Below, one piece after another: positions 1 to 39,339 of a stretch of 39,339 nt of DNA. Position 1 is the stretch's first letter, and the number at the start of each line of letters is the position of its first letter. Made by a program: the position numbers and the translations under genes. The notes beneath the pieces are model-generated. The model worked only from the letters and a program-made list of their open reading frames with translations. It was not told the origin of the DNA and made no database searches. Source of the stretch: Clostridiaceae bacterium HSG29 (GTDB lineage Bacteria; Bacillota; Clostridia; Peptostreptococcales; Acidaminobacteraceae); assembly GCA_030377915.1 (NCBI GenBank), contig JAUCFZ010000007.1:1-39339 (forward strand). The letters run 5' to 3'.

Positions 1-12
1 TCAATAATGTGA

Positions 13-51
13 TGCAAAAAAATTTGCACAACTAATGCAAAATAATTTGCA
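13..51. promoter_or_regulatory. Tandem dyads, probable enhancer-binding-protein sites (UAS)
   Basis: Two 16-bp copies of the perfect dyad TGCAAA-N4-TTTGCA lie at 13-28 and 36-51, with centres 23 bp apart (about two helical turns). They sit roughly 70-110 bp upstream of a sigma-54 promoter at 121-136. Paired dyads at this distance are the classic layout for a sigma-54 enhancer-binding protein. The activator gene is not in the window. An ornithine-sensing activator of the RocR/PrdR type is the obvious candidate, but that is inference. Confidence 0.7.
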
Positions 52-76
52 GGAAAACGTTATTATAGCCCGAAAT

Positions 77-91
77 GGTCATATTTTGACC
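77..91. promoter_or_regulatory. Second palindrome between UAS and promoter
   Basis: GGTCA-N5-TGACC is a perfect 5-bp-arm inverted repeat lying between the tandem dyads and the -24/-12 promoter. It could bind a second regulator or a bending protein. No factor can be named from the sequence. Confidence 0.35.
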
Positions 92-120
92 TAAAACATA
101 GAAATTCCCCTAAAATTTAT

Positions 121-136
121 TGGAACAATAAATGCA
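121..136 (+). promoter_or_regulatory. Sigma-54 (-24/-12) promoter of the ornithine operon
   Basis: The sequence TGGAAC-N5-ATGCA has the invariant GG (122-123) and GC (134-135) exactly 10 bases apart. It matches the sigma-54 consensus TGGCAC-N5-TTGCA with two mismatches. Transcription would start near 147, leaving a leader of about 45 nt before the ord start at 192. The two upstream dyads at 13-51 strengthen the call. Confidence 0.75.
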
Positions 137-191
137 TTATAGATTAATAGTGGAAATTGGTTTGTTATAAATTATGGAGGTGTATTAAAAG

Positions 192-1241
192 ATGGAACAG
201 AATGTAAGAGTAGCAATTTGGGGATTTGGTGCAATGGGTAGTGGAATGGCTAAAATGTTAGCAACAAAAAAAGGTGTTGAAATTGTTGCTGTTTGTGATA
301 TGCACCCTGATCGTATAGAAAAAGATATGTATGATGTATTAGGAATTGAAAGAGGCAATAGAAAGTCTGTAATTATAAATCCTAATGTTGAAGAAATTAT
401 TAGAGAAGGTGTAGCTGATATATGTTTAGTTGCAACTGATTCTTATACTGCTAAAGCATTTCCAAAATTAAAATATGTAATGGAACAAAAAATTAATGTA
501 ATATCAACTGCAGAAGAAATGGCATATCCAAAAGCACAAGAGCCAGAACTTACAGTTGAACTTGATAAAATTGCAAAGGCTAATGGAGTTTCTGTATTAG
601 GTACAGGAATAAATCCTGGATTAATAATGGACTTGTTAGTTACTGTATTAACAGGTTGTATGACAGATGTAACACATGTAGAAGCTAAAAGAGTAAATTC
701 TTTATCTCCATTTGGACATGCTGTTATGGAAGAGCAAGGTGTAGGAATAACTTTAGATGAATTTAATGCTGGAGTTGAAGATGGAACTTTAGCAGGTCAT
801 GTTGGATTTGCTGAATCAATTAATATGATTGGTGATGCTATTGGATGGCCAGTAGAAAAATTTGAACAACAAATGAAACCAATTGTAACAACTGTAGATA
901 GAACATCACCATATGGATTTGCTGCTGCTGGAAATGTTGCTGGTGTAAATATGACTGGACAAGGTTATGTTGATGGTGAAGTTAAAATAGATATGGTTCA
1001 TCCACAACAAATTGAGCCAGAAATGGAAGGAACTCACACAGGAGATTATATTGTATTAAAAGGAAGCCCAGAAGTAAATATGTCAATTAAACCTGAAGTA
1101 GATGGTGGTCTTGGAACTATTGCTATGTGTGTTAATATGATTCCTCAAGTTATTAATGCTCATCCAGGATTAAAAACTATGTTAGATTTACCGGTTCCTA
1201 GAGCAATAATGGGTGATATGAGAGATAGAATTAATAAGTAG
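192..1241 (+). CDS. ord: 2,4-diaminopentanoate dehydrogenase
   Basis: This enzyme oxidatively deaminates 2,4-diaminopentanoate, the product of ornithine aminomutase, to 2-amino-4-oxopentanoate with reduction of NAD(P)+. The 349-residue protein opens with a Rossmann dinucleotide fold in which G11, G13 and G16 form the GxGxxG motif. A dihydrodipicolinate-reductase-like C-terminal half follows. The ATG at 192 follows a strong GGAGGTG ribosome site. It is the first gene of a tight seven-gene cluster (ord, ortA, ortB, oraS, oraE, glmL-like, orr) whose order matches the oxidative ornithine pathway known from Clostridium sticklandii. Expression is likely driven by the sigma-54 promoter upstream. Assignment is firm because all partner genes are present. 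Confidence 0.95.
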   Translation: MEQNVRVAIWGFGAMGSGMAKMLATKKGVEIVAVCDMHPDRIEKDMYDVLGIERGNRKSVIINPNVEEIIREGVADICLVATDSYTAKAFPKLKYVMEQKINVISTAEEMAYPKAQEPELTVELDKIAKANGVSVLGTGINPGLIMDLLVTVLTGCMTDVTHVEAKRVNSLSPFGHAVMEEQGVGITLDEFNAGVEDGTLAGHVGFAESINMIGDAIGWPVEKFEQQMKPIVTTVDRTSPYGFAAAGNVAGVNMTGQGYVDGEVKIDMVHPQQIEPEMEGTHTGDYIVLKGSPEVNMSIKPEVDGGLGTIAMCVNMIPQVINAHPGLKTMLDLPVPRAIMGDMRDRINK

Positions 1242-1252
1242 GAGATGATTTA

Positions 1253-1555
1253 ATGAAAGCTATTAAAGGACAATGGGTTAAAATTCATTCAATTGTTTTA
1301 ACTTCTGAAGAGAGAGCTCCTCAAGTTCCAGAAGATACAAAAAATGTTCCTCTTGAACTATGGGTAAAAGGTTATGTATTATCTGATGCTGAAATAGGAG
1401 ATTTAGTAGAAGTAAAAACTATGACGGGAAGAATTGTAGAAGGCAATTTAGCTGAAATAAATCCAACTTATAGACACTCATTTGGTGACAATATACCTGA
1501 ATTATTGGAAATTGGGCCTAAACTTAGAAAAATTTTATTTGAGGATGGTGAATAA
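1253..1555 (+). CDS. ortA: 2-amino-4-oxopentanoate thiolase, alpha (small) subunit
   Basis: This is the 100-residue small subunit of the thiolase that cleaves 2-amino-4-oxopentanoate with CoA to acetyl-CoA and alanine. It begins 11 nt after ord with an AGGAGATGA ribosome site. Its stop codon overlaps the start of ortB by one base (TAATG), which suggests translational coupling of the two subunits. No catalytic motif can be identified in the small subunit by eye. The call rests on its size, its conserved opening with charged and proline-rich segments, and its fixed position between ord and ortB in ornithine-fermentation clusters. Confidence 0.92.
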   Translation: MKAIKGQWVKIHSIVLTSEERAPQVPEDTKNVPLELWVKGYVLSDAEIGDLVEVKTMTGRIVEGNLAEINPTYRHSFGDNIPELLEIGPKLRKILFEDGE

Positions 1556-2973
1556 TGATGGGTAATAGTTATGAAGCTGTAATGAGTAGAAAAAATGAAA
1601 TTATGAAAAAAGCTGTTGGAATTGATTACTCTCAATTTGAAAGTGGTTCAATTGCTTTTGATTATGAAGATATGATGAAAAAAGTAGGATATACATTAGA
1701 AGAAATGATTAATATCCAAAAAAGTAGTGGTGTAGGTGAAACAAAAATATATGAAATGAAAAATTTAACGAAATTAGCTAGAAAATTTTCTGAAGACGGA
1801 AAAGGTGCTAGAATATTTGTTAAAGATGAAGCTGCAAATCCATCTGGAAGTTTTAAAGCAAGAAGAGCTGCAAATGCAGTATATCATGCTAAGAAACATG
1901 GATTTAAAGGTGTTATAGCAGCTACTAGTGGAAATTATGGAGCAGCTGTTGCTTCTCAAGCTGCAATACATGGACTTAAATGTATAATTGTTCAAGAGTG
2001 CTATGATTCAGAGCATAAAGGACAGCCTGAAATAATAGAAAAAGCTAGAAAATGTGAGGCTTATGGAGCAGAAGTAATTCAACTTTCTGTTGGTCCTGAA
2101 CTTTTCTATTCTTTCTTGCAACTTCTTGAAGAAACTGGATATTTTAATGCATCATTATATACTCCGTTTGGTATTGCTGGTGTCGAAACTTTAGGTTATG
2201 AAATTGCAATGCAAATGAGAGAAATGATTGGAAAAGATCCGGATGCTGTAATTTGTACAAATGCAGGTGGAGGAAATTTAACTGGTACTGCAAGAGGGTT
2301 AGAAAAAGCTGGAGCAGAAAATGTTAAAATTATTGGAGCAAGTGTTGATTTAAAAGGTCTTCATATGGCTAGCGATAAGCAGTTTAATAAAAAATCATTT
2401 ACAACTGGACATACTGGATTTGGTATTCCATTTGCAACAACTCCTGACCGTTCTGATGTACCAAGATCTGCTGCAAGAGCTTTAAGATATATGGATAGAT
2501 ATGTTACTGTTTCTCAAGGTGAGGTTTTCTATATGTGTGAAGCAATGGCTCAAGTTGAGGGTTTTGAAAGAGGACCTGCAGGAAGTGTATCTTTAGCTGC
2601 AGCATTTAGTGTTGCAAGAGAGATGAATGAAGATGAAATAGTTGTAGTTCAAGAAACTGAATATACTGGAGCTGGAAAACATATTCAACCTCAATTATCA
2701 TTTGCAAGAAATAATGGTATTGATATTAGATTTGGAAATCCTGAAGAACAGGTTCCAGGCGTAAATATTATTTTTCCAGAAAGCCCTGGCATGATAAAGG
2801 CTAAGGATCTTGATATGATAAGAATTAAGAAATCTTACCTTTCTAAAACATTAGAAAGTGTAGAAAGTATTAATGAAAAAGATGTTAATTATTTAGTTGA
2901 TGAAATTAATGAATCAAGAGAATTTGTACTTGATTATTTAAAAGAAAATAATATTAAAATAGTGGAGGGATAA
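1555..2973 (+). CDS. ortB: 2-amino-4-oxopentanoate thiolase, beta subunit (PLP-dependent)
   Basis: This is the large subunit of the thiolase. It is a fold-type II PLP enzyme related to threonine synthase and the cysteine synthase family. The motif SGSFKARR places the cofactor lysine at K101, SGNYGA (125-130) fits the substrate loop, and AGGGN (237-241) is the phosphate-binding glycine loop. The family reaction is CoA-dependent cleavage of 2-amino-4-oxopentanoate to acetyl-CoA and alanine. Two consecutive ATG codons (1555 and 1558) are possible starts; either overlaps or abuts the ortA stop. At 472 residues it has the normal family length and looks intact. Confidence 0.95.
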   Translation: MMGNSYEAVMSRKNEIMKKAVGIDYSQFESGSIAFDYEDMMKKVGYTLEEMINIQKSSGVGETKIYEMKNLTKLARKFSEDGKGARIFVKDEAANPSGSFKARRAANAVYHAKKHGFKGVIAATSGNYGAAVASQAAIHGLKCIIVQECYDSEHKGQPEIIEKARKCEAYGAEVIQLSVGPELFYSFLQLLEETGYFNASLYTPFGIAGVETLGYEIAMQMREMIGKDPDAVICTNAGGGNLTGTARGLEKAGAENVKIIGASVDLKGLHMASDKQFNKKSFTTGHTGFGIPFATTPDRSDVPRSAARALRYMDRYVTVSQGEVFYMCEAMAQVEGFERGPAGSVSLAAAFSVAREMNEDEIVVVQETEYTGAGKHIQPQLSFARNNGIDIRFGNPEEQVPGVNIIFPESPGMIKAKDLDMIRIKKSYLSKTLESVESINEKDVNYLVDEINESREFVLDYLKENNIKIVEG

Positions 2974-2975
2974 CT

Positions 2976-3356
2976 TTGAAAAAATTATTAGAAAGAGATG
3001 ATGATTTTCTTTTAAGAAGAAATCATATTAAAAATTTATCTGATGAAGAATTAAAGAATAAATTTTGGAAATTATCAGGAGAAATTGTAGATCCAATGAT
3101 AGATTTAGCAAGAACTCATACAACTCCTTCAATTGAGAGATCAGTTTTAATAAGAATGGGATTCTCTTCTCTTGAAGCAAAGCCGTTAGTTGAAATGGTA
3201 TTAGATAGAGGGTTAATTGGAAAAGGTGCTGGACATGTTGTTTATGTAGTTTCTAAGGAAAAAAACATGGCAGTTAGAGATGCTGGTTTAGAATTACTTG
3301 ACGGCAAACACTGGGATTTTGTTTTAGATTATTTCAACAAAAGAGGTGAAAAATAA
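2976..3356 (+). CDS. oraS: D-ornithine 4,5-aminomutase, S (small) subunit
   Basis: This is the small subunit of the adenosylcobalamin- and PLP-dependent aminomutase that moves the delta-amino group of D-ornithine to C4, giving 2,4-diaminopentanoate. The protein has 126 residues, close to the usual size of about 120. The start is a TTG at 2976, two bases after the ortB stop, with the ribosome site (GGAGGG, 2964-2969) lying inside the end of ortB. No ATG is better placed, so the TTG is taken as real. Its stop overlaps the oraE ATG by one base (TAATG), which would favour stoichiometric synthesis of the two subunits. Confidence 0.93.
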   Translation: MKKLLERDDDFLLRRNHIKNLSDEELKNKFWKLSGEIVDPMIDLARTHTTPSIERSVLIRMGFSSLEAKPLVEMVLDRGLIGKGAGHVVYVVSKEKNMAVRDAGLELLDGKHWDFVLDYFNKRGEK

Positions 3357-5560
3357 TGAATTTAAAAGTAAATGAAAAATTAGATGTTGTTGAATTACTT
3401 AAGGATCTTGAAAATTATGCACCTAAAAGAAGAGGATGGGTATGGAGAGATCAAGTTGGAACACAACAAATAGGACCATTTGAATATAAAAATTGTTCAA
3501 CAAATTTAAAAAATAGTATTGGAATACCTGCAAGTGATTATTTTAATGGTTTAGATCCTCAGCCACAAGAAGTTATTACTACAGAAATTGCTTCTGGAAG
3601 ATTTGAAGATGATATTAGAAGAATGAGAATGAGTGCATGGCATGGTGCTGATCATATAATGGTTATTAGAACTGCTGGACAATCTCATATGGATCAATTA
3701 ATAGAAGGTACACCACAAGGAATTGGTGGAATACCAGTATCAAGAAAACAAGTTAGAGCACATAGAAAAGCGTTAGATATTATTGAGGATGAAGTTGGTC
3801 GTAAAATCAATTATCACTCTTATGTATCAGGTGAAGCTGGACCAGATATTGCTGTTATGTTTGCTGAAGAAGGCGTAAATGGTGCTCATCAAGATCCACA
3901 ATATAATGTTTTATATAGAAATATTAATATGGTTAGATCATTTGTTGATGCAGCTGAAGCTAAAAAAGTTATGGCATGGGCTGATATGGCACAAATTGAT
4001 GGAGCTCATAATGCAAATGCAACTGCAAGAGAAGCTTGGAAAGTAATGCCTGAATTAATGGTTCAACATGCATTAAATTCAATTTTCTCAGCAAAAGTTG
4101 GAATGAAAAAAGAAAATATTTGTTTATCTACAGTACCTCCAACAGCAGCTCCAGCTCCAGCATTAAAATTTGATTTACCTTATGCTGTTGCTTTAAGAGA
4201 ATATTTTACTGAATATAAAATGAGAGCACAACAAAATACAAAATATATTACTTCTTCTTCAAGAGAAGCTACTGTTACTCATGTTCTTAATATGCTTGTA
4301 TCAAGATTGACATCAGCTGATATTCAATCTACAATTACTCCTGATGAAGGAAGAAATGTTCCATGGCATATTTATAATATTGAAGCATGTGATAATGCTA
4401 AACAAACTCTAGTTAGTTTAGATTCATTAATGGACATGGTTGAACTTAAGAAAGATGGTTATTTAGTTGAAGAAAAAAGAGAGATTCAAGAAAGAGCTGT
4501 ATTATATCTTGAAGAGATAATTGAAGTTGGTGGATTCTTTGAAGCTGTTCAAAAAGGATTCTTTGTTGATTCTGGTAAATATCCTGAAAGAAATGGTGAC
4601 GGAATTGCAAGAGATATTCACGGTGGTTTAGCTGCTGGAACAGTATATGAAAGAGACGAAGATTATATGGCTCCTGTTACTGCTCACTTTGGAAACAATA
4701 ATGTTGGTCAATATGATGAAAAATTTGTTGATAATCCATCAGGATTAATTGGAGGATGTTCTTTAGAAAACAGAGAATTAATTCAATTTATTGATGAATT
4801 AGATGAGGAAGATAATGTTTATAAAAGAATGGAAGATAGTAAAAAGTATAGAAATTCAAGCATTATTAAACCAGAAGTTCAATGGTTAGGCGATGGGGTA
4901 GTTCAAGTTGACTTATTCTTGCCAACTGATAAAAGACATGCAAAATATGCTGCTTTAGAATTTGCAAAACATATGAATTTAAAAGATCCAGAAGTAATCC
5001 ATATTGAAGTATTGCATCCTACTGAAGGATCTAGAGTTCAGGTTAAAGGTGTTTTAGATTTCGAAGTTGATTTAGATAAACTTGAGATTCCACCAGAGCC
5101 TATATTACTTGATTATGATGAAATTAGAGAGTTTGTTAAAGATAGACCTATTAAAGTTGTAGCTGGTACTTTAGGTGAAGATGAGCATTCAGTAGGTTTA
5201 AGAGAAGTAATTGATATTAAACATGGCGGAATTGAAAAATATGGTATTGAGGTTGTTTATTTAGGAACTTCAGTAAAAGTTGAGAAAATAATTGATGCTG
5301 CAATTGAAGAGAATGCAGATGTAATTTTAGGATCAACTATTATTTCTCATGATGATATTCATTATAAATTAATGAAAAGATTACATGAAACAGCTATTGA
5401 AAAAGGTATTAGAGATAAAGTTATTATTTGTGCTGGTGGAACTCAAGTAACACCTGAAATTGCTGTAGAGCAAGGAATTGATGCAGGTTTTGGTAGAGAG
5501 TCTCATGGTGTTAATGTTGCTACATTTATTGTAGAAGAATTGAGAAGAAGAGAAAAATAA
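3356..5560 (+). CDS. oraE: D-ornithine 4,5-aminomutase, E (large) subunit
   Basis: This is the catalytic subunit, 734 residues. It has an N-terminal TIM-barrel-like domain that binds PLP and substrate, and a C-terminal Rossmann-type cobalamin domain. The base-off/His-on B12 motif DxHxxG is at 609-614, with H611 the expected lower axial ligand. K622 lies 11 residues beyond it; this is the same spacing as between the cobalamin histidine and the PLP-binding lysine in the C. sticklandii enzyme, so K622 is the likely Schiff-base lysine. GSTIIS near residue 660 fits the nucleotide-tail loop. The gene is coupled to oraS. All key residues are present, so the enzyme should be active. Confidence 0.96.
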   Translation: MNLKVNEKLDVVELLKDLENYAPKRRGWVWRDQVGTQQIGPFEYKNCSTNLKNSIGIPASDYFNGLDPQPQEVITTEIASGRFEDDIRRMRMSAWHGADHIMVIRTAGQSHMDQLIEGTPQGIGGIPVSRKQVRAHRKALDIIEDEVGRKINYHSYVSGEAGPDIAVMFAEEGVNGAHQDPQYNVLYRNINMVRSFVDAAEAKKVMAWADMAQIDGAHNANATAREAWKVMPELMVQHALNSIFSAKVGMKKENICLSTVPPTAAPAPALKFDLPYAVALREYFTEYKMRAQQNTKYITSSSREATVTHVLNMLVSRLTSADIQSTITPDEGRNVPWHIYNIEACDNAKQTLVSLDSLMDMVELKKDGYLVEEKREIQERAVLYLEEIIEVGGFFEAVQKGFFVDSGKYPERNGDGIARDIHGGLAAGTVYERDEDYMAPVTAHFGNNNVGQYDEKFVDNPSGLIGGCSLENRELIQFIDELDEEDNVYKRMEDSKKYRNSSIIKPEVQWLGDGVVQVDLFLPTDKRHAKYAALEFAKHMNLKDPEVIHIEVLHPTEGSRVQVKGVLDFEVDLDKLEIPPEPILLDYDEIREFVKDRPIKVVAGTLGEDEHSVGLREVIDIKHGGIEKYGIEVVYLGTSVKVEKIIDAAIEENADVILGSTIISHDDIHYKLMKRLHETAIEKGIRDKVIICAGGTQVTPEIAVEQGIDAGFGRESHGVNVATFIVEELRRREK

Positions 5561-5569
5561 GAGGTGATT

Positions 5570-6943
5570 ATGAAGTTTGATTGTTTAGTTGCAGAAATTG
5601 GAAGTACTACTACTGTTGTTAATGCATTTAATGACATTCATACTGAAAATCCTAAATTTATATCTCAAGGACAGGCACCAACTTCTGTTACAGAAGGTGA
5701 TGTAAACATTGGTTTAAATAATGCTATTAATGATATGAAAAATCGTCTTGATGCGGATTTGATTGAATATGATAAGTTATTGGCGACAAGTTCAGCGGCA
5801 GGTGGACTTAAAATGACAGTTCATGGTCTTGTTTATGATATGACTGTTAAAGCTGCTAAGGAAGCTGCTTTAGGAGCAGGAGCTAATTTACACATGGTGA
5901 CTTCAGGTAGATTAAGAAGAACTGATATTAAAAGAATATTAGAAATTAAACCGAATATTATTTTAATTGCAGGAGGAGTTAATTATGGAGAGCGTGATAC
6001 TGCTCTCTATAATGCTGAAGTTATTGCAAATTTGGATATTGATGTTCCTGTAATATATGCGGGTAATATTGAAAATCAAGAAGAAATAAAATTAATATTT
6101 GAAGAGGCTAGTAAAGGTGAATATCTTTATATAGTTGAAAATGTTTATCCAGTTATTGATACTATTAATGTTGAGCCTGCTAGAAAAGTAATTCAAGATG
6201 TTTTTGAAGAACATATTATTCATGCTCCTGGAATGGAAAGAATAAAAGAACTAGTAAATGGAAATATTATTCCAACTCCTGGTGCTGTAATGGAAGCTTC
6301 AAAACTTTTAAAAGATGATATCGGAGATATTATTACTATAGATGTTGGTGGAGCAACTACCGATATACATTCAGTTACTGAAGGTAGCGAAGAAATAAGT
6401 AATATCCTTTTGTCACCAGAACCAGTTGCTAAACGAACTGTTGAAGGCGATCTTGGAGTTTATGTAAATATGGAAAACATTGTAGAACTTGTAGGCGCAA
6501 AAAAATTGATGGCATTATTGGATATTTCTAATGATGAATTTGAGGAAGCAATAAAAACATATAAACCTATACCTGAAACTGATATTGAAAAGAAATTTGT
6601 GGAAAGACTTACTCTTGAAGCAACACTTATTTCGTCTCATAGACACGCAGGTGGATTTAGAGATTTATTTGCTAATGGTGGTAAGAAAACTTTAGCTGAA
6701 GGTAAAGATTTAACTAGTGTGAAATATATACTAGGAACAGGTGGAGCACTTACTAGACTCCCAAATAGAATTCAAATTTTGAAAGAAATTGCAATGTCGA
6801 ATAAAGGTGATAAGTTACTTCCTAACAAGGAAGCACAAATATTAATTGATAATGATTATATTATGGCTTCATTAGGAGTTTTATCAAAAGAATATAAAAA
6901 TGCTGCATTAGTTTTACTTAAAAAAAGTTTAAAAATAAATTAA
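5570..6943 (+). CDS. MutL/GlmL-type accessory ATPase for the B12 aminomutase
   Basis: This belongs to the GlmL/MutL family of ASKHA-fold ATPases found beside B12-dependent carbon-skeleton mutases and aminomutases, where they are thought to reactivate or protect the cofactor-enzyme complex. The phosphate-1 loop EIGSTTT is near the N-terminus and the phosphate-2 loop DVGGATTD is in the middle, as expected for actin-like ATPases. The ATG at 5570 is chosen because the upstream in-frame GTG at 5564 is itself part of the ribosome site GAGGTGAT. The gene starts nine bases after oraE and ends just before a hairpin terminator that separates it from orr. Confidence 0.88.
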   Translation: MKFDCLVAEIGSTTTVVNAFNDIHTENPKFISQGQAPTSVTEGDVNIGLNNAINDMKNRLDADLIEYDKLLATSSAAGGLKMTVHGLVYDMTVKAAKEAALGAGANLHMVTSGRLRRTDIKRILEIKPNIILIAGGVNYGERDTALYNAEVIANLDIDVPVIYAGNIENQEEIKLIFEEASKGEYLYIVENVYPVIDTINVEPARKVIQDVFEEHIIHAPGMERIKELVNGNIIPTPGAVMEASKLLKDDIGDIITIDVGGATTDIHSVTEGSEEISNILLSPEPVAKRTVEGDLGVYVNMENIVELVGAKKLMALLDISNDEFEEAIKTYKPIPETDIEKKFVERLTLEATLISSHRHAGGFRDLFANGGKKTLAEGKDLTSVKYILGTGGALTRLPNRIQILKEIAMSNKGDKLLPNKEAQILIDNDYIMASLGVLSKEYKNAALVLLKKSLKIN

Positions 6944-6967
6944 GTTGGGTATATCCCAACTTTTTTT
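6944..6967 (+). terminator. Intra-operon terminator before orr
   Basis: The perfect hairpin GTTGGG-TATAT-CCCAAC is followed directly by seven T residues. It begins at the first base after the glmL-like stop codon and ends 17 bases before orr. It is a textbook intrinsic terminator inside an otherwise tight pathway cluster, so orr is either fed by read-through or has its own signal. No separate promoter was found in the 41-bp gap. Confidence 0.8.
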
Positions 6968-6984
6968 CAAGGAGGAATAATAAA

Positions 6985-8043
6985 ATGTATCCAAGATTAA
7001 ATATTGATTTAGATAAATTTTATAAAAATACATCTTTCTTTGTTGATATGTCAAAAAATAATAATATTGATTTGATGTCTGTAACAAAATGTTTTTGTGG
7101 AGATAAGATTTTGGCAAAAAAACAAGTTGAGGCTGGAGTAAAATATTTAGCTGATTCAAGAATTCAAAATTTAATCAAAATGAAGGATGTTGACGCACCG
7201 AAAGTATTGATAAGAATACCAATGCAATCTGAGGTAAGTGACATTGTTAAATATGCAGATATTTCATTTAATAGTGAACTTGAAACTATTAAAAAATTAA
7301 ATGAAGAAGCAAAAAAACAAGAAAAAACACATGAAATTCTTGTAATGATTGATTTAGGCGATTTACGAGAAGGAATATTACCTGAGAATATTGATGAAGC
7401 TGTAAATGAAATAATTAAATTAAATAATATAAAAATTATAGGTTTTGGTGTTAATTTAACTTGTTATGGCGGAATAATTCCAAGTGAAAATAATTTAGGT
7501 CAGCTTAGTCAAATAAGCGAGGAATTAGAAAGTAAATATAATTTAAATTTAGAAATTATTTCAGGTGGAAATTCAAGTTCAATATATTTATTTGGTAATA
7601 ATAAAATGCCATCTAAAATAAATAATTTGCGTTTAGGAGAGGCAATTTTACTTGGAAGAGAAACTGCTTACGGAAATGATATTGAAGGAACATTTGATGA
7701 TGTATTTGTTTTAGAAGCAGAAATTGTAGAACTTAAAACTAAAGGTTCAGTGCCAATTGGTGAAATTGGAATGGATGCTTTTGGAAATAAACCTAGTTTT
7801 AAAGATCAAGGTTTTATTTTAAGGGCAATTCTTGCAGTTGGACAACAAGATGTTAATTATGATGGATTAGAACCAATAGACAGCAAAATTGAAATATTAG
7901 GTGCTAGTTCAGATCATTTACTTCTTAATCTAGAAAATACAAATAAAGATTATAAAGTTGGTGATACTATTAAATTTAAAGTTGATTATGGTGCTCTTTT
8001 AAAACTTTATACTTCAGAATATATTGAAAAAAATTATATTTAA
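6985..8043 (+). CDS. orr: Ornithine racemase (alanine racemase N-domain family)
   Basis: This enzyme interconverts L- and D-ornithine, supplying the D-isomer that OraSE requires. The 352-residue protein has the PLP-binding TIM barrel of alanine-racemase-like proteins. The motif SVTKCFCG places the cofactor lysine at K35. The sequence SGGNSSS near the middle fits the phosphate-binding region, and a beta-rich C-terminal domain follows. A strong AAGGAGG ribosome site lies about 10 bases before the ATG. The family alone would allow other amino acid racemases, but position at the end of the ornithine cluster makes ornithine racemase the best call. Confidence 0.9.
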   Translation: MYPRLNIDLDKFYKNTSFFVDMSKNNNIDLMSVTKCFCGDKILAKKQVEAGVKYLADSRIQNLIKMKDVDAPKVLIRIPMQSEVSDIVKYADISFNSELETIKKLNEEAKKQEKTHEILVMIDLGDLREGILPENIDEAVNEIIKLNNIKIIGFGVNLTCYGGIIPSENNLGQLSQISEELESKYNLNLEIISGGNSSSIYLFGNNKMPSKINNLRLGEAILLGRETAYGNDIEGTFDDVFVLEAEIVELKTKGSVPIGEIGMDAFGNKPSFKDQGFILRAILAVGQQDVNYDGLEPIDSKIEILGASSDHLLLNLENTNKDYKVGDTIKFKVDYGALLKLYTSEYIEKNYI

Positions 8044-8059
8044 TAAAATTTTAATCACA

Positions 8060-8088
8060 TTGTTAAAATATATAAAAAATGATAAAAT
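8060..8088 (+). promoter_or_regulatory. Probable sigma-A promoter for the diguanylate cyclase gene
   Basis: TTGTTA (8060-8065), a 17-bp spacer and TAAAAT (8083-8088) give a reasonable vegetative promoter, about 40 bp before the ATG at 8131. The -10 element overlaps the 5' arm of a long A+T-rich inverted repeat. Confidence 0.5.
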
Positions 8089-8119
8089 AAGAGTAGTTAA
8101 TTTATCATTTTTTTATATA
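8070..8119. repeat. Long A+T-rich inverted repeat upstream of the GGDEF gene
   Basis: The segments around 8070-8086 and 8101-8118 are near-perfect complements (arms ending TGATAAA and beginning TTTATCA, with one extra T in the 3' arm), separated by 14 nt. The T-run in the 3' arm could terminate transcripts coming from orr. The 3' arm would also lie in the leader of the next gene, just before its AGGAG ribosome site. Confidence 0.55.
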
Positions 8120-8130
8120 TAGGAGTTAAT

Positions 8131-9162
8131 ATGATTAAAAAAAGAATGTTCAAATTAGTAATATCAGGAATACTGGTGCTATCCTTTGTAAATATTATTG
8201 GCAATTATTTTGTTGGATTGCCGTTTTCTATGGATATAAAATGGATAATTTTAATAATATTAAATTTAATTATTTTAAAAAGTAAAAATTTAGAAAAAAT
8301 TAGTTTTTACTATTTTTTATTTATTATAATTGTCGTTTTGCCTTATGGATGGTACAATTCTGGCTGTGGTGTTAATAGTATTATTGGATATGTTTTTTTG
8401 TTAATGATATTTAGTACTTATTTATTCATAGATATTAAGCGAAATTTTTTAATTATAGCGTTAATATCAGTATTTATAATTTTATTTTATTTAGAATATA
8501 ATTTTCCTGAAATTATGAAAAGTTATGATCAAAGTGCAATTTTTTTAGATAGAGTGATTCATGTTCCGATTAATTTAATTGCATCATATTATTTTATAAG
8601 ACAATTTGAAAAATCTTTTAGAGTAGAAAAGCAAAAAGTTGAACGTATAAGCTTGGAGCTTGAAAAAGCTAATTTCGAATTAAATAAACATGTAAATTTT
8701 GATAATTTGACTAATATATCAAATAGAAGATTTTTTGATGTTGAATTCAAAAAAATATTTACTGTAAAGAAAGAAGAGATTATATTTATTGTTTTAATAG
8801 ATATTGATAATTTAAAAAAAGTTAATGATGAATATGGGCATTTAAAAGGTGATAGCTTAATTATTGAATTCTCATCAATTGCAATTACACAGTTTCCTAG
8901 ACCTCATATTTTTTCAAGATGGGGTGGAGATGAATTTGGGTTAATTTTCTTTGGTGAGTATAATGAATTGATTGATAAAATTAATAAAATAAGAAATGAG
9001 TTTTCTAAATCTGATCTTGATATTGAAATAAATAAGACTATTAGTGTAGGAATAACTGAATTTATTTATGGAATGTCAAAAAATGAATTATTATTAAAAG
9101 CTGATAAAGCTTTATATAGATCAAAAACTGAAGGAAAAAATGGAATTACATTTATATCTTGA
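8131..9162 (+). CDS. Membrane-bound diguanylate cyclase (GGDEF)
   Basis: This protein makes cyclic di-GMP from two GTP molecules. The first 160 residues or so hold about five or six hydrophobic membrane segments with no recognised sensor fold. A short coiled coil (about 160-190) and one GGDEF domain follow, with the signature at 265-269 intact. The position where an inhibitory RxxD site would lie (nine to six residues before GGDEF) reads PRPH, so product inhibition through that site is not expected. The ATG at 8131 follows AGGAG. It appears to be a single-gene unit between orr and rarA. It is one of three GGDEF proteins in this window. Confidence 0.9.
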   Translation: MIKKRMFKLVISGILVLSFVNIIGNYFVGLPFSMDIKWIILIILNLIILKSKNLEKISFYYFLFIIIVVLPYGWYNSGCGVNSIIGYVFLLMIFSTYLFIDIKRNFLIIALISVFIILFYLEYNFPEIMKSYDQSAIFLDRVIHVPINLIASYYFIRQFEKSFRVEKQKVERISLELEKANFELNKHVNFDNLTNISNRRFFDVEFKKIFTVKKEEIIFIVLIDIDNLKKVNDEYGHLKGDSLIIEFSSIAITQFPRPHIFSRWGGDEFGLIFFGEYNELIDKINKIRNEFSKSDLDIEINKTISVGITEFIYGMSKNELLLKADKALYRSKTEGKNGITFIS

Positions 9163-9215
9163 TATATTAAAAATAATAAGTAAATAAATTGAAAATGAAT
9201 ATAAGGGTGAATAAA

Positions 9216-10553
9216 TTGAATATTTTTAGCATGATAAATGAAGAAAACAAAAAAAAGAATGAGCCATTGGCTGAAAGAATGAAACCTAAAAAAATTGAAG
9301 ATTTTGTTGGGCAGGAAAATATTTTAAGTGAAGGAAAATTACTTTATAGGTTGATAAAAGCAGATAAAATAAATTCTATTATTTTTCATGGACCACCTGG
9401 AACAGGAAAAACTTCACTTGCGCGAATTATAGCAAATTCTACAGAATCTGATTTTCAAATTCTTAATGCTGTAACATCAGGAGTAAAGGATTTAAGGGAA
9501 GTTTTCAAAATTGCAGAGAACAATTTGACTATGAATAATTTAAAGACAATTCTTTTTATAGATGAAATTCATAGATTTAATAAAAGTCAGCAAGATGCAC
9601 TTTTACCTTATGTTGAAAATGGAACTGTAACTTTAATTGGAGCTACCACGGAAAATCCTTATTATGAAGTGAATAATGCACTTATTTCTAGATCTATGAT
9701 ATTTAAATTAGAAGCGCTTAAAAAAAATGAAATTGCAGAAATTATTAAAAAAACTCTTCAAAATGATGAATATATTAAAAATTCAAATATTAAAATTAAT
9801 GATGATGTGATAAATCATTTAGCTGATATTTCAAATGGCGATGCCAGAAGAGCGTTAAATACTCTTGAAATTGCAATTTTATCAAATGAATCGTATAAAG
9901 ATGTTGTAAATATAGAGATTGAAGATATTAATAGTTGCGTGCAAAACAGAAATATTAAATTTGATAAAAACGGTGATGAACATTATGATACTATTTCGGC
10001 TTTTATTAAAAGTATGAGAGGAAGCGATCCGGATGCAACTCTTCATTATCTTGCAAGAATGATATATGCAGGAGAAGATCCTAAATTTATTGCAAGAAGA
10101 ATTTTAATTCAAGCATCTGAAGATGTAGGCAATGCTGATCCAATGGCACTTATAGTTGCTAATAGCGCTTTTGATGCTGTTACTAAAATAGGTATGCCAG
10201 AGGCTAGAATAATACTTGCTCAAGCAGCTGTATATGTAGCGACGGCACCAAAATCAAATTCTACTTATATAGGTATAAAAAAAGCTTTATTTGATGTTGA
10301 GAATAAAAACTTAGATAATATTCCATATCATTTAAAAGATGGAACTGCTTCATCAATTGAAAGAAAAAATAATAGTAAATTTAAAGATGAAAAACGATAT
10401 AAGTACCCACATGAATATGAAAACAATTATGTTTCTCAACAGTATTTACCTACTAATTTTATTGATAAAATATATTATAAAAGCTCAAATAATGGACATG
10501 AAAAAAAATCAAGCGAATATATGAAAAAAATAAAAGATATAGCTAATAATTAA
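9216..10553 (+). CDS. rarA: Replication-associated recombination protein RarA/MgsA (AAA+ ATPase)
   Basis: RarA/MgsA is a cytoplasmic AAA+ ATPase related to clamp-loader subunits; it acts at stalled replication forks. GPPGTGKT (59-66) is the Walker A loop and FIDE (114-117) is Walker B. The sensor segment GATTEN is present, followed by the family-specific C-terminal region with LARMIYAGEDP. The TTG at 9216 is chosen as start because AAGGGTGA (9203-9210) sits five bases upstream; the earlier in-frame TTG (9189) and ATG (9195) have no ribosome site. This gives 445 residues, a normal family length. Its last codons form half of a terminator shared with the convergent nuclease gene. Confidence 0.92.
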   Translation: MNIFSMINEENKKKNEPLAERMKPKKIEDFVGQENILSEGKLLYRLIKADKINSIIFHGPPGTGKTSLARIIANSTESDFQILNAVTSGVKDLREVFKIAENNLTMNNLKTILFIDEIHRFNKSQQDALLPYVENGTVTLIGATTENPYYEVNNALISRSMIFKLEALKKNEIAEIIKKTLQNDEYIKNSNIKINDDVINHLADISNGDARRALNTLEIAILSNESYKDVVNIEIEDINSCVQNRNIKFDKNGDEHYDTISAFIKSMRGSDPDATLHYLARMIYAGEDPKFIARRILIQASEDVGNADPMALIVANSAFDAVTKIGMPEARIILAQAAVYVATAPKSNSTYIGIKKALFDVENKNLDNIPYHLKDGTASSIERKNNSKFKDEKRYKYPHEYENNYVSQQYLPTNFIDKIYYKSSNNGHEKKSSEYMKKIKDIANN

Positions 10554-10567
10554 TTGCTATATCTTTT
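10532..10567. terminator. Bidirectional terminator inside overlapping gene ends
   Basis: A perfect 12-bp inverted repeat, AAAAGATATAGC (10532-10543) and GCTATATCTTTT (10556-10567), is separated by 12 nt. It lies over the stop codons of the convergent rarA and nuclease genes, which themselves overlap by four bases. A-runs on one side and T-runs on the other let it serve both strands. Confidence 0.75.
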
Positions 10568-11044
10568 CCATTTTCCAATATTTTTTTCTTTTGCTTTTTC
10601 TTCTAATTCTTTAAATCTATTTGAGTATTTAATATTAGGTTCAATATTCATTACTTCAGCATAGCCTTTTTCAAGTAAAATTTCATTTACCATTTTACCA
10701 TCTGGTTTAAGATATACATATCTTAAAAGTCGATCATATTTGTCTTTATCGTCAATATCACTTTCTAAATAAACTATTGTACCTGTAGGTAACAAATCTT
10801 TTAGAAATTTTGAGGCTTCAGGTCCAAAATACTCGTTTTCTTTAATATACTTTCCTTTTACTTCCGGAGTATTAATTCCAGTTAATCTTATAACATAATT
10901 TTCATTTTCAATATTTACGTAAATTGTATCTCCATCAAAAACTTTTTCAACTGTCGAAATTGTATAATCATTGGATTGAAAAGGATTAAAAATTATTATT
11001 ATAAAATATAATATAACTATTAATGGAACTATTATTTTTTTCAT
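10550..11044 (-). CDS. Thermonuclease-family (SNase-like) nuclease, membrane-anchored or secreted
   Basis: This is a staphylococcal-nuclease-fold protein of 164 residues, likely cleaving nucleic acids outside the membrane with Ca2+. A hydrophobic N-terminal helix (residues 3-22) acts as signal anchor or signal peptide. The catalytic landmarks are visible: DGDTIYV (first Ca2+ ligand Asp), RLTGINTPE (the Arg35- and Glu43-equivalents) and DKYDRLLRYVY (the Arg87-equivalent). The position of the second Ca2+ ligand in SNase, Asp40, is Asn here. The start overlaps the stop of the LysE-type gene by one base, so the two are probably co-transcribed and translationally coupled. Confidence 0.88.
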   Translation of the reverse strand: MKKIIVPLIVILYFIIIIFNPFQSNDYTISTVEKVFDGDTIYVNIENENYVIRLTGINTPEVKGKYIKENEYFGPEASKFLKDLLPTGTIVYLESDIDDKDKYDRLLRYVYLKPDGKMVNEILLEKGYAEVMNIEPNIKYSNRFKELEEKAKEKNIGKWKRYSN

Positions 11045-11631
11045 TATATCACTCCAGATACTAAAAGAGCGCTATATACTAAAAGTAATGCCATAATGGT
11101 ATTAAATGGTTTTTCATATTTTTTAATTAATTTATTAAAAAAATTTCCAAAGAATGCCCAACAATTTAGAGAAATAAAACCTATAAATGCAAGTAAAAAT
11201 GAAAAAAATATAAATACTAATTTTGATTCATAATTAGGAATAATAAAAGTACCCATTATTGTAATACAATAAAGAATTGCTTTAACATTTACAAATTGAA
11301 GCGTTACTCCTGTTTTAAAAGTATTTGTTTTTATAAGTTCTTTTCCATGATTATGTGTTGGTTTTACAATAATATAGGCAAGGTATAGCATATAAACCCC
11401 ACCAATAATTTTCATAAAAGGTTCAATTTTAGGAATGTATTTGTATAAAAAAAGATTAGAATAGCTACTTATTAAAAGTAATATAAAAAAACCTGTAAAA
11501 ACACCAAACATAAAATTAAGAGTTTTTTTATATCCATATTTAGTAGCATTTACCATAGACATAATATTATTCGGTCCAGGTGTAAAAGTTACAACAAATA
11601 CATATGAGATAAACGGAATAAAATTTTGCAT
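11044..11631 (-). CDS. LysE/RhtB-family amino acid exporter
   Basis: This inner-membrane exporter of the LysE superfamily has 195 residues and about six membrane segments. The N-terminal hallmark TPGPNNI is present. The start at 11631 is chosen because AAAGGAGC lies a few bases upstream; a longer reading adds 22 polar residues with no ribosome site. The family exports basic or neutral amino acids and derivatives, but the substrate here cannot be read from sequence. It leads a two-gene unit with the nuclease and is divergent from feoA, sharing an intergenic region that carries Fur boxes, so iron may also affect it. Confidence 0.85.
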   Translation of the reverse strand: MQNFIPFISYVFVVTFTPGPNNIMSMVNATKYGYKKTLNFMFGVFTGFFILLLISSYSNLFLYKYIPKIEPFMKIIGGVYMLYLAYIIVKPTHNHGKELIKTNTFKTGVTLQFVNVKAILYCITIMGTFIIPNYESKLVFIFFSFLLAFIGFISLNCWAFFGNFFNKLIKKYEKPFNTIMALLLVYSALLVSGVI

Positions 11632-11706
11632 AGATGCTCCTTTCTGAGAATATATATTATAATTGTTTATTTTATCAGACAAATAGAGAATCTTCAAACA
11701 AATTTA

Positions 11707-11735
11707 TTGACAATCATTCTCAAAAGGAGTAATAT
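11707..11735 (+). promoter_or_regulatory. feoAB promoter
   Basis: TTGACA (11707-11712, perfect -35), a 17-bp spacer and TAATAT (11730-11735) lie about 70 bp upstream of feoA. A Fur-box match covers the -35 region and a second lies just downstream of the start site, the expected layout for repression by Fe2+-Fur. Confidence 0.6.
11708..11722. promoter_or_regulatory. Fur box 1 (over the feo -35)
   Basis: TGACAATCATTCTCA matches 13 of 15 positions of the Fur consensus TGATAATNATTATCA and overlaps the -35 hexamer of the feo promoter. Confidence 0.6.
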
Positions 11736-11751
11736 TAATACGAAAATAGGA

Positions 11752-11768
11752 ATGATAATCGTTATCAT
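11752..11768. promoter_or_regulatory. Fur box 2 (upstream of feoA)
   Basis: ATGATAA-TCG-TTATCAT is a perfect 7-bp-arm palindrome that closely fits the Fur box. It lies 37 bp before the feoA start and just downstream of the predicted transcription start. Confidence 0.8.
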
Positions 11769-11805
11769 AAGTTTGTTATTAAAATAATATAAGAAAGAGG
11801 TTTTT

Positions 11806-12024
11806 ATGACATTAAAAGAAGTAGATAAAAAAAGAATTGTTACTGTTAAAAAAGTAAATGCAAAAGGTTCGTTTAAGCGTAGACTATTTGATATGGGATT
11901 TGTTAATGGGACAGAAGTTTATATCGAAAAATTTGCACCATTAGGGGATCCGATGGAAATAAAATTAAAAGGTTATAATTTAAGTTTAAGACATGTTGAT
12001 GCAAATTTAATAGAAGTTGAGTAA
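11806..12024 (+). CDS. feoA: Ferrous iron transport protein A
   Basis: This is a small 72-residue cytoplasmic protein with the SH3-like FeoA fold, thought to support or regulate the FeoB ferrous iron channel. The segment KRRLFDMGFVNGTEV is typical of the family, as is the closing SLRHVDANLIEVE. It lies 52 bp upstream of feoB in the same orientation, behind a Fur-controlled promoter. The gap to feoB carries a further Fur-box match, so feoB may have partly separate control. Confidence 0.93.
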   Translation: MTLKEVDKKRIVTVKKVNAKGSFKRRLFDMGFVNGTEVYIEKFAPLGDPMEIKLKGYNLSLRHVDANLIEVE

Positions 12025-12044
12025 TATTTTTTTAAAAATACAAT

Positions 12045-12063
12045 GATAAAGATAATCATTAAC
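12045..12063. promoter_or_regulatory. Fur box 3 (between feoA and feoB)
   Basis: Bases 12045-12063 match 17 of 19 positions of the classic Fur box GATAATGATAATCATTATC, immediately before the AAGGAGGA ribosome site of feoB. Confidence 0.7.
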
Positions 12064-12076
12064 ACAAGGAGGATTT

Positions 12077-13990
12077 ATGAGTACATGTACAATTGCTTTA
12101 GCGGGAAATCCAAATAGTGGTAAAACTACACTATTTAATGTTTTAACAGGATCGAATCATTCGGTTGGAAATTGGCCAGGTGTAACTGTTGAAAAAAAAC
12201 ACGGGAAAGTAAAATTAAATAAAAAAATTGATGTAGTTGATTTGCCAGGAACATATAGTTTAACTGCATATTCTATGGAGGAAAGAATTGCTAGAAATTA
12301 TATAGTAGATGATGAATTAGATGTTGTGGTAAATATTGTTGATGGAACAAATTTAGAAAGAAATCTTTTTTTAACATCTCAAATTATCGAGTTGGGGAAA
12401 CCAGTAATAATAGCACTAAACATGATGGATGAGGTTGAAAAAAATAACGAAAGAATTTCTATTGATAAATTATCTGATGAATTAGGGATACCGGTTATTG
12501 GTATTTCTGCGTTAAAAGCAGATGGAATTGAAAACTTATTAGAAATAGTTATGGAAGTATATAATAATAAAGATAAATATCAACCTAAACCTTGGAAATA
12601 TTCAAAGGAAATTGAGAATAAAATTAGTGAATTATTTAACAAAATTGAAAAATTGAATTTGATAGATTCAAAATATCCAAATAGATGGATGGCATTAAAA
12701 TTAATAGAATCTGATAAGGAAATTAGTGAAAAAATAAATTTAAGAATTGATTCAAGAAATGAAGAACTTGAAGATAAATTAGTTGAAGAAAAATATAAAA
12801 GAATTGGTTCAATTGTTAATAAGTGTCTTGAAACAAAGAGAAAATTTAATGAATTTACAGCATCGGACAAAATTGATAGAGTACTTACAAATAAATTGTT
12901 TGGTCTGCCGATATTTGGAATGATTATGTACTTAACATTTTGGTTAACTTTTAATGTTGGCGGAATATTTATGGATTTATTAGATGGATTTGTTGCAGAT
13001 GTTGTTCAACCGATTGTAGGAAGTTTTTTAATAGGTGTTGGAGCAGCAGAATGGCTTCAATCATTAATTATAGATGGAATTATTGGTGGTGTAGGTGGAG
13101 TATTAATGTTTTTACCAAATATTATTTTCTTATTTTTAGCTATTTCTCTACTTGAAGATACTGGATATATGGCAAGAGTTGCGTTTATATTAGATAAAGC
13201 AATGAGAAAAATTGGATTAAGTGGGAAAGCTTTTATACCAATGATTATGGGTTTTGGATGTAATGTACCAGCTATTATAGCAACGCGTACTTTAGAAAAT
13301 GAAAAAGATAGAATGATTGCAATACTTATAAATCCTTTTATGTCATGTGGGGCAAGATTACCTGTATATGTTTTATTATCAACAGCATTTTTTCCGGGTA
13401 ATGAAGCTTTAGTTACTTTTTCACTTTATATTTTAGGATTTGTAATGGCAATAATAATGGCGTTTATTTTTAAGAAAACATTATTTAAAAGTGAACCTTC
13501 TCCATTCCTAATGGAATTACCAACTTATAGAATGCCTTCAATTAAAAATGTTTTATTAAAATTATGGCTTAGAGTAAAAGATTATATAACAAAAGCTGGT
13601 ACTGTAATATTTGTGGCTTCAGTAGTTGTATGGTTTATTTTAGGATATAATATAACAGGAGCAGTTGGGATTAATGAAAGTTTTGGAGCTGCAATAGGTA
13701 AAATGATAAGCCCAATATTTAAACCGCTTGGATTTGGAAATTGGCAAGCTTCATTATCATTAATTGCAGGTTTACTTGCAAAGGAAGTAGTAGTTAGTAA
13801 TATGGCAATAATATATGGACTTGGGGATGCAGTAGCTGAAGCAGCCCTTGAAGGGAATGCCTCAGGATTTTTACCAACTCTTAGTGCAGCTTTTAGTCAA
13901 GTAAGTGCATATGCATTTATGGTATTTATACTATTATATACTCCTTGTGTAGCTGTAATTGGAACTATAAAAAGAGAAACAAAATCTTGA
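12077..13990 (+). CDS. feoB: Ferrous iron transporter FeoB, C-terminus frameshifted
   Basis: FeoB is the Fe2+ permease with an N-terminal G-protein domain. GTPase motifs are clear: G1 GNPNSGKT (10-17), G3 DLPG (55-58), G4 NMMD (115-118) and G5 SALK (144-147). Membrane segments follow, including the two Gate-like regions with conserved cysteines (GFGCNVPA, FMSCGARLP). The frame stops at TGA 13988-13990 after 637 residues, but the -1 frame continues 13990-14079 as KWAGFSVAYQ and a final membrane helix ending RIGILIF. Restoring one G (TCT TGG AAA TGG) would give RETKSWKWAG, the usual family sequence, and about 667 residues. This is a single-base deletion or a sequencing error. Transport may be impaired if it is real. 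Confidence 0.92.
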   Translation: MSTCTIALAGNPNSGKTTLFNVLTGSNHSVGNWPGVTVEKKHGKVKLNKKIDVVDLPGTYSLTAYSMEERIARNYIVDDELDVVVNIVDGTNLERNLFLTSQIIELGKPVIIALNMMDEVEKNNERISIDKLSDELGIPVIGISALKADGIENLLEIVMEVYNNKDKYQPKPWKYSKEIENKISELFNKIEKLNLIDSKYPNRWMALKLIESDKEISEKINLRIDSRNEELEDKLVEEKYKRIGSIVNKCLETKRKFNEFTASDKIDRVLTNKLFGLPIFGMIMYLTFWLTFNVGGIFMDLLDGFVADVVQPIVGSFLIGVGAAEWLQSLIIDGIIGGVGGVLMFLPNIIFLFLAISLLEDTGYMARVAFILDKAMRKIGLSGKAFIPMIMGFGCNVPAIIATRTLENEKDRMIAILINPFMSCGARLPVYVLLSTAFFPGNEALVTFSLYILGFVMAIIMAFIFKKTLFKSEPSPFLMELPTYRMPSIKNVLLKLWLRVKDYITKAGTVIFVASVVVWFILGYNITGAVGINESFGAAIGKMISPIFKPLGFGNWQASLSLIAGLLAKEVVVSNMAIIYGLGDAVAEAALEGNASGFLPTLSAAFSQVSAYAFMVFILLYTPCVAVIGTIKRETKS

Positions 13991-14091
13991 AATGGGCAGG
14001 TTTCTCTGTGGCATATCAATTAATTATTGCTTGGATCATAGCATTTATTATTTATAGAATAGGAATATTAATATTTTAGTAATCAATATTG

Positions 14092-14113
14092 AGCAGCTTA
14101 GGTTGCTTTTTTT
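14092..14113 (+). terminator. feoAB terminator
   Basis: AGCAGC-TTAG-GTTGCT forms a six-pair stem (one G-U) followed by a T-run (14107-14113), just after the out-of-frame feoB end at 14079. Confidence 0.75.
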
Positions 14114-14178
14114 ATTTGAAAAATCTTTATCTTGCTTTTTATTTGAAATGTTAATAAAATATAACAAAGAGGTGTAAA

Positions 14179-14352
14179 ATGAAAATAGTAATTAATCATG
14201 AAAAATGCACATTGTGTGGAAATTGTATAGAAGCATGCCCAATGGATTTAATAAAAAAAATAGGAAATAAAATGAAAATTGATAATAGTAGATGCATTAA
14301 ATGTAGAATGTGTATTACTGTTTGTAAAAATAATGCAATAAAATTAGTTTAG
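14179..14352 (+). CDS. Small 2[4Fe-4S] ferredoxin
   Basis: This 57-residue protein consists almost entirely of two ferredoxin motifs. Cysteines 10, 13, 16 and 20 (CxxCxxCxxxCP) and cysteines 39, 42, 45 and 49 (CxxCxxCxxxC) ligate two [4Fe-4S] clusters. The second motif lacks the usual proline after the last cysteine. AGAGGTG lies about seven bases before the ATG. The gene stands alone between the feoB terminator and the VanY-like gene. It is a likely low-potential electron carrier in the anaerobic cytoplasm; its partner enzymes are not visible here. Its short length makes it easy to miss in automated calls. Confidence 0.9.
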   Translation: MKIVINHEKCTLCGNCIEACPMDLIKKIGNKMKIDNSRCIKCRMCITVCKNNAIKLV

Positions 14353-14382
14353 ATTATAGTGTTTAAAAAGCAAAATCAAGAA

Positions 14383-14412
14383 TTGTTTAAAAGAAAATAG
14401 ATTTGGTATAAA
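14383..14412 (+). promoter_or_regulatory. Probable promoter of the VanY-like gene
   Basis: TTGTTT (14383-14388), an 18-bp spacer and TATAAA (14407-14412) lie about 20 bp upstream of a GGAGATGA ribosome site. Confidence 0.45.
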
Positions 14413-14457
14413 TAATAAAATATAGTAAATGGAGATGAAATTATTAAGAAGTATTTA

Positions 14458-15402
14458 ATGTTAATGTTTGTTACTGGTGTTTTTCTCTTTAGTTTAGGAT
14501 GTTCTGATATTGATAATGATGTGAAATTAGAAGAGAAAGTATATATTATTGATTCAAAAGATGTGGCTGTTGATAGTCAAATCAAGAAAGAAAAAGATGA
14601 AGATATTGTAGCTGAAATAATTGAAAAAAAAGATGAGATTGAATTAACGTATGAGAATGTATATTGGTTACAGGAAAGTTTAAAAATGGCAGGATTTTAT
14701 ACTTCTCTTGATGGATCTTTTGGACCTGATACAAAATCAAAATTAATTCAATTTCAAGAAATATTTAAAATTGAAGTAAATTTAGGAATTTATGATGATA
14801 AGACTAGAAATAAACTTAAAGAAATTAGAAACTTAAAAAAATCACCAAATTTAGAAAATGATATGGTTTTAATAAATAAAAATTATTTTTTAGAAAGCAA
14901 ATATATTCCAGATGATTTGCGAGAAGTTCAAGTTCCTAAATTTAAATATATGGAGCTTAAAAGTCATGTTGCTTTGAAAGTTGAAGAAATGTTTAAAGAT
15001 GCAAGAAATGATGGATATGAACTTTATTTTAATTCTGGGTATAGAAGTTATGAATATCAGGAAAAAATATTTAATAGAAGGGTTAAAAGTCATGGGCTTG
15101 AGGATACTCAGAAAGTTATTGCTATTCCAGGTCAAAGTGAACATCAAACAGGTTTAGCTTTTGATGTAACTTGTAAATCTATGGATTATGGATTAGGGAA
15201 AGAATTTGAAAATACAGATGAGTTTAAGTGGTTAATTAATAATTGTTATAAATATGGATTTATTTTAAGATATAAAAAAGATAAGGAAAATATTACAGGA
15301 TATGTTTATGAACCATGGCATTATCGATATATTGGTGATGAAAAAATTGCTAAAGAGATTATGGGAAATAGTATGGTTTTTGAAGAATATTTAAATCAAT
15401 AG
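14458..15402 (+). CDS. VanY-like D-Ala-D-Ala carboxypeptidase lipoprotein with peptidoglycan-binding domain
   Basis: This is a zinc peptidase acting on cell-wall stem peptides outside the membrane. A hydrophobic signal segment ends in LGC, suggesting a lipoprotein although the lipobox is atypical. A charged linker, a PG_binding_1 repeat (LDGSFGPDTKSKLIQFQ) and the VanY domain follow. Zinc ligands fit SEHQTGLAFD (His and Asp) and EPWHY (His). The ATG at 14458 lies 23 bases after the only ribosome site (GGAG, 14431-14434). An in-frame ATT at 14443 has ideal spacing and would add I-K-K-Y-L, giving the basic n-region a signal peptide needs, so translation may start there. It is followed closely by the GGDEF-EAL gene. 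Confidence 0.85.
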   Translation: MLMFVTGVFLFSLGCSDIDNDVKLEEKVYIIDSKDVAVDSQIKKEKDEDIVAEIIEKKDEIELTYENVYWLQESLKMAGFYTSLDGSFGPDTKSKLIQFQEIFKIEVNLGIYDDKTRNKLKEIRNLKKSPNLENDMVLINKNYFLESKYIPDDLREVQVPKFKYMELKSHVALKVEEMFKDARNDGYELYFNSGYRSYEYQEKIFNRRVKSHGLEDTQKVIAIPGQSEHQTGLAFDVTCKSMDYGLGKEFENTDEFKWLINNCYKYGFILRYKKDKENITGYVYEPWHYRYIGDEKIAKEIMGNSMVFEEYLNQ

Positions 15403-15415
15403 AGAAGGTGAATAA

Positions 15416-18091
15416 ATGTTTAAAAATTTATCAATTAAAAATAAATTTATATTATTAATAACTATGGGATGTGTAATTCCGTATATTTTTGGTGGAATTT
15501 ATATTAAGAATTATACTGAAAATTATCTTTATAATAATAGCATTAAAGGAAGTCGACAACTTTTATTTGAAATTTCGAAACGTGTTGATGATTCTATTAT
15601 TAAAAGAATAAAAGAAGATGTTAATATGTTAGCAATAGATGATAGAATTATTGGTATAAATGGAAATATAAATTCTTATATTAATTATGAATCTGAAAAT
15701 TATGAAGATTTAGATTCGGAATATGAAAAGAGTATATCAAATTATTTTGGATCTTTTAAAGAAACACATGAAAATATAAATTTTTTATTTTTAGGTATGG
15801 AAGATGGAGGATATATTGAATATCCAAAATTTTTACCCAAAAATAATTATGATCCACGTATTAGACCGTGGTATGAAAACACAATTGATTCTGATGGAGT
15901 TAGAATATCTAAACCATATTTAACAAAAGTCACAGAAGATTTAGTTTTAAGTTTTTCTAAAAAAATTAAAACTTCAAAAAATAAAAATGGAGTTATTGGT
16001 GTTGCAGTAAATCTTAATGATTTAACAGAAAGTATTAATTCTTTAAAAATAAATGAATTGGGATATGTGGTAGTTTTAGATGAGGATAACAATATTATAG
16101 TTAGTCCTAAACATAAAGAATGGATTCTAAAAAATATTGAGGAAGTAAATTTAACTAAAGTAAAAACATTTGATATTTCAAATGAGTCATATGAAGTAAT
16201 GTTAGATGGTAGTAAGAAAATTATTAATATTTTTGTTTCACCACATAGTGATTGGAAATATATTTCAGTAGAAGAAAAAAATGAAATTTTAAATGAATCA
16301 AATCAAATGATGAGAATATTAGTTTTTATTTATATTTTAATATTATTAATAATTGTAATACTTATTATTTTAGTTTCAAAAAATATTTCAAAACCTATTT
16401 TTGAAATTTCATCTGAAATTGAAAATATGGCTAATTTTAAATTTGATTCATATAATAATTATAACTTTGAAAAATATAGATCAAGTAAAAATGAAGTTGC
16501 TATTATTATAAAATCACTAGATTATATGTATGAAAATTTTTCTGAATTAAATGATAGCATTTATCAATTAAATAAAGAAATAAATGATATTGATATTGAA
16601 AAAAAATCATATCATAAATTAACTTTGTCTAACGAAAATCCGTTTGAATATGTAGCTTTATCTATAAATAATCTAATTGAAAAAATTCAGAAATATTTTG
16701 AACAAATTAGCAAGTCTAATACTGAAATTACTAAAAAAAATGAATTGTTACAAGTAACAGAAGAAGAATTAATTGCTCAAATTAGTGAAATAAGTGAGCA
16801 AAAGGAATATATTAATTATTTAGCATATCATGATGCATTGACAGAACTTCCTAATAGAAGAAAATTTATAGAAAAATTAAGTTATGTATTAAATAAAAAT
16901 TACAAAGGTGCTGTAATATTATTAGATTTAGATAATTTTAAAGCTATTAATGACAGTTTGGGGCATGTATTTGGGGATATTATTTTACGAGAATTTTCTA
17001 AAAGATTAATTGAAATATCTAATGAAAATATATTTATATCAAGATTTGGTGGAGATGAATTTTTAGTTTTGACTAAATGCCAAAATATGAAAGAATTAAA
17101 TGAATTTATATTATACATTCGTTCTAGTTTAGATGATAAATTTATAGTTGATAAAAATGAAATTGAAATAAAATTCAGCATGGGAATTACTTTTTTCCCA
17201 GATGATAGTATAGATATTAATGAATTAATAATGAATGCGGATTTAGCTCTTTACTCTGCAAAATCTAAAGGAAAAGATAAGCATGAAGTATTTAATAAAT
17301 CAATGCGTGATAAATTAAATGAGAATATTGAAATTGAAAATCTTCTTTCTGAAGCAATTGAAAATAGTGGTTTTAAAATGCTTTACCAGCCTCAAATCAA
17401 TATTTTTACAGGTGAAATAATTGCTTTTGAAGCTTTGATAAGATTAAAGGAACATATGATTTCGCCTGCTAAATTTATTCCTATCGCTGAAGAGAGTGGA
17501 ATGATTATTAAAATTGGTAGAATTGTTACTAATCATGTAATAAAACAATTATATTATTGGAAAGAAAAAGGATACCCTATAAAACCTGTATCAATTAATT
17601 TTTCAGCGAATCAACTTTATGATATGTTTTATTTTGATTTTTTAATGGAAATATTAAATAAATATGATATTGATCCTAAATTTATTGAAATTGAAATTAC
17701 TGAAAATGTATTTTTAGATAATAAAGAATTAGCTCTTGAATTTGTTAATAAACTTAGAAATGAAAATATAAAAATTTCTATTGATGATTTTGGAACTGGT
17801 TATTCATCTATAAGTTATTTAACATTTTTACCTATTGATAAAGTCAAATTTGATCGTTCTTTAAGTATGGAATTTTTAAATATGGAAAATATTAGTACTT
17901 TGGATAGCTTAATAATGGTTATGCATAGTTTGAATCTTGAAGTGGTAGCAGAAGGAATTGAAGAATATGAGGATGTAAAAAAATTAAGAGTTGGAAAATG
18001 TGATAATATTCAAGGATATTATTTTAGTAAACCATTAGAAAAAGAGGATGTTGAAGAAGTATTTTATCGAAACTATCTTGATAAGATATAG
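15416..18091 (+). CDS. Cache-sensor GGDEF-EAL cyclic di-GMP turnover protein
   Basis: This 891-residue membrane signalling protein has an N-terminal membrane helix, an extracellular double-Cache-like ligand-binding region (about 35-290, with the typical DPRIRPWY segment), a second membrane helix near 300-320, a coiled-coil linker, a GGDEF domain (signature 545-549) and an EAL domain. The EAL side keeps E672-A-L and the later ENVFL, DDFGTG, KFDRS, EGIE and QGYYFSKP motifs, so phosphodiesterase activity is expected. GGDEF is intact but has no RxxD inhibitory site. The start follows GAAGGTGA, 14 bases after the VanY gene. Which activity dominates cannot be read from sequence. Confidence 0.92.
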   Translation: MFKNLSIKNKFILLITMGCVIPYIFGGIYIKNYTENYLYNNSIKGSRQLLFEISKRVDDSIIKRIKEDVNMLAIDDRIIGINGNINSYINYESENYEDLDSEYEKSISNYFGSFKETHENINFLFLGMEDGGYIEYPKFLPKNNYDPRIRPWYENTIDSDGVRISKPYLTKVTEDLVLSFSKKIKTSKNKNGVIGVAVNLNDLTESINSLKINELGYVVVLDEDNNIIVSPKHKEWILKNIEEVNLTKVKTFDISNESYEVMLDGSKKIINIFVSPHSDWKYISVEEKNEILNESNQMMRILVFIYILILLIIVILIILVSKNISKPIFEISSEIENMANFKFDSYNNYNFEKYRSSKNEVAIIIKSLDYMYENFSELNDSIYQLNKEINDIDIEKKSYHKLTLSNENPFEYVALSINNLIEKIQKYFEQISKSNTEITKKNELLQVTEEELIAQISEISEQKEYINYLAYHDALTELPNRRKFIEKLSYVLNKNYKGAVILLDLDNFKAINDSLGHVFGDIILREFSKRLIEISNENIFISRFGGDEFLVLTKCQNMKELNEFILYIRSSLDDKFIVDKNEIEIKFSMGITFFPDDSIDINELIMNADLALYSAKSKGKDKHEVFNKSMRDKLNENIEIENLLSEAIENSGFKMLYQPQINIFTGEIIAFEALIRLKEHMISPAKFIPIAEESGMIIKIGRIVTNHVIKQLYYWKEKGYPIKPVSINFSANQLYDMFYFDFLMEILNKYDIDPKFIEIEITENVFLDNKELALEFVNKLRNENIKISIDDFGTGYSSISYLTFLPIDKVKFDRSLSMEFLNMENISTLDSLIMVMHSLNLEVVAEGIEEYEDVKKLRVGKCDNIQGYYFSKPLEKEDVEEVFYRNYLDKI

Positions 18092-18128
18092 AATAATTTA
18101 AATGTTTATGAAAATAAGAGGTGGTTAG

Positions 18129-19691
18129 ATGAAATCAAAATATAAAATCTTATTTCCAATATTATTTTTTATAATAGCATTTTTTTTGTTTTTAAATATT
18201 AATGAAGATAATAAAAGAAATCTAATTGAACGTGTTTATATTGAAGAAGAAATTATTTCAGAAGAAATTCTTAAAACTGTTGATATGTATTTTAAACAGC
18301 TAAAATATACATTGAATTTTTTAGCTAGTGATGAGGATATTATAAATTTTAATAGTAAGAAATCTGAAAAAATACTAAAAAATTTTTATAATTCTCATAA
18401 AACTGAATTATCAGGTATTACTAGAATTGATAAAAACGGAAGAATTATATATACATACCCAGAAAATAATAGCGTTATTGGATTAGATGTTTCAAAACAG
18501 CCTCATAATGCATATGTTATTAAGAACCAGAAACCGGTTGTTAGTGAAGTGTTTAGAACACTTCAAGGGTATTATGCTATAGCTTATGCTGTTCCTGTCT
18601 TTGATGGAAATTCTTATGATGGTGAACTAACTTCATTAATTACTGCTGAGAATTTATCTGAAAATTTTATTATTAATAGAGCAAACAAAAATATGCAATT
18701 TAAATTAATAAGTGAAAATGGAAATATTTTATTTGATAATGAATTAGAATTGATTGGAAGTAATATAAACTACGTTATTGAAACTGAAAATTATCAAAAT
18801 CATCAAAATGTTATTGGGAAAATGTTAAATAAAGAGAGTGGAAGAATTAATTATCAGACGAAAGAAAATAATAAAATTATTGAGAATTATGGCGTTTTTC
18901 AAAATATTGAAATTGAAAATACATTTTGGGCAATATTTGTAACTACAACCGATAAAATCATATATCATGATGTTGAAAGTAATTCACAAAAAATTGCAAT
19001 AGCACTTATAATTTTATTTATATTAAGTATGTTTATATTTATTGAAATTGCAAATAATTATATTTCTAATAAAAATAGAATTGAAAAGGAAAAAATAGAA
19101 AATAAATTTGAAGCTATATTTAATCAAAGTGTTGATTTTATTGCAATTTTAGATTTAGAAGGAAAAGTTTTACGTGTAAATCATTTAGCACTTGAATATG
19201 CTGATTTAAAAGAAGAAGAAGTAATAGGTAAGTATTTTTGGAATACTGTTTGGTGGTCTCATTCAAAAGAATTACAAGAACAAATAAAACAAGCAATATT
19301 TGATAGTTTAAATGGTATATTTAGTAATATTAATGTAGTTCATTATAGTAAAGAAGGAGAAAAAAATTATTTTGCTACAGTTATAAAACCAGTTTATGAT
19401 AGTAATGGAAAAATGCTTTTACTTATTCCACAAGGCAGAAATATTACTGAAATTATAAATGCAGAAAATAAATTACGAGAACTTAATGAAAATTTGGAGA
19501 AACGTGTTGATGAACGAGTAAAAGAAAATGAAAAAATGCAAAAATATTTAATGCAAAATGAAAATAAAATAATTCTTGGGAATTTAGTTGCTGGAATAAC
19601 CGAAACAATAATCAATAATATAATTAAAACAATTTTTTTACTTAAATTATCACTCATTTACCCCTTGTATACTAAATATATATTAATTTAG
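18129..19691 (+). pseudogene. Cache-PAS sensor histidine kinase, truncated at an IS110 element
   Basis: This is the 5' part of a membrane sensor kinase. It has an N-terminal membrane helix, an extracellular Cache-like domain (with FRTLQGYYAIAYAVPVF), a second membrane helix near 295-310, a PAS domain (about 325-445) and a coiled coil running into LGNLVAGIT, where T491 ends at 19601. The family continues there with HExxTPLG, the phospho-accepting H-box. Instead 29 unrelated residues encoded by the IS end lead to a stop. No dimerisation/ATPase domain remains, so it cannot autophosphorylate. A matching C-terminal half starting HEISTPLG lies on the minus strand at the far end of the window. AAGAGGTGG precedes the ATG. 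Confidence 0.88.
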
Positions 19692-19695
19692 TATA
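19668..19695. repeat. Perfect inverted repeat in the IS left end
   Basis: TATACTAAAT (19668-19677) and ATTTAGTATA (19686-19695) are exact complements separated by 8 nt. It supplies the stop codon of the truncated kinase and may block read-through into the bridge-RNA and transposase region. Confidence 0.6.
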
Positions 19696-19759
19696 ACTCT
19701 CCTTTCTATTTTCTCTTTTATACTTTTAATTTATTAATATTATCCTTTATAATATTATT

Positions 19760-19930
19760 AGTTACAGTTGTGGATTGTTTCATATTTACCTTACAGCTTG
19801 ACTGTTTTTAGGAGGATATAACCACAACTGATTTCTTTAAAATTAATTAGCTGGTTAACGATTAACGTTTTATTTACAAGGTTATTCGAATTCAGTTTGT
19901 GGAACTAACCATTTGTAACAATATTTTAAG
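19760..19930 (+). ncRNA. Candidate IS110 bridge RNA
   Basis: IS110 elements of the IS110 group encode a bridge RNA of roughly 180 nt just upstream of the transposase, with target-binding and donor-binding loops. Here a TATAAT (19748-19753, with a weak -35 TTTAAT at 19725-19730) would start an RNA near 19760. Two stem-loops follow. The first is CAGTTGTGG/CCACAACTG (19765-19773 with 19822-19830), with an inner ACAG/CTGT hairpin. The second is TGGTTA/TAACCA (19852-19857 with 19906-19911). Each encloses exactly 48 nt. The second loop carries GGTTATTC (19880-19887), complementary to GAATAACC at the left junction (19594-19601). The role is inferred; the pairings are seen. Confidence 0.55.
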
Positions 19931-19942
19931 GAGGTTCTATTT

Positions 19943-21121
19943 ATGCTATTTATTGGTATCGATGTAGCATCAGACAAACACGATGCTGTTATTACTTCAC
20001 TTTATGGTGAAATCATCACTGAGCCATTTACTATTACTAATGACCTTGAGGGATTTAAAAAACTCCGCAAGGAAATTCTTTCCCATACGGAGTCTCGTCA
20101 CGAGGTTCATATAGGAATAGAAGAAACAGGCATTTATTCAAAGAACATTTGCGAGTTTCTAGCGTTATGTGACTTTAATGTCTACATGATTAATCCAGTT
20201 CTCACAAGTAATAGTCGTAAATCTCAATCAGTCCGACTTACAAAAACAGATCCAATCGATGCTTTAGCTATATGCAGATACGTGGAGTTTAATTTAAAAC
20301 GTCTCAATTCCTATACTCCATCATTATACACCTTTAATGAGATAAAATCACTATCTAGAGCAAGATTAGATATTCAATCTCGCCTAATTAAAGCTAAAAC
20401 AGAGTGGGCACGTCTTTTAGACATTACTTTCCCTGAGTTTAAAAAATCCTACAATCACCAATCTAAATGGGTTTATAAACTTTTTTACAATTATTCGACT
20501 ACTGCTAAAATTGCTAAAATGCATACTAATACCTTAGTTAGCATACTTGCAATAAAAAGCGATAGATTCATAGCTGCTAATCATATTAAAAAGATTGCTA
20601 AGAATACAATAGGCCAGGTTTCTAGATCTAATACTTTCTTAATAAATAATACAATTAGTGATATCAATCATTATGCAAAACAAATGAATGAGTTAGAAAA
20701 AGAAATTGAAACTCTTGTCACAGAACATTTTTCTAATATATTAACCATTCCAGGAGTTGGTCCAATAACAGCTGGCTTAATCATTGGAGAAATTGGTGAT
20801 ATTAACCGTTTTAATTCTCCAAGTGCATTAGTAGCCTATACTGGTTTAGATCCAATTGTATACGAATCCGGCAAATTTAAAGCTAAGCGCGTAACTATCT
20901 CAAAACGTGGTTCTAAGTATCTAAGAACTGCCATTTTTACATCAACAAAATTTGCATGCATAAATCCCAATGTTAAAGATAATAAGTTCAGGCAAAAATA
21001 TCTAAAAAAACGAAGCCAAGGAAAACATCATAACTCTGCAATTTGTCATGTAACTAAAAATATGACAAATTTAATATTTTCACTTTTACATACAGGTACT
21101 AAATATAGTTATGATTATTAA
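19943..21121 (+). CDS. IS110-family transposase (DEDD recombinase)
   Basis: This is a 392-residue RNA-guided-type recombinase. The N-terminal RuvC-like domain shows D7 (GIDVASDKHD), E60 (EETGIY), D103 and D106 (KTDPIDA), the DEDD set. A coiled middle region leads to the C-terminal Tnp domain (IPGVGPITAGLI, then VAYTGLDP, ESGKF and ISKRGSKYLR). S309 in ESGKF is the likely catalytic serine by comparison with the family. The ATG follows AAGGAGG. The length is normal and the frame is open, so the enzyme may be active. A structured non-coding region precedes it, as in IS110 elements that carry their bridge RNA on the left. Confidence 0.93.
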   Translation: MLFIGIDVASDKHDAVITSLYGEIITEPFTITNDLEGFKKLRKEILSHTESRHEVHIGIEETGIYSKNICEFLALCDFNVYMINPVLTSNSRKSQSVRLTKTDPIDALAICRYVEFNLKRLNSYTPSLYTFNEIKSLSRARLDIQSRLIKAKTEWARLLDITFPEFKKSYNHQSKWVYKLFYNYSTTAKIAKMHTNTLVSILAIKSDRFIAANHIKKIAKNTIGQVSRSNTFLINNTISDINHYAKQMNELEKEIETLVTEHFSNILTIPGVGPITAGLIIGEIGDINRFNSPSALVAYTGLDPIVYESGKFKAKRVTISKRGSKYLRTAIFTSTKFACINPNVKDNKFRQKYLKKRSQGKHHNSAICHVTKNMTNLIFSLLHTGTKYSYDY

Positions 21122-21141
21122 TAAAATATAATTTACAATTT

Positions 21142-21159
21142 AAGAGATAAACGTCTCTT
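21142..21159 (+). terminator. Hairpin after the transposase gene
   Basis: AAGAGA-TAAACG-TCTCTT is a perfect six-pair hairpin 20 bases after the transposase stop, followed by GTTTTGTT. The T-run is weak, so it may be a terminator or a structural part of the IS right end. Confidence 0.4.
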
Positions 21160-21292
21160 GTTTTGTTATGCAATTTTTTAATAATTAAGAAAATAAAAAA
21201 TCATTAAATTATTTCTTGACTTTTGTATAGCTAGCTCCTAAATTACCTTACGTTTATCTATACCCAATAATTTAATAATTATTGAACTAATT

Positions 21293-21329
21293 AAAAAATG
21301 AAATGCCTTTTTAAAACATTTCATTTTTT
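21293..21329. terminator. Terminator of the MacB-like ABC operon
   Basis: AAAAAATGAAATG (21293-21305) and CATTTCATTTTTT (21317-21329) form a 13-bp stem with an 11-nt loop. It lies eight bases beyond the permease stop on the minus strand, and its A/T flanks would let it work in both directions. Confidence 0.75.
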
Positions 21330-21337
21330 ATTATATA

Positions 21338-22633
21338 TTATTCAGTTCGAATTGCTTCTAGTACACTTAATTTCATTGCTTTTACTGCTGGATAATATCC
21401 AGCTAATACGCCAACAAAAGTTGAAAATCCTAATGCTGATAAATAAAGCCATACTGGAATATATGAAATTTCTTCTATTCCCATGCCCATACCACCACCC
21501 ATAAATGAGGCTGCAACTTTATTTATAATTTGACTTATTAAAAAACTAATTACCATTCCAACGATTCCACCAAGGCATCCAATCATAGCAGCTTCAAATA
21601 AAAAAAGTTTTTTTATATCTTTAAGTTCTGCACCAATTACTTTCATAATACCTATTTCTTTAGTTCTTTCGTAAATGGACATTACCATAGTATTTGTTAT
21701 ACCAATTGCAGCAACAAATAATGATACCCCACCTATTCCTCCTAGAATAGCTTGAATGCCAGCATATGTTTTTTTCATTCCATCAAGCATATCGTTTAAA
21801 GACCATGCTCTATATCCCATATCATTAATTTTTTTAGAAACATCAGCTACTTTATCAATATCATTTACCTTAATCTTTACAGATTGATATTTATCCTCTT
21901 TTTCTTTTCTTCTACTTCTATCTTCACTTTTTCTTTCAATATCTTCATATATTTTTTCAAGTGAATTTATATCCATATATGCACTCCAGTCCTTTTCACC
22001 TTGATCAGGCTCTAAAATTCCTGAAGCTTTAATATTTATTCCTCTTTGCCTTTGATCAGAATTACCTCTCATTTCAGGAAATAGTTTAAGACTTTCTTTC
22101 ATTAAATCAACCTTATTATTCCCAAATCCATTTCTTGATTTTGGATCATAAAATTGTTCAGAAATATGCGCACCAAAAACTATTTCATTATTAGCGAGTT
22201 GAGTGGGTAAAGTTCCTTCTCCTACTTTAAAATCAAACTCCTCCATTACCTCTAAATCAATACCTAATAGTCTTATACTTGATTCAAGTCTTCCTGCTTT
22301 TATCGTTACATATTTATCTAAAATAGGCATTACTGCATCAACATCTTCTAAATTTTTAAATTTTTCTATTGCTTCATCATCAAGAAGTTTCTTATCAGAA
22401 GTAGTACTAGATTGTTCTTCATATCTTTGATATTCAGGTGATACATCAATAACATTCAAACTTCCCATCGACTCCATATTTTTCATAAAATTTCTATTCA
22501 TACCAATTCCTAATGACAACATTACTATTATAGAAGCTGCTCCAATCACAACACCAAGCACAGTTAAAAACGTTCTCATTTTACGCCTTTTTAAATTGCT
22601 AAGCCCCATTACCATTAAATCTCTATTAGTCAT
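21338..22633 (-). CDS. MacB-like ABC transporter permease (FtsX/MacB_PCD)
   Basis: This 431-residue permease has one membrane helix near the N-terminus, a large extracellular MacB periplasmic-core-type domain, and three C-terminal membrane helices with the FtsX-type segment ERTKEIGIMKVIGAE. Such permeases couple cytoplasmic ATP hydrolysis to mechanical work on extracellular substrates rather than moving them through a pore. It overlaps the preceding extracellular-protein gene by eight bases and is the last gene of a three-gene unit (ATPase, extracellular protein, permease) that ends in a strong hairpin. The substrate cannot be read from sequence. Confidence 0.9.
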   Translation of the reverse strand: MTNRDLMVMGLSNLKRRKMRTFLTVLGVVIGAASIIVMLSLGIGMNRNFMKNMESMGSLNVIDVSPEYQRYEEQSSTTSDKKLLDDEAIEKFKNLEDVDAVMPILDKYVTIKAGRLESSIRLLGIDLEVMEEFDFKVGEGTLPTQLANNEIVFGAHISEQFYDPKSRNGFGNNKVDLMKESLKLFPEMRGNSDQRQRGINIKASGILEPDQGEKDWSAYMDINSLEKIYEDIERKSEDRSRRKEKEDKYQSVKIKVNDIDKVADVSKKINDMGYRAWSLNDMLDGMKKTYAGIQAILGGIGGVSLFVAAIGITNTMVMSIYERTKEIGIMKVIGAELKDIKKLFLFEAAMIGCLGGIVGMVISFLISQIINKVAASFMGGGMGMGIEEISYIPVWLYLSALGFSTFVGVLAGYYPAVKAMKLSVLEAIRTE

Positions 22634-25013
22634 CTATATCATCGAATTCCATTAATTTTTTTAATTTTCTTTTTTTTCTATTTTTTACAATCACTATTAA
22701 TGCAACAATTGCTGCTAAAGAAATAAACAAAATATATGGTAATTTGCTTTTTTTCTCAATATCCCCCTGATCAAATTCATTTGGAAAACCTTCATTATGA
22801 TTATTAAAATCACCTTCATTAAATTCTTGCTGTTCCATTGCATTTATTTCAAATTCCTTTTCAATTTCAGTAATATTCCCAACTGCATCTTCAAAAGAAA
22901 ATATTATTTTTCCTTCTGAAAGCCCTTCTTTTGATGGAATAATAGTTGTACTGAAATAATCGCTGCCGCCAGGTTGAAAATCTCCTTTAAAATAACTACC
23001 ATTTTGAATATCAAAATCACCTTCAGTTTTAATCATCATATTACTCATTGCTGAACGTCCCATATTATAAAATTCCACTTCTAAATTTGCTGAACTTCCA
23101 ATATAAAATTCAAAAGGCATAGTTATATCTGATGTTTCAAGTCTTATTGGTTGTAAAACTGATATTGATAAATCATCTGTTTCACTTAATAAATTTCCCT
23201 CACTATCATAAGCATTTCCTTCTGCATCTTCATATTGCATTTTAATAGATAAATTATAAGTTTTTACATTTGCATCAGGAGTTGTTTTTAAAACAATTGT
23301 TTCTTCAACAGTTGTATTAGTTAAAATTTCATCTATAAAAAACGAACTTGATGTATTAACAGGCATAAAAATATTCTCTGATGATTGAACACTTACTTTT
23401 ATATTCTTAACAGTTTGTACATCACTTGTATTCTTTATAAATAAAGTTAATGGGAATTCTTTTCCTGCTAAAACATTATCACCATCAAAAGAGTAATTAT
23501 CAACAATCAATTTAGGTCTGCCTTTTTCACTTGCACCTTTTACAAACACACCAAAATAATTAGCAAATGTATAATTAGCAACTTCATCCGATTCATCTAA
23601 ATATCCATTTATATTTATAAAAAAATCATAATTGTCTGATGGTGTTTTCTCATTTACCAAAATTTTAAAATCGCATTTTTCTATATCATTCATTTTAAAA
23701 TCTTTTAATATTATTTTTTTTGGTGTTTTTGAAATCATTTGATTTGGATACACCAAACTAATTTCAACTTTCTCAAAATTTACTAAACCTTTATTTTCAA
23801 TATTGAAACTTATATCAAGATCATTTCCAGTGCTCATTTCTGAGTTATATTTTAAATCCTCAATACTTAAATTCATATCCGATTCATTTACTCCATTTAA
23901 ATTTAAATATATTGGAGAATCAACATTATATGAATTTCCTTCTTCATCAAAATATGAAATTTTTCCAGTTAATTCATAAATACCACTTTTTATACTTTTA
24001 TCAGATGTAATTCCAAAATAAACTTTCTTAGTTCCTCCACCTGAAATATTAGAAATCTTCTTTGTTTGTGTATCTTTATATAATCTAATTCCATCTTTAT
24101 CAAAACCCTCTAAAGATATATTTACATCAGTTGCATTCATAGAGCCAAAATTTTTCAACTCAATAATTACTGCTTCACTATCATCCGTTACATTACCTCT
24201 TATTTCATAATCAAAAACTGAAACTTTAGGTTCAATATTTGAATTTATTACTTTCACTTTATAAGTTGCATTTATAGTATCTATTTTATCACCAAATGAA
24301 TTCCATCCTTGTATTGTTACTGGAATTATATATGTTTTATTTATAGCTAATTTTGAAATTTCTAAATCAAAAATAGCATCTTCAATTTTATTAGAAGCTA
24401 TTCTATCAATTTTATATGTTAAATTATTTTTTTCTGTAAATGGTCCATCTTTTAAATCAATAGTTACATCAACATTTTTAGCTGCATACTTACTTGTATT
24501 TTCAGCTGGAATTGAAAGTTTTGAACTTTGTCCACCAATAAATGTACTAATTTCATAATCACTTTTAATTCCTAAAAGTGGCATATATTTTGTAGTATCA
24601 GTACTTGATGATGAAGAACTACTTGATGAATATTCTCTCGCCTGAGTAATATTTATTGTTTCAGAACCAATTTGAGTAGTTTCATCTTCATCAAAAATAT
24701 CAAAAGTAAAAGTATTATCCGATCCAACATATTTTAAATCAATAGGAATGCTGTCTATTGTTGAAATGGTTATTTTAGTCATTCCATTAGTAGTTTCAAA
24801 ATTTGTATTTGTTATTGTTAAATAATCAGCATTAGTTGCACCTGATATTTTCTTTAAATCTAAAGTTAGTGTAAATGTATCATTGTTATTTATTTCACTT
24901 TTAGAAACAGTAAAATTTTCTGTTATATAATCTGTATCCGCAAACGAACTAAACCCTACCATTGTTAAAACTAAAACCATTGTTATAATTAATATTTTAT
25001 TAAATTGTTTCAT
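22626..25013 (-). CDS. Large membrane-anchored extracellular protein with CARDB/COG1361-type repeats
   Basis: The 795-residue protein has a signal peptide (MKQFNKIL, then a hydrophobic stretch ending near SSFA-D). A serine-rich spacer follows near residue 130, then several Ig-like beta-sandwich repeats of the CARDB/COG1361 kind (segments such as VIIELKNFGSMNATDVNISL and FNIENKGLVNFEKVEI), a C-terminal membrane helix and a lysine-rich tail. It stands where MacA-type adaptor genes usually sit, between ATPase and permease. The start at 25013 is chosen because AGGAGG lies seven bases upstream; it overlaps the ATPase end by 14 bases. It may be the surface partner of the transporter; this is inference. 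Confidence 0.82.
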   Translation of the reverse strand: MKQFNKILIITMVLVLTMVGFSSFADTDYITENFTVSKSEINNNDTFTLTLDLKKISGATNADYLTITNTNFETTNGMTKITISTIDSIPIDLKYVGSDNTFTFDIFDEDETTQIGSETINITQAREYSSSSSSSSSTDTTKYMPLLGIKSDYEISTFIGGQSSKLSIPAENTSKYAAKNVDVTIDLKDGPFTEKNNLTYKIDRIASNKIEDAIFDLEISKLAINKTYIIPVTIQGWNSFGDKIDTINATYKVKVINSNIEPKVSVFDYEIRGNVTDDSEAVIIELKNFGSMNATDVNISLEGFDKDGIRLYKDTQTKKISNISGGGTKKVYFGITSDKSIKSGIYELTGKISYFDEEGNSYNVDSPIYLNLNGVNESDMNLSIEDLKYNSEMSTGNDLDISFNIENKGLVNFEKVEISLVYPNQMISKTPKKIILKDFKMNDIEKCDFKILVNEKTPSDNYDFFININGYLDESDEVANYTFANYFGVFVKGASEKGRPKLIVDNYSFDGDNVLAGKEFPLTLFIKNTSDVQTVKNIKVSVQSSENIFMPVNTSSSFFIDEILTNTTVEETIVLKTTPDANVKTYNLSIKMQYEDAEGNAYDSEGNLLSETDDLSISVLQPIRLETSDITMPFEFYIGSSANLEVEFYNMGRSAMSNMMIKTEGDFDIQNGSYFKGDFQPGGSDYFSTTIIPSKEGLSEGKIIFSFEDAVGNITEIEKEFEINAMEQQEFNEGDFNNHNEGFPNEFDQGDIEKKSKLPYILFISLAAIVALIVIVKNRKKRKLKKLMEFDDIDD

Positions 25014-25722
25014 CTTCATACCTCCTGATATCATTTTCACTATTACGATTTTCTACTTTTTTTATTTCTCCGTCTAAAATATATACTACTTTATCAGCAT
25101 ATCTTGCAAGGTCTCTATTGTGTGTTACCATTATTAAAGTTAAATTCTTCTCAGCTGTAATCTCTAATATTAGTTTCATTATTTCTTCAGAAGTTTTTGA
25201 ATCAAGGTTTCCCGTTGGTTCATCAGCAAAAACTATTTCTGGTGTTCCAACAAAAGCTCTTGCTATTCCAACTCTTTGCCTTTGCCCACCAGAAAGTTGC
25301 ATTGGTTTATGAAGTACATGAGTTTTAAGCCCAACTTTTGATAAAATTTTATAGGATTCTTTTTCGCGTATTTTCTTAGGAATTTCACAAAAAGTTAAAG
25401 GTAAAGCCACATTTTCAAGTGCTGTTAAAGCATTTAATAAATTATATGACTGAAATACAAATCCGACATTTTTTTGCCTGAATTTTGCAAGTTCCTTTTC
25501 ATTCATTTTTGTAATATCCTGATTTTTAATAAGTATTTCACCTTTTGTAGGTTTTTCAAGCCCTGCCATTAAATTAAGCATTGTTGATTTTCCAGAACCT
25601 GAAGTCCCTAAAATACAACAAATTTCACCTTTTTTTATTTCTAGATCTACACCTCTAAGTGCTTTTACAACCTGATCTCCCACTTTATAATATTTTTTTA
25701 AATCTTTTATTACTATTGACAT
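25000..25722 (-). CDS. MacB/LolD-type ABC transporter ATPase
   Basis: This is a 240-residue cytoplasmic ATPase. Walker A GTSGSGKST is at 39-47, the Q-loop follows at FVFQSYNLL, the ABC signature LSGGQ at 143-147, Walker B IVFADE at 163-168, and the switch His in VTHN. The arrangement is that of the MacB/LolD/FtsE class, which pairs with FtsX-like permeases. It is the first gene of the three-gene unit, behind a consensus promoter at 25754-25782. A ribosome site GGTGAG precedes the ATG. Confidence 0.93.
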   Translation of the reverse strand: MSIVIKDLKKYYKVGDQVVKALRGVDLEIKKGEICCILGTSGSGKSTMLNLMAGLEKPTKGEILIKNQDITKMNEKELAKFRQKNVGFVFQSYNLLNALTALENVALPLTFCEIPKKIREKESYKILSKVGLKTHVLHKPMQLSGGQRQRVGIARAFVGTPEIVFADEPTGNLDSKTSEEIMKLILEITAEKNLTLIMVTHNRDLARYADKVVYILDGEIKKVENRNSENDIRRYEDETI

Positions 25723-25753
25723 TTACTCACCACCATTTCACATTCACCACTAT

Positions 25754-25782
25754 ATTATACGATATTGAATTACATTTTTCAA
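25754..25782 (-). promoter_or_regulatory. Promoter of the MacB-like operon
   Basis: On the minus strand, TTGAAA (25777-25782), a 17-bp spacer and a perfect TATAAT (25754-25759) lie about 32 bp before the ATPase start. Confidence 0.75.
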
Positions 25783-25835
25783 CATTAATATAGTCTTGTA
25801 ATAAATTTGTTACTATATATTAATTTTTACATAAT

Positions 25836-25863
25836 AACAGACTCAATTTCACTTGAGTCTGTT
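25836..25863 (-). terminator. Terminator of the ytr-like operon
   Basis: AACAGACTCAA and TTGAGTCTGTT form a perfect 11-bp stem with a 6-nt loop, 17 bases beyond the stop of the 590-residue membrane protein. The following T-run is interrupted (TTATTATG on the minus strand). Confidence 0.7.
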
Positions 25864-25880
25864 TAGTAATATATGAATTA

Positions 25881-27653
25881 TTAAAATTTCTTAAGAAATT
25901 CCATAGTATTATTAAAAGAATTTGGAATATTATAATAATGTCTTTCTTTACTTCCTTGATCAAATTCAATATTCATTCTTTCTCTATATGATTCTCTATA
26001 TTCAGCATCATATTTTTCCATATTATAACTATATTGATTTAAATAATTTTCAGTATTATTTACTAGTACATAAATCATAATTAAATCTTTTCCTATTATA
26101 TTTTTTTCTATATCTTTCTTTAAAACATTTCTAAAATTAACTATATCTTCTTTTGTAAGTTCACTTTCATTTCCATTAATAGTTATTTTAGCATTATTAA
26201 AATCCGCTGAATAACTATCATTATAAATAAATCTTAAAACTTTTTCTTTAAATTCATCTGTGCTTACAAGTTTATTAGCAGCATTATTTAATTTATCATT
26301 TATAATTATTTCTCTTTCTTCTTTTGAATGATCTGGTTCATAATATCTATTTTCACCTAGTCGATAATATCTTTTAAATTCACTACCATCTTTTAGAAAA
26401 TATACTATATTTACATTATCATATCTTTCATAAGAATCATTTTCAAGTATAGCTTTATGAATATCTACTATTGCTTTTTTAGCTTCCTCAGATTTATAAA
26501 TAACTATGCCATCATATTTTTCAAAGGATAATTCAATATCATAAAATTTAACATATTCTTCCATTTCTTCAATATAAATCCCACTATCATTTGAGATAAT
26601 TACTCCTTCTATTTCATCAATATTTGGTATTTTATTTTCATATTGTTTAGTTACTAATCCACCAATAAATACAAATCCAATAAATATTGCCATAAAAATA
26701 GCAAGCAATTTAAATGATTTTTTATTGAGTTTAAATGATTTTTCTAAAATTGCCATTGCAACATAATATGTCAATGATCCTAAAATTAAGAAAGAAAATA
26801 AGAGTCCAAATACACTACTATTTCTTGTTACAGTTGAAAATAAAAATGGTATTAAAGTTGATACTAATAATGCAATAAAATTTTTATGCCCATCATATAC
26901 AATAAACTCACCAATTTTTTCGTTTTTTCGTTTCTTTAATAATTTCATTGTAAGTAAGTATATTATACTTGGAATTAATAAAAATAATATTCCATATAAT
27001 AACCAATTTGAATCCTCAACAAATTTTATAAAATATAGATAGTCAATTCTATAAATATTACTAATGAAATTCTCCATTAAAATATCAGTATTAAATCCAA
27101 TTACTACTTTCTCAACTATATTAAGTGCAAAATATATTACTCCTAATAATAATAATGGTAAAATAAAATTAAATATAGTATCAATACCTGCACTTATACT
27201 ATTACCTGATAAAACTCCTGATAAAGCAGCTACAAATATTCCAATAATAAGCCATGGAAATGCAATCGTAAAAATTTCAACAGTATCAAACTTCATAATA
27301 ATTGAAAGAATCCATAAAGGAATCATATTTATTAATGCAAATACTATATTACTTACTAAAAATAAATTTATTTTGTCTTTTTCACTATTTGGTTTTGATA
27401 AATAAAAACTATATTTTTTTATATCATGAAGATAACTTAAATCAATGATACAATTTAAAAATACTATAATAAAAACTTCAATTACCCCAACTACAATATT
27501 AGCTTCATTAATTTTAGTGCCTATTAGCATAGGAACTATTAAAACAGTTGTAATCAATATTGCCATTGACAATATAAACCAATTTCTTTTTTCTTTTAAG
27601 CCATTTAATAGTAAGTTTAAAAAATTTCTATGCTTTATATTCTTCTGTTCCAT
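25881..27653 (-). CDS. ABC-2-type transporter membrane protein of a YtrA-like operon
   Basis: The 590-residue integral membrane protein has about six helices in residues 25-235, three more near 255-340, and a long extracellular hydrophilic region afterwards with no recognised domain. It is the last gene of gntR-ATPase-permease, the order of YtrA-type export operons that respond to cell-envelope stress in Bacillota. AGGAGG lies eight bases before the ATG, and the gene overlaps the ATPase gene by 26 bases. The large C-terminal extracellular part is unusual for a plain ABC-2 permease. The substrate is unknown. Confidence 0.75.
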   Translation of the reverse strand: MEQKNIKHRNFLNLLLNGLKEKRNWFILSMAILITTVLIVPMLIGTKINEANIVVGVIEVFIIVFLNCIIDLSYLHDIKKYSFYLSKPNSEKDKINLFLVSNIVFALINMIPLWILSIIMKFDTVEIFTIAFPWLIIGIFVAALSGVLSGNSISAGIDTIFNFILPLLLLGVIYFALNIVEKVVIGFNTDILMENFISNIYRIDYLYFIKFVEDSNWLLYGILFLLIPSIIYLLTMKLLKKRKNEKIGEFIVYDGHKNFIALLVSTLIPFLFSTVTRNSSVFGLLFSFLILGSLTYYVAMAILEKSFKLNKKSFKLLAIFMAIFIGFVFIGGLVTKQYENKIPNIDEIEGVIISNDSGIYIEEMEEYVKFYDIELSFEKYDGIVIYKSEEAKKAIVDIHKAILENDSYERYDNVNIVYFLKDGSEFKRYYRLGENRYYEPDHSKEEREIIINDKLNNAANKLVSTDEFKEKVLRFIYNDSYSADFNNAKITINGNESELTKEDIVNFRNVLKKDIEKNIIGKDLIMIYVLVNNTENYLNQYSYNMEKYDAEYRESYRERMNIEFDQGSKERHYYNIPNSFNNTMEFLKKF

Positions 27654-28530
27654 ATCCTAAACCTCCTAATTCACTAATAAATATTTCTTCCAAGTTCATT
27701 GAAAGTTCATCAAATAATATTACATTATATTTATTATTTAAATCTTTTTTAAATTTTTCTACATTACCTTTTAAAACTGCAAAATATACACTTCCAATTT
27801 TTGTAAATTTAACCACATTATATTCATCAGATTCAATTATTTTAAACTCTTCATCTATTGCAAATTGAACTTTAATAATATTTTCTTTTAAATGTTCCAT
27901 TGATTCCTCTTTTACTATTCTTCCTTCATGTAAAATACCTATTTTATCACATATATTATCAAGCTCTGTTAAAGCATGTGACGAAATAAGTACCGTAATA
28001 TTATTATCCATCACTTCTTCTAAAATTACATTCCAGAATTTTCTTCTTACAACTGCATCAAGTCCATCTACTATTTCATCAAGTAATAATACTTTAGGAC
28101 AAGTTGAAATTGCAAGTATAAAAGCCGCTTGCTTTTTTTGACCTTTTGAAAGGCTTCTTAATTTTTTAAAACTATCTATATTAAAATATTTTAAAAGTTT
28201 TTCATATTTTTCTTTACTTGAATTTGAATATAACATTTTTTCATAATTAAATAAATCATTTAGAGAATAATTATATGGAAAAAATAAATCATCTTGAATA
28301 TAATAAAAATCTGAAAAGTAATTATCATCATTTTGTATATTTTTTCCATCATAATAAATATTTCCAATATCTTGATTATATATTTTCATAATATGTTTAA
28401 AAACAGTTGTTTTACCCGATCCATTTGTTCCTGCTAAACCATATATTTGCCCTTTTTCAACATGAATATTAACAGATTTTAAAACTTCAAATTCATCAAT
28501 ATTTTTACTTAAGTTTTCTATTTTAAGCAT
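27628..28530 (-). CDS. ABC transporter ATPase (YtrB-like)
   Basis: The 300-residue ABC ATPase has Walker A GTNGSGKT at 34-41, signature LSKGQ at 127-131 (a K replaces the usual first G), Walker B VLLLDE at 147-152 and a switch histidine in SSHAL. The C-terminal 80 residues are an extension typical of exporter ATPases of the bacitracin/YtrB kind. It overlaps the gntR gene by eight bases at its start and the permease gene by 26 bases at its end, so the three are one translationally coupled unit. Confidence 0.9.
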   Translation of the reverse strand: MLKIENLSKNIDEFEVLKSVNIHVEKGQIYGLAGTNGSGKTTVFKHIMKIYNQDIGNIYYDGKNIQNDDNYFSDFYYIQDDLFFPYNYSLNDLFNYEKMLYSNSSKEKYEKLLKYFNIDSFKKLRSLSKGQKKQAAFILAISTCPKVLLLDEIVDGLDAVVRRKFWNVILEEVMDNNITVLISSHALTELDNICDKIGILHEGRIVKEESMEHLKENIIKVQFAIDEEFKIIESDEYNVVKFTKIGSVYFAVLKGNVEKFKKDLNNKYNVILFDELSMNLEEIFISELGGLGYGTEEYKA

Positions 28531-28888
28531 TATCCACTCTCTCTTTCACTAATTTTATTATCTCATTTTTATCAATACCTATTTTTATTAATTCATCAAT
28601 TATTTGCATTAATTTTTCTTTAAATGAATTTTTATAATTATTGTAAGCCTCTATATCAAAAGTAACAAAATTTCCTTTACCTTTTTGAGATTCAATAAAA
28701 TTATCTTTTTCAAGTAATTTATATGACTTTTGAATAGTATTTGGATTTATATGGAGTATAAGTGCAAGCTCACGTACAGAGGGCATTTTATCACCTTTTT
28801 TTAAAACATCTAAGAATATAAGTTTTGCAAATTCATCATAAATTTGCTCATATATAGATTTTGCTTTTGATTCATCAATTTTTATCAC
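28523..28888 (-). CDS. GntR-family regulator, YtrA type
   Basis: This 121-residue repressor has an N-terminal winged helix (about 11-77, including MPSVRELALILHINPNTIQ as the recognition region) and only a short helical C-terminal segment. That is the hallmark of the YtrA subfamily, which lacks a large effector domain. It is the first gene of the gntR-ATPase-permease operon. AGGAGGT precedes the start. Two copies of TGTATTA-N7-TAGTACA flank and overlap its promoter, so it very likely represses its own operon. The inducing signal cannot be inferred from sequence. Confidence 0.9.
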   Translation of the reverse strand: MIKIDESKAKSIYEQIYDEFAKLIFLDVLKKGDKMPSVRELALILHINPNTIQKSYKLLEKDNFIESQKGKGNFVTFDIEAYNNYKNSFKEKLMQIIDELIKIGIDKNEIIKLVKERVDNA

Positions 28889-28902
28889 CTAAACCTCCTT
28901 TC

Positions 28903-28923
28903 TGTACTACTACAAGTAATACA
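28903..28923. promoter_or_regulatory. YtrA-type operator, copy 1
   Basis: Read on the minus strand this is TGTATTA-N7-TAGTACA, a 21-bp dyad between the -10 element and the start of the gntR gene. Its outer TGTA...TACA arms are 13 nt apart, as in copy 2. Confidence 0.65.
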
Positions 28924-28927
28924 CAAC

Positions 28928-28948
28928 TGTATTATATCTATTAGTACA
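28928..28948. promoter_or_regulatory. YtrA-type operator, copy 2
   Basis: Read on the plus strand this is TGTATTA-N7-TAGTACA, the same 21-bp dyad as copy 1 in opposite orientation, centred 25 bp away. It covers the -10 hexamer of the gntR operon, so binding would block RNA polymerase. Confidence 0.7.
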
Positions 28949-28959
28949 GTGTTTGTCAA
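28931..28959 (-). promoter_or_regulatory. Consensus promoter of the ytr-like operon
   Basis: On the minus strand TTGACA (28954-28959), a 17-bp spacer and TATAAT (28931-28936) are a perfect vegetative promoter. Operator copy 2 overlaps it. Confidence 0.85.
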
Positions 28960-28978
28960 TTTTATTTTTAAAAATAAA

Positions 28979-29007
28979 TAGACCAATAAACATATGTTTG
29001 GTATAAT
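28979..29007 (+). promoter_or_regulatory. Promoter of the Y-family polymerase gene
   Basis: TAGACC (28979-28984), a 17-bp spacer and a perfect TATAAT (29002-29007) lie 17 bp before the ATG. A LexA-like dyad fills the spacer. Confidence 0.55.
28988..28999. promoter_or_regulatory. LexA-like box at dinB
   Basis: AAAC-ATAT-GTTT is a perfect palindrome differing from the Gram-positive LexA core GAAC-N4-GTTC by one base per arm. It lies in the promoter spacer of a translesion polymerase gene, where SOS control is expected. Confidence 0.55.
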
Positions 29008-29024
29008 TGTAATGAGGTGATGCA

Positions 29025-30278
29025 ATGCAAAATAAAAAAATATTCTTCTTAATTGATGTAAATTCTGCTTTTTTATCATGGGAAGCAACTTATAGATTAC
29101 AACATGGGTCAAAAATAGATTTAAGAAATATTCCTTCAATAGTTGGTGGAGATCCTAAAACAAGACATGGAATAGTTTTAGCAAAATCAATACCTGCTAA
29201 AAAATATAACATTACAACAGGTGAATCGCTACGAGATGCCTTAATTAAATGCCCTACTCTTACAATAATTAAACCTTCATATATGATTTATTTACAGGCA
29301 TCAAATGCAATGATTAATCTTGTTAAAGAGTATTCACCAAAAATTCAAAGATTTTCAATTGATGAATGTTTTGTTGATTATACAGATAGTCAAAAAATAT
29401 TTGGTGATCCTATTAAAGTTGCAAATGAAATAAAAGAAAGAATAAAGAATGAACTTGGTTTTACAGTAAATATTGGAATTTCAAATAATAAATTACTTGC
29501 AAAAATGGCTTCTGATTTAAAAAAACCTGATATGGTTCATACTCTTTTTAAAGATGAATTAAAAGAAAAATTTTGGCCTTTAAGCGTAGAAAAACTTTTT
29601 ATGGTTGGAAGAAAAACTCTTCCCAAATTAAATAGAATTGGAATTTTTACAATTGGTGATTTAGCAAATTCAAATTTAGAATTAATACAATATTATTTAA
29701 AATCACATGGAAAATTAATTTGGGAATATGCAAACGGAATAGAAAACTCACAAATCATGTTAAATAAATATGAAAATATTAAAAGTATAGGAAATTCAAC
29801 AACAATTCCCTATGATATTGAAAATGTTGAAATAGCTTTATTGCATTTACTATCTTTAACGGAAATGGTATCTATGAGATTAAGGGATAAAAAGAAACTA
29901 TGTTCATTAATATCAGTTACTATTAAAAACAATGAATTTATTAGTTATTCTCATCAAAGAAAACTTTATTATTTAACAGATTCTACAAATGAAATATTTA
30001 ATGAAGTTAAAAAATTATTCATTAATTCCTGGAAAAATGAACCTATTAGGCATTTAGGAATATCAGTATCTAGTTTAAAAAATAATGATGAAAAACAACT
30101 TTCTATTTGGGATAATAAAAATAATGAAAAACTAAGAAAACTCGATCAAACAATTGACGAATTAAGATATAAATACGGTAACCAGATTATTCAAAGAACA
30201 TCTTTTTTACATAGCGGAATTAAAAATGTAAATGGTGGAATAGAAAAGGATTATCCTACGATGAATAGTATTTTATAA
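29025..30278 (+). CDS. dinB: Y-family translesion DNA polymerase (DinB/UmuC)
   Basis: This is a 417-residue error-prone lesion-bypass polymerase. Catalytic metal ligands fit D11 (LIDVNSAF) and D113-E114 (SIDECFVDYT), with F16 in the steric-gate region. The segments VGGDP and GIVLAKS are typical of the clostridial DinB/UmuC branch. A helix-hairpin-helix region (KLNRIGIFTIGDLA) and the little-finger domain follow. It ends in a family tail (RTSFL) but has no clear C-terminal clamp-binding motif that can be recognised by eye. GAGGTGATGCA precedes the ATG. It is divergent from the gntR operon and carries a LexA-like box in its promoter. Whether it should be called Pol IV or a UmuC relative is uncertain. 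Confidence 0.9.
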   Translation: MQNKKIFFLIDVNSAFLSWEATYRLQHGSKIDLRNIPSIVGGDPKTRHGIVLAKSIPAKKYNITTGESLRDALIKCPTLTIIKPSYMIYLQASNAMINLVKEYSPKIQRFSIDECFVDYTDSQKIFGDPIKVANEIKERIKNELGFTVNIGISNNKLLAKMASDLKKPDMVHTLFKDELKEKFWPLSVEKLFMVGRKTLPKLNRIGIFTIGDLANSNLELIQYYLKSHGKLIWEYANGIENSQIMLNKYENIKSIGNSTTIPYDIENVEIALLHLLSLTEMVSMRLRDKKKLCSLISVTIKNNEFISYSHQRKLYYLTDSTNEIFNEVKKLFINSWKNEPIRHLGISVSSLKNNDEKQLSIWDNKNNEKLRKLDQTIDELRYKYGNQIIQRTSFLHSGIKNVNGGIEKDYPTMNSIL

Positions 30279-30302
30279 TATTTTTAATATATCAAATACA
30301 CA

Positions 30303-30331
30303 TTGACTTAATTTACTTTATTTGGTATTCT
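30303..30331 (+). promoter_or_regulatory. Promoter of the acetate transporter gene
   Basis: TTGACT (30303-30308), a 17-bp spacer and TATTCT (30326-30331) lie 45 bp upstream of the start codon at 30377. Confidence 0.5.
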
Positions 30332-30376
30332 TTTAATTGTATGAATTAAGTAAGTAATATTATAAGGAGAACAAAT

Positions 30377-30982
30377 ATGAATAATAATGAAATGAAAATC
30401 ACTACTGTTGATCCATCTGCAATTGGTGTCTTTGGTTTAGCAATGGTGACTCTAGTAGCTTCATCACAAAAAATGGGATGGACAAGCGGTGTTGCATACG
30501 TAATTCCATGGGCAATATTTCTAGGAGCATTTGCTCAAATATTTGCTGGTTTATCTGATTCAAAAAGAAATAATTTATTTGGAACAACAGTTTTCTTAGG
30601 ATATGGCTTATTTTGGCTTGGTGTTGCTATGTCTTGGATGATTGGCTCAGGAGTTTTTGGTGAAACTATAATGACAAATACAGATTCAACTCAATTAGGA
30701 TTTGCTTTTATAGGCTATTTTATATTTTCAGTAGTTGCAACAATTGCTTCACTTAATACAAATAAAGCTTTATTTATTGATTTCATTCTTATTGATACTT
30801 TATTTTTAGGTTTATCACTAAGTACAGTATGGGGAATTGAATTTGGACACACTTTAGCAGCATATTCAGAATTTGCAATATCAATATTGTCATTTTATAT
30901 TTTCGCAGCAAATTTCTTAAATGGTCATTATGGAAAAATTATTTTACCAGTTGGAAAACCATTTAATGTTTTTACAAAATAA
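30377..30982 (+). CDS. Acetate/succinate transporter (GPR1/FUN34/SatP family)
   Basis: This is a 201-residue membrane protein with six hydrophobic segments. The family signature NPAPLGL is represented by DPSAIGVFGLAMVT near the N-terminus (residues 12-25). Members move acetate, sometimes succinate, with protons. Acetyl-CoA from ornithine cleavage elsewhere in the window would end as acetate, so a role in acetate release or uptake fits the lifestyle, but there is no direct genetic link here. AAGGAGAA precedes the ATG. It is a single-gene unit with its own promoter and a strong terminator. Confidence 0.88.
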   Translation: MNNNEMKITTVDPSAIGVFGLAMVTLVASSQKMGWTSGVAYVIPWAIFLGAFAQIFAGLSDSKRNNLFGTTVFLGYGLFWLGVAMSWMIGSGVFGETIMTNTDSTQLGFAFIGYFIFSVVATIASLNTNKALFIDFILIDTLFLGLSLSTVWGIEFGHTLAAYSEFAISILSFYIFAANFLNGHYGKIILPVGKPFNVFTK

Positions 30983-30988
30983 TAAAAC

Positions 30989-31028
30989 AAAAATACCTTT
31001 TTAATAAAATTACTTAAAAGGTATTTTT
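30989..31028 (+). terminator. Terminator of the acetate transporter gene
   Basis: AAAAATACCTTTT (30989-31001) and AAAAGGTATTTTT (31016-31028) form a perfect 13-bp stem followed by a T-rich tract. Confidence 0.85.
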
Positions 31029-31094
31029 TTATTTATTTAATATTAAAAATATGATATTATCACATTTAAAGAATCTTTGATAAGAAAGGTAACT

Positions 31095-31412
31095 ATGAAT
31101 ACTTTAAAAAAATATAAAACACTTATAATTTTAAGCTTACTTGAATTTTTATTTTATTTTAAATTAAATGTATATGATAACAAATTATATTTCTCCACTT
31201 GGTTTTTTATTGGTATTGCATTTATTTTATATAATATTTTTAATGTAATAAAATCAAATCCAATTATTAGTCTTTTTACAATAAACACAAATAACAATAA
31301 AGCAAATAATTTAAAACCACACTCTACAATTAGTGAAAGAATCTTTAATTCTGATACAATAACAATTTTAATATTTATCTCTTTTAATTTTTTACTATAT
31401 CTTTTTAGTTAA
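31095..31412 (+). CDS. Small membrane protein of unknown function
   Basis: The 105-residue protein has three hydrophobic segments: about 11-27, 37-58 and 88-105. A polar loop between the second and third is rich in Asn. The ATG at 31095 is chosen because AAGAAAGG lies just upstream; an earlier in-frame TTG at 31077 has no ribosome site. No family was recognised. It stands alone between the acetate transporter and a convergent PAS-GGDEF gene, sharing a terminator with the latter. Confidence 0.6.
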   Translation: MNTLKKYKTLIILSLLEFLFYFKLNVYDNKLYFSTWFFIGIAFILYNIFNVIKSNPIISLFTINTNNNKANNLKPHSTISERIFNSDTITILIFISFNFLLYLFS

Positions 31413-31442
31413 AAAAAACAAATCCTTATGAATTTGTTTTTT
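31413..31442. terminator. Shared terminator of convergent genes
   Basis: An A-rich arm ending ACAAAT (to 31423) pairs with ATTTGT plus a T-run (31432-31442), with an 8-nt loop. It begins at the stop of the small membrane protein and covers the last codons of the PAS-GGDEF gene, serving both strands. Confidence 0.7.
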
Positions 31443-32847
31443 CTCTCTTCATTTTATACATTCTTTTATCTGCTAAACTAACTAACTTATCAATATTAAT
31501 ATTTCCCAATTCAGCTAATTCAGATACACCATAAGAAAAATCAATATTAAATTCTTTAAAATCAAATTCTTCTTTTATTTCAATCATTTTTTTAAGCGAC
31601 GCTTCTTTATTCATACCTGGAAAAATAATTATAAACTCATCTCCACCAAATCGTGCAATAGTATCACCATTTCTAATATGTTCTTTTATTATATTTGCAA
31701 CATATATAATTGCTTTATCACCTGCGATATGACCATATGTATCATTAATAAACTTTAAATTATCCAAATCTATAAAAGCAATAGATAATTCAATTTTATT
31801 AATAATAGCAATTTCTATTTCTTTTTCTAAAATTTTAATACCTGCATTTCTATTACATGTATTAGTCATTTCATCCATAGTTGCGCTTTTTATTAAATTT
31901 TTTTCCATTACTATTATTTTTGTAATATTTCTGCCTTCCAAAATGATGTTTATAACATTCCCAAAATTATCTACAATAGGTTTTAAGGATATATCTACAT
32001 AAGCAATTTCTCCTTTATCATCAAAAGTCTTAAGTCTAAAACTCCTTTCTTCCTTTTTACTTGCTAATTCAATTTCCCTTTTTATTAATTCTACTTGACC
32101 ATCAAATTTTAAAAACCAATACATCTTATAAAATAATCTTCCAATTACATCTTCTCTTGAAACATTTCTAAATTTAATAGCAATATCATTAATATCAACA
32201 ATTCTTCCATCTTTATCTAGTAAAGCCTTAAAATCATTTGATTTATAAAATATTACATCTAATCTCATTTCTTTTTTTCTTATTTCTGTAATATCCTGTA
32301 AATTCATAAAATAATAAATTTTATTTAAAACTTCAATAATCTTTAAATTTAGTAAAAAATACATATCATCATTATTGCTATCTTGAATCACAACTTCTTC
32401 ATTATTAATAAAACCATATTTACTAATTTTTTTTGTAATTATATCCCATTGTTCATTTGTGATTAATCCTAATGAACAAACTTTTTTGCCTTTTATATCA
32501 TCTTTTTTAAATTTGAATTTATGAATAAAAGCTTCATTTACATCAATACACTCAAGCGATTCTGATTCTATAACCAAAGTAAGTGTAGAACTTATTCCAA
32601 TTATCTCTGCGCACTTATCTTTTAATCTAATTAAATCTTTTTTATTATCCATTAATATAATAAGTACTTCTACATCTGCAGAATTAATAATCGTCTTTTC
32701 AATAAGCAATTCATTTAAATATTTTTTTAGCACATTTGGTTCTTCCACAGATAAAATGTCCATTATTTCCTTAGATAATTTTATTATTTCATTATCATCA
32801 TACTTTATTATATTTAATTTTTTATCTTTAGATAATTGATTATTCAT
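31426..32847 (-). CDS. Cytoplasmic PAS-PAS diguanylate cyclase
   Basis: This is a 473-residue soluble protein. An N-terminal region with no recognised fold (1-95) leads to two PAS-like domains (about 96-195 and 200-315) and a C-terminal GGDEF domain with the signature at 401-405. RNGD at 392-395 forms an RxxD inhibitory site, so, unlike the other two GGDEF proteins here, it should be product-inhibited. No membrane helix or signal peptide is present, suggesting an intracellular signal such as redox state or a small ligand. The start at 32847 is chosen because AAGGTGGT precedes it; a longer reading from TTG at 32865 would run through that ribosome site. Confidence 0.9.
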   Translation of the reverse strand: MNNQLSKDKKLNIIKYDDNEIIKLSKEIMDILSVEEPNVLKKYLNELLIEKTIINSADVEVLIILMDNKKDLIRLKDKCAEIIGISSTLTLVIESESLECIDVNEAFIHKFKFKKDDIKGKKVCSLGLITNEQWDIITKKISKYGFINNEEVVIQDSNNDDMYFLLNLKIIEVLNKIYYFMNLQDITEIRKKEMRLDVIFYKSNDFKALLDKDGRIVDINDIAIKFRNVSREDVIGRLFYKMYWFLKFDGQVELIKREIELASKKEERSFRLKTFDDKGEIAYVDISLKPIVDNFGNVINIILEGRNITKIIVMEKNLIKSATMDEMTNTCNRNAGIKILEKEIEIAIINKIELSIAFIDLDNLKFINDTYGHIAGDKAIIYVANIIKEHIRNGDTIARFGGDEFIIIFPGMNKEASLKKMIEIKEEFDFKEFNIDFSYGVSELAELGNINIDKLVSLADKRMYKMKREKTNS

Positions 32848-32918
32848 ATTTACCACCTTATTCAAAAGTATACTTATTTTATGTTTTTACCCATAACTTA
32901 AAGTTTTACTCAAAAATA

Positions 32919-34781
32919 TCATACACTATAAGCAATTAATGTATTTAATCCATCTACTTCTAAAATATTATCATTTATTTTTTTAATTCCATTTAAATCT
33001 ATTATTTCATTATTAACTACTATGTTCCACTCTATTCCTGATGGTATTTCAACTATCTTTGATTCATCACTGGCATTATGAATAATTAAAATGTTTTTCC
33101 ACAAATCATTTTTATTTCTTATTGTATATGCAATAATAGCATCTTCAGTATCTAGTATTTTAATTTTTTTTCTTATTTCATCACAAGTACCCATTTTAAA
33201 TGAAGGATGTGCTTTTTTAATTTTTATTATTCCTTTTACATATTCAAAAACATCCAAAAATTCTTTTTTCCTACTCCAATCAAATTTATTGATTTCATCA
33301 CCTAAATTATACGTATTATGCTCAAGATTTTTTGTTCTCATTATTTCTTGTCCGGAATGTATAAATGTTATTCCCTGACTCAAAATTGCAATTGCCGTTC
33401 CAAGAATATGTCTTTTTTTAATATTACTTTCATCGCTCGTTGATAATTTCAATTTATCATATAGTGTATGATTATCATGAACTTCAACATAATTTACTAT
33501 TTGTTTAGGCGAAATATCCTGTAAATGCTTTATATCATTTGAATATTCTATTCCACCAACAATTCCACGCAGAATACTAATTTTCTTTGAAAATTTTCCA
33601 GCTATATATCCAATGCTTTTAGCATCAAAATTATTTCCTCTTATACCGTCTCTAAAATCATCATTAAATTGTCCAATTCCTGGAAGATATTTTGCATTCC
33701 ATAAACAAGATTTATCTTCAAACTTTAAAGCTTCTCCCATTTCCCATCCTTCGCCAATAATTATTATTGAAGGATCTATTTTATCAAGTTCAAGTCTTAT
33801 TGTATTCATAGTTTCGATATCTATAAGACCCATTAAATCAAAACGAAATCCATCTAAATTATATTCTTTAGCCCAAAACACTACAGAATCAACAATAAAT
33901 TTTCGAACCATTTTTCTCTCAGATGCTACTTCGTTACCACATCCAGAACCATCATAAAATTTATCATTTTTATTTTTTCTAAAATAGTATCCTGGAAATA
34001 TCTTTTCAAAATTTATAGTATCAATATCATATACATGATTATAAACCACATCCATTATAACTCGCATCCCTTCATTATGAATAGACTGAATCATTCTTTT
34101 AAATTCATAAATTCTTGCAGTTGGGTCATATGGATCAGTTGAATAACTTCCATCTAGAGCGTTAAAATTTAAAGGATCATAACCCCAATTATAATCATCA
34201 TCAGTAGTTTCATCAACAGTTGCAAAATCATAAATTGGCATAATTTGAACATGAGTAATACCTAAATCTTTAATATGTGATAATCCACTTTTTAAATTAT
34301 CATTAGTGTGCGTTTCCGTTTCACACATTCCCAAATATTTTCCTTTATTTTTTATTCCACTATTCTCATCTATAGATATATCTCTTATACTTAATTCATA
34401 TATAATTGCATCAACAGCTTTTTCAAATTTAGGTTTTAAATCATTCCAGCCTTCTGGACTTGTTCTTTCAAAATCAATTATTGCACCTTTTAAGCCATTT
34501 ACTGATAAACTTTTAGCATATGGATCAACTACTTCTTCATAATATTCACCATCCAATGAAATATAATAATTATAAAAATTCGAATGCAAATCCTCTTTAA
34601 TTGTTACACTCCAAATACCTTTTTCTAATTTTTCCATATCTATAATCTCATCACAAAGTATCAATTTAACATTTTTTGCATATGGTGCCCATAATTTAAA
34701 TGTAGTTTCTCTTTTTGTATAATTAGCACCCAAATCATTTCTATCATAATAATACCTAGCATCTATCAATTTAAAATCCAT
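32919..34781 (-). CDS. pulA: Type I pullulanase (GH13), cytoplasmic
   Basis: This enzyme hydrolyses alpha-1,6 branch points in glycogen, limit dextrins or pullulan. In the 620-residue protein a CBM48-like N-terminal domain (FKLWAPYAKNVKLIL, about 28-42) precedes the catalytic barrel. The type I signature YNWGYDP is present, as are DVVYNH, GFRFDLMG (nucleophile Asp), GEGWEMG (acid/base Glu) and VEVHDN (transition-state Asp). There is no signal peptide, so it acts on internal glycogen or imported dextrins. The ATG overlaps the stop of the upstream membrane-protein gene by one base. No other glycogen gene is nearby. Confidence 0.92.
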   Translation of the reverse strand: MDFKLIDARYYYDRNDLGANYTKRETTFKLWAPYAKNVKLILCDEIIDMEKLEKGIWSVTIKEDLHSNFYNYYISLDGEYYEEVVDPYAKSLSVNGLKGAIIDFERTSPEGWNDLKPKFEKAVDAIIYELSIRDISIDENSGIKNKGKYLGMCETETHTNDNLKSGLSHIKDLGITHVQIMPIYDFATVDETTDDDYNWGYDPLNFNALDGSYSTDPYDPTARIYEFKRMIQSIHNEGMRVIMDVVYNHVYDIDTINFEKIFPGYYFRKNKNDKFYDGSGCGNEVASERKMVRKFIVDSVVFWAKEYNLDGFRFDLMGLIDIETMNTIRLELDKIDPSIIIIGEGWEMGEALKFEDKSCLWNAKYLPGIGQFNDDFRDGIRGNNFDAKSIGYIAGKFSKKISILRGIVGGIEYSNDIKHLQDISPKQIVNYVEVHDNHTLYDKLKLSTSDESNIKKRHILGTAIAILSQGITFIHSGQEIMRTKNLEHNTYNLGDEINKFDWSRKKEFLDVFEYVKGIIKIKKAHPSFKMGTCDEIRKKIKILDTEDAIIAYTIRNKNDLWKNILIIHNASDESKIVEIPSGIEWNIVVNNEIIDLNGIKKINDNILEVDGLNTLIAYSV

Positions 34782-35104
34782 TATTCACCTTCTTTAATGC
34801 TTTTAACTAATAATAATATTCCTAAAATCCAAATAATATGCGAAGCAATTCCACCAAACATTTTGATTAAAGCCCCTATAATTATTAAAACATACCCCGC
34901 TTTAAATTTCTTGCTTTTTTCTATACTTAGTCTTTCTTTAATAATAAAAGATCCTCCAATTAAAAAAATTGCCGATATAGCAAATTTTACTGCATTTATA
35001 TAATTTTTTGATACAATTAACTCATATATTGCAACTACTAAGAAAATAATTCCTCCAAAAAAAGATAATTTTTTTTCTGAAAAATCTGTTGACATTTTGT
35101 CCAT
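34781..35104 (-). CDS. Small membrane protein upstream of pullulanase
   Basis: The 107-residue protein has about four short hydrophobic segments (15-31, 37-54, 67-82 and 85-100) linked by basic loops, probably an inner-membrane protein. No family was recognised. AGGGGCGA precedes the ATG. Its stop overlaps the pullulanase ATG (TAATG), so the two are translationally coupled. Nothing in the sequence explains a link to glycan degradation. Confidence 0.65.
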   Translation of the reverse strand: MDKMSTDFSEKKLSFFGGIIFLVVAIYELIVSKNYINAVKFAISAIFLIGGSFIIKERLSIEKSKKFKAGYVLIIIGALIKMFGGIASHIIWILGILLLVKSIKEGE

Positions 35105-35165
35105 TTTATCGCCCCTTAATCTATAATTTTATTTTATCAAATTTCAGCGAATTAATATACAAAAA

Positions 35166-35195
35166 AATAACAAATAGAATAACCTATTTGCTATT
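35166..35195 (-). terminator. Terminator of the 158-residue gene
   Basis: The arms 35166-35176 and 35185-35195 pair with one mismatch around an 8-nt loop, and the minus strand continues with a run of T. The hairpin overlaps the stop codon at 35191-35193. Confidence 0.65.
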
Positions 35196-35667
35196 TCGAA
35201 CTCATGAATTCTCCAAATGCAATTCTCATCCAATAATTAATTGCATTTTCATCAAAATGGCTTCCAGTATGAAGTTTTCCTACTTCTTTTACCATAGCTA
35301 CTTTAGGCCCTATTATAATATTTCCCAATATTCTTGATTCAACAATATCGGCTTCTTTAATATAAATTTCAACTTTTACCTGAATTGATTTTTCTTTTCT
35401 TAAAAATCTTATACTATTTTTACCAATTGTCATTTTTACTATAAAATCAGTATTCTCTTCATATTTAATTTTTCCATCAGAAATTTCGATTACTTCATTT
35501 AATGCATTTTTTATTGTTTTAAAATAATCTAGGATTTCTTTTTCTGCATCATCCAATTGAAGCTGTTCCCTTAAGTTTTCTTTTCTTCTTAACAATTCAT
35601 TTACATAATCACTTTTTATTTTGTCAATTAGCTCTTCTTTAAAATTATAGAAAAAATGTACTGTCAT
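35191..35667 (-). CDS. Conserved-looking hypothetical protein, 158 residues
   Basis: The soluble protein has a charged, helix-prone first half (residues 8-65, probable coiled coil) and a beta-rich second half. No signal peptide or membrane segment is present and no family was recognised. The start at 35667 is chosen because GAGGAGAG lies just upstream; longer readings begin inside the preceding gene without a ribosome site. It lies 58 bp after the 87-residue gene in the same orientation and probably shares its promoter, which carries a LexA-like dyad. Confidence 0.6.
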   Translation of the reverse strand: MTVHFFYNFKEELIDKIKSDYVNELLRRKENLREQLQLDDAEKEILDYFKTIKNALNEVIEISDGKIKYEENTDFIVKMTIGKNSIRFLRKEKSIQVKVEIYIKEADIVESRILGNIIIGPKVAMVKEVGKLHTGSHFDENAINYWMRIAFGEFMSSK

Positions 35668-35725
35668 ATTATCACTCTCCTCACTGTTATTTTGTATATA
35701 CCCATAAAAGTGATTATATAACACA

Positions 35726-35989
35726 TTAAATTTTAAATAACATCCATTTCGAAGAATTAATTTCATATTTAAGTTCGTATATTTTTTCAATATTTTGTAT
35801 TATGCTTTTACATTTAAAAGAAAACATAATATTCCCAGCTATTTTCTCTTTTTCAGTACTAAAAACTTTTAAAACTTTAATTACTTCTTTTTCACCATTT
35901 TCTGTTTCTAATCTAAATCTTATTGGTTTAATTTTTCCATCTTCATTAAACCACGCAATCATTTCTATTGGTTTTGCAATAACTTTCAT
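35726..35989 (-). CDS. Small hypothetical protein, possibly SOS-controlled
   Basis: The 87-residue soluble protein reads as a compact beta-rich domain (opening KVIAKPIEMIAWFNEDGKIKP, closing YEINSSKWMLFKI). AGGTGG precedes the ATG. It has a good promoter (36019-36047) with a LexA-like dyad in the spacer, the same layout as at dinB in this window. The function is unknown; the shared regulatory layout suggests induction with the DNA-damage response. No domain name is offered. Confidence 0.65.
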   Translation of the reverse strand: MKVIAKPIEMIAWFNEDGKIKPIRFRLETENGEKEVIKVLKVFSTEKEKIAGNIMFSFKCKSIIQNIEKIYELKYEINSSKWMLFKI

Positions 35990-36018
35990 TTATACCACCT
36001 ATACTTAATCCTACATTA

Positions 36019-36047
36019 AGTATATAGCAAACGATTGTTCTTGTAAA
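36019..36047 (-). promoter_or_regulatory. Promoter of the 87-residue gene with LexA-like dyad
   Basis: On the minus strand TTTACA (36042-36047), a 17-bp spacer and TATACT (36019-36024) form a good promoter 30 bp before the start codon. The spacer contains GAAC-AATC-GTTT (36029-36040), one base from the LexA core GAAC-N4-GTTC. Confidence 0.6.
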
Positions 36048-36070
36048 GTTCAAATGTTCTTTTAAGCTTA

Positions 36071-36562
36071 TTATAATTTGAATTCAGTTATTACATTTTT
36101 AACTACTCTATTACCATACAATACTACTCTTTCAACTTGCTTTTCATCTTCTGATCCATCTTGAATACATACAGCTCCAAAATGAGTATATGGAAGACCT
36201 TCACTTGCACCAACAGAATATACAAACATGCCTTTTACAAGCATATGAGCAATAATAGAAAGCTCTGCAAAATCAGCACCGCCACCTAAATGTTTTTCTG
36301 TTGCAAATACTGAACAAACTTTATTTTTCCAATTTATTTTATTTGTTTCTATAAATTTACTCATTTGCCAAGTTAAAGATCCTGAATAAGTTGGTGTTCC
36401 AAAAAATACAATTTTTGATTCATTAAGAAAATCCAAATCTAAATTTTCAATTGACATACATTTTGCCTCAACATTTTCATGTTGAATTGCACCCTCTTTA
36501 ATTAACTGAGAAACTGCTACTGTATTACCTGATACACTATGATATAAAATTGATACTTTCAT
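36071..36562 (-). CDS. Flavodoxin-family (WrbA/NADPH-reductase-like) protein
   Basis: This flavodoxin-fold protein has about 163 residues. The FMN phosphate loop fits SVSGNTVAV at 9-17, and the later GTPTYSGSLTWQMSKF and GGGADF segments match WrbA/NADPH-dependent FMN reductase relatives. It probably transfers electrons or reduces quinone-like substrates in the cytoplasm. Two consecutive ATG codons (36565 and 36562) are possible; the second has the better spacing to AAGGAGG. It overlaps the end of the DUF89 gene, so the two are co-transcribed. Confidence 0.85.
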   Translation of the reverse strand: MKVSILYHSVSGNTVAVSQLIKEGAIQHENVEAKCMSIENLDLDFLNESKIVFFGTPTYSGSLTWQMSKFIETNKINWKNKVCSVFATEKHLGGGADFAELSIIAHMLVKGMFVYSVGASEGLPYTHFGAVCIQDGSEDEKQVERVVLYGNRVVKNVITEFKL

Positions 36563-37460
36563 CATTTGTCCTCCTTAAAACATCCAATTGATTTTCATTA
36601 ATAAAAACACTTTCTAGTTTCCCTTTATTTAATTGTTTTTGTAGTAACTCACATTTACATAAAAACAAATAATAAATATTTTTTCCGGTTCCAGGTAAAG
36701 ATTCAAAATTTCCTTGCCCTTTTGAAATAATAAAATCTGATTTATTAAATCGTTCTTTAAACGAATCTGAAACCTCTTTTAAATCAGTACCAGGTAAATC
36801 TGCACCATTATCAATAATTTCAGCATATTTATCTATTCCTAAATCATATGCATCTTCCCTAGTAATATCATTTAATATATGAGTTCCACGAGTTACAAAA
36901 ACTATTTTTAAATCTGGATAATATTTTTTTATTGTTTTAATAAATAACATATCAAAAACAACTTCTCCAGTATTATCACCTAAATATAATAACTCTTTTT
37001 TATTTTTCAAATCCATTATAAATTTTAAATATAATTCTTCATCAAATTCATCTTCCATGGCCTTTCCTATTACCTCTTTTACCAAATCTATTGAAATATC
37101 ATCAATTATTCCTGAATCAATAATATTCCCAGCCATCGAAAGCTTAAGAGCAGCTTTTATTGAATCTTCAGCATTATTAACATATAATGTGAAATCATCT
37201 AATAAATTCAAAATTTCAGAATTAAATTTCTTTTTTTCTTCTTCATATAAATCTTGTATTCCTGTTTTTTCTTTTAATAATCTCATAACTCGCGCCGTCA
37301 AATAAGGTGCCGTTCTATTATATTCAATAGTTGAAATCATTTTTAAAACGTCCATCATAAAATTAAATTTTTCTTCTTTTGTTTCTATATATTTATCAGC
37401 TAATTTATCTGCCATACTTAAAACGCATGGTATGCAATCAACAAAACTATCTATAACCAT
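36537..37460 (-). CDS. DUF89 (ARMT1-like) metal-dependent phosphatase family protein
   Basis: The 307-residue protein has an N-terminal CIPC segment (FVDCIPCVLSM) typical of the prokaryotic DUF89 group, a helical region, and the conserved core LYLGDNTGEVVFD, NGADLPGTDL, SKGQGNFE and LCKC. The family includes metal-dependent phosphatases that act on damaged or reactive sugar phosphates, so metabolite repair is a reasonable guess; the substrate is unknown. GAGGGGAT precedes the ATG. It shares a transcript with the flavodoxin-like gene (about 26-29 bp overlap). Confidence 0.88.
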   Translation of the reverse strand: MVIDSFVDCIPCVLSMADKLADKYIETKEEKFNFMMDVLKMISTIEYNRTAPYLTARVMRLLKEKTGIQDLYEEEKKKFNSEILNLLDDFTLYVNNAEDSIKAALKLSMAGNIIDSGIIDDISIDLVKEVIGKAMEDEFDEELYLKFIMDLKNKKELLYLGDNTGEVVFDMLFIKTIKKYYPDLKIVFVTRGTHILNDITREDAYDLGIDKYAEIIDNGADLPGTDLKEVSDSFKERFNKSDFIISKGQGNFESLPGTGKNIYYLFLCKCELLQKQLNKGKLESVFINENQLDVLRRTNDESINFIS

Positions 37461-37505
37461 TTTATCCCCTCTTTTCTATTTTCACTTAAAAACAGTTTAT
37501 CAATT

Positions 37506-37536
37506 AAAAAATGAATAGTCAAGTTGGCTATTCATT
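37506..37536 (-). terminator. Terminator of the TDT transporter gene
   Basis: AATGAATAG (37510-37518) and CTATTCATT (37528-37536) form a nine-pair stem; the minus strand then continues TTTTT. It lies just after the transporter stop at 37547. Confidence 0.75.
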
Positions 37537-37546
37537 AATTTACTGT

Positions 37547-38506
37547 TTAATCTTCTTCAATACATAACTCATGCTTTAAGATTCCATTAACTGTTTTTGG
37601 TATTAATATTATAATTAACACTACTAAAATAGCTAAGAAAAGAATAGTTATATATTTATAAAAAACCAGTTTTGTAACATGATACATTAAAACACTCGCT
37701 ATTGTCATTGAAGCAATCGGGAATGAATAAGCCCACCATGATAAATAAAATTTGATCTTAGAGAACATTTTATATTCCGCTAATAAAAATGTAATTAAGA
37801 ATAATGCAAAATAATATAAAATTTTTGCAAAACTATCTACTTGATGCGTTAATTTTACATAAGCTGTAAACGCTGTAGCTGGTGGTGCAATTAAAATTGC
37901 TAATGTTGGTATAAGTTTTTCTGGTAGTGGATGATGAAAAATAATTCTATAAATAAATATAGAAAATAATACTACCCAAAATAAAAACCCAATACTATAA
38001 AAAAACCAAGAAATTTCTGGATTAAAATGCACAATACCAGCAACAGGTATAAGCATATTTCCAACAACCGGTATAAACCAAGCAGGATTAAAATGCTTTA
38101 TTTCAAATTTAGGATGAAAAGACCATATTGAAATTATTTTATAAGTAAAATAAGTATGAATAACTGTTCCTAAAATCCATAAATATTTTGATACCATCAT
38201 ATTTGAACTTATAAATGCTATACTTACTAATAATAGCGCAACAGAAAAAGTTGGGAAAAAATTCAATTTAACTGGATTATAAAAATCTTTTTTTACTTCA
38301 TCTCTATACATAATAAATTTCAAAAAATACATCATAAATATCACTGCAAAAATTAAAACTGTAGTACTTAGTAAATAAACATTTAAATCTATTGGGAAAT
38401 TTAAAATTTCCACTGCTTTTTGAAACGCTATTGTTAAACCTGCTAACCCTAATATCACAGAAAACGCTGATATAGGAAAATATTTTATTCGACTTTCATT
38501 AGTCAT
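37547..38506 (-). CDS. TDT-family (TehA/SLAC1-like) transporter
   Basis: The 319-residue integral membrane protein has about ten hydrophobic helices in the order expected for the tellurite-resistance/dicarboxylate transporter family, opening FPISAFSVILGLAGL and including NPAWFIPVVGNMLIPVAG. Members are anion channels or carriers for malate, sulfite or related ions. AAAAGGAG precedes the ATG. Its promoter is followed by a Fur-like box, so expression may respond to iron or another metal. The substrate cannot be read from sequence. It has its own terminator. Confidence 0.87.
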   Translation of the reverse strand: MTNESRIKYFPISAFSVILGLAGLTIAFQKAVEILNFPIDLNVYLLSTTVLIFAVIFMMYFLKFIMYRDEVKKDFYNPVKLNFFPTFSVALLLVSIAFISSNMMVSKYLWILGTVIHTYFTYKIISIWSFHPKFEIKHFNPAWFIPVVGNMLIPVAGIVHFNPEISWFFYSIGFLFWVVLFSIFIYRIIFHHPLPEKLIPTLAILIAPPATAFTAYVKLTHQVDSFAKILYYFALFLITFLLAEYKMFSKIKFYLSWWAYSFPIASMTIASVLMYHVTKLVFYKYITILFLAILVVLIIILIPKTVNGILKHELCIEED

Positions 38507-38526
38507 ATTATTACTCCTTTTTAATT

Positions 38527-38545
38527 GATATTGATTATCATTTAC
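38527..38545. promoter_or_regulatory. Fur-like box at the TDT transporter
   Basis: On the minus strand 16 of 19 positions match the Fur box GATAATGATAATCATTATC. It lies between the -10 element and the ribosome site of the transporter gene. Confidence 0.5.
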
Positions 38546-38554
38546 AACTCAATT

Positions 38555-38583
38555 ATAATACCATTTATCTATAATCATGTAAA
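38555..38583 (-). promoter_or_regulatory. Promoter of the TDT transporter gene
   Basis: On the minus strand TTTACA (38578-38583), a 17-bp spacer and TATTAT (38555-38560) lie about 50 bp upstream of the ATG. Confidence 0.55.
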
Positions 38584-38600
38584 GAAATAATTCCAATAAA

Positions 38601-38624
38601 AAACTGGAAAATGTTTTCCAGTTT
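38601..38624 (-). terminator. Terminator of the partial kinase gene
   Basis: AAACTGGAAAA and TTTTCCAGTTT form a perfect 11-bp stem with a 2-nt loop, and the minus strand continues with a T-run. It overlaps the kinase stop codon (38623-38625). Confidence 0.85.
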
Positions 38625-39339
38625 AAGTTTCAATAAAAATCCAATTAATTTTATCAGATTTTTTAAATGTAATTGTAAATTTCGTACCTTTATGGATTTC
38701 ACTTTCACAGTCTATTTTTCCACCTAATTCCTGAGTTACTAAATCATATACAATATTTAGCCCTAATCCACTACCACCATTTTCTCTATTTGTAGTAAAA
38801 AAAGAATCAAATATTTTAGGTATATTTTCATTTTCTATCCCTTTTCCGTTGTCACTATAAGTTATTAAAATTTCATCTTCTACAATTTTCACTTTAATAT
38901 TAATAATTAACTTATTTCCTTCAATATAACCATGAATTATGGAATTCATTATAAAGTTTGTAATAATTTGTGAAAATATACCTGGGATACTTAGTAAATT
39001 TAAATTCTCTGGAGAATCAACAATAATTTCATTATCAATCTTTTTTAATTCTTGTTTCAAATTTATAATTATTTCATAAATATACTTTTTAAAACTAAAT
39101 GTTCTTATATTCAAATTTGACTGATCAACTGAAACTTGTTTAAAGCTTTTTATCAACTCAATCGCTCTTAATAAGTTATTTTCTAAAGTTTCAGAAACTT
39201 CTTCTGCTTTTTTTATAAAATTTACTAAATCCATTTTCGATAGTTTAGCTTCATACATAGATTTCTTAATTCTTTTTATCTGTTTTAATAGATAACTACT
39301 TCCTGTAGTAGCAACACCTAGAGGCGTTGATATTTCATG
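38623..39339 (-). CDS. Sensor histidine kinase, C-terminal part (runs off window)
   Basis: The minus-strand frame is open to the window edge. Its first complete codon (39339-39337) is the histidine of HEISTPLG, the phospho-accepting H-box. A dimerisation helix pair (LLRAIELIKSFKQVSVDQ) and the HATPase domain follow, with the N-box MNSIIHGY, G1 YSDNGKGI, the F-box FDSFFTT and G2 GGSGLGLN. The N-terminal sensor lies beyond the window or has been lost. The sequence is exactly what the truncated kinase at 18129-19601 lacks (that one ends LVAGIT), and the orientation fits an inversion of the DNA between. Confidence 0.88.
   Translation of the reverse strand, partial: HEISTPLGVATTGSSYLLKQIKRIKKSMYEAKLSKMDLVNFIKKAEEVSETLENNLLRAIELIKSFKQVSVDQSNLNIRTFSFKKYIYEIIINLKQELKKIDNEIIVDSPENLNLLSIPGIFSQIITNFIMNSIIHGYIEGNKLIINIKVKIVEDEILITYSDNGKGIENENIPKIFDSFFTTNRENGGSGLGLNIVYDLVTQELGGKIDCESEIHKGTKFTITFKKSDKINWIFIET

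Follow-up and report, generated by a model that had tools for sequence, protein, structure and literature searches.

Among insertion sequences of the IS110 group, IS621 offers the nearest described counterpart to the locus analyzed here. As published (PMC11208160, PMC11208158), that element carries its RNA in the left end, places the target loop before the donor loop, and has a CT core, and all of these traits are shared by an element in the window, by which we mean the whole 39,339-nucleotide stretch examined (positions 1 to 39,339, forward strand, of contig JAUCFZ010000007.1 from Clostridiaceae bacterium HSG29). A junction promoter and a recombinase combining DEDD and serine motifs are also common to the two, and both loops of the present RNA follow an IS621-like plan of stem, left guide, inner hairpin, and right guide. 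The RNA is approximately 165 nt long here, compared to 177 nt in IS621. Unlike the IS621 RNA, it has no separate 5′ stem-loop that we could identify, a closing helix (P0) encloses both of its loops, and a second copy of one arm of the target-loop stem competes for pairing. The targets differ as well: REP elements are the example given for IS621 in PMC11208160, whereas relatives of the present element are mostly found at translation start sites.

Two other systems bear on the comparison. The seekRNAs of ISEc21 and IS1111 elements (PMC11187229) resemble the bridge RNA considered here in being RNAs of a non-coding region, bound by an IS110-type transposase, that select targets; in IS1111 elements, however, the RNA usually lies downstream of the transposase and its target-matching stretches run in reversed order, unlike here. 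IS900, an IS110-family element of Mycobacterium avium subsp. paratuberculosis and hence actinobacterial, unlike that of the window, inserts at CATGNNNNNNTCTCCTT according to PMC8141618, and a work cited there (Doran, 1997) attributes to IS900, by its title, the targeting of translation initiation signals.

We read the present locus as an IS110 insertion sequence whose left end encodes a bridge RNA of the length given above, with guides both for its targets and for its own joined ends; judging from sequence, we put the probability of this reading at roughly 0.92. The element is approximately 1.57 kb long, and its outer features, in window coordinates, are the following:

19664–19665, plus strand: left core dinucleotide CT, with the left target TCACTCATTTACCC on its left; the same CT occurs in the copies of genome G013 and in the other tabulated elements, where the selection pattern of the tabulation required it
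19666–19942, plus strand: left non-coding end, 277 nt; to the left of the core, multi-copy relatives differ in their flanks
19668–19673, plus strand: TATACT, putative −10 box of the junction promoter, 17 nt from TTGACT
19943–21121, plus strand: IS110 recombinase, 392 aa, assigned by PF01548, PF02371, NF033542, and alignment with IS621
21216–21221, plus strand: TTGACT, putative −35 box of the junction promoter, assigned by its spacing across elements
21228–21234, plus strand: left donor sequence TAGCTAG, the right end of the element, from comparison with the ends of relatives
21235–21236, plus strand: right core CT, followed by the right target CCTAAATTACC, from comparison with relatives

The recombinase ORF matches both Pfam domains and scores 214.6 bits against NF033542, "IS110 family RNA-guided transposase" (cut-off 140). 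It has the DEDD RuvC-like N-terminal domain and serine-bearing C-terminal domain of the IS110 group, and is related by sequence to the recombinases of IS621 and ISCro4, for which structures have been solved. In an alignment with IS621, residues D7, E60, D103, D106, and S320 fall in its acidic and serine motifs, which hold the catalytic residues of that enzyme, S241 among them. Against the TIGR-Tas endonuclease model the same ORF scores weakly (38.4 bits; cut-off 100). The nearest relatives found share 62–63% identity over nearly the whole protein and occur as one copy in genome G034 and four in G013; G003 holds a broken relative, and the next group lies at 41% identity and below. No relative was found in a scan of viral contigs, and plasmids and phages yielded solely relatives below 60% identity, which were excluded from the analysis. 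The element is a single copy in its own draft genome (2.09 Mb, 266 contigs, 86.3% complete). It sits at the 3′ end of an upstream gene (18129–19691) for a dCache-PAS protein, which, judged by eye, seems to end in a coiled coil and a degenerate histidine-kinase phosphoacceptor region; no ATPase domain was matched in this protein.

Comparison of the four G013 copies fixed the left end at a CT core followed by TGTATAC. The right end (113 nt, 21122–21234) is shorter than the left, and it is the left end that holds the RNA, as in the IS110 group. When the right end, CT, and the left end are joined, 17 nt separate TTGACT from TATACT, and 35 of 38 elements have this spacing; by its sequence, this is a putative promoter formed across the joined ends. 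The right core would be the CT after TAGCTAG, with the following CCT belonging to the target, because two G538 copies differ directly after TCT (their flanks are alike again further out, so both sites may be related), because this placement yields the 17-nt promoter spacing, and because the reconstructed targets then become ordinary Shine–Dalgarno sites. Counting against this boundary, multi-copy elements other than the G538 copies share one to four more bases after CT, which we read as target preference. A right core three bases later (…GCTAGCTC-CT), which leaves a gap between donor guide and core, was considered and dropped on the G538, spacing, and Shine–Dalgarno evidence. No true empty site of the element was seen; the same-genus genome G001 has a partial homolog of the upstream gene (32% over residues 301–450), not an empty site. 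At its outer edge, the left end has a perfect 10-bp inverted repeat (19668–19695; TATACTAAAT, 8 nt, ATTTAGTATA) that includes the −10 box of the junction promoter, and similar repeats can be seen by eye in several relatives.

Within the left end, the candidate RNA and its helices are arranged as follows:

19748–19753, plus strand: TATAAT, perhaps an internal −10 box; many of the 19 aligned sequences have a TATA-like box in this position (by eye)
19758–19920, plus strand: bridge RNA, covariance-model match of 113.8 bits, the window being one of the model's 17 sequences
19761–19764, plus strand: 5′ strand GTTA of the closing helix P0, paired by inspection with 19916–19919; the model pairs 19764–19767 with 19913–19916
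19765–19773, plus strand: 5′ arm CAGTTGTGG of the target-loop stem, assigned by covariation; the conserved part is 19768–19773
19793–19805, plus strand: target-loop inner hairpin ACAG-cttga-CTGT, with two-sided changes in 4 of 4 pairs and 100% pairing in the MAFFT alignment
19822–19830, plus strand: 3′ arm CCACAACTG of the target-loop stem; the conserved part is 19822–19827, and 19823–19827 can also pair with 19897–19901
19827–19835, plus strand: 5′ arm ACTGATTTC of the donor-loop stem, with two-sided changes in 7 of 7 pairs, 85.5% pairing, and one T-T mismatch in the window
19857–19869, plus strand: donor-loop inner hairpin AACG-attaa-CGTT, 98.6% paired with two-sided changes, 100% in the MAFFT alignment
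19888–19896, plus strand: 3′ arm GAATTCAGT of the donor-loop stem, partner of 19827–19835, assigned by covariation
19897–19901, plus strand: TTGTG, start of a second copy of the target-loop 5′ arm (TTGTGG, 19897–19902), rival partner for 19823–19827
19914–19919, plus strand: 3′ strand TGTAAC of P0, from covariation in relatives, its register in the window being uncertain

The initial annotation had proposed an IS110 bridge RNA between TATAAT and the transposase on the basis of two stem-loops, and that proposal is now strongly supported by covarying helices in relatives and by guides that match each element's own targets and ends. TATAAT and the transposase start are placed as it described, the arms of its first stem (from 19765 and 19822, enclosing 48 nt at 19774–19821) are exact in the sequence, and this stem is the target-loop stem, conserved and covarying among relatives.

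Nineteen upstream regions, the window's included, align over their full length (MAFFT), and 17 of them were used to build the covariance model. Of 112 loci, 77 were searched with the model, the rest mostly representing additional copies or repeated places; the search yielded 57 matches, distributed over 56 loci. In 54 cases a same-strand recombinase start follows the match at a distance of −30 to 120 nt; the exceptions comprise an additional copy in L068, the broken element in L041, and L090, whose RNA appears to be partly deleted. The 21 loci lacking a model match are mostly distant relatives, along with L071, where the available upstream sequence is too short, and a plain miss at L100 (37% identity). 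Across 61 whole genomes the model found 25 matches in eight, the only one in the element's own genome being that at 19758–19920, and 22 of the 25 adjoin a recombinase match from the protein search. The remaining three (G047 C7:25525–25690, G047 C9:1726–1893, and G003 C99:12387–12541) may be solitary RNAs, elements that have decayed, or ones that the protein cut-off missed. In L068, two RNA matches (2677–2847 and 2988–3158) with identical score and aligned sequence lie on the same strand with starts 311 nt apart, as if the left end had been duplicated. G052 (L129–L140) holds twelve RNA matches, ten of equal score and two slightly lower, and several of its transposase copies are broken or fragmentary, perhaps because the copies share a recombinase that moves them, or because decay is recent.

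The five conserved helices (P0, and a stem and an inner hairpin in each of the target and donor loops) pair in 92.5% of cells in the 55 distinct rows of a model-derived alignment, with a covariation score of 0.572 compared to 0.202 when shuffled (0/500) and 0.055–0.095 when slid, although this alignment was itself fitted to the structure by the covariance model. P0 is 93.4% paired in relatives, with two-sided changes in all four pairs. In the MAFFT alignment of 19 sequences, which is not structure-fitted, the target stem and both inner hairpins are 97.7% paired with covariation of 0.295 versus 0.122 (0/500); a count of pair types in that alignment showed no excess over shuffles (8 vs. 8.7). 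Rfam 15 gave no match in the window at gathering score, and none at E up to 5 within 19600–21300.

Four segments of the two loops are candidates for guides:

19783–19792, plus strand: left target guide TATTTACC with core guide TT, from a permutation test on relatives; in the window 7 of 8 bases match when slipped and 4 of 8 in register
19806–19814, plus strand: right target guide ending in core guide AG, pairing with CT-CCTAAA at 21235–21242
19848–19854, plus strand: left donor guide TAGCTGG, matching the right end TAGCTAG (21228–21234) at 6 of 7 positions
19875–19880, plus strand: right donor guide TACAAG, pairing with CT-TGTA at 19664–19669

Their order (left and then right target guide, followed by left and then right donor guide) and the strand that each addresses are those set out for IS621 (PMC11208160, PMC11208158). 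The assignments were tested on 43 elements with 55 distinct insertions, an element being dropped where a contig end was too near or the left-end motif was not found. For the left target guide, agreement between the target and the eight bases preceding the core guide averages 5.07 of 8 positions per element, compared to 3.16 when guides are exchanged (0/5000), and the match is limited to the proper register (5.25 per insertion vs. 2.4–3.0 when shifted). The right target guide matches at 4.50 versus 2.88 positions under permutation (0/5000; 35 elements, 46 of 55 insertions), the match being carried by the four core-adjacent positions. The left donor guide agrees with the element's own TAG[CT]T[AG]G at 6.45 of 7 positions versus 5.71 (0/5000; 38 elements), and in 39 of 43 elements the right donor guide contains the complement of the first four bases counted from the core (0.907 vs. 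0.480, 0/5000), both permutations leaving common descent in. The target tests suffer less from common descent, because targets are not inherited with the element.

For the window's own element, the predicted target is CATTTACCC-CT-CCTAAATT. The right target guide matches CCTAAATT at 6 of 8 positions, plus the core, whereas TATTTACC-TT reaches its seven matches against CATTTACC only if one target C is skipped; either the insertion tolerated a slip, or the guide or flank changed afterwards. The readable guides anticipated by the initial annotation are therefore found in the right target guide and both donor guides, while the left target guide fits only with this one-base slip.

Read outward from the left end, the joined flanks of the relatives take the form AAGG-AG-AAAATATG or GAG-AG-GTGGTTAATATG, that is, a Shine–Dalgarno sequence, a spacer, and a start codon. 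A start codon 3–14 nt after the core that opens an ORF of at least 60 codons is present for 40 of 53 insertions (41 elements; per-element mean 0.71), 38 of them with ATG, compared to 10.8% in a control made up of all AG dinucleotides in the same flanks on both strands, not matched for intergenic position. These 53 are the insertions, among the 55, with the required left flank of at least 250 nt, and the window is counted among the 40, though its ORF is doubtful. Of 44 insertions (33 elements), 39 have a Shine–Dalgarno 5-mer across the joined core, versus 11.3% of 4450 control AG sites, and 32 have the 5-mer, start codon, and ORF together, versus 1.7% of the control. In G052, eleven of the twelve copies have ATG 8–9 nt from the core and ten have an ORF of 60 codons or more; two pairs of copies share flanks, so that ten different sites are represented. 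At the window's own site, the joined target on the minus strand reads TTTAGGAGGGGTAAATG, with a strong Shine–Dalgarno sequence and ATG; the 87-aa ORF that follows is unlikely to be a gene, since it has no Pfam match and runs antisense to the dCache-PAS gene.

Because the target sites of relatives carry Shine–Dalgarno 5-mers, their target guides (e.g., GTGATCACCT or CTATTCTCCT) resemble the anti-Shine–Dalgarno tail of 16S rRNA. More distant IS110 types (L113–L128, comprising a second type in G013 and the G087 copies, at approximately 29% identity) show, by eye, a CAT that precedes their C-CT left junction: 5 of the 7 G013 copies that could be read (10 retrieved) have it, as do 6 of 6 G087 copies. 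These types had been considered as a contrast for target choice and were dropped for that purpose, as the same CAT motif is found there. The IS900 motif, as quoted in PMC8141618, has the same form as the targets here: CAT, a spacer, C-N-C, and CT, equivalent to a start codon and Shine–Dalgarno sequence reversed. IS900 sets a published precedent for targets of this type. In the open-access literature searched, we did not find IS900 treated together with bridge RNA, nor, among the titles and opening abstract lines listed for bridge RNA or IS110, a guide-level link to Shine–Dalgarno sequences; such a link may exist in subscription papers or preprints. The terms Shine–Dalgarno, start codon, and ribosome are absent from PMC11208160; PMC11187229 uses ribosome binding site and start codon once each, on other matters, and the Shine–Dalgarno passages of PMC7823733 are unrelated to IS900 targets.

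The folding of the RNA admits a further pairing. A free RNAalifold run on the alignment of relatives does not choose the target stem; it pairs the 3′ arm of that stem with the repeat of the 5′ arm that directly follows the donor loop, and also recovers P0. This competing helix is paired in 90.7% of cells with covariation of 0.318 versus 0.135 shuffled, and the target stem in 93.2% with 0.163 versus 0.095; in a few elements all three strands have changed together (CTGTAG/CTACAG/TCTGTA; TAGAGG/CCTCTT/TTAGAG). The two helices are mutually exclusive, and both seem to be maintained, because both covary. The region folds somewhat better than its shuffles (z −2.22; −2.76 for 19758–19920). The minimum-energy fold of 19758–19942 prefers other pairings (−39.3 kcal/mol, vs. 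−24.5 with the conserved helices enforced), and 19758–19920 alone likewise prefers pairings other than the conserved helices.

Three alternatives to this account deserve consideration. The one that survives best, although we think it unlikely, is that the element is a decayed, inactive copy and its RNA only a relic: the element is single in its genome, its left guide is slipped by one base at its own target, and no other site in that genome has fewer than two mismatches to the 16-base guide pattern, with 44 sites at two or three mismatches compared to 69 for a reversed control and so no enrichment. However, the recombinase frame is open over all 392 aa with its motif residues present, the element also has both cores, its donor guides, and the sequence of the junction promoter, and further copies or targets may be missing from so incomplete a draft.

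It is far less probable that the region is a regulatory 5′ leader of the transposase mRNA, an attenuator or translational switch whose loops are not guides. The RNA does directly precede the AAGGAGG of the transposase, which the minimum-energy fold pairs, and the 3′ arm of the target-loop stem does have two mutually exclusive covarying partners; but four guide segments match element-specific targets or ends, at 0/5000 each and in the order and strands that PMC11208160 reports for IS621, and the helix sequestering AAGGAGG was not seen, by eye, in the two nearest relatives. Least credible of all is the initial annotation's second stem, TGGTTA (19852) with TAACCA (19906), as the closure of the second loop, with twin 48-nt loops as a functional plan: letters and coordinates are exact (48 nt enclosed, 19858–19905), the stem fits a low-energy fold (−38.1 kcal/mol), and in the 19-sequence MAFFT alignment it slightly exceeds shuffles in pairing (45.1% vs. 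40.4%, 0/500) and covariation (0.088 vs. 0.027, 1/500), yet across 55 distinct sequences it falls to shuffle level in both (43.9% vs. 44.2%; 0.064 vs. 0.061), its second pair is preserved in 1 of 19 sequences, and its left arm would bury part of the left donor guide and overlap the first base of the donor hairpin.

We accordingly dropped TGGTTA/TAACCA as the donor-loop closing stem in favor of the conserved 19827–19835/19888–19896; of the two stems for which covariation in relatives had been proposed as a check, the first covaries and the second equals shuffles (55 sequences). Since the second stem is not conserved, the equal 48-nt loop lengths look like a coincidence. The pair of stems is weak evidence alone, because at least one perfect 9-bp inverted repeat (loop 10–80 nt) arises in 10.9% of 2000 dinucleotide shuffles of 19700–19942, and at least one 6-bp repeat in 99.3%; the region itself holds 13 such 6-mer matches compared to a shuffled mean of 7.4, overlapping pieces of longer stems being counted separately. 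The first stem is by itself only mildly unusual, and the second is of a chance-level kind.

Returning to the bridge-RNA reading, the element would be expected to work much as IS621 does. In an excised circle, the joined ends would form the promoter TTGACT-17-TATACT and transcribe the RNA and recombinase; the recombinase would bind the RNA, whose donor loop would act on the element's own joined ends as the target loop does on the target, and would then exchange strands at the core, as is known for IS621. Expression from the circle, RNA binding, and strand exchange are all proposed here by analogy with that element. In relatives, the target guides would direct insertion mostly into sites comprising a Shine–Dalgarno sequence and a start codon. 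We also lean, with some reserve, toward a joint proposal: that in this lineage of IS110 the target guides mimic the anti-Shine–Dalgarno tail of the ribosome, making start sites a universal, multi-copy address at gene edges, and that the three-strand choice, in which the 3′ arm of the target-loop stem pairs with either copy of the 5′ arm, could switch the RNA between a target-loop-closed and a donor-loop-closed state.

The locus adds a further candidate bridge RNA with named guides, and its recombinase is only a distant relative of the IS621 and ISCro4 enzymes with solved structures. The family-level result matters more, as it would tie the start-signal preference of IS900 to a changeable RNA guide. 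If true, this would provide an RNA-guide explanation for IS900-type target motifs, and it suggests how such elements may reach numerous sites and yet lie next to genes instead of within them.
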